Positions 1-40,498 are shown, counted from the first letter of the stretch. The stretch is DNA of 40,498 nucleotides from Planctomycetota bacterium (GCA_023261445.1 JAHFOX010000009.1:1-40498); one strand, 5' to 3'. The notes: generated by a model from the letters alone, not told the origin. Program-made: numbers and translations.

Positions 1-2
1 TA

Positions 3-770
3 TTAATACTCAGAACTGCCGGAACAAATTGTGATTACGAAACCCAATATGCCTTTGAAAAGGCGGGGGCGCGGGTGGACGTTGTCCATATAAACAACCT
101 GCTCGCTAATAAGAAACTGCCAAAAGAATATCATATCTTAACATTTCCCGGAGGTTTCACTTACGGCGATGACGTTTCTGCTGGCAAAATACTGGCAAAT
201 CAGATTAAATACAATCTGGAAGAAGAAATTAAATACTTCATTCGTGAAAAAAAACTAATTCTTGGAATATGCAATGGATTTCAGATGTTGATAAAGTCAT
301 GTCTTCTGCCTTCAATAAACAGCCAGCAACAGGAGGCAACATTAACCTTCAATGACTCAAACAAATTTGAAGACCGATGGGTATACCTGAAAATATGTTC
401 AAATAAATCTTTCTTTATTAATGATGAAAACATTTCTACAATGTATCTCCCGATAGCGCATGGGGAGGGAAAATTTATTGTAAAAGATGAAACTGTTTTA
501 AATAAAATTATGAATAACCATCAGGTAGTCATCAAATATGTAAACGAACGTGGCGAAGATGCCGGCTATCCGTGGAATCCCAACGGCTCTGTCCAGAATA
601 TAGCGGGAATCTGTGATTCAAGTGGTCAAATACTTGGCATGATGCCGCACCCGGAAAGGCATGTTGAATCCACACAACACCCGCATTGGACACGCAACGG
701 ACTCAAGGAATTTGGAGACGGTTTCTTAATTTTTCGGAATGCAGTTAATTACATTAAATCTAATTTTTAA
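3..770 (+). CDS. purQ: Phosphoribosylformylglycinamidine synthase, glutaminase subunit PurQ (5' end cut by window edge)
   Basis: The frame stays open upstream of the listed GTG (75) to the window edge: LILRTAGTNCDYETQYAFEKAGARVDVVHINNL. Class I amidotransferase motif LGICNGFQML and C-terminal MMPHPERH. Confidence 0.95.
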   Translation, partial: LILRTAGTNCDYETQYAFEKAGARVDVVHINNLLANKKLPKEYHILTFPGGFTYGDDVSAGKILANQIKYNLEEEIKYFIREKKLILGICNGFQMLIKSCLLPSINSQQQEATLTFNDSNKFEDRWVYLKICSNKSFFINDENISTMYLPIAHGEGKFIVKDETVLNKIMNNHQVVIKYVNERGEDAGYPWNPNGSVQNIAGICDSSGQILGMMPHPERHVESTQHPHWTRNGLKEFGDGFLIFRNAVNYIKSNF

Positions 771-802
771 ATTAAACACATGCTAGTTGGAGACAAGGCA
801 CA

Positions 803-1297
803 ATGCATAAAAATGTAACCTTAAATAAAGAAAATACACCATCGGTTGATTTAACCAAATGCAATACTATACTTTCAAAATATAGCAAGGCAACGCACGC
901 CGACCTCATTCCCATCTTACAGCAAATACAAGATGCTTATGGTTATTTACCTATGGCTGCGTTAGAAGAAATAACTGTAAGAACCCGCATTCCAATAAGC
1001 AAGATTTATGGGGTCGTCACTTTTTACTCACAATTCTCAATGGAACCACGAGGCAGACACACAATTAAAGTATGCGTAGGCACAGCGTGCCATATCAAAG
1101 GCGCTCCTGACATAAAGAAAAAAATCACGGAAGTGCTCCATATCAACGAGGGAGAAACAACATCAGATTATAAATTCACATACGAACCGGTTGCATGTTT
1201 AGGCACATGTTTCCTTGCGCCTGTTATGATGGTTGACGGCAGATATTACGGGAAACTAACCATAGAAAAAACTGAAACTATTCTCAAGAGCTATTAA
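803..1297 (+). CDS. nuoE: NADH dehydrogenase/diaphorase 24 kDa-type [2Fe-2S] subunit
   Basis: Thioredoxin-like 2Fe-2S cysteines CVGTACHIKGA and CLGTCFLAP; IPISKIYGVVTFYSQF signature. Confidence 0.93.
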   Translation: MHKNVTLNKENTPSVDLTKCNTILSKYSKATHADLIPILQQIQDAYGYLPMAALEEITVRTRIPISKIYGVVTFYSQFSMEPRGRHTIKVCVGTACHIKGAPDIKKKITEVLHINEGETTSDYKFTYEPVACLGTCFLAPVMMVDGRYYGKLTIEKTETILKSY

Positions 1298-1317
1298 TGT
1301 TTTAAGGAGAATCCGTC

Positions 1318-3000
1318 TTGGAAAAATTAAAAGATCACGATGCACTTGTAAAGTATAGAAAATCCTTAGAATCCAAACGTCGCCCCGACATGATACGGGT
1401 ATTGATTTGCACAACAGGCTGCAGGGCGCTTGGAGCAGAAGAGGTTTACAAGGCTTTTAAACTAGAAGTTGAAAAACAGTCCTTAAAAGACAAATTAGAA
1501 ATCGTTGACACTGGTTGTCAGGGTTTATGCGCCAGAGCGCCAGTCTTAACCATAGAACCAATGGGCATTTTCTATGGCAGGGCGACAGAAACCGATGTCC
1601 CTGAAATTATATCGCGCACCATTCTTAAAGGCGAAATTATCGAACGTCTCTGTTACACAGATGCTGGCAAACGGACTCCATATATCCGCGATATTCCTTT
1701 TTATGGTAAACAAAAAAAGATCGTGCTCAGAAATTGCGGTAATATAGACCCGAAAAGGATAAACGACTACATACTGAGGGACGGATACGCAGCGCTTTCA
1801 AAAGTCCTCACCACTATAAAACCAGACGACGTCATTAATGAAGTAAAGAATTCAGGATTGCGCGGAAGAGGCGGCGCTGGGTTTCCCACAGGAAATAAAT
1901 GGGAATTCGTTAAAAAGGCAGTTGGCGATGTAAAATACATTGTCTGCAATGGTGACGAAGGCGATCCGGGCGCTTTTATGGATCGGGCAGTCCTCGAAGG
2001 CGACCCCCACTCAGTCATCGAAGGAATGTTAATCGGTGCTTATGCAATTGGGTCAAGTAAGGGAATCGTATATGTTCGCGCAGAATACCCGATTGCTGTT
2101 GAACATCTAAAAATAGCTATAGAGCAGGCAAAATTACTGGGACTTCTTGGAAATAATATCCTTGGTTCTGATTTCAGCTTTGACTTGGGAATCAAAATGG
2201 GCGCTGGCGCTTTTGTGTGCGGTGAGGAAACCGCCCTTATTGCTTCGATTGAAGGAAAACGCGGTATGCCGCGCCCGCGTCCCCCGTTTCCTGCAACCAG
2301 CGGTCTCTGGGGAAAACCTACGAATATCAACAATGTGGAGACCTTTGCAAACGTCCCAATTATTATCCTCAAAGGGTCAGCATTCTATAAAGCCATAGGT
2401 ACGGAAACCAGCAAAGGTACAAAGATATTCGCACTGGCAGGCAATGTGAAAAATACAGGACTCGTTGAGGTCCCCATGGGAACTACACTCCGCGAGATTG
2501 TATTTGATATTGGCGGTGGTATCCCCGGACGAAAAAAATTCAAGGCGGCACAGATGGGTGGACCTTCAGGTGGATGCGTACCTGCCCAGCATCTCGATCT
2601 CCCTATTGATTACGAAACCGTAAAAGAAGTAGGAGCTATAATGGGTTCTGGGGGACTTATTGTTATGGACGACTCTACATCCATGGTTGACATTGCACGG
2701 TATTTCATGGAATTTTGTCAGGATGAATCTTGCGGAAAATGTGTACCATGCAGGGTAGGCACTAAGAGAATGCTCGATATATTAACACGGATTACAAAGG
2801 GGCAGGGAAAGAAAGATGACATTGGTCTGTTAAAAGAACTTGCTGAGGTCACTAAAACAGCATCATTATGCGGTCTTGGGCAAACAGCGGCAAACCCTGT
2901 GCTTTCCACAATTCGTTATTATCTCAACGAGTATGAAGAATTAATTAATAAGAAAGATGCTCCGTCTTTACCACAAGAAAGTCAAACAACACAAACCTAA
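1318..3000 (+). CDS. nuoF: NuoF/HydB-type NADH-binding flavoprotein with N-terminal 2Fe-2S thioredoxin-like domain
   Basis: TTG start. GLRGRGGAGFPTGNKWEF and CNGDEGDPGAFMDR (FMN/NADH site), SLBB region, C-terminal ESCGKCVPCRVGT 4Fe-4S; N-terminal CTTGC...TGCQGLC. Confidence 0.93.
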   Translation: MEKLKDHDALVKYRKSLESKRRPDMIRVLICTTGCRALGAEEVYKAFKLEVEKQSLKDKLEIVDTGCQGLCARAPVLTIEPMGIFYGRATETDVPEIISRTILKGEIIERLCYTDAGKRTPYIRDIPFYGKQKKIVLRNCGNIDPKRINDYILRDGYAALSKVLTTIKPDDVINEVKNSGLRGRGGAGFPTGNKWEFVKKAVGDVKYIVCNGDEGDPGAFMDRAVLEGDPHSVIEGMLIGAYAIGSSKGIVYVRAEYPIAVEHLKIAIEQAKLLGLLGNNILGSDFSFDLGIKMGAGAFVCGEETALIASIEGKRGMPRPRPPFPATSGLWGKPTNINNVETFANVPIIILKGSAFYKAIGTETSKGTKIFALAGNVKNTGLVEVPMGTTLREIVFDIGGGIPGRKKFKAAQMGGPSGGCVPAQHLDLPIDYETVKEVGAIMGSGGLIVMDDSTSMVDIARYFMEFCQDESCGKCVPCRVGTKRMLDILTRITKGQGKKDDIGLLKELAEVTKTASLCGLGQTAANPVLSTIRYYLNEYEELINKKDAPSLPQESQTTQT

Positions 3001-3009
3001 GAGTAAATT

Positions 3010-4947
3010 ATGAAAATTCTCCTCATCGGTGCTGGCAAGGGTGGCTCGGCACTTCTATCTATCTTACGGGAAGACAAAGAAATTGATATTGTAGGAGTCG
3101 TTGATATCCACAATGATGCAGAAGGTCTGAAGATTGCAAGACAATACAACATTCCAACCCATACCAATTATGATAATTTAATAAAAAGAGCAGATTTAGA
3201 CGTCATTATTGATGTTACGAGAAATCCACAAGTACTCAACGATATAGTAAAATACAAGCCTGCAAATACTGAAATACTTGGCGGCCTAAGCGCCAAACTT
3301 ATATGGAGTCTGGTGGAAGAAAGGAAGAAAAAGGAGGAAGAAATACAAAAAAACCTCTCCGAACAGAAAGCGCTATATCATATTGGAATTATGATTTCCT
3401 CCGCAATTGAAATGAACGACGTATTCCAAACCATAGTCAAAAGCGGACTGGAGGTAACAAATACACCTGCTGGCAGTCTTGCGCTGTATGATTCTGAAGA
3501 AAACGTGCTTGAACTGGCCGCCGTGCAAGGCTTCAGCCCTGAATTTTCCTCAAAAGCAACACGGTGGAAGGTAAGACCCGGTGGGCTTACAAGTAAAATT
3601 CTTTCGCAAAGACGGCCTGTCGTGGTACCTGATATAACCAAAGAACACTCCATGGACACAAGAGTTATACTGGCTGAAGGCATTCGTTCTCTGGTAGCCA
3701 CGCCTCTAACTGCCGAAGATAGGGTTGTTGGTATCCTTTATGTGGACGATTATAAACCACGCACCTTTACAAAAAGAGACATTTCCATTCTTGAACTTCT
3801 CGCAACGCAGGCAACAATCGCCATCAAAAAAGCAAAAACAAGAAAACAACTTGAGCTTAAAAACCTCGAACTTAAAAGAACGACTGACTATTTACAAAAC
3901 ATACTTGATAACTCCGCCGATATTATTATCACTACAGATATTTATAATAATGTGGTAGAATTTAATAAAGGCGCGGAAGAAATGCTTGGATATACACAAA
4001 ACGAAACGGTTGGGAAACCCTTATGTAATTTCTTCGCAAATTCTGACCATTGCAATTTACTCCTTGAAAAAATCAAACAGGAAGGAAAGGTTTCGAATCA
4101 GGAAACACAGTTCATTACAAAGAAAAAGAAGACCATTGATATCAGTCTTACACTCTCACAACTCAAAGATAGTAATGGAAATATGCTAGGAACCGTTGGC
4201 ATTAGCAAAGATATTACAGAATTCAAAAAAACTCAGGCACAACTCGTACAAGCTGGGAAACTTGCCGGCATAGGTCAATTAGCGGCTGGTATTGCACATG
4301 AAATAAACAATCCTTTAAGCGGTGTACTTGGATACGCCAAAAGACTTGTGAAAAAGGCTGAAACTGAAGAACTCAAAAAAATCCCTGCCGTTGAATCTTT
4401 TCAAAAAGAAATTAAACTGATTGTTGATTCAGCCTTGCGTTGTAAAAAGATTATAGATGGCCTGCTTAGATTTTCACGCACATCAGAGACGATGAGTACT
4501 GCTGTAAATATCAACGAAGTAATTGACGAATCCCTCATATTGTTCGGCAATCAGTTATCGTCACAGAACATTGAGTTGAACAAAGTATTAAGCCAGAGCA
4601 TCCCCACTATTCGCGCTAATCACACGCAAATACAACAAGTTTTTACCGACATCATCATTAATGCCATACAGGCGATGCCCAATGGAGGCAAACTAACGAT
4701 TACTACAAGACCCGTAAATTCCTCTGCGGTTGAAATAGAATTTACTGACACTGGAGAAGGTATTTCAAAAGAAAACCTACCCAAAATATTTGAACCTTTC
4801 TTCACCACCCGTGAACCGGGCAAAGGAACGGGATTGGGGTTATATATGATTTATAGGATTTTACAAGAACATCACGGTCACATAGACGTAAAAAGCGAAG
4901 TTGGAAAGGGGGCAACCTTCACCATAACCTTGCCCTGTATACAATAA
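3010..4947 (+). CDS. Sensor histidine kinase: N-terminal NAD-type Rossmann domain, GAF, PAS, HisKA, HATPase
   Basis: N-terminus MKILLIGAGKGGSALLSIL...IVGVVDIHNDAEG (glycine-rich loop plus acidic end of beta2); GAF ~aa 120-280; PAS LQNILDNSADIIITTD; H-box GIAHEINNPLSG; G boxes FTDTGEGISKENLPKIFEPFFTTREPGKGTGLGL. Confidence 0.9.
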   Translation: MKILLIGAGKGGSALLSILREDKEIDIVGVVDIHNDAEGLKIARQYNIPTHTNYDNLIKRADLDVIIDVTRNPQVLNDIVKYKPANTEILGGLSAKLIWSLVEERKKKEEEIQKNLSEQKALYHIGIMISSAIEMNDVFQTIVKSGLEVTNTPAGSLALYDSEENVLELAAVQGFSPEFSSKATRWKVRPGGLTSKILSQRRPVVVPDITKEHSMDTRVILAEGIRSLVATPLTAEDRVVGILYVDDYKPRTFTKRDISILELLATQATIAIKKAKTRKQLELKNLELKRTTDYLQNILDNSADIIITTDIYNNVVEFNKGAEEMLGYTQNETVGKPLCNFFANSDHCNLLLEKIKQEGKVSNQETQFITKKKKTIDISLTLSQLKDSNGNMLGTVGISKDITEFKKTQAQLVQAGKLAGIGQLAAGIAHEINNPLSGVLGYAKRLVKKAETEELKKIPAVESFQKEIKLIVDSALRCKKIIDGLLRFSRTSETMSTAVNINEVIDESLILFGNQLSSQNIELNKVLSQSIPTIRANHTQIQQVFTDIIINAIQAMPNGGKLTITTRPVNSSAVEIEFTDTGEGISKENLPKIFEPFFTTREPGKGTGLGLYMIYRILQEHHGHIDVKSEVGKGATFTITLPCIQ

Positions 4948-5028
4948 AATTCAACATTTAATACTGTATGAATCTGTTTATCTAGAATTTTGTAAACATG
5001 GCTGTTATAGGCTGTGGGATGGAGTGAG

Positions 5029-5072
5029 GTCAACCGTCTTGGTTGACATTAGTTCTTGAGTTACACTTAAAT
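5029..5072 (+). promoter_or_regulatory. Inverted repeat overlapping a TTGACA -35 upstream of the REC-REC-PAS gene
   Basis: GTCAACC-GTCTT-GGTTGAC (5029-5047); TTGACA at 5043-5048, then TTAAAT at 5067-5072 (18-nt spacer). Confidence 0.4.
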
Positions 5073-5121
5073 ATTTATACCGATATATATTATTTATGTT
5101 CAAACATACGGAGGGATAGCT

Positions 5122-6312
5122 ATGACAGGCGAAAGAATCTTAGTTATAGACGATGAAGAGGTCATATGTGCTTTGCTAAAAGACACCCTCACCGATGAAG
5201 GGTACCAGGTGGAAACAGTAACCAACGGCGCAGAAGGGCTTGAGAAACTCATGAGGGGAGAACCCTTTGACATACTTCTTACTGACATAAGAATGCCCAA
5301 AAAAGACGGGATTCAGGTGCTAAAAGAGGCGAAAAACCGCATCCCTGATATAATCACAATCATTATGACAGGATACCCAAGCATAGAAACCATCCGTGAA
5401 TCAAGCGAATACAACGCATTTGATTACATTACAAAACCACTGGACCCTGATGAAGTATGCGAATCCATTAAGCGTTCCCTTGAAGTGCGAAAATTATCAA
5501 GAGAACTAAAAATCCCTGAAAAACCACCAACCATACTTGTAGTGGATGATATGCAATCGGCGCTGTTTTTATCGGAAGGCATTTTACAGGACGAGGGTTA
5601 TCACGCCGAGATAGCGCAAAATGGACAGGAGGCATTAGAAAGATTCAAGCAAAAACACTTTGATGTCGTAGTAGCCGATCTTCACATGCCGGGCATGGAC
5701 GGTATCGAACTCCTGAACAATATCAAAAAACAAGACATTAAGACACTTGTCATTATCATGACAGCACGGCCTAGTATTGACTCAGCAATATTGGCTTTCC
5801 GACATGGCGCATACGACTATATCACAAAACCCATTGACCCCGATACTATCATCAACACAATACAGCGTGGCTGGGAAAAACATAATATAGAAACAAACAC
5901 GGATAAGTTGTTAAAACGCCTCCACAACATGCGCCAACAAATGCTTGACGAAAATACCTCATTATTCAAAGAAATAAACTGGATAAATAATGTCTTAGAC
6001 GCTTCACCAGACCTTATTATTGCTACTGACGAGTACGCTGTTATCCATCTCGTCAACCGTACCGCTGTTCAAACATTAGGTTATAAAAAAGATGAACTTG
6101 TTGGGAAACCCATAGACAAACTCTTTGAAGAGAAAAAAAGTTTCTTCAGAGAAACTGAGCCAGGAACTATGGTAAAAAAAGGAAATATTTACAATTGCCC
6201 TCTTACATGCATAACAAACAAAGGCGACAGAATCAAAACAATGTGGTCTGGCGCCCCCCTCCTCGATAAAGATGGAAAGGTAAAAGGGGTTGTGGGAATA
6301 GGCAGGAAATAG
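5122..6312 (+). CDS. Response regulator with two receiver domains and a C-terminal PAS domain, no DNA-binding output
   Basis: Two REC domains (ILVIDDEEVICALL...LLTDIRMPKKDG; ILVVDDMQSALFL...VVADLHMPGMDG), each with a K-P motif (YITKPLDP, YITKPIDP), then PAS NNVLDASPDLIIATDEY. Confidence 0.9.
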   Translation: MTGERILVIDDEEVICALLKDTLTDEGYQVETVTNGAEGLEKLMRGEPFDILLTDIRMPKKDGIQVLKEAKNRIPDIITIIMTGYPSIETIRESSEYNAFDYITKPLDPDEVCESIKRSLEVRKLSRELKIPEKPPTILVVDDMQSALFLSEGILQDEGYHAEIAQNGQEALERFKQKHFDVVVADLHMPGMDGIELLNNIKKQDIKTLVIIMTARPSIDSAILAFRHGAYDYITKPIDPDTIINTIQRGWEKHNIETNTDKLLKRLHNMRQQMLDENTSLFKEINWINNVLDASPDLIIATDEYAVIHLVNRTAVQTLGYKKDELVGKPIDKLFEEKKSFFRETEPGTMVKKGNIYNCPLTCITNKGDRIKTMWSGAPLLDKDGKVKGVVGIGRK

Positions 6313-6426
6313 TGTCCTTGAGGGCAGAGGTTGGAAGTTTGAGATTGGAGGTTAGAAGTTATCAGTTAGAGGCAAATCGTAAATTTAGAATCCAAATCTC
6401 TAAATTGAAATCAGGAGTTTTTATAA

Positions 6427-7080
6427 TTGAAAATTATATCCATCACGGGCACAGCCAGCGGCGTTGGTAAAACCACCATTGCACAGTTTTTATTAAAACA
6501 TTTTGTGGATTTATCGGCATTAAAGATAACCACAAAGCACGAAGGCAATTGTCCCAGACACTCCGACTGTGATTTGTGTGAAACAATGGCTTATCCATAT
6601 AAAATCACGGCTGATCCCTATCAAATAAACCAAAAAGGCAAGGATACCTCTGTCTTCAAGAATGCAGGCGCCCGAAAGGTTGTCTGGCTTCAAACCCATT
6701 CAGAATATCTGGAAACCGGCATTGAAGAGGCTTTGTCCTACTTTAACAAAAATGATTCAGTCATTGTGGAGGGAAACAGCTTTCTACACACACACGATGC
6801 CGATCTTTGTATTCTTGTTACTACCCCCAGAGAAGCCAAAATCAAGCGTTCTACAAGACAAATTATTTCTAAGATAGATATCGCAGTAATCAATAAATAT
6901 AAGGATGACCAAATAGACGCCATCACAAAAACGCAGGAAAGACTGCACTTGATCGGCTGTTATGCCCCTGTTTTCATCGTGAATCCATTCCTAAAAAATC
7001 ACACCCAAAACGATATTTTTCTCAATCACATCAAAGAAATGATTGGACAGCCGATTCAAACCACTAACAAGCAGAATTAG
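6427..7080 (+). CDS. P-loop NTPase, MobB-like (molybdopterin-guanine dinucleotide biosynthesis-type)
   Basis: TTG start. Walker A GTASGVGKTTIA; VEGNSFL; Cys-rich CPRHSDCDLC; late INKYK resembling a nucleotide-specificity motif. Confidence 0.6.
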   Translation: MKIISITGTASGVGKTTIAQFLLKHFVDLSALKITTKHEGNCPRHSDCDLCETMAYPYKITADPYQINQKGKDTSVFKNAGARKVVWLQTHSEYLETGIEEALSYFNKNDSVIVEGNSFLHTHDADLCILVTTPREAKIKRSTRQIISKIDIAVINKYKDDQIDAITKTQERLHLIGCYAPVFIVNPFLKNHTQNDIFLNHIKEMIGQPIQTTNKQN

Positions 7081-7183
7081 ATTTGTTTATCACCATTGTA
7101 ATATGTTTATGGCTACAATATTCGCTTCATTTATTGTCAACGTCAATCAACGGTCACAGTACAAGTTTGAACTTCCTAAACAT

Positions 7184-7978
7184 CTAGTTTGATAAAATAG
7201 CCCAGATGCGGCATTGTCCGCCCGAACCGCCTTCAATCTTAATGGGAGCCAGTATAAGAGTCACCCCCCTGGGCGGCAATTCATCAATGTTAGCTATGTT
7301 CTCAAGTATGAATTTACCTGCGCTATTGATAATATGGTGGACTTGAAAATCTGAGCAGTTTCCACAGTCTCCGCTGAGGGTGTCAATACCGATACCTCTA
7401 ATATTTCTCTTCGATACAAGAAAATTGGCAGACTCTTTAGAGTACCCGGGAAAGTGCATACAGCCGTTTTTGTCGTTGTTTTTATAATCCTCAAAATTTT
7501 GCCAGCGTCTGCCCCACCCTGTATTTAATAATACGATTGCGCCCGACGGTATTTGTCCGTTCGTTTTTTCCCATAACAAGATATCCGACACGGAAAGTGT
7601 ATAATCAGGATCATTTTTCACCTTATCTGATATATTGACAACAACTGCTTTGCCCACCAGTTGTTCAAAAGGAATCTGGTCAACCGATGGTTGATTTTGT
7701 TCGAAATGATTAGGCGCATCAATATGGGTTCCAAGGTGTTCGGGCGTACTATATTTACCAGAAAATACCATGTCCTTTTTGAGCGTGGCAATAGGCTCAA
7801 ATTTAAACGGAGTATAGTTCCCTATGGGCCAGTAGGCATTCTTTTCATTCAGGGGGTAAGTCATGTCAATAACCGTAGCTTTGCCCTCCATGACGTTTTC
7901 GAGAACGCCTGCCCTCAAAATCTTTCCTTGCAAGGATAAAATCGCTACCATGACAAACAATTGAAGAAATAATTTCAT
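7184..7978 (-). CDS. Exported cyclase family protein (kynurenine formamidase-like)
   Basis: HLGTHIDAPNHF metal motif, IRGIGIDTLSGD, N-terminal hydrophobic signal MKLFLQLFVMVAILSLQG. Confidence 0.85.
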   Translation of the reverse strand: MKLFLQLFVMVAILSLQGKILRAGVLENVMEGKATVIDMTYPLNEKNAYWPIGNYTPFKFEPIATLKKDMVFSGKYSTPEHLGTHIDAPNHFEQNQPSVDQIPFEQLVGKAVVVNISDKVKNDPDYTLSVSDILLWEKTNGQIPSGAIVLLNTGWGRRWQNFEDYKNNDKNGCMHFPGYSKESANFLVSKRNIRGIGIDTLSGDCGNCSDFQVHHIINSAGKFILENIANIDELPPRGVTLILAPIKIEGGSGGQCRIWAILSN

Positions 7979-8107
7979 TTTAACACCCCCTGTTATTTAT
8001 AGTCTCGGAGGAACTTTTAACGATTGAAATTTTTAAGAGATGGGCCACAATTTGCTCACAGTGAAGGAAAACGGAATGTGTCAGATGCCAGAAACCCTTG
8101 ATTTTAT

Positions 8108-8185
8108 TGGTCGGGGTGGCGGGATTTGAACCCACGACCTCTTGAACCCCATTCAAGCGCGCTAGCCAAGCTGCGCTACACCCCG
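8108..8185 (-). tRNA. tRNA-Pro (anticodon GGG), CCA encoded
   Basis: Minus strand CGGGGTG-TA-GCGC...CTTGA-ATGGGGT-TCAAG...GGTTCAAATCC...CACCCCG-A-CCA. Acceptor pairs CGGGGTG/CACCCCG; 5-bp anticodon stem and 7-nt loop. Confidence 0.95.
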
Positions 8186-8705
8186 ACTAGCTCATATTAT
8201 ATTATCTTTCTGTTCATTATCAATCTAAATCCGATTCACTAAATAGTTACAAGGGTTGGGTGTGCTTATTACCCAACCAGATTCTCTCTAACATGAGAAT
8301 ATGTCTTGAATTTATTTCATGGCTTTATTGAGTTTTATCTTTTATCTGGTTCCTGCGATTTAGAATCCTAAGCTATACAACATTTCTGATTATGGCTACT
8401 ACAGGCTAAGCCATTTGAACTTAATAATGAATTATATTTTGACATTAACCCTGTTTTCTAATATAATTTAGCTCAAATAAATTAAAAAGAGATTCTGTTC
8501 GTCACACTTCTACATGGCACCGTGTGACCGTGACTTAGCCCACACTTTGATATCATTTACGCTTCTAAATTGCACTATGATGTTATTCCCGAGCAAAGTC
8601 GAGAAATGTACAGCAATAAGGGTCAATCGGGATAAATAAGAATTTAATTTATATTGTTTTTTATATTCAGTCTGTATCGTAGTAATTAAATTTATTCTTA
8701 AATTA

Positions 8706-10640
8706 ATGGCTAAAAAAAACAAACCCAAAACCAAGAAAGCTCCGTTTTCCATCGGATATATACTACTCTTCATTTTGGTTATATATATCGTGCAGATGTT
8801 TTTATCACCAAAAGCCGAAGAAATTTCGTACAGCCAGTTCAGGTTGTATCTGAAAAACGGTTATATATCTGAATGTACTGTAGGACAGAATATTATCCGC
8901 GGTTACTACAAAAAATTATCTGCCGAAGGCGATAAAGAAGAAAAAATCGCGTTCGTAACAGTGCCAATTCCTAATGCAGAACTCGTCAATGAACTTGAAT
9001 CCCAAAAGGTCAGGTTTAAAGGCGCTGTTGAGAATAATTTCTTCAGAAATATCCTGATGTGGTGGGTTTTCCCATTCGGCATTATGGCATTAGGATGGTT
9101 TTTCCTCTTTAGGAGAGTCGGTGGAATGGGGTCGCCTTTTATGTCTTTTGGAAAGGCAAAAATAAAATTATATTCTGACAATGGGACGCAGAAAACGACT
9201 TTTATTGACGTAGCAGGATGCGATGAAGCGAAAGAAGAGTTAAAAGAAATTATAGATTTTCTCTCCTACCCCGAACGATTCCAGAAGCTTGGAGGAAAAA
9301 TCCCAAAAGGTGTTTTATTGATAGGTCCTCCAGGAACTGGCAAAACATTACTGGCAAGAGCTGTTGCGGGTGAGGCAGGTGTGCCTTTCTTTTCAATTAG
9401 CGGTTCAGACTTTGTAGAAATGTTTGTCGGGATGGGTGCCGCACGAGTACGGGATATGTTTGAACAGGCGAAGGAAAAGGCTCCGTGTATTGTTTTCATT
9501 GATGAAATTGACAGCGTTGGCCGCCAACGCGGCACAGGATTAGGCGGTGGTCATGACGAACGCGAACAGACCCTCAACCAACTCCTCGCAGAGATGGATG
9601 GTTTCAGTGCACAGAAAGGCGTTATTATTGTTGCAGCAACTAACCGACCAGACGTCCTAGATAGCGCATTACTGCGTCCGGGACGTTTTGACCGCCAAAT
9701 AACTGTAGACAGACCCGACCTCATTGGCCGCGAAGCCATTTTGTCAGTCCACTCCAAATCCGTAAAATTATCGAACGACGTTAGTTTGAAGGTTATTGCT
9801 AAGCGTACTCCTGGTTTTTCTGGGGCAGATCTGGCAAACGTCATTAACGAAGCTGCTCTACTTGCGGCAAGGCATAGTAAGAACTATGTTGGTATGGAGG
9901 AATTAGAATCCTCAATTGACAGGGTGATAGCCGGTCCTGAAAGAAAGAGCAGAATTATGAGCGATAAGGAAAAAAAGACTGTCGCATTCCACGAATCAGG
10001 ACACACTCTTGTAGCCGCACTGCTTCCAAATACAGACCCAGTGCATAAGGTTTCCATCATTCCGAGAGGAACTGCGGCATTGGGATATACGATGCAATTA
10101 CCTACGGAAGATAAATATTTAACAAGTGAATCTGAAATTCTGGATACGCTATGTGTTTTGCTTGGAGGCCGTGCCGCTGAAGAACTTGTGCTGGACGAAA
10201 TATCTACAGGCGCTCAAAACGATTTAGTGAAAGTCACACAGTTGGCAAGAAGCTACGTCTGTAAATTTGGTATGAGCAAAAAACTAGGCCCGCAGACTTT
10301 CGGCAGGCAATCTGGGAATATTTTCCTCGGACATGACCTTGTTCAAGAAAAGGAATATAGTGAAAAGACAGCCGTTATCATAGACGAGGAAGTTACAAAT
10401 ATTGTCAAAGAAGGGTATGAAAAAGCAAGAAAATTGCTCAACGATAACAGAGGCAAGCTGGAACTATTAGCAAAAAAACTGGAAGAAGAAGAGGTGCTAG
10501 AAGGAGATCAGGTTCTTGAACTGTTACACATAGAAAAGAAACACACTGGAACTCCCAGTAAATCGGATATCGCTCCAATTGAACAGCCGCAACAAAGCCT
10601 GCAGTACACAAGCAAGGACACGCAAAAAAGTAAACAATAA
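8706..10640 (+). CDS. ftsH: ATP-dependent zinc metalloprotease FtsH
   Basis: Walker A GPPGTGKT, Walker [15 protein letters not shown], zinc site HESGH, N-terminal TM segments. Confidence 0.97.
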
Positions 10641-10648
10641 GTTATATT

Positions 10649-11407
10649 TTATTTTGCAGATTGCATTTCTGTTAGAAGGCTTTGCGGCAGATTAAAATTA
10701 GAATATACGTTTTGCACGTCATCATGCTCCTCAAGTGCTTCCATAAGTCTTAGTACTTTGCGGCCTGCTGTTTCATCCAGATCAATGTTGCTCTTAGGCA
10801 TCCAACTAACCTCAGCGGTTTCAACGGCAATGTTTTTTCCCATGATGGCTTTCTTTACAGTATATAAATCCGATTGCGAGCATATAATCTGAAAAACATC
10901 TCCCACCTTTTGCATGTCCTCAGCCCCAGCTTCCAGAATAAGCATCATAAACTCATCTTCGTTGATATTGCTATCATTCACTATGATAAGCCCCTTCTTT
11001 TCGAACATCCATGACACACAACCTGATTCTCCCAAATTTCCTCCAAACCGTTCAAATATCTTCCTTATTTCAGGAACAGTTCTGTTTTTGTTATCCGTAA
11101 GTATCTCTACCATCAGAGCAATGCCGTGCGGGCCGTATCCTTCATACAGACACTCAAATAATTCTGTGCCACTCCCGCCCTCACCGGTACCTTTCTGGAT
11201 AGCACGTTCTATATTTTCTTTAGGCATATTAACAGAACGAGCCTTTTCAATTGCAAGCTGCAATTTTGCGTTCATGGTTGGATCGCCTCCGCCTTTTCTT
11301 GCAGCAACGGTAATCATACGCGCCATCTTAGAAAAGGCTTTACCCTTTTTCGCATCCGCAGTGCCTTTTTTATGCTTTATACTTGCCCAATGTGAATGTC
11401 CAGCCAT
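10649..11407 (-). CDS. yebC: YebC/PmpR (TACO1) family protein
   Basis: MAGHSHWASIKHKKGTADAKKGKAFSKMAR, full-length family signature. Confidence 0.95.
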   Translation of the reverse strand: MAGHSHWASIKHKKGTADAKKGKAFSKMARMITVAARKGGGDPTMNAKLQLAIEKARSVNMPKENIERAIQKGTGEGGSGTELFECLYEGYGPHGIALMVEILTDNKNRTVPEIRKIFERFGGNLGESGCVSWMFEKKGLIIVNDSNINEDEFMMLILEAGAEDMQKVGDVFQIICSQSDLYTVKKAIMGKNIAVETAEVSWMPKSNIDLDETAGRKVLRLMEALEEHDDVQNVYSNFNLPQSLLTEMQSAK

Positions 11408-11451
11408 TTCTCCCCTTGTCCTGTCAAAAACTATTCCTTAATAAATATTCT

Positions 11452-13029
11452 CTAAGGTTTAGCTCCACTTTTAGACTCTTCGTGATTTACTACAACCTTT
11501 AAATTTGCTTTTTCTATTGAAATTAGTCTTTTAATTCTTTCCAATTTTGTCATAACATCTTCAACTTTTGCCTCACTGCCGGGTACATTTTTATACAATG
11601 CCTTCGCCTTTTCCCATGCGTCAACGGCATTATCCCAATGTCCCAAACTATAATGAACATCACCGACATGCTCGTAGATATCAGGTTCTTCCATGAGTTG
11701 AACGGCTTCTAACAACTTTTTAAGCGCCTCAGTTAAATAATCGTCTCTTCCTTCCGCTTGAGCTTTTTTATAATATGCCCAACCCAGACTATCAATATAT
11801 GCCCCGTTACACGGCTGCACTTTTAAAGCCTTACTAATAAGCTGTATAGCCTCATCTAAGTTCTTATTATTTTCGGCATAATAGTAGCCAAGAAAGTTGT
11901 TTGCCTCGTGGAAATCAGGATCAAGTTTCAATGTCATCTGCAATTCTTCTTCTACTTTATCGAACTTTTTAGATTCGTAATAAAGATTCGATAACAGGTA
12001 ATGCGCATCTCTCTTGGTTTCCTTATCAACAGAAATTAATTTTATGTTTTCGATGACATCAATAGCATCATCAATTCTATTTTGTTTTCTATAAATTTGA
12101 CATAGCATGAAGTATTCTTTTGGTTCCTTGCTTTCAGCATCCACGTTTTTTTCAAGAATTTCCTGTGTCTTTTTAACCTCTTCGCTTTGTTTGGATTCGT
12201 TTTTTGTTTTCCCGTATATTTCGGATAAAGCAAGGTGCATGACCCAGTTATCCGGCTCTTTTTCTAAAAAAATCTTCGCTTCTTTCTCGGCATTGTCATA
12301 GTCACCTAGCGCATCGTAACAAAGAGTAAGATAGAAATTAGCAAAATGCAGTTTTGGGTCGGTATCTTTAACCTTTAAAAAAAAACCTATAGCTTTTTTA
12401 ATATCATTATTTTCAAAATATCTCTGACCAATCTCATAGTATATCTTAGCAGGTTCGTTCACAATTTTCATATCAAACATGCTTTGATAACACTCTGAAA
12501 CCTTTTCCATCATTCCCTCATTCATATAAAGGTTGGCAAGTCTGTAGAGGGTATCGGCCAGGAATACATGATCCAACTTGGTTGTCTTGCAGCGACGTGC
12601 ATATTCGTATTCTGAGATGGCTTCTCGGTTTCTTCCCACAGTTTCGTATAAAGTAGCCAATGTATAATGTACATTGAATTCTTGAGGGTTTATCTTTACT
12701 AATTTTTCAATAAATTCAATAGCTTTTTCATTTTTACCCAACTGAAAATAGCACGTGGCTAAATGTCGGATAATTCTTTCAGAGGAACGATCTAGTAGAA
12801 GTGCTTTTTCAAAATTGCCAGCCGCAGATTCCCAGTCTTTTTCCAGCATAAAAAAATATCCAGCACAGAAATTTGAAAATGCCATTTCACGTTTAGACAA
12901 AGACTGGTTCTTGTTTCTAGATACGGATTGAATGTCATCGTCAGCGGTAATATTACTGTATCCAATGAAACCAAAGGACAAGATTGTTATGAAAGCGAAG
13001 ATGGTGTTAAAAGGTCTGGTAAATAACAT
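11452..13029 (-). CDS. Tetratricopeptide-repeat protein with N-terminal hydrophobic/signal segment
   Basis: Many TPR helices (e.g. RIIRHLATCYFQLGKNEKAIEFIEKLVKINP; FHEANNFLGYYYAENNKNLDEAIQLISKALKVQP). Confidence 0.88.
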   Translation of the reverse strand: MLFTRPFNTIFAFITILSFGFIGYSNITADDDIQSVSRNKNQSLSKREMAFSNFCAGYFFMLEKDWESAAGNFEKALLLDRSSERIIRHLATCYFQLGKNEKAIEFIEKLVKINPQEFNVHYTLATLYETVGRNREAISEYEYARRCKTTKLDHVFLADTLYRLANLYMNEGMMEKVSECYQSMFDMKIVNEPAKIYYEIGQRYFENNDIKKAIGFFLKVKDTDPKLHFANFYLTLCYDALGDYDNAEKEAKIFLEKEPDNWVMHLALSEIYGKTKNESKQSEEVKKTQEILEKNVDAESKEPKEYFMLCQIYRKQNRIDDAIDVIENIKLISVDKETKRDAHYLLSNLYYESKKFDKVEEELQMTLKLDPDFHEANNFLGYYYAENNKNLDEAIQLISKALKVQPCNGAYIDSLGWAYYKKAQAEGRDDYLTEALKKLLEAVQLMEEPDIYEHVGDVHYSLGHWDNAVDAWEKAKALYKNVPGSEAKVEDVMTKLERIKRLISIEKANLKVVVNHEESKSGAKP

Positions 13030-13103
13030 TTCATGCTTTTGTCATATTCTTAACATGTCTCACTCACAACCAAGCTTTGTATATTGTTGATTAACAGCTC
13101 GGA

Positions 13104-13976
13104 TTAGAGAATGACTTTATTTAAAGGATATTCAATGATTCCCTCAGCACCTGCTCTTTTTAGTTCGGGAGTAATCTTTCGGGCTACACTTTCATCTATT
13201 ACAGTTTCAATTGCAAAACCAGCCCCCTCAGCTAAAGTGGAAATCGTAGGTTTTCTCAGGGCAGGCAACTTTTTCAGCACCTGTTCTAAAGCTCCATTAG
13301 GCACATTCATCTTTAGCCCAACCTTTTCACGGGCAATAATCGCTCCTTCAAAAAGCATTGCAAGATTCTCTATCTTCGTGCGTTTCCAATCATCTTTCCA
13401 TGAATGGTGATTAGCAATAAGCAATGTCGTGGATTCAGTAATGGTTTCCACAATACGAAGATTATTCGCCTTTAGGCTGCTGCCTGTTTCTGTAAGTTCC
13501 ACAATTGCATCAACCAAATCAGGTGCTTTCGCCTCCGTTGCTCCGTGAGAAAACTCAATATCAGCAACTACTCCACGTTCAGCCAGGTATTGTCGTGTTA
13601 CATTTACCAGTTCTGTTGCAATCTTTTTACCCTGTAAATCACCTACGGAACGTATGGTTGAATTTTCAGGGACAGCTAAAACCCATCTAACTTTTGTTAA
13701 CTGTTGTTTTGCATATACGAGGCTCACTATCAACCTTACATCTGAACCAGCTTCTTTTACCCAATCAGCTCCAGTTAAACCTGCATCAATAATACCTTTT
13801 TCAACGTATCTTGACATGTCTTGGGGTCGGATTAATCTAACAGAAATTTCATCATCATCAATTGACGGATAATACGACCGGGAACTCACACGTACCGTAT
13901 AACCCGCCTTTTTCATCATGTCAATAGTTGCTTCCTGAAGACTACCCTTAGGCAAACCCAAATGTAATTTTTTCAT
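13104..13976 (-). CDS. hisG: ATP phosphoribosyltransferase HisG, long form
   Basis: LGLPKGSLQEATIDMMKKAGY; DAGLTGADWVKE; VDAIVELTETGSSLKANNLRIVE; ~290 aa consistent with C-terminal regulatory domain. Confidence 0.95.
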   Translation of the reverse strand: MKKLHLGLPKGSLQEATIDMMKKAGYTVRVSSRSYYPSIDDDEISVRLIRPQDMSRYVEKGIIDAGLTGADWVKEAGSDVRLIVSLVYAKQQLTKVRWVLAVPENSTIRSVGDLQGKKIATELVNVTRQYLAERGVVADIEFSHGATEAKAPDLVDAIVELTETGSSLKANNLRIVETITESTTLLIANHHSWKDDWKRTKIENLAMLFEGAIIAREKVGLKMNVPNGALEQVLKKLPALRKPTISTLAEGAGFAIETVIDESVARKITPELKRAGAEGIIEYPLNKVIL

Positions 13977-14383
13977 TCTTCTAACTCACCTTTTATATTT
14001 ATATTGCTGTCTTTAATAGCTTCATCAATAAGTTTCGAAATATGTATGCTCTTTTTAACGGACTCATCTAAATAAAAAGTCAAAATGGGTGTATATCTTG
14101 TCTGCAAACGCGCACCCACTTCTGTCTGAATAAATCCTTTAGCATGTTCTAATCTACACAGGGTTTTCTTCTGCGCCGCCTCATCCCCAAGGACAGAAAT
14201 ATACACTTTTGCTTTTCTTAAATCAGGAGAAACCTCCGCCCTTGTTACAGTAACAAAACCTATCTGTGGTTCTTTTAGTTCATAAAGTATAATCTTGCTT
14301 ACTTCTTGTTTAACAGCTTCGGATAGTCTTTCAACTCGTCTTGATGGCATAATAAAACCTATTGTTTTATCAATAAAAAACAA
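13973..14383 (-). CDS. rbfA: Ribosome-binding factor A
   Basis: PSRRVERLSEAVKQEVSKIILYELKEPQIGFVTVTRAEVSPDLRKAKVYISV. Confidence 0.92.
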   Translation of the reverse strand: MFFIDKTIGFIMPSRRVERLSEAVKQEVSKIILYELKEPQIGFVTVTRAEVSPDLRKAKVYISVLGDEAAQKKTLCRLEHAKGFIQTEVGARLQTRYTPILTFYLDESVKKSIHISKLIDEAIKDSNINIKGELEE

Positions 14384-14442
14384 ACTTACAGTAAATGTTC
14401 ATAAAGTGGATGGAACCTGTATAACAATTATCTTGAACGAGA

Positions 14443-14754
14443 TTAAATAAATTCGAGATGATAATCAACAAGCTCTACGGAAGTTGTACATCGGAACATA
14501 TTAACCAAACTCGATAAAGTACTATTCACGTACTGCGTGTCGTTTCCTACCATTGCAATTCCCAACCTGGAATACTGGCAATGGTCTAAAGTGCCTGTTT
14601 CTGATATGGAAACATTAAAATTGTTTTTAACACGATCCTTCAGACTTTTAATAATACGGCGTTTTTCTTTCAATGTATTTGCACTCCTAATCACCAATCG
14701 AACATTTAACACACCAACCACAGTATCGTCAGATTTGCAAAACTCTAAATTCAT
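14443..14754 (-). CDS. DUF503 family protein (YlxP-like)
   Basis: VGVLNVRLVIRSANTLKEKRRIIKSLKDRVKNNFNVSISE; sits between infB and rbfA as is common for this family. Confidence 0.9.
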   Translation of the reverse strand: MNLEFCKSDDTVVGVLNVRLVIRSANTLKEKRRIIKSLKDRVKNNFNVSISETGTLDHCQYSRLGIAMVGNDTQYVNSTLSSLVNMFRCTTSVELVDYHLEFI

Positions 14755-14812
14755 GACAAAACAAAAGGCAATAAATCGAAAAGACTTTAAAGTAGGATAA
14801 CTCTACTAATTA

Positions 14813-17047
14813 CTACCCAGTCAGGGTGCGAGCAATCTTTTGAATTTCGTATGCTTCCACAATGTCCCCAACTTTTATATCACCATAGTTTGCAATTTTC
14901 AACCCGCATTCGAATCCTGCCCTGACTTCCTTTACATCATCTTTAACTATCTTTAAAGACTCCAATTTACCATCGTAAACAATAATGCTGTTACGAATCA
15001 AACGTATTGAAGAATTCCTTGTAATTTTACCTGTTTTTACATAACAACCTGCAACATTACCATACTTTGAAATATTGTAAACCTGCCTTATTTCAACCTG
15101 ACCTAAAACAACTTCCTTAGATTCAGGTTCTAGCATACCTTCCATAGCAGCTTTTATTTCATTAGTCGCATCATATATAATTTTATAGAGCCTGACATCT
15201 ACTCCTTTTTCCTCCGCCAATATGCGCGCCTTATCCTCAGTGGTCACATAAAATCCGATTATAAGCGCATCTGACGCATCAGCAAGGAGCACATCAGATT
15301 CTGTAATGCCACCTACCCCACAGTGTAATATCTTCACTTTGATTTCCGTGGTTGAAAGTTCTTCTAATGCTTTTTTGAGTACTTCGACAGAACCTTTATA
15401 ATCAGCCTTTAATATCACCCTTATTTCTTTTACTTTTCCTTCAGCAATTTTGGAATAGAGGCTATCCAACGTAACGTGTTGATGTTTTGACAAAGCAGAT
15501 TCACGCTCTTTCTTTTGTCTTTCATGGGCGATTTCCCTTGCCTTTTGGATATCATTAACCACATAAAATTTGTCACCAGCCTCAGGAACTTCAGAAAAAT
15601 CAGCGACAGCTACCGGCGTTGACGGACCGGCATCTTTTACCTCGACTCCTCTGTCATTTGTAATCAGGCGTGCCCTGCCATAAGTCTTACCGCAAAGAAT
15701 AATGTCTCCCTGTCGTAATGTACCATCCTGTATTAATACATTTGCTACGACCCCTCGTCCTTCACTTAAATGCGCTTCCAGCACTACCCCTCTAGCCTGA
15801 TTCTTTGGGTTTGCTTTTAATTCAAGAATTTCAGATTCTAGCAAAAGCCTTTCGAGCAGTGTATCAATTCCCTTTTTAGTTACGGCAGAAGTCTCAACAA
15901 ATTGTGTCTTTCCACCCCAGTCTTCAGGAATCAATTCCAAACTTGCAAGCTGTTGCCTAACTCGCAAAGGGTTAGCACCTGGTTTATCAATTTTATTCAA
16001 AGCTACAACAATCGGAACATTGGCAGCTTTAGCATGATTTAACGCCTCCTCTGTTTGAGGCATTACTCCATCGTCAGCCGCTACAACAAGCACTACTACG
16101 TCTGTAACGTTTGCTCCTCTTGCTCGCATTGATGTAAAAGCCTCATGGCCTGGTGTGTCCAGAAACACAACATATTTGCCATTCATCTCTACTTTATGAG
16201 CACCAATATGCTGAGTAATGCCGCCCACCTCTCCGGCAGCTACATTTGTCTGACGGATACTGTCAAGAAGGGAGGTCTTCCCATGATCAACGTGGCCCAA
16301 AAAAGTTACAATTGGCGCACGATACACCCTATCCTCAGCCCTCGTGGGTCCTTGTTCAATTATAAAATCACGCTCTTCCTCAGCATCTCTTTTGTTAATC
16401 TCTATCTCTATCCCATATTCAATACCCAACATCTGTACAATATCTTCGTTTAATATCTGGTTAATTGTTGCGCGAACATTATGCTCAAGGAGTAACTTTG
16501 TTATAATATCATTAGCGCGAATCCCTAATTTGAAGGAAAGGTCTTTTACTGTTATAGGAGGTTCCATAACAACCTTTGTTTCCTTGTCCCTAACTATCGG
16601 TTTTTTTATTTCTGAGATTTCCTCTAGACGTGCATGTTTCTTATGCTGTACAAAACCATGTGGGTGTTTCTTCTTCCAGAATGTTTTTACTGGAGTAAAT
16701 TTCGCAACCCCTTGTTGACGAGGAACATCTTTGTTAAACCTAACAACTTTGCCTGGTTGAATAGGTTTGACAACCTTATTAGCCTCAGTCTGTGGCGTTA
16801 ATTTGTCTTCTTTTTTTCGCTCAATAACCTGCTTTGCGACAACATCTTTTATTTTTGACTCTTCTTTCGCCGGAGCTGTTTTTTTAACTGGTTGGAACAA
16901 TTGCTTTATCATTTCCGCCTGTTCTGGAATCAGGGTATTTGCATGATGGTGAATATGAGACAACCCCTTTTCGTGACATTTTTCAATCAAAATGGCACTC
17001 TTTATTCCTAATTCCTTTGCAAGTAAACTAATTCGAACTTTTTCCAT
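14813..17047 (-). CDS. infB: Translation initiation factor IF-2
   Basis: [36 protein letters not shown]-terminal IF2_N-like [18 protein letters not shown]. Confidence 0.97.
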
Positions 17048-17117
17048 TTAAACTCCTGACTACAACTTGTTTCTGGTTTTATTCCTACAAAACCAAAAAC
17101 TCAAACTGAGTAATAAA

Positions 17118-18197
17118 TTATGTTCCTTCCTTTTCACCAGACGACTCAACACTTTCAGCAGGAACAGAACTTGCCGTATCTAAATTATTGGAAGCTGTTT
17201 TATTTGATTCGGCAGTCTCTGCCGATTCTACTGTATCCGTTTTCTGCCTTTCTTCTAATTCTGATTCTGTTATGATATCAATATCCCAGCCAGTTAAACG
17301 AGCTGCAAGTCTTACATTTTGCCCCTTTTTACCAATCGCCAAAGAAAGTTGATCATTCGGCACTACAATCGTTGCGACTTGATTTTCATTAGATAAAATT
17401 ATTCCTGAAACTTCAGCAGGTTTTAAGGCATTAGGTAAAAGTACTTCCGGCTCGTCACTCCATCTGATAATATCAATCTTTTCACCATTTAATTCGTCCA
17501 CAATATTTTTGATACGGGAGCCACGTACACCAACACACGCACCAACACAATCAACATTCTGATCACTTGAAGCCACCGCAATCTTAGTTCTGTGTCCGGG
17601 CTCTCTTGCTAGGGCTTTAATTTTAATAGTACCCTCAGCAATCTCTGGTACCTCCAGCTCAAAAAGTCTACGAACAAAATCGGGATGCGCTCTTGAGAGC
17701 AGTATTTTTACCCTAGTTCCCACCTTTTTTACATCAAATACCAGTGCTCTAGCCCGTTCACTCGTATTATAATGCTCATCCGCAATTTGTTCCGATTTAT
17801 GCAATACAGCCTCTGTTTTACCCAAATTTATAATCATAGAAGAACCTTCAAACCTTTGAACAACACCACTAACGATAGTACCTTTCCGGCTGTTGAATTC
17901 ATCATATATTACGTCTCGCTCAGCTTCTCGTATTTTTTGAATAATAACCTGCTTTGCGGTTTGCGCTGTAATCCTGCCTAACTCGGAAGGGTCTATTTTA
18001 CGATCGCCTTCCATAGCTATAATTTCCCCAGTATCCCGATTTATTTGAATGGAAATCATATCTTGGGCTCTAAAATGTTTTCGGGCAGCAGTAGTCAGGG
18101 CAGCTTCTATGCCTTGAAATACAACATCTTTGGCAATTTCTTTATCCCTGTGTAAACTATCTACTAAACGTAGTAAACTTTCTTTATCCATAAGCAC
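17118..18197 (-). CDS. nusA: Transcription termination/antitermination protein NusA
   Basis: NusA N-terminal domain, S1 (GTIVSGVVQRFEGSSMIINLG) and KH domains (VDCVGACVGVRGSRIKNIVDEL; LSLAIGKKGQNVRLAARLTGW). Confidence 0.96.
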   Translation of the reverse strand: MLMDKESLLRLVDSLHRDKEIAKDVVFQGIEAALTTAARKHFRAQDMISIQINRDTGEIIAMEGDRKIDPSELGRITAQTAKQVIIQKIREAERDVIYDEFNSRKGTIVSGVVQRFEGSSMIINLGKTEAVLHKSEQIADEHYNTSERARALVFDVKKVGTRVKILLSRAHPDFVRRLFELEVPEIAEGTIKIKALAREPGHRTKIAVASSDQNVDCVGACVGVRGSRIKNIVDELNGEKIDIIRWSDEPEVLLPNALKPAEVSGIILSNENQVATIVVPNDQLSLAIGKKGQNVRLAARLTGWDIDIITESELEERQKTDTVESAETAESNKTASNNLDTASSVPAESVESSGEKEGT

Positions 18198-18373
18198 TCT
18201 TTGTAGCTAATTGTTATGATTATGTTTATTCTCGGTATAACTCAGCACTACAATTTATTATTTACAAAACGTCTGCCCTGTGCGAAGCCGAAAGAATCAA
18301 ACCCTTTGTTTTAAAATTCCTAAACATCCCTTTAAAACAAAATAATATCTTAGAAATTATCCCCCCTTAAAAC

Positions 18374-18400
18374 AAAAAAGTGGGTTATCCCCACTTTTTT
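18374..18400 (-). terminator. Terminator-like hairpin in the nusA leader / divergent nusA-trpG region
   Basis: AAAAAAGTGGG-TTATC-CCCACTTTTTT, perfect 11-bp inverted repeat; on the minus strand followed by TTTTTTGTTTT. About 175 nt upstream of the nusA start. Confidence 0.65.
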
Positions 18401-18649
18401 AATCCTTCATCCTCCTTTTAGACTATTTATCTATAACTACTCAAAAACTTTTAAGGATAACGCATCATTTATTTTATCCCCACACCCGATAATCAATTTA
18501 ATTATTAACATTAACAAATAAAGCTAATTCTGTCAAGTTATTTTTATTTCATTGTAAATAGATGCAAGGCTTTGCAAAATTACCACTTAAAATACCTTTG
18601 ATATTCAAAATTTATTTTGTTAATATCTCCTTAAAGGAAACATTATAAT

Positions 18650-19213
18650 ATGGTAATCATTATTGATAATTACGACTCTTTTACCTACAACCTTGTACAA
18701 CAGATTGGCGCCTTTGGTGAAAGGATGGAAGTCTTCAGAAATGACAGGGTCACCCTTGATGATATTGAGGCAAAAAAGCCCGACCATATTATTATTTCAC
18801 CCGGTCCGTGCACACCCAAAGAAGCAGGCATTTCAAATGATATAATAAAGCGCTTTTCTGGCAAAATACCAATTCTTGGGGTCTGTTTGGGTCACCAATG
18901 TATTGCACATACCTATGGCGCAGATGTAGTTCGCGCACGCAGGCTTATGCATGGCAAGACATCTATGATCAAACATGACGGTAAAAGTATATTTAAAGGA
19001 CTTTTAAACCCCTTTGAGGCAACGCGTTATCATTCACTTATTGTGAAAAAAGACACGTTACCAGATTGTCTCGAAGTAACTGCTATGGCGGATGAAGACG
19101 AAATCATGGGCATTCGACATAAGGAATACCCATTGGAAGGAGTGCAGTTCCATCCTGAATCTTTTTTAACTGAAGAGGGGCCAAAACTTCTTAAAAATTT
19201 TTTAACGCTTTAA
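18650..19213 (+). CDS. trpG: Anthranilate / aminodeoxychorismate synthase glutamine amidotransferase component
   Basis: [47 protein letters not shown]. trpG versus pabA cannot be separated here. Confidence 0.92.
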
Positions 19214-19257
19214 TCTTAACCCTCCACAAAAATAAATTTGGCATTAGTTTTAACATT

Positions 19258-20193
19258 ATGGAAAATTTTGCCGATCGTCTTATAGCAAAAATCCGCCAGA
19301 AAAATAGCTGTGTTGTTGTGGGTTTAGACCCGCATTTCAAACTCATTCCAGATACCGTCAAGCAAAAGCCCATAATATCGCACAAACCCAGCCTCGAATA
19401 TGCGGCACGTGTTATTCTGGAATTCAATATACAGGTCATTGACCTTATTGCACCCCATGTAGGCATTGTCAAACCTCAAATTGCATTTTATGAACTGTAT
19501 GGCTGGTGGGGCGTCTGGGCTTATGCAGAAACCATCAAATACGGCAAATATAAGGGATTGATAGTAATCGGAGACGTCAAACGGGGCGACGTGCCCAGTA
19601 CGGCAGAGGCATACGCCGATGCGCATATCGGAGAAGTTCACATAGACGATATTGTAGAAACCGCATTCGCAGCAGATGCCATGACTGTTAATCCGTATTT
19701 AGGAACTGACAGTTTACAACCTTTCATACAAACAGCAAGAAAACATAACAAGGGCATATTTGTCCTTGTAAAAACATCAAATCCTCAATCAGGCGAATTT
19801 CAAGACCTCACATGCGGAAAAAAGAAATTGCATGAAATCGTAGCGGAAAAGACAAACGAATGGGGAAAGGATTTAATTGGCAAGGAGGGATACAGCGCTG
19901 TGGGGGCTGTTGTGGGAGCAACCTATTCACATGAGATAGAACTATTGCGGGAAATCATGCCCTCGGCTTACTTTCTTGTCCCTGGTTACGGCGCTCAGGG
20001 CGCCACAGTAAACGACATAAAATACTGCTTTAACTCTGACGGTCTCGGAGCTATCATCAACGCATCACGCTCCATCCTCTATGCCTACAATACTTCACCC
20101 TGGAAGGAAAAATACGGCGTAAAAGCCTGGAAATACGCCACCCAGGAGGCTATCATTAAGATGAATGCAGAAATAGGAGACATGCTATTGTAA
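19258..20193 (+). CDS. pyrF: Orotidine 5'-phosphate decarboxylase (type 2)
   Basis: VVVGLDPH, VKPQIAFYELYG, VIGDVKRGDVPSTAEAYADA, FLVPGYGAQGAT. Confidence 0.95.
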   Translation: MENFADRLIAKIRQKNSCVVVGLDPHFKLIPDTVKQKPIISHKPSLEYAARVILEFNIQVIDLIAPHVGIVKPQIAFYELYGWWGVWAYAETIKYGKYKGLIVIGDVKRGDVPSTAEAYADAHIGEVHIDDIVETAFAADAMTVNPYLGTDSLQPFIQTARKHNKGIFVLVKTSNPQSGEFQDLTCGKKKLHEIVAEKTNEWGKDLIGKEGYSAVGAVVGATYSHEIELLREIMPSAYFLVPGYGAQGATVNDIKYCFNSDGLGAIINASRSILYAYNTSPWKEKYGVKAWKYATQEAIIKMNAEIGDMLL

Positions 20194-20246
20194 ACATCAT
20201 TAATAAGTTGATACGTAAGAGCCATTACGAACGAACGGAAACAATT

Positions 20247-20281
20247 CCCCATTCCCCCTTTGAAAATGGGGATTAAGGGGG
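20247..20281. repeat. GC-rich intergenic element with interleaved inverted repeats
   Basis: CCCCATT(20247)/AATGGGG(20265) interleaved with CCCCCTT(20254)/AAGGGGG(20275). Confidence 0.55.
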
Positions 20282-20384
20282 ATTTGAGAAATGCTTCGGG
20301 ACTATCGCCCTCGCAATGACAACTTTCTTTTAGCGTTTACTATAGGAACTTCGTACTGAACAACTGGTCTAATAATTAAAGCTT

Positions 20385-20618
20385 ATGATATTCCATGATA
20401 TTCAAGTAAGTACATACGCTGGATACAAAGCGGATGAAAGGCCTCTCCGGTTTATCTTCCAAGGAAAAACACATAAGATTAAAGAAATACTGCGCCAAAC
20501 ATGTGAAGAAATTCATGGTAAAGGGTTAAGAAGGGTATACAATATAAAAACAGATGAAGGGCTTACTTTTAAGCTTTTTTACGACGAAAATCAAGACCGA
20601 TGGTTTTTGGAAGAATGA
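20385..20618 (+). CDS. Small conserved-looking hypothetical protein (77 aa)
   Basis: Intergenic ORF with no competing ORF, followed directly by a terminator-like hairpin; balanced composition. Confidence 0.6.
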   Translation: MIFHDIQVSTYAGYKADERPLRFIFQGKTHKIKEILRQTCEEIHGKGLRRVYNIKTDEGLTFKLFYDENQDRWFLEE

Positions 20619-20630
20619 TTTTAAATCAAA

Positions 20631-20653
20631 CTGCTTTCGGTAGCAGCTTTTTT
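20631..20653 (+). terminator. Rho-independent terminator
   Basis: CTGCT-TTCGGT-AGCAG followed by CTTTTTTA, 12 nt after the 77-aa ORF stop. Confidence 0.7.
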
Positions 20654-20688
20654 ATTTGAAATTCCTGAACATTAAATTAGCAGCATTA

Positions 20689-21696
20689 TTATAGCGCTAG
20701 CAGATATTCAATCACCTTCTTCACTGGTATAAATTTGTTTAACTGGCTCAAGCCCAATCCCTTTACAGCGGCGGCAATAAGCTTCTCGTCTGATAGTTCA
20801 TTTGAATAAAATCTACCAGCAGACAGCAATGCATCTTTTGGGATGAGACCTACCACCTCGCTTCCCGTAACACGTACGCCAAATTTTCCAGACTGCTTCT
20901 TCACCTCCTCAAAGGCTACGTGTGGTGGGGTAACCTTATAGTTCTGTAGGTTCATGGAGACCTGCGTTATATTATGTTCCTTCAAATAAACACTCATCGC
21001 CTGTACATGTTTTAACAATCCAGGAATACGTGCCTTTTCGCCTTTTTCATTAATCTGGACAATTCCGGAAGTCCTTACAATTCCCGAAATCTTATTGGCT
21101 ATCTGGATAGCCTGTGTATCCAGATTTACATTATATGCAATCAGAAATTCCCGCGCACCAATCACCGTAGCGCCTGTCCTCCTAATATATTCGTTAAATT
21201 CCGCCGGACCGTAATCGGGACACCATTTTTTATCTTTCAACTTTTCTGGCAAACCTTCGTACTCTCCTTTTCTGATGTCTGATAATATGCAACGTTCTGG
21301 TGTAATCGAAGCTTCACCATACAGATAAACCGGAATACCAAGCCATTCTCCAACCTCCTTTCCCAGCGAGCGTGCAATCTGAACACACTCGTCCATAGTT
21401 ACGTTTGATACAGGAACAAACGGGCAGATGTCGGTAGCGCCAATACGTGGGTGTGCGCCTTTGTGATGTGACATATCAATGACCTCCGCAGCCATTTCGA
21501 TGGCATAAAACGCCGCATCCCTGACTGCATCGGGCTTGCCAGCGAATGTAACAACGGTGCGGTTATAATCCACATCTGATTCTACATTCAGCAATCTAAC
21601 GTCTTTGACCTTTTCAATTTCACCGACAATTTGAGCGATTTTTTGGGCATATCTGCCTTCGCTGAAATTCGGAACGCATTCAATAATTCTATTCAT
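20689..21696 (-). CDS. ftcD: Glutamate formimidoyltransferase
   Basis: IIECVPNFSEGRY, HHKGAHPRIGATDICPFVPV, GEWLGIPVYLYGEAS. Confidence 0.93.
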   Translation of the reverse strand: MNRIIECVPNFSEGRYAQKIAQIVGEIEKVKDVRLLNVESDVDYNRTVVTFAGKPDAVRDAAFYAIEMAAEVIDMSHHKGAHPRIGATDICPFVPVSNVTMDECVQIARSLGKEVGEWLGIPVYLYGEASITPERCILSDIRKGEYEGLPEKLKDKKWCPDYGPAEFNEYIRRTGATVIGAREFLIAYNVNLDTQAIQIANKISGIVRTSGIVQINEKGEKARIPGLLKHVQAMSVYLKEHNITQVSMNLQNYKVTPPHVAFEEVKKQSGKFGVRVTGSEVVGLIPKDALLSAGRFYSNELSDEKLIAAAVKGLGLSQLNKFIPVKKVIEYLLAL

Positions 21697-21803
21697 AATC
21701 GTAAATTAATCGGACCCAGATTTTCACATATATACACAGATAATAGTTTTTAATCCAAGAAATCCGTGTTGATCCATGCCCTATATATGAATTCTCTTGC
21801 AAT

Positions 21804-22667
21804 TTAAAATAAGGCAATAATAATTACCCCAATAATCATGATGATACCACCAATTAATCGTTCCCTGATGTTTGTTTCTTTAAACCAGATAGCACCAAAC
21901 ATAATACCAAAGAGGAGGCTCGTACGCTTTACAGAAATGACGTAAGGAACTTCTATAAGATTTACAGCCAAAAAGTGTGTAATTGTAGCGAAAACCACAG
22001 ACAACCCAATTAAACTGAATATTGTAAGATTGGAGAATAATTGCTTGACCTTACCTTGATTCTCCCACATCAAAACAGGAAAAAGAGCTGCAGAGAGAAT
22101 GGGAAGATAAATTGATGCAAAGAATAATGGACTGGAGTGCAGTATCGCCATCTTCCCAAAGTTAGATGTAATACTATATATAAATGCAACAATAATCATA
22201 TACATAGAACCACGTTCCCTGCGTATTGCTTTAAATGGTTCTAAAATTCCATGTTTTGCCGTATTTATATTAAGCAAATAGGCTCCGATAGCAGTAATCA
22301 ATATACCAATTATTCCGAATTTATCCACCCTTTCTCCAAGAATGAGATTCGAGGTAAAAATCATAAAGATAGGACTTAACGCTAAAAACGGCAGGGTTAC
22401 GGACAGAGGAGATAATTTAATAGCCTTCATGTATAAAATGAGCGCTACAATTTCCAATGGAACTAAAATGAGTATTGCAATATAAAAATATGCATCTAAC
22501 TTAGGAATGTCTATAAAAGGTAACATCAATAACAAAAAAGGCGAGGCATACCCGACATGTACCCACGCAACGATATACTCGTTACTCTTTAAAAGCGACT
22601 TTTTACAGAGGGCATCAGCAGAAGCTGAGAAGAAGGCACAAAGTAGTGATAGCAGGAACCAGTTCAA
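21804..22667 (-). CDS. EamA/DMT-superfamily membrane transporter
   Basis: About ten hydrophobic segments, duplicated architecture, ISVKRTSLLFGIMFGAIWFKETNIRERLIGGIIMIIGVIII. Confidence 0.85.
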   Translation of the reverse strand: MNWFLLSLLCAFFSASADALCKKSLLKSNEYIVAWVHVGYASPFLLLMLPFIDIPKLDAYFYIAILILVPLEIVALILYMKAIKLSPLSVTLPFLALSPIFMIFTSNLILGERVDKFGIIGILITAIGAYLLNINTAKHGILEPFKAIRRERGSMYMIIVAFIYSITSNFGKMAILHSSPLFFASIYLPILSAALFPVLMWENQGKVKQLFSNLTIFSLIGLSVVFATITHFLAVNLIEVPYVISVKRTSLLFGIMFGAIWFKETNIRERLIGGIIMIIGVIIIALF

Positions 22668-22809
22668 GATGGATTATTGAGAAAATATGTTAAACATACT
22701 TTCTACTATATTTGACAAGAAATTGCGATTTTAAGATCTGCAATTTTAAATCCTAAATTGTAAATCAAAAATATTTCTATTTTTACCTACTGGATATCAA
22801 AGGACTGTA

Positions 22810-23319
22810 TTACTGCAACTTGTACCCTATTTTACGCAGAAATTGCTTACGGTTTTGGGTGTCCTTTTCGTTCTCGACACCTTTTGGACTACACCCATCA
22901 ATAACACCAAGTATACCCCTTCCCTGTTCTGTTTCTGCCACAACAACCTGCACAGGATTCGCCGTAGCGCAAAAAATCGAACATACCTCCGGACAAGCCT
23001 TGATATCATTCAACACATTCACAGGAAACGCTTCTTTAATGAAAATTATGAATGAATGTCCTGCCGCAATATTATGCGCATTTTTAACAGCAATTTCTTT
23101 CAAATAGCTATCATTTCCTTCTGTCCTAACGAGACACGGCCCAGACGCCTCACAAAAAGCAATGCCAAATTTAATACCGGGCACAGCATTGACCATGACC
23201 TCATATAAATCCTCAGCCGTTTTAATAAAATGGGTTTGACCAATAATTATATTGGCACCTTCGGGCATTTCTACTTTAATAATCTTAACTTCCATCATAA
23301 TATCCTTATAGCAATTCAA
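22810..23319 (-). CDS. Adenosine-specific kinase-like protein (DUF355 family)
   Basis: MPEGANIIIGQTHFIKTAEDLYE, GIAFCEASGPCLVR, VCSIFCATANPVQVVVAE, GRGILGVIDG. Start may be at the internal MMEVKIIKVEMP. Confidence 0.85.
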   Translation of the reverse strand: MNCYKDIMMEVKIIKVEMPEGANIIIGQTHFIKTAEDLYEVMVNAVPGIKFGIAFCEASGPCLVRTEGNDSYLKEIAVKNAHNIAAGHSFIIFIKEAFPVNVLNDIKACPEVCSIFCATANPVQVVVAETEQGRGILGVIDGCSPKGVENEKDTQNRKQFLRKIGYKLQ

Positions 23320-23443
23320 CTCACTGCCCTTAAACCAAGATGTTTGGAAATTAAGAGGTTAAGAGATTAAGTTTCCCAACTTCCCAGCCTCACTGTTTCT
23401 CACCTTCTGGTCTTTTTCTTTGCGCCCGCGTTGAATCATTACG

Positions 23444-24931
23444 TTATTTCAACTCTATAACGTTGACTTTCCCGAAACTATCAAGTTGTTTATCAAACTT
23501 TTCCTTATTACCAACAACCAGAATCTTTATCTCGTCAGGATGTAGATATTTTTTTGCAACACGCTGAACGTCCTCGCGGGTAACTGCTTGTACATTACTC
23601 AAATATGTTTCAAGATAATTTAAAGGCAACTCTTCATATTCAATATCAACCTTTTGCGCAACTATACTGGCGCTAGTCGTAAACCGAAAGACAAACTGGT
23701 TCATAAAGGTTTCTTTAGCTTGCGCCAATTCTTCTTTATCAATTGACATCTTGCGAATTTTATCAAGTTCCTCCAATGCGATTGAGATAGCACGGTGTGT
23801 TGATTCTAATTTTGTCTGACATGACACAAAGAACATACCAATATCTCGCGAAGTTTGAAAGGCGCTGTAAGCAGAATAGGCAAGCCCCTCATCAGAACGA
23901 ATCCTGCCCGGAATACGCGCCGTAAAACTTCCACCACCTAAAACAAAATTCATTATCGTAACAGGAAAATAATCTGGACTTTTCCGATTGATTCCCAGAT
24001 GTCCCATCAGTACGCTTGCCTGATTTATATCCTTGTACACATAATTCACTGATTTTTCAAAACAGTTTTCAACCTTAGCCACCTCAGGAAATTTGATATC
24101 CTCTTTTCCCCACCCTGCAAATACAGTATTAAGTTTCTTGATAATCTCTTCTTTATTAAAATCACCAGATATACCCAGGATAACATTGTTGGGATGGAAA
24201 TATTTTTTGTGAAAAGCAACAATATCGTCCCTCGTAATCTTTTCGATTGACTCTAATGTTCCCTCAATCTTTCTACTATATGGATGTTTGCTATCATATA
24301 TAATCTTACGAAATTCCCTATGCGCAATATTCGAGGGATTATCGTTTTCTCTCCTAATTGCTTCAACAACCTCGTCTTTTCTCATACTTATTTTGTCCTC
24401 CGGAAAGGCAGGATTCATAAGTACATCAGCAAATATTTTCAAACCTTTATCAATGTCTTTCTTTAAAGTGGATAAACTTGCGCCGCCTGATTCACGGTCA
24501 ATGGAGGTTTCAACAGATGCCGCCATAAATTCAAGTTCTTCATTCATTTTGTCTGCTGGCATAGACAAAGTGCCCCCGCTTCTCATTACATATCCCGTTA
24601 GACTAGCCAATCCTGCCTTTTCTGCCGGCTCATAAATTTCGCCCGTACGAATACGTGCTGTAATATTAAATATAGGCAAATCGTGATCTTCCAATAAATA
24701 TAAGATCATACCATTTTCTAATACAACCCTATCTACTTTGGGAGGGACAAAATTAAGCGGCTTAAATTTAAAATCAGAGACAATCTTTGCCCCTTCCGAC
24801 TCTGGCTTACCCACCGATTCGCTTAAAGTATGTTCATGCCCCTGAGGCTGTGCGTTGATATTCGTGGAATAAACAATTGAAAATACGTACGCTACAAATA
24901 CGGCGGGCAAAAAATAATATTTATTGTTCAC
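23444..24931 (-). CDS. M16 family peptidase-like protein lacking the HxxEH zinc motif
   Basis: M16 fold VVLENGMILYLLEDHDLPIFNITARIRTG, SRDIGMFFVSCQTK, but LTGYVMRSGG replaces HxxEH. Confidence 0.88.
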   Translation of the reverse strand: MNNKYYFLPAVFVAYVFSIVYSTNINAQPQGHEHTLSESVGKPESEGAKIVSDFKFKPLNFVPPKVDRVVLENGMILYLLEDHDLPIFNITARIRTGEIYEPAEKAGLASLTGYVMRSGGTLSMPADKMNEELEFMAASVETSIDRESGGASLSTLKKDIDKGLKIFADVLMNPAFPEDKISMRKDEVVEAIRRENDNPSNIAHREFRKIIYDSKHPYSRKIEGTLESIEKITRDDIVAFHKKYFHPNNVILGISGDFNKEEIIKKLNTVFAGWGKEDIKFPEVAKVENCFEKSVNYVYKDINQASVLMGHLGINRKSPDYFPVTIMNFVLGGGSFTARIPGRIRSDEGLAYSAYSAFQTSRDIGMFFVSCQTKLESTHRAISIALEELDKIRKMSIDKEELAQAKETFMNQFVFRFTTSASIVAQKVDIEYEELPLNYLETYLSNVQAVTREDVQRVAKKYLHPDEIKILVVGNKEKFDKQLDSFGKVNVIELK

Positions 24932-25007
24932 TTTGAAATCTCCCAGGTTTCCAATTTTTTAATTATAGTCTAAAAATGCAGAAAATACCTATACTTCAAT
25001 AATTTGC

Positions 25008-26543
25008 TTATGATTTTTCTGGTTTTTTATTTTCCTTTGTCTCTTTTGTCTTATTATTATTATCTTCCTTGTTAACAAGTATGGCAACGGTACGATTGCT
25101 CTTTGTGAGATATTTCTTCGTTACCTGCATTACATCCGCTGCTGTTACCTGTGTCAGCTTGTCCATAAAAGTATTAATATATCGCCAGTCAGAAAGAACC
25201 TCGAAATGCCCAATTTCACTAGCAAGTCCTGAAGCTGAGTTAAGGTCTTGAATAAAATCTGCTTCCAATTGATTTTTGATTTTTTGCAGTTCCCAATCAG
25301 AGATGGGCAAATTCTTCAGTTTTTCGATTTCTTCGTAGACAGCAGATTCTACTTCTGCAGTGGTATGCGGCGCCCTTGGTGCTGCAATAAAAGTAAACGT
25401 ATTCGGATATTTACCAATATCATCATAGGCATGTGCCATAACGGCAACACGCTTCCCCTCAATAAGAGATTTATACAATCTTGATGTCCGTCCTTCAGAA
25501 AGAAGGGAACTTACCACATCGAGGGCATAAATATCTGGGTGCCCTATCTCTGGAATATGATATGAAATGGCTATGTACGGATTCGATTCAAATTCAATCT
25601 CTACCCGCCGCTCTCCTTTCTGTTCAGGCTCAACAGTCTTCACCTTAGGAGGAGCTGGCTGGCTAGGAATATCACTAAAGTATTGTTCTATCAATTTTAT
25701 TGCATCATTAGGATTAAAATCTCCCACCATAACTATCACTGCATTGTTAGGAGCATAGTATCTCTTAAAATACTCTACAGTTTCTTCTTTAGTAATATTT
25801 TGTACGTCCGATCGCCAGCCAATAGTGGGCCAACGATATGGATGGGCAATAAAGGTTACCGCGTTTAACTGCTCAATCAATGCCCCAAACGGACTGTTCT
25901 CTGTTCTGAGTCGTCTCTCCTCCATGACAACATCCCGCTCTGAATAAAATTCCCTCAGTACAAGATTTTTCATCCTATCTGATTCTATGAATGCCCACAA
26001 TTCCAGCTTATTTTCCGGCAAGTCACAATAGTAGTACGTGCCATCTGTGCTAGTTGAAGCATTAAGTCCGGATGCACCATGTCGCAGATACAAAGAAAAG
26101 ACCTCGTCTTTAACTACCGAGTCCCTGAGTTTTTTTCTGACATCTTCCAATTCCGTTTCAAGCGTTGCTATCTTCTTCTTATCGGCAGTATCTCCATTAT
26201 TTTTTTCTGCAGTTATTTTTACAACCAATTCGTCTTCTTTATCAAGCAAAGGTTTTTCAGCGTTATAATCCCTGGTTCCAAACATCTTTGTCCCTTTGAA
26301 CATCATGTGTTCAAACAGATGCGATACGCCTGTAATTCCAGGCTTTTCATCAACAGACCCCACCTTGTAATTGATACGAATGCATACAATTGGAACATCA
26401 TGTTTTTCCAACATGAGTAGTTTAAGACCATTTTTGAGCATATATTCTTTTACATCAAGCTTCAGAGGGTCGGCGTATATATAGCCTGTAAAAAAAACTG
26501 CAAACGTTACGACCGAAAGAATGAATGTCATCTTTTTTTTCAT
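25008..26543 (-). CDS. M16 family zinc metallopeptidase (active-type)
   Basis: GVSHLFEHMMFKGT (HxxEH) and SERDVVMEERRL; signal peptide. Confidence 0.93.
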   Translation of the reverse strand: MKKKMTFILSVVTFAVFFTGYIYADPLKLDVKEYMLKNGLKLLMLEKHDVPIVCIRINYKVGSVDEKPGITGVSHLFEHMMFKGTKMFGTRDYNAEKPLLDKEDELVVKITAEKNNGDTADKKKIATLETELEDVRKKLRDSVVKDEVFSLYLRHGASGLNASTSTDGTYYYCDLPENKLELWAFIESDRMKNLVLREFYSERDVVMEERRLRTENSPFGALIEQLNAVTFIAHPYRWPTIGWRSDVQNITKEETVEYFKRYYAPNNAVIVMVGDFNPNDAIKLIEQYFSDIPSQPAPPKVKTVEPEQKGERRVEIEFESNPYIAISYHIPEIGHPDIYALDVVSSLLSEGRTSRLYKSLIEGKRVAVMAHAYDDIGKYPNTFTFIAAPRAPHTTAEVESAVYEEIEKLKNLPISDWELQKIKNQLEADFIQDLNSASGLASEIGHFEVLSDWRYINTFMDKLTQVTAADVMQVTKKYLTKSNRTVAILVNKEDNNNKTKETKENKKPEKS

Positions 26544-26648
26544 TTTCTATACACTCCTTGTGGTTTCACTAATAACAAATTCGCATGAACTAAAATTTTA
26601 AAAGTAATATCGTCAGATTTGTGAAATATGAATGCAACCATACTGCGG

Positions 26649-28043
26649 TTAACGGACATTTATTCTGGCGTAGCCCTGGTGTTCACCGTATTTGTCAGCC
26701 CAAACAATACCCAATTCCCAGATGTCTCCCTTTTGCATAAGTTTTAGTAAGGCGCCCAGCTCTTTAACGTTGTTTATTCTATATTGACCGACATACACAA
26801 TCACATGACCTGATTGTAATCCAACGCTTGCCGCCGGACTACTTTTCTGCACCTCTGAAATTAATACGCCAGCTTTGACCCACCAAAGATTTAGCTGCTT
26901 TGCAAGCTGTGGAGTTAAATCTTGTACATAAAGCCCTAACTTCTCCAGTGCAAGCTTTTCTATGGGTGGAAGTGGCGCCTTTTCGAGTATAATATCCATC
27001 TTCAATTCACGTCCGTTACGATTAATATTTATGTACAGTTTTTCTCCAGCATTTTTCTTGAGTATGTATTTTTCAAAATCAAGAATATCAAGAATGTCTT
27101 TTGAGTCTATTCTGATAATATAATCTCCCACTTTGATTTGCGCCTTATAAGCAGGGCTATCAGGGTCAACCGAAGTAACCTTGATTCCCTTTGAAGCGTC
27201 GTCTTGTTCTTCGACCTGTGCGCCAAACCATACCTTGTTGAGTTCTCTGAAATTAAAAAGCTTTACAAGAGTTTGTCTTACTTTATCTACAGGAATAGCG
27301 AATCCAATGCCCTGCGCCTGATTTACGATAGCAGCATTAATACCAATAAGCTCACCGTCTATATTAACAAGTGGACCACCGCTGTTTCCCGGATTGATTA
27401 GCGCATCTGTTTGAATCATGCCGTCGTACCTTATTTCACCATATTCACTGTTAAAAGTAATTGTGCGGTTCTTTGCGCTTAAGACACCAGTTGTAACAGA
27501 GTTCTCAAGCCCGAAAGGATTTCCTAATGCTACAACTGTCTCTCCGATCATGATATCCCTCGACGTCCCCATCTTAACGTATGGAAGTGGCGTAGGTGAG
27601 TTTATCTTTAATACAGCCATGTCGCTAATTGGGTCAGAGCTAATCATGGTCGCCTCGTAGGCTTTACCGTCAGATAGTCTTACTATAATTTTGGATGCAC
27701 GGCTTACGACGTGTTCATTAGTGACAATATAACCTTCTTCATCAATAATAACGCCTGAGCCTAATGGATTCTCGACCATTTGTTTTTGGCTTTGTCCAAA
27801 AAATTCATTGAAAAATTGTTCAAACAGTTCGCTTCTTGAACCAAAAAAGGGATCAACATGTCGCTGGCTTATAAGTCTTTCTGTGCTTATATTAGCTACG
27901 GCAGGGCCTACCTTTTCAACAGCTATAACAACGGGTGTTCTACGACTAGAATCAGATTCAACGGCAGAGGCGCTTTCACATGCAGAGAATATACAAACAA
28001 GAGAGGTAAATAGAAGTGAAGGAAGGATAATTGTTTTTTTCAT
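26649..28043 (-). CDS. HtrA/DegP-like serine protease with two PDZ domains
   Basis: Triad TNEHVV (His), SDMAVLKI (Asp), NPGNSGGPLV (Ser); PDZ-like GIKVTSVDPDSPAYKAQIKVGD and GVLISEVQKSSPAASVGLQSGH. Confidence 0.94.
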   Translation of the reverse strand: MKKTIILPSLLFTSLVCIFSACESASAVESDSSRRTPVVIAVEKVGPAVANISTERLISQRHVDPFFGSRSELFEQFFNEFFGQSQKQMVENPLGSGVIIDEEGYIVTNEHVVSRASKIIVRLSDGKAYEATMISSDPISDMAVLKINSPTPLPYVKMGTSRDIMIGETVVALGNPFGLENSVTTGVLSAKNRTITFNSEYGEIRYDGMIQTDALINPGNSGGPLVNIDGELIGINAAIVNQAQGIGFAIPVDKVRQTLVKLFNFRELNKVWFGAQVEEQDDASKGIKVTSVDPDSPAYKAQIKVGDYIIRIDSKDILDILDFEKYILKKNAGEKLYININRNGRELKMDIILEKAPLPPIEKLALEKLGLYVQDLTPQLAKQLNLWWVKAGVLISEVQKSSPAASVGLQSGHVIVYVGQYRINNVKELGALLKLMQKGDIWELGIVWADKYGEHQGYARINVR

Positions 28044-28191
28044 CTGAAATCACCCAATCAGAATAAGCCATCGAAAATGCAAATAAGTGAAAAGGAGAAA
28101 AATGCAAACCCGGGGAAAACAATTCAAATACATTATCTAATCTTTTTCCCCCGTCACCTATTCTCTCCTATTAACATAATGTCTGTTGTTT

Positions 28192-30642
28192 TTAGTGAAA
28201 TCCCCCGTGCGGAGAACTGCTGGGTGGCATTCCATGAGGACTAGCACCTAATGGCATTTCTCCGGTTGTGGTTTTCGCCGGGCCTACAGGCATTACAGGT
28301 GCAGTCTCTGCAATAATAGTAGTAAAATCCTCTTCTTTTTTCATGAGTTTAGCTATTAATTCATTATCAACAACATAAATATAATCTGAGTCTTTATTTT
28401 TCACATAATAATCTTGCGTGTCTTTTTTCTTGCCAATATAAAGCACAACTTCTCTGCCTTCCAAACCAATTGTAATGATAAGCTGTGGCTTATCTAAAGA
28501 AAACTGCGTCAGGTTAGTCGCTTTATATTGTTCAATATAGCTGCCTTTTAATTCGTCAAGGCTGCGGATGAAATAATCTACTTCTCTTCCCTGTATATCT
28601 TTCAGCATGGGATTTTTTATCTTCCAATTCCAGACATTGTTTATTTTTTCTAATTGTATGACCCTGTCAGCATAGTTCAGACTAAGATTTAATACATTTG
28701 TTCTTTCAAAATTAAGTACCTTGTTCGGCGCAAGTTCAGCGTCAAAGTTTCTAATCTTAGGCCATGGAAGTTCGAACACCAGATCGTTATCACTAAACAT
28801 GCAATAAGAATTCGCTTTATCCCCTTCCTTAACTCTCTTACCGATTAATAGAGTCCTCGTTTCAACTGTCTTCCCCTGAGGTTCTGTGGCTTTCATTGCA
28901 GGGTCTGATTTTTCTTCTTTCTTTTTGTCAGTTCCTTCGGGTGGCTGTTCTGTAACCTTTTCGTAAGTAATAGACACCTTAATTACTGGATTGTCCAGTC
29001 CAAAAGCAGTAAGGTCTTTAGGCGCTTTTGTAACATAACTTTCTGCTTTTAAAAATGCTAAGTCCCATATAATTTCGTTAACCACATCCGTGTTTGCTAC
29101 TGTTTGTATAGGTTTGGAGAGTTCCCACTGAACTCTGCCTTCAGCATCTTTTTTATTTGTTATATCACACACAAATGTGCGGTCTGGCTTTTCAATAACT
29201 ATCTTCTTTGCAAGGTCTCTGTTAAAATCACTTACGAGTCTATCGCGGAATGACAGGAGTGCATCTTCAATTTTATCATAAAATTCAGCGGCAAGAACGG
29301 TGTACACTGATTCCTCTCCAACTCGTTTTACGTAACATTTGTTACCTTCAGGCGTCTTCTTGCCGACATAAAACTTGGCTAACTCCTTATCCTCTTCTTT
29401 TGTAACAGAAATCTCAAAAATGGGTTCTTTTAACCCATAAATGGACAAATCTGTTGGTTTATCAGAAATGAAATCTTCTATTTCAAGTACTTTAATCTTC
29501 TCAAGGAAGTTCTTAACGGTATCCTGATCCGCATAAATATTTATCGGTTTTGTAATCTTCCAATCGAGGTCTAAAGATTTCTCGATAGCAATCAAATCAG
29601 ACTGTGTCTTGACCTCTAACTTGTTTATACCATACGTTCCGATAGATTCAAACCTGACTACTTTTCTGTCTCTCAAGTCATTCGGCTTCTTGCTAAGATC
29701 TGCAAGTATGTTGTCTTTAAGGAAAAAAATGGTTGGTTCATCTGTACGTTTGACATAGACCTTGTTATCCAGAGAGTATCCGAATATTACTGATTGGGCA
29801 GCACCTTTTTCATTAATAGTAACTGTAAAACGTGGATTATCCAGACCGTATTTTACTAAATCCTTTGTCTCTTCCGTGATGAAATCCATACGGTCAATTT
29901 GCAGGTTTTTGAGTTTTCCAACGATGTCTTTGACTTTTTCCAGATCTGCAAGATCACTAATTGGTTCAACAAGTCTCCAGAAACTGCCTTTTTTGTTACA
30001 AACAATATTAAATTCGTTTGTTTTAACCTGCAAGCCGTCCACAGACTCCTTGTCAAACGTAAATACCCACTTACTTCTTAAATCCAGTATGTTTTTATTG
30101 GCTTTATTGATGAGACTACCTGGTACAACAAGGACCTCATCGCTTGTATCGAGTTTGATGTATACATTATCACCCGCAGCAAGTTTTTGCCCCATAAATA
30201 CCATGTATTTATCTTTAGGCCCCGTCACCTGTATTTTATCCGGTTTTGATGGAATCCCTGTAAACATTGTAATGGTTGCCTTCGGAACATCCAGCCCGTA
30301 ATCTTTAAGGTCAAATGGTTTGTCTCCATCTTTCTTAAAAGAACCAACCTTATTCATGAATTCAAACTCAGAGAGTATGCTGTTTACTTCTGAATTATCC
30401 GCGCGGAGTTTTAGAGGTTCAGTGATATGCCAGAAATTATCCTCAGCCTTTTCAATGACTACCTTGCCGCTCTCATTATTTAATTCAATCTTTTTAATCA
30501 TAGATGATTCAAACGCAGGAATCACCTTTTTTTGCAGTCTCTCCCATTCTTCTTGGGGTAGTTGCTTTTTTTCATAAAGAAAGACATACGAAATGCCTAT
30601 AGCTGCTACAATTAAAAGGATAATAGTTGTTTTAAGTTTCAT
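28192..30642 (-). CDS. DUF4340 repeat protein associated with a Gld-type ABC transporter
   Basis: N-terminal TM, repeated DYGLDxP motifs, adjacent to ABC_transp_aux/permease/ATPase genes. Confidence 0.85.
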   Translation of the reverse strand: MKLKTTIILLIVAAIGISYVFLYEKKQLPQEEWERLQKKVIPAFESSMIKKIELNNESGKVVIEKAEDNFWHITEPLKLRADNSEVNSILSEFEFMNKVGSFKKDGDKPFDLKDYGLDVPKATITMFTGIPSKPDKIQVTGPKDKYMVFMGQKLAAGDNVYIKLDTSDEVLVVPGSLINKANKNILDLRSKWVFTFDKESVDGLQVKTNEFNIVCNKKGSFWRLVEPISDLADLEKVKDIVGKLKNLQIDRMDFITEETKDLVKYGLDNPRFTVTINEKGAAQSVIFGYSLDNKVYVKRTDEPTIFFLKDNILADLSKKPNDLRDRKVVRFESIGTYGINKLEVKTQSDLIAIEKSLDLDWKITKPINIYADQDTVKNFLEKIKVLEIEDFISDKPTDLSIYGLKEPIFEISVTKEEDKELAKFYVGKKTPEGNKCYVKRVGEESVYTVLAAEFYDKIEDALLSFRDRLVSDFNRDLAKKIVIEKPDRTFVCDITNKKDAEGRVQWELSKPIQTVANTDVVNEIIWDLAFLKAESYVTKAPKDLTAFGLDNPVIKVSITYEKVTEQPPEGTDKKKEEKSDPAMKATEPQGKTVETRTLLIGKRVKEGDKANSYCMFSDNDLVFELPWPKIRNFDAELAPNKVLNFERTNVLNLSLNYADRVIQLEKINNVWNWKIKNPMLKDIQGREVDYFIRSLDELKGSYIEQYKATNLTQFSLDKPQLIITIGLEGREVVLYIGKKKDTQDYYVKNKDSDYIYVVDNELIAKLMKKEEDFTTIIAETAPVMPVGPAKTTTGEMPLGASPHGMPPSSSPHGGFH

Positions 30643-30740
30643 GGCTTACTTCTTTCCTCCGACGTAGAATATCATAAAACGGCTGTGCCGCAATCCAAAA
30701 GAAATTTTACTACAATGGGGGCAAGGAATGAAGTTAGGAG

Positions 30741-30812
30741 GATGTGAAGTTGGGAAGTTGAGAAAATGAAATTCCCAACTTCTTAACTTCCTAATTTCAT
30801 AACTTCTTCGTT
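30741..30812. repeat. Purine/pyrimidine inverted intergenic repeat (AAGTTGGGAAGTTGAGAAA family)
   Basis: GAAGTTGGGAAGTTGAGAAAATGAAATTCCCAACTTCTTAACTTCC; related sequences near 6330, 23345 and 36710. Confidence 0.5.
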
Positions 30813-30877
30813 GAACTCTTTCTGTCCTCTGACAAAATCAAAAAGGCATAATTTTTATTGTGTTGGCGTATCAATAA

Positions 30878-32587
30878 TTAACGACGCCTTTTCCACCACA
30901 CAATACTGCCAATAACAATTGGTATCACTGGAATACCAGCAATTGAAATCCAGAATATAACTTTCATTTGAATGGGACTAATTGTCGCTTTACGGAAATC
31001 AGGTGGTTTAGCAGAAATACCCAACTGTGTTTCCTTTTTTGCCAGCCAGTTGACAGAATTACGAAACAGGTCAACGTTCCCTGGGTTTTCAATATATTCA
31101 TTAGTTACAAAATTCACATCTCCGAATACAACCAAGCGAGCACCTTGAGGTTTAGCCTTTGGGTCATCAGCCATAGTTGGATGCGATTGTGTAACGGACT
31201 TAGGCAGTTCTTTTACCTGAGAAACTACCGCCAAAGAAACAGGGCCCTGTAAATCAACATCTACATTGAGTTCGGGTTTTTTCTGACGTAAATTTGCAAG
31301 ATCAGTTTCTCCCCAGGCCCCCTCAGGTGCATTTATTAGAGTTGTTGCCTGATAAGGCATTTGATCGTTAGGAGGCGACGAAGAAACTGAACACGCACCA
31401 AAAAGAATTGTATTAACATTCTTTAAGCCATCGGTAATTACATTGTCTGCTGCATATTCATCCTTACCAACGTAAATTTCAGCAACGGTTTGTATTCCAA
31501 AGAGAGGTAAATTAGCCTTGTTATAAACAACAACATCATCGCGGACAACTATACCGTATTCTGCCAAAAGTGTCTTGAACCCCGTAGGACTATTAGGACT
31601 AGCCGCCGGCTCCAGCATAAGTAAAAGTTTACCCTTGCCCTCAAGATAATTACGAATAATATTTAATTCTTCTGTAAGATATGCCTTTGTTGGTCCTGCA
31701 ACAATCAGCACATCGCAACTATCAGGAATTTTTTTTGCAGTCAAAATATCGAGCGGAGCCACCCGACAGTTATCACGCTTTAAGGCATTGGTAATTCCAG
31801 AGATTCCTCCCCGGTCGTAATCTTCGAACTGACGTTCACCGTGTCCTGTGACAAAGTATATAGCCGTTTGTTTTTCCTGAGTAACATTGAGAACGGCTTC
31901 TGTAAAAGACTCTTCTCCTTTAAACTTAAATGGATATTGTTTTTCTATAACTTCATTCTGCTGTACATGTTTGCTATGCTCACCACATTCAAACACAACC
32001 GTATTTAATTGAAGATCATCAAGTTTGAGGCGGCTGGCTAATTCCTCAACCTTTGTGCGATTTCTTAATGGGTCAATACTATCTATCTTGATCTTATCCG
32101 AATGATATGCATATTCCTTCAAGATATCCACGATTTGTTCATAAAACATCTCACCCGGATTAAAGAGTGTTGTAATAACAACTGGCTTGTCTAGATTCTT
32201 TAATACATTTTTGGTTTTTTGGGAAAGGGAGTATTTGCCGGTGATAGTAAGATCAAAACGCTCATAATGTCTATTATTCAGAAACCCAACAATCGCAAAG
32301 ATACCTGCAGCAAAAACCGACATTATGGCAACGTTTGTACCTACAAGCGCTTTCCTCTTAGATGCCTCCGATGAGAACCATTTATTTCTAATAGCCTTGG
32401 CTATGCTAAATCCAATTATAATGCCACCGCCAAGACCCATAGGTATAAAAGAAGCCAACCCCCATGAATTAAATATTCTTGATACACCAAAGCCTGCTAT
32501 AACAGCAATAATACCTGCTAGTATAATATACCCACTAAACTGATCAAACCAATCGTTCTTTTTGTCGTTCAAAGTGTTCATCTCCAT
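30878..32587 (-). CDS. GldG-like ABC transporter auxiliary protein
   Basis: RFDLTITGKYSLSQKTKNVLKNLDKPVVITTLFNPGE, YFVTGHGERQFED, terminal TM helices. Confidence 0.9.
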   Translation of the reverse strand: MEMNTLNDKKNDWFDQFSGYIILAGIIAVIAGFGVSRIFNSWGLASFIPMGLGGGIIIGFSIAKAIRNKWFSSEASKRKALVGTNVAIMSVFAAGIFAIVGFLNNRHYERFDLTITGKYSLSQKTKNVLKNLDKPVVITTLFNPGEMFYEQIVDILKEYAYHSDKIKIDSIDPLRNRTKVEELASRLKLDDLQLNTVVFECGEHSKHVQQNEVIEKQYPFKFKGEESFTEAVLNVTQEKQTAIYFVTGHGERQFEDYDRGGISGITNALKRDNCRVAPLDILTAKKIPDSCDVLIVAGPTKAYLTEELNIIRNYLEGKGKLLLMLEPAASPNSPTGFKTLLAEYGIVVRDDVVVYNKANLPLFGIQTVAEIYVGKDEYAADNVITDGLKNVNTILFGACSVSSSPPNDQMPYQATTLINAPEGAWGETDLANLRQKKPELNVDVDLQGPVSLAVVSQVKELPKSVTQSHPTMADDPKAKPQGARLVVFGDVNFVTNEYIENPGNVDLFRNSVNWLAKKETQLGISAKPPDFRKATISPIQMKVIFWISIAGIPVIPIVIGSIVWWKRRR

Positions 32588-33288
32588 CTCCTGCTCTCAA
32601 CAATACGCACCACTATAAAAATAAGCAAAGCGGTAAAACTAACATAGTAAACAACGTCCCTTGTATCTATTAACCCTTTCGTAAACGTGTCCCAGTGGTC
32701 ATAAGTGCCAATATATCGCAAACAATTATAAAACCATCCCTCACTCCCAACACTAGCCAAACCTATCACCAACAGTATGAGCAGTGCAACAATGCCAATT
32801 ACGGCTGCTATAATCTGATTTTTAGTAATAGCAGAAACTAGTATCCCAATGGCTACGAAAAGTCCTCCCATCAAAATCAATCCAATATAACTGGCAATAA
32901 TCGCACCATAATCAGGAGAACCCACCCATGCCAGAAAAATAATATAAAAAGCTGTTGGAGCAATCATAATATTATAAAGCGCCCATGCTGATAAAAATTT
33001 TCCAAAAACTACTTCAAAATCTGTAATAGGCGCTGTCATTAGCGGTTCAATAGTCCCTGTTTTATTTTCTTCAGCAAATAATCTCATGGTAATAACAGGG
33101 GTTAGAATGGACAAAATAAATTGTGTATAGGCAAGACTGTATCGTAACGTGGTTTCCTGTGTTAAACCAAGCATAACAGAAAAGAAATACCCAGAAAAAA
33201 CTACGAATACTGCAATAACAACGTATGCAACTGGTGATAGGAAGTAAGCATTAATTTCTCTTTGGAATATTGTACCTGTACTTGTCAT
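32578..33288 (-). CDS. ABC-2 type permease (GldF-like)
   Basis: REINAYFLSPVAYVVIAVFVVFSGYFF; LTPVITMRLFAEENKTGTIEPLMTAPITDFEVVFGKF. Confidence 0.9.
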   Translation of the reverse strand: MTSTGTIFQREINAYFLSPVAYVVIAVFVVFSGYFFSVMLGLTQETTLRYSLAYTQFILSILTPVITMRLFAEENKTGTIEPLMTAPITDFEVVFGKFLSAWALYNIMIAPTAFYIIFLAWVGSPDYGAIIASYIGLILMGGLFVAIGILVSAITKNQIIAAVIGIVALLILLVIGLASVGSEGWFYNCLRYIGTYDHWDTFTKGLIDTRDVVYYVSFTALLIFIVVRIVESRRWR

Positions 33289-34233
33289 TTATGTCGTTAC
33301 CTCCTGTTCTTGTGTGGTAATTTGATGAAATATCTCCTCTAATGTAACTGTGGCTTGTCGCATTTCCCGGATAATTCCGTTATTCTTTACAATATTTGAA
33401 AAAACTTCTTCCCTTATATCCATGCCTTTTTCAGCATCTACTGTATAATTGCTAATTTCACCCATGTCGTGCCACGCAACCTTTTTTACACCCGTCATGC
33501 TTGACAGGACATTCTTTATTTTTTCTCCGTTACCACGCACTTCTAATACAATACTACTCCCACTTTTAAGCTGTGACGCCAAATTAGAAGGGGTGTCCAT
33601 AGCAACTATTTTACCTTTATTAACAATAATTACTCTGCCGCAAAGCATTTCGACTTCGGGAAGAATGTGAGTTGACAGTAGAATTGTGTGTTTTTCCCCG
33701 AGTTCTTTTATCAGTTGCCTGACCTGTCGTATCTGATTTGGATCAAGCCCAATTGTAGGCTCATCAAGAATCAATATCTTGGGGTCGTGAACAAGGGTAT
33801 CCGCCAAACCTACCCTCTGGCGATATCCCTTTGAAAGTGTACCAACGATCTGGTTTTGCACTTCTTTAATCCTGCATTTTTCGATACATTCGTCTATCTT
33901 CGTCTTGCGTTCACGATTAGGCACCCCTTTCAATTTTGCGCGGAAATTAAGATATTCTTTTACCCGCATCTCTGGGTATAAAGGCACATTCTCGGGTAAA
34001 TATCCTATTTGCTTACGCACACTAATTGAATCACGAAAAACATCAAACCCGGCAACGGTCGCTATTCCAGAAGTAGCAGGCATATAGCAAGTCAAGATAC
34101 GCATGGTAGTGGTTTTCCCTGCCCCATTAGGTCCCAACAAACCTAAAATTTCCCCTTGTCGGACTTCAAATGAAATATCATTTACTGCATACACATCAGC
34201 ATATCGCTTTGCCAAATGCTCAACTTTAATCAT
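33289..34233 (-). CDS. ABC transporter ATP-binding protein (GldA-like)
   Basis: Walker A GPNGAGKTTTM, signature LSKGYRQRVGLA, Walker B ILILDEPTIGLDP. Confidence 0.95.
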   Translation of the reverse strand: MIKVEHLAKRYADVYAVNDISFEVRQGEILGLLGPNGAGKTTTMRILTCYMPATSGIATVAGFDVFRDSISVRKQIGYLPENVPLYPEMRVKEYLNFRAKLKGVPNRERKTKIDECIEKCRIKEVQNQIVGTLSKGYRQRVGLADTLVHDPKILILDEPTIGLDPNQIRQVRQLIKELGEKHTILLSTHILPEVEMLCGRVIIVNKGKIVAMDTPSNLASQLKSGSSIVLEVRGNGEKIKNVLSSMTGVKKVAWHDMGEISNYTVDAEKGMDIREEVFSNIVKNNGIIREMRQATVTLEEIFHQITTQEQEVTT

Positions 34234-34388
34234 ATCAAATATTTCTCCCTTTATTACCTCTCCCTGTAAAAACCCATTTTCTTAAGTATTTTATAAAACT
34301 TCAAATTCCCCATTATCTTTAAAGTGTATAGAGGAAAATTAAGATCGTTATTTTATTTTGGTTCTTTGCGCTATAACTTATCTGCACT

Positions 34389-34625
34389 CTATAATTGCTT
34401 CTCTGCCTTTTTAGATTCTAGAACTTGTGTTGGTACATTTCCATCGCCCAGTTTAATTTTCTTCTGCATTAGTTCCAAAAAGGCAATTTGGACAGGATCG
34501 TCTATCTTGGTTTCAACAAATATGGGCGCCTTCCTTACGATCTGTCTAGCCCGACTTATTATAAGGGATGTGAGTCTCAACGAACCACCAACCTGCTTTG
34601 CAAATTCGTCTATTTTATAATTCAT
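34389..34625 (-). CDS. rpoZ: RNA polymerase omega subunit-like protein
   Basis: GSLRLTSLIISRARQIVRKAPIFVETKIDDPVQIAFLELMQKKI resembles the omega core. Confidence 0.65.
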   Translation of the reverse strand: MNYKIDEFAKQVGGSLRLTSLIISRARQIVRKAPIFVETKIDDPVQIAFLELMQKKIKLGDGNVPTQVLESKKAEKQL

Positions 34626-34943
34626 AGTAACACCTTTATTATGATATAAGTTTCAGAAAACTATTAACAGTTTGAAATATTTCTGTAATCTTTAATAGAC
34701 AGCCTTTGGTACAAACTTCTATTTATATTATTCAACGCAAAAGAACACTATGTAATTCAAGGTTCAAACCTCAATTGTACTCATAAGGGGTTATCCGACT
34801 GAACCCACATCAAACTTTTACAGAAGCAATCCTAATATGTTTTGCTATACATCAATGGTTTTAGAATATGCTAAAATATCGAAATAATAGATAGTATATA
34901 CAAAATCTTTTTTGTCAAGGGAAATTGAGTCTGTAAAAATTTC

Positions 34944-34971
34944 TTGAGAATTGGCTTTTAACTATGATAAT
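34944..34971 (+). promoter_or_regulatory. Candidate sigma70-type promoter for cysK-cysE
   Basis: TTGAGA, 16-nt spacer, GATAAT, about 65 nt upstream of the cysK ATG. Confidence 0.35.
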
Positions 34972-35036
34972 ATGATACACTTTGTATATTTATAGAAATA
35001 CTTATTTTTATATTAGAATTCATTTACGAGGAAAAT

Positions 35037-35966
35037 ATGGCAAAAATATACGACGATATCACCAAAACGATTGGCAATACACCATTAGTTAGATTAAATA
35101 ATATTGCTAAAGGTCTGGGGGCAACAGTGGTCGCAAAGCTGGAATCCTTTAATCCAATGGCAAGTGTGAAAGATCGTATTGGAATTGCTATGATTGAAGC
35201 GGCTGAAAAGGCTGGGTTTATTAAGAAAGATACTATTATTATAGAACCCACATCGGGCAACACAGGTATTGCTTTGGCATTTGTTGCCGCCGCAAAAGGA
35301 TATAAGTTGATTCTAACTATGCCTGACACTATGAGCATAGAACGACGGGAACTTTTGAAGGCATTTGGCGCAGAAATAGTATTGACACCAGGGTCTGAAG
35401 GTATGAAGGGCGCAGTTAATAGAGCAGAAGAACTGGTAAAAAATACTCCCAACTCATTTATGCCTCAACAATTCAAAAATCCAGCAAATCCAGAAATACA
35501 CCGTAAGACAACGGCTGAAGAAGTATGGAACGATACCAATGGTAAAATTGATATTTTCGTGGGGGGAGTAGGTACGGGCGGAACGATTACCGGTGTTGGC
35601 GAGGTTATTAAGAAACGCAAACCTTCGCTGAAAGTAATTGCCGTGGAACCTGCCGATTCACCTGTGCTTTCTGGTGGAAAGCCAGGACCACATAAAATAC
35701 AGGGGATCGGCGCAGGATTTATACCCGACGTCCTCAATATGAAGGTGGTTGATGAAATTATTACAGTTAAAAATGAACAGGCATTTGCGGTAGCCCGTCA
35801 ACTTGCCCGCGAGGAAGGAATTCTGGTAGGTATTTCCTCGGGAGCTGCCGCCTATGTTGCATTACAGGTCGCCGCAAGGCCTGAGAATAAAGGAAAACTA
35901 ATTGTCGTCGTGCTTCCTGATACTGGAGAAAGGTATCTCTCTACCGTTCTATTCAAGGAACTTTAA
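35037..35966 (+). CDS. cysK: Cysteine synthase A
   Basis: [55 protein letters not shown]. Confidence 0.96.
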
Positions 35967-36703
35967 TGTTTGAACGCATAAAAGAAGACATTAATGCCGC
36001 CTTTCAAAATGACCCTGCAGCAAGAAACAAACTTGAAGTAATCTTATGCTATCCAGGCGTGCATGCATTGTGGCTGCATCGGTTATCTCATTACCTTTGG
36101 AGAAAAAGATGGAACGTATTGGCTCGTTTCATTTCTCACACTAACCGTTTTTTAACAGGTATTGAAATACACCCCGCGGCTGAAATAGGACGCGGCGTAT
36201 TTATAGACCACGGGATGGGGGTAGTAATAGGTGAAACTGCTGTGATTGGGGATGGTTGCCTTCTTTACAAAGGAGTTGTTCTCGGTGGCACCACTATGGA
36301 AAAGACGAAGAGACACCCAACTTTAGGCAAAAAGGTTATAGTGGGATCAAATGCCTGTATATTAGGCAACATAACCATAGGCGATCATGTGCGTATCGGT
36401 TCTGGCTCTGTTGTGGTAAAGGACGTGCCGCCGCACGCAACCGTGGTCGGAGTGCCGGGCAGAATTATCGAACAACACAAAAAGAAGGAATACGATGTGA
36501 TGCTTGACCATGGACAATTGCCAGACCCTATTGCCGACGCCTTAAGAATTGTTCTAAAAGAAAACCGCAAACTCAAGCAACGCATTATAAAACTAGAAGA
36601 TAATTTAAATATTTGCAAAGAAGCCGACGATTACGTTTCTGAGACAGAATCAGAAATAATGACTGTATTTATGAAAAATTATAAGGACGGAGACGGAATA
36701 TAA
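35966..36703 (+). CDS. cysE: Serine O-acetyltransferase
   Basis: [45 protein letters not shown]; start overlaps cysK stop (TAATG). Confidence 0.96.
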
Positions 36704-36862
36704 ATAACAGAAGTTGGGATGCTGGGCGGTTGAGAAACTACGGGGATAATAAGTCTTCATCTTCACAACTTCACAGCTTCTCAATTTCTTTACCGCTTTA
36801 CAATAGGTGCGGAGAAAAGATAGCGTTTAACCGGTTTTCTGGTTTATATAAGGAATAAGACT

Positions 36863-37078
36863 ATGTCAATCAAAGGATATGTAGATTATAAAAGAAGAGA
36901 ATTTTGCAATGATGTGAAATGTTCAGTGCAATTGGATTTGAACGCTCAAAAGGAAGGCTCTGCAGAATATGAAAAAACAAGGGATATTTGTAAGAATAAA
37001 TGCAAATATACCACATATCAATTTCATCATTGGTTAATAAACAAAGGTTATTTAATTGTCAGACCCGATAAGTCTTAA
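36863..37078 (+). CDS. Small Cys-containing hypothetical protein (71 aa)
   Basis: CNDVKC and CKNKC pairs; intergenic ORF with no overlap. Confidence 0.6.
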   Translation: MSIKGYVDYKRREFCNDVKCSVQLDLNAQKEGSAEYEKTRDICKNKCKYTTYQFHHWLINKGYLIVRPDKS

Positions 37079-37113
37079 TAAATTTTAACATTTTAATAAG
37101 GAGGAATGAAACT

Positions 37114-37911
37114 GTGGATTGGGGAATAAAGAATCGCTTATCACAACTCATTAAGCCGAATGGCCGTTGCATGTTTCTGCCTATAGATCATGGATACTTT
37201 CAAGGGCCGACTTCAAAACTTGAAAAGCCAGGCGAAACGATTAAACCAATTATTGATTACGCTGACGCACTCTTTTGCACCCGTGGGGTGTTAAGATCGT
37301 GCATAAACCCGGTGAACAGCAAACCAATTATTCTCAGAGTTTCCGGAGGCACAAGCATGGTGGGAAAAGACCTGGCTAATGAGGGTATCACAACTTCTAT
37401 CGAAGAAGTTATTCGGGTGAATGCCTCTGCAATAGGCATGTCCGTTTTCATAGGCAGCGATTATGAAAAACAAACCCTGTTAAACCTTGGAAAGCTGGTT
37501 GATGAGGCAGAAAGGTATGGTATACCCGTAATGGCCGTTACGGCTGTGGGGAGAGAACTGGAAAAGCGGGACGCCCGTTACCTTGGGTTATGCTGCCGCA
37601 TTGCAGCCGAACTAGGCGCTCGGGTAGTAAAAACGTACTGGTGTGAAAATTTTGACAAAGTTACGGGCGGTTGCCCCGTACCGGTTGTTATGGCAGGAGG
37701 TCCAAAGACAAATTCAGACCTTGAGGTATTTGAGTTTGTTCATGACGGAATGCAAAAGGGCGCTATTGGCGTAAACCTTGGAAGGAATATATGGCAAAAC
37801 GAACATCCTGTAGCCATGATTAAGGCATTGCGTGCCATCATCCATGAAAATGCAACGGCAAAACAGGCTAATGACCTGTTTAACGCTGTGAAGAATGAAA
37901 AGAAAAAATAG
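37114..37911 (+). CDS. Class I aldolase, LsrF/FbaB-like (DeoC/LacD superfamily)
   Basis: GTG start after AAGGAGG. FLPIDHGYFQGP, ARVVKTYWCENFDKV (Schiff-base Lys region), VVMAGGPK, GAIGVNLGRNIWQ. Confidence 0.88.
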   Translation: MDWGIKNRLSQLIKPNGRCMFLPIDHGYFQGPTSKLEKPGETIKPIIDYADALFCTRGVLRSCINPVNSKPIILRVSGGTSMVGKDLANEGITTSIEEVIRVNASAIGMSVFIGSDYEKQTLLNLGKLVDEAERYGIPVMAVTAVGRELEKRDARYLGLCCRIAAELGARVVKTYWCENFDKVTGGCPVPVVMAGGPKTNSDLEVFEFVHDGMQKGAIGVNLGRNIWQNEHPVAMIKALRAIIHENATAKQANDLFNAVKNEKKK

Positions 37912-37980
37912 ATTAAATTAGGTCTTGTTTTGCAATGCAAAATAAAACGACTTTGCCTTTTTCTGTCATTTTTCTCATGG

Positions 37981-38027
37981 ATTCCCATTCCCCGATTATT
38001 ACCTTCGGGGACAAGCTTCATGGGAAT
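37981..38027. repeat. Nested hairpin-forming intergenic element
   Basis: ATTCCCA-t-TCCCCGA-ttattacct-TCGGGGA-caagcttca-TGGGAAT. Confidence 0.55.
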
Positions 38028-38065
38028 GACAACGAGGGTGTTTTGGGATTCCTATACATTTAATT

Positions 38066-39103
38066 ATGAAAAATACTATGCGCGTGGCAATGTACTACAA
38101 CAACAGAGACGTACGAATCGAAGAGATGCAAACCCCTAAAATTGGTGCTGGAGAGTTGCTTGTAAAGGTGATGGCAAGCGGCATCTGTGGAAGCGATGTA
38201 ATGGAATGGTATCGCATTAAAAAAGCGCCTTTAGTGCTCGGACATGAAATCGCTGGCGAGGTTGTAGCTATTGGCGAAGGAGTTAAACGCTTCAAGGTTG
38301 GCGACCGGGTTACTGTTGCACATCATGTCCCCTGCAATACCTGTCATTACTGCCTGAATGGCCATTATTCGGTATGTGAAACACTGCGCACCACGAATTT
38401 CTATCCCGGTGGTTTTTCTGAATACATCCGCATCCCTCAAATCAATGTTGACCGCGGTACATTTATACTGCCAGACGAAGTCTCTTATGAAGAGGGAACT
38501 TTCGCTGAACCACTAGCCTGTACCCTTCTTGGACAAAGGAAGGCTGTCCTGCGTCCGGGACAAAGCGTGCTTGTTATTGGCAGCGGCATTTCTGGATTGC
38601 TTCACATCCAACTAGCACGTGCATTAGGCGCTGGACGAATATTTGCGGTTGATATTACCGAATACCGTCTAAAATCGGCTAAAAAAATTGGGGCAGACGT
38701 TGTAATCCATGCCAAAGAAAATGTCCCTGCTTATATAAGAGAAAATAATAATGGATCTTTGGCAGACATGGTTATCGTGTGTACCGGTGCGCCTTCAGCC
38801 ATACAACAGGCGTTAAATTCAGTGGAGAGAGGCGGAACTGTCCTTTTCTTTGCCCCAACTGAGCCCGGCGTAACAACGACTGTTAATCTCTGGGACCTCT
38901 GGCGCAATTGTAATTCTATTGTCATGTCTTATGCAGGTCCGCCGGACGACACGGCAGCAGCCATTGAATTGATCAGGGCTGGCAGGGTAAAAGTACGTGA
39001 CTTGATTACCCACAGGTTGGGGATTGCCGAAGCGGCTTTAGGTTTCAAACTGGTTACAGAGGCAAAGGAATCAATCAAGGTCATTATCGAACCGCACAGA
39101 TAA
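38066..39103 (+). CDS. Zinc-dependent medium-chain alcohol/polyol dehydrogenase
   Basis: SGICGSDVMEWY, LGHEIAGEVVAIGEGVKRFKVGDRV, structural-zinc CNTCHYCLNGHYSVC, VLVIGSGISGLLHIQLARALGA. Confidence 0.93.
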   Translation: MKNTMRVAMYYNNRDVRIEEMQTPKIGAGELLVKVMASGICGSDVMEWYRIKKAPLVLGHEIAGEVVAIGEGVKRFKVGDRVTVAHHVPCNTCHYCLNGHYSVCETLRTTNFYPGGFSEYIRIPQINVDRGTFILPDEVSYEEGTFAEPLACTLLGQRKAVLRPGQSVLVIGSGISGLLHIQLARALGAGRIFAVDITEYRLKSAKKIGADVVIHAKENVPAYIRENNNGSLADMVIVCTGAPSAIQQALNSVERGGTVLFFAPTEPGVTTTVNLWDLWRNCNSIVMSYAGPPDDTAAAIELIRAGRVKVRDLITHRLGIAEAALGFKLVTEAKESIKVIIEPHR

Positions 39104-39163
39104 CTAACAAAATCTACTTAAACAACCCTGATAATAGTTTTTATAAATCATTACTAGCCCTCT

Positions 39164-39319
39164 AAAATATGAGACTGCGTCTTGGATTCTTAACAGATTC
39201 GGCAGGCAGTGTTTGCCAAATTAATGAATTTTCCGGACACTGTTTGAAATTTGCGCTTTTCCGAAGATTTAACAGACGGTGTCTGTTAAATTTGTATAAA
39301 TAAAAGCCTCTCATATTTT
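39164..39319. repeat. Possible MITE-like element: 11-bp terminal inverted repeats around three related palindromic units
   Basis: AAAATATGAGA (39164-39174) and TCTCATATTTT (39309-39319); inside are GGCAGGCAGTGTTTGCCAAATT, TTCCGGACACTGTTTGAAATTT and AACAGACGGTGTCTGTTAAATTT. Confidence 0.5.
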
Positions 39320-39874
39320 GGGGATTTAACCGGCGTCTTTGTGGCATATTAACTATATAATTTGTGCCTTTACCAGAAATACCCACCTGTTCGAGCATAT
39401 CCTTGCTAACTAAATCCGTTAAATCTCTCAACCGTCTTAATATCAATATCATCCATTGAACTTTTTTCTTCTGCATACTCATCCCAATCCCTGTCTGATT
39501 TTGATATTAAAAACTTTGTCAGTTCTTTGCCATTTAGCTCCTGTATAGTGCTCCCGTTTCTTACAAAATATCTCCCGTAATAGGAGATTGGAGCATAGGA
39601 AGGCTTAACTTCTATGATAAGAGTGTCTTTGCCTTTCTTGCTTTCACTCACTAATGCCCTTGGGGATTATGCCGAGAATATCTTTTATTTTATTCGGCAC
39701 ATCTTCAAGAAGTTTTCTGGCATTTCCCACGCCGATTGGTTTGCCTTTATCATCAATGCCGATTATCAATTTTCCGCCGTCAGCATTTGCAAAGGCACAA
39801 ATAGCCCTAAGATATTCGTCCCGCCAGTTGGATTTGAATTCTATGTTTTGTGATTAAACTGACTTTAAAGACAT
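39320..39874 (-). pseudogene. Degenerate AlbA_2 (divergent AAA-4, RecG-like) domain gene remnant
   Basis: Minus strand MSLKSV*SQNIEFKSNWRDEYLRAICAFANADGGKLIIGIDDKGKPIGVGNARKLLEDVPNKIKDILGIIPKGISE*, then in a second frame SESKKGKDTLIIEVKPSYAPISYYGRYFVRNGSTIQELNGKELTKFL...TVERF, then a third frame TDLVSKDMLEQVGI. One nonsense codon and two frame changes. The 3' limit is uncertain. Confidence 0.75.
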
Positions 39875-39995
39875 GGTTCCTTTCTTGCCCGGTATAATCC
39901 TTGCGGTTACCCTTCCTCATGACTGATAATAGGAATGTGTCCCTCTTTTTCCTTAATACGAAAAAAAAACAACGATGCAAAATCTTCCCACAGGG

Positions 39996-40496
39996 CTAAA
40001 TCACGAAGTCGCTTGGCGTAAAGCCAAGAACATTTGTAATCGCGTCAATATTTTTCTTTCTGTTTTTAAGCCAGCGTTGTTTCCAATAGTTGACCAATTC
40101 TTTCTTTGAATAGTTTGTAAAAATCGGCTGCTTCGTTTCTCCGTTCAAAAACTTCTTAAAATCCTTTGATAATGGAATGAAATAAACATTCCGTTTGAAA
40201 GAGTGTTTTAAAAGAAAATTGGAGTCAAAACCTAACAAGTCGCCCGCACTACGAATAACACGCATTACCCAACTTGGTCCATCACCAAACTTGTGTCCGA
40301 CTTCAACACCTTTTAATTTGAGAAAGTTAATCATCAGTTGTATTGTCTGCTCACTTAAATGCAAAGTTCCAAAGCCCTTTGTCTGTCCGATTGGTTGGTA
40401 AAGCAGTTCGTTGTTGTATTTAATCCTATTGTATTGTGAACTGTTGCCGTATAAACTTGTTGTGAAAATCCCTACAAGTTTATTGGCTTTACGTTT
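39996..40496 (-). CDS. Hypothetical protein, 5' end beyond the window
   Basis: Open minus frame extends upstream of the listed start to the edge: KRKANKLVGIFTTSLYGNSSQYNRIKYNNELLYQPIGQTKGFGTLHLSEQTIQLMINFLKLKG...SDFVI*. Confidence 0.75.
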   Translation of the reverse strand, partial: KRKANKLVGIFTTSLYGNSSQYNRIKYNNELLYQPIGQTKGFGTLHLSEQTIQLMINFLKLKGVEVGHKFGDGPSWVMRVIRSAGDLLGFDSNFLLKHSFKRNVYFIPLSKDFKKFLNGETKQPIFTNYSKKELVNYWKQRWLKNRKKNIDAITNVLGFTPSDFVI

Positions 40497-40498
40497 TT

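Follow-up and report, generated by a model that had tools for sequence, protein, structure and literature searches.

The window analyzed here, a stretch of 40,498 nucleotides, is a complete contig (G000:C47) from a genome of the anammox family Brocadiaceae, and it terminates inside the gene purQ. The final 120 bases of another contig of the same genome (G000:C69; locus L046) are identical to window positions 1-120, and when this exact overlap is read across, the gene order becomes purL, fdhA, purQ, nuoE, nuoF, a histidine kinase gene, a gene for a REC-REC-PAS protein and a MobB-like gene. Gene calls and domain searches both agreed with the preliminary description on the presence of nuoE, nuoF, a 645-aa kinase starting 9 bp past the nuoF stop codon and a double-receiver protein. 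The features of the window that are considered here are the following:

1-770, plus strand: purQ, glutamine amidotransferase, truncated at its 5' side by the contig boundary (PF13507, E=4e-84)
803-1297, plus strand: nuoE, FdhC-like [2Fe-2S] thioredoxin-fold subunit, 164 aa (PF01257; NuoE equivalog)
1318-3000, plus strand: nuoF, FdhB-like FMN and NADH subunit, 560 aa, TTG start, N-terminal [2Fe-2S] domain (closest solved chains HydB 7t2r_B and 7q4v_B)
3010-3339, plus strand: kinase aa 1-110, predicted Rossmann input domain with GAGKGG...D32 that continues as a long helix (aa 93-119)
3340-4947, plus strand: kinase aa 111-645, GAF, PAS, HisKA (H430) and HATPase_c domains (Pfam)
5122-6312, plus strand: double-receiver response regulator, REC-REC-PAS, 396 aa
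6427-7080, plus strand: MobB-like P-loop protein/GTPase, molybdopterin-cofactor related (MobB Pfam 29.5 bits; NCBIfam 35 bits, below cut-off)

It is because the contig ends inside purQ that a partner subunit of NuoEF appeared to be missing. NuoEF had been described as stand-alone, which turned out to be an artefact of the window end, as fdhA lies directly upstream on contig C69. Likewise, the stated absence of any further complex I or hydrogenase subunit is true of the window, but contig C69 carries this fdhA, whose product has a NuoG-type N-terminus. The readings of NuoEF as an orphan or as a complex I remnant were dropped once fdhA had been found across the contig overlap.

The fdhA gene encodes an 895-aa molybdopterin formate dehydrogenase alpha subunit, which scores 849.7 bits against TIGR01591 (Fdh-alpha; cut-off 666) and carries the motif NCARVCHAP at residue 348, with the Cys that occupies the molybdopterin active-site Cys/Sec position. 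Its closest PDB chain is 6tg9_A (FdsA, NAD-dependent formate dehydrogenase; 826 bits), and the FMN/NADH beta and [2Fe-2S] gamma subunits are encoded together with the alpha subunit, as is characteristic of NAD-dependent molybdo-formate dehydrogenases. The gene fdhA is found just upstream of purQ in six kinase-bearing relatives as well (G153, G122, G313, G316, G305 and G303), where the order is fdhA-purQ-nuoE-nuoF-kinase (e.g., loci L018, L019 and L080), and it is also located upstream in four kinase-less genomes (G306, G070, G217 and G302). Moreover, nuoE-nuoF-fdhA is contiguous in G275 and G088 (loci L095 and L097), and in the former it is preceded by a formate-THF ligase gene and followed by acetyl-CoA synthase (CODH/ACS) genes, while in family f2 (L107) formate-THF ligase is encoded immediately upstream of purQ-nuoEF. 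On account of the upstream fdhA, the contiguous arrangement elsewhere and these neighbours, NuoEF most likely serves as the NADH module in a formate dehydrogenase of Wood-Ljungdahl/one-carbon metabolism, FdhA-NuoE-NuoF, whose activity is predicted from sequence. No fdhA is adjacent to nuoEF in G304, G292 and G267, and the sole FdhA of the latter two genomes is of the selenocysteine type, suggesting that the catalytic partner may vary.

FdsABG, or FdhA-FdhB-FdhC (R. capsulatus, 6tg9), shares with this locus an FdhA with a NuoG-type N-terminus, an FMN/NADH subunit and a [2Fe-2S] thioredoxin-fold subunit. Unlike in that enzyme, NuoF here is nearer to HydB/BfuB and keeps the N-terminal [2Fe-2S] (B5) ligand set, purQ is placed between fdhA and nuoE, and a MobB-like gene and a two-component system are linked.

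Several neighbouring genes deserve mention in their own right. The gene fdhA is flanked by purL and purQ (L046 2941-9050; window 1-770), and in most of the order purQ has remained adjacent to nuoE, which ties formate dehydrogenase durably to purine (formyl-THF) metabolism. The MobB-like protein falls far short of the cut-off for the mobB equivalog and contains additional Cys residues at 42, 48 and 51; its gene adjoins nuoF order-wide, and it is perhaps a cofactor-insertion GTPase for the FdhA-NuoEF enzyme. The window's genome also possesses a second fdhA (L045, G000:C6, approximately 8267-10969, minus strand), whose reading frame is interrupted once, by a TGA where the active-site residue is encoded (NVDQCART*HAPTVAGL). 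As a single in-frame TGA recurs in its homologues from about 20 other Brocadiales genomes, this gene very likely encodes a selenocysteine FdhA.

The kinase, its Rossmann-type domain and the regulator

The N-terminus of the kinase matches Pfam DapB_N and GFO_IDH_MocA, both above their cut-offs, and is followed by the GAF, PAS, HisKA and HATPase_c domains. That the kinase begins with a Rossmann-type domain, as first described, was borne out by these matches together with an AlphaFold2 prediction (mean pLDDT 90), in which residues 1-92 form the Rossmann domain and continue into a helix that spans 27 residues or more (aa 93-119). The nearest folds are the NAD-binding domains of Gfo/Idh/MocA oxidoreductases and of acylating acetaldehyde dehydrogenases, while the catalytic C-terminal half of these enzymes is absent from the kinase. 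The predicted beta-alpha-beta fold, the Gly-rich loop and an acidic residue after strand 2 are those of NAD(P)-binding Rossmann domains, and the 20 homologues, which range from Planctomycetota to a clostridial protein, share G7, G9, G11, D32, A43 and T70 without exception. An acidic residue at that place typically points to a preference for NAD over NADP, and Rossmann folds can bind NADP, CoA, SAM or FAD as well. Values of dN/dS in the N-terminal domain are mostly about 0.03-0.10, broadly as in the catalytic part (the values for L040 in the HisKA-HATPase part were excluded, since an indel shift makes them invalid), indicating that the Rossmann domain is maintained under strong purifying selection. 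The domain is thus predicted, from the model and its motifs, to be an NAD-type Rossmann fold, and NAD(H) would be its ligand.

Rex repressors, which sense NAD(H), similarly use a Rossmann domain with NAD-type motifs as a cytosolic input, and a weak profile match to them was obtained (E=0.03). However, Rex is a winged-helix DNA-binding protein, whereas here the Rossmann domain heads a histidine kinase and is nearer to the Gfo/Idh/MocA and acetaldehyde dehydrogenase domains; Pfam detected no winged-helix or other DNA-binding domain in either the kinase or the regulator.

The catalytic boxes of the kinase are intact (HEINNP at 430, DTGEG at 580 and GKGTGLGL at 604), and both receivers of the neighbouring protein keep their acceptor Asp motifs, TDIRMP and ADLHMP. 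An H-box His, D and G boxes and a REC partner with a phospho-acceptor Asp, the hallmarks of a two-component system, are thereby all encoded. The REC-REC-PAS protein (5122-6312) ends exactly where its PAS fold ends, and it is found at about the same length and approximately 74-81% identity in nearly all relatives that keep it. Since the domain search recognized neither a DNA-binding nor an enzymatic output domain in it, this regulator would have to act by protein contacts. Cytosolic GAF-PAS kinases of the AtoS/ZraS/NtrB type have a similar HisKA-HATPase core, but they differ from the present system, which has an N-terminal Rossmann domain and a partner that is a REC-REC-PAS protein without an output domain rather than a sigma-54 activator.

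Homologues of the Rossmann domain also precede other kinases, both in the window's own genome (L029 and L030) and in relatives and other Planctomycetota (L023, L024, L025 and L028), and two of these loci (L029 and L023) encode hybrid kinases. In addition, a protein of Acetoanaerobium noterae (NZ_CP154629.1, L048 8001-8783) carries the domain fused to a signalling domain of the MCP (chemotaxis) type, with the Rossmann domain as the sole input before the signalling helix and with no GAF, PAS or membrane segment. The record in question, 2.63 Mb long and labelled as a plasmid, has housekeeping genes and looks like a chromosome. As the domain heads other kinases and an MCP-type protein, it can be considered a reusable input module. 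The scan of genome contigs returned only Brocadiaceae-type loci, and the plasmid collection returned one relative, so the survey essentially covers Planctomycetota. In the open-access literature searched, we found no published histidine kinase with a Rossmann input reading the pyridine-nucleotide pool. We tentatively propose, as a possibility, that a Rossmann domain with an output helix represents a general class of inputs for sensing NAD(H) in the cytosol, used in histidine kinases and in a chemotaxis-type protein and fixed in one lineage beside a formate dehydrogenase, where NADH/NAD+ would set Wood-Ljungdahl carbon flow in anammox bacteria.

Another explanation leaves FdhA-NuoEF unchanged and places the operative sensor in the GAF and/or PAS domain, responding to a small molecule or a redox cofactor, with the Rossmann domain serving as a structural or dimerisation cap and the adjacency arising because some unrelated cue regulates the one-carbon locus. 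The kinase does possess generic GAF and PAS domains, Rossmann folds can lose their ligands, and paralogues with the Rossmann domain occur in unrelated neighbourhoods, for example beside HD-GYP genes. However, such a cap is hard to reconcile with glycines and a D32 that have stayed invariant as far as the clostridial protein under purifying selection of this strength, or with the A. noterae protein, in which the Rossmann domain alone provides the input, and we regard this explanation as rather unlikely.

Kinase-nuoF adjacency and its history

The kinase gene adjoins nuoF in all 14 Brocadiaceae genomes that have it, and its product remains approximately 80-86% identical among relatives while the flanking gaps vary. 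The nuoF-kinase gap measures 9 bp in the window and about 10-25 bp in around half the relatives, and it widens to approximately 160-800 bp in L038, L040, L021 and L020. The neighbourhood survey thus upheld a conserved adjacency for the kinase-bearing genomes, but nuoEF is also retained in many genomes that have no kinase gene. In the remaining members of the order, the MobB-like gene usually follows nuoF directly, with no kinase in between.

Relics of the two-component genes are still present in this nuoF-MobB gap. The kinase-less G306 retains sequences corresponding to kinase aa 6-32 and regulator aa 371-396, and relics of the regulator tail were found in G307, G168, G258 and G310, which also have no kinase. 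All relics are in the right order and strand, and 20 shuffled sets gave no match. On the NuoF tree, in which several forks are weakly supported, the history of the kinase requires three changes. The relics in kinase-less genomes suggest that the two-component pair is ancestral to the clade and was lost at least twice; a late gain of kinase and regulator in the lineage of the window was rejected on the same grounds. Both genes have been deleted in several genomes that retain nuoEF and fdhA, and are hence dispensable. An essential role of the kinase as a partner of NuoEF was likewise rejected, given that nuoF orthologues survive in genomes without a kinase and that five genomes retain relics. 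Therefore, the two-component pair is accessory to the formate dehydrogenase and not part of the enzyme.

Repeated deletion, and the nuoF-MobB order without a kinase elsewhere in the order, might also be expected if the two-component system were merely parked between nuoF and the MobB-like gene as a chance neighbour. This is quite improbable, given an adjacency without exception among the kinase-bearing genomes, at the above kinase identity and despite varying flanking gaps.

The preliminary description had proposed that the diaphorase passes redox state directly to the kinase, and in a direct coupling of this kind NuoEF would contact the kinase and hand over electrons or bound pyridine nucleotide. 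The short gap in the window and the invariant adjacency in 14 genomes would suit such a contact. However, no Cys/His cluster that could bind a cofactor is evident in the kinase, this type of Rossmann input is also used in signalling proteins encoded away from nuoEF, nuoEF outlasts the loss of the kinase, and the gap is far wider in the four loci listed above. The proposal was therefore not retained: direct coupling is very improbable, and direct electron delivery from NuoF to the kinase is unlikely.

NuoF and the electron-bifurcating families

The best match of NuoF is of the HydB/BfuB type, with a score of 767 bits against A. mobile BfuB (7t2r_B), and NuoE resembles BfuC; the A. mobile cluster is likewise accompanied by a hisK gene (PMC9304861). 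Two features define the Bfu (HydABC-like) family: the B2 ligands, one of them a His that almost every BfuB retains, and a ferredoxin domain at the C-terminus of BfuB (PMC9304861). In contrast, NuoF has Ser455, Thr493, Leu542 and Ala548 at the B2 ligand places, with Ser455, Leu542 and Ala548 standing for Cys438, His525 and Cys531, respectively. The ligand check found neither the Cys438 equivalent nor the B2 His in any of 46 NuoF orthologues, and the Pfam scan found no C-terminal 4Fe-4S ferredoxin domain (IPR017896, B3/B4; 2[4Fe-4S]) in the window NuoF, which ends at 560 aa. Because the B2 ligands and the B3/B4 domain are absent, NuoF is predicted to be non-bifurcating. For the same reason an electron-bifurcating (Bfu) formate dehydrogenase, favoured on the HydB best match, was dropped. 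An assignment of NuoEF to complex I or an electron-bifurcating hydrogenase is very improbable: although the solved chain most similar to NuoF is HydB from a bifurcating NiFe-hydrogenase, the ligands and domain just mentioned are missing, fdhA lies beside nuoEF, and relatives have a separate NuoF paralogue of 610-630 aa with a NuoG-like neighbour of its own.

This paralogue and the adjoining 886-aa NuoG-like protein are encoded at G122:C1 1125343-1129754 and equivalent positions; the draft genome to which the window belongs gave no match for the paralogue. The pair fits the bifurcating Nuo-Bfu complex predicted for Planctomycetes (PMC9304861). As well, L111, L112 and L113 (G106, G315 and G248) carry a divergent nuoEF (about 58% NuoF identity) at the same place, with purQ inverted and both kinase and regulator gone.

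Proposed function of the locus

With moderate confidence, we propose that the locus encodes a cytosolic molybdopterin formate dehydrogenase, FdhA with a NuoE-NuoF NADH module, for anammox one-carbon metabolism (Wood-Ljungdahl CO2/formate), together with a linked kinase that reads soluble NAD(H). FdhA-NuoEF would interconvert CO2 and formate in Wood-Ljungdahl/one-carbon metabolism, beside the purine synthesis genes. Through its N-terminal Rossmann domain, the kinase might read the redox state of soluble NAD(H), or the level of NAD(H)/NADP(H), NAD(H) being the co-substrate that FdhA-NuoEF would share with the remaining metabolism. Binding could shift the pitch or register of the helix (aa 93-119) that enters the GAF-PAS-HisKA dimer, phosphate would then move from the kinase to the REC-REC-PAS protein as its probable partner, and the regulator may act through protein contacts, so that the two-component system would regulate the one-carbon locus as its presumed target.

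With the corrected context, an unexplained "orphan NuoEF" becomes the probable NADH arm of a formate dehydrogenase. Anammox bacteria live near the thermodynamic limit, and few of their regulators have been studied. Should NAD(H) indeed be bound by the Rossmann domain, the histidine kinase would have an input for direct sensing of the pyridine-nucleotide pool, and the proposed function, if true, would connect redox state to CO2 fixation in anammox bacteria in a way that can be tested.
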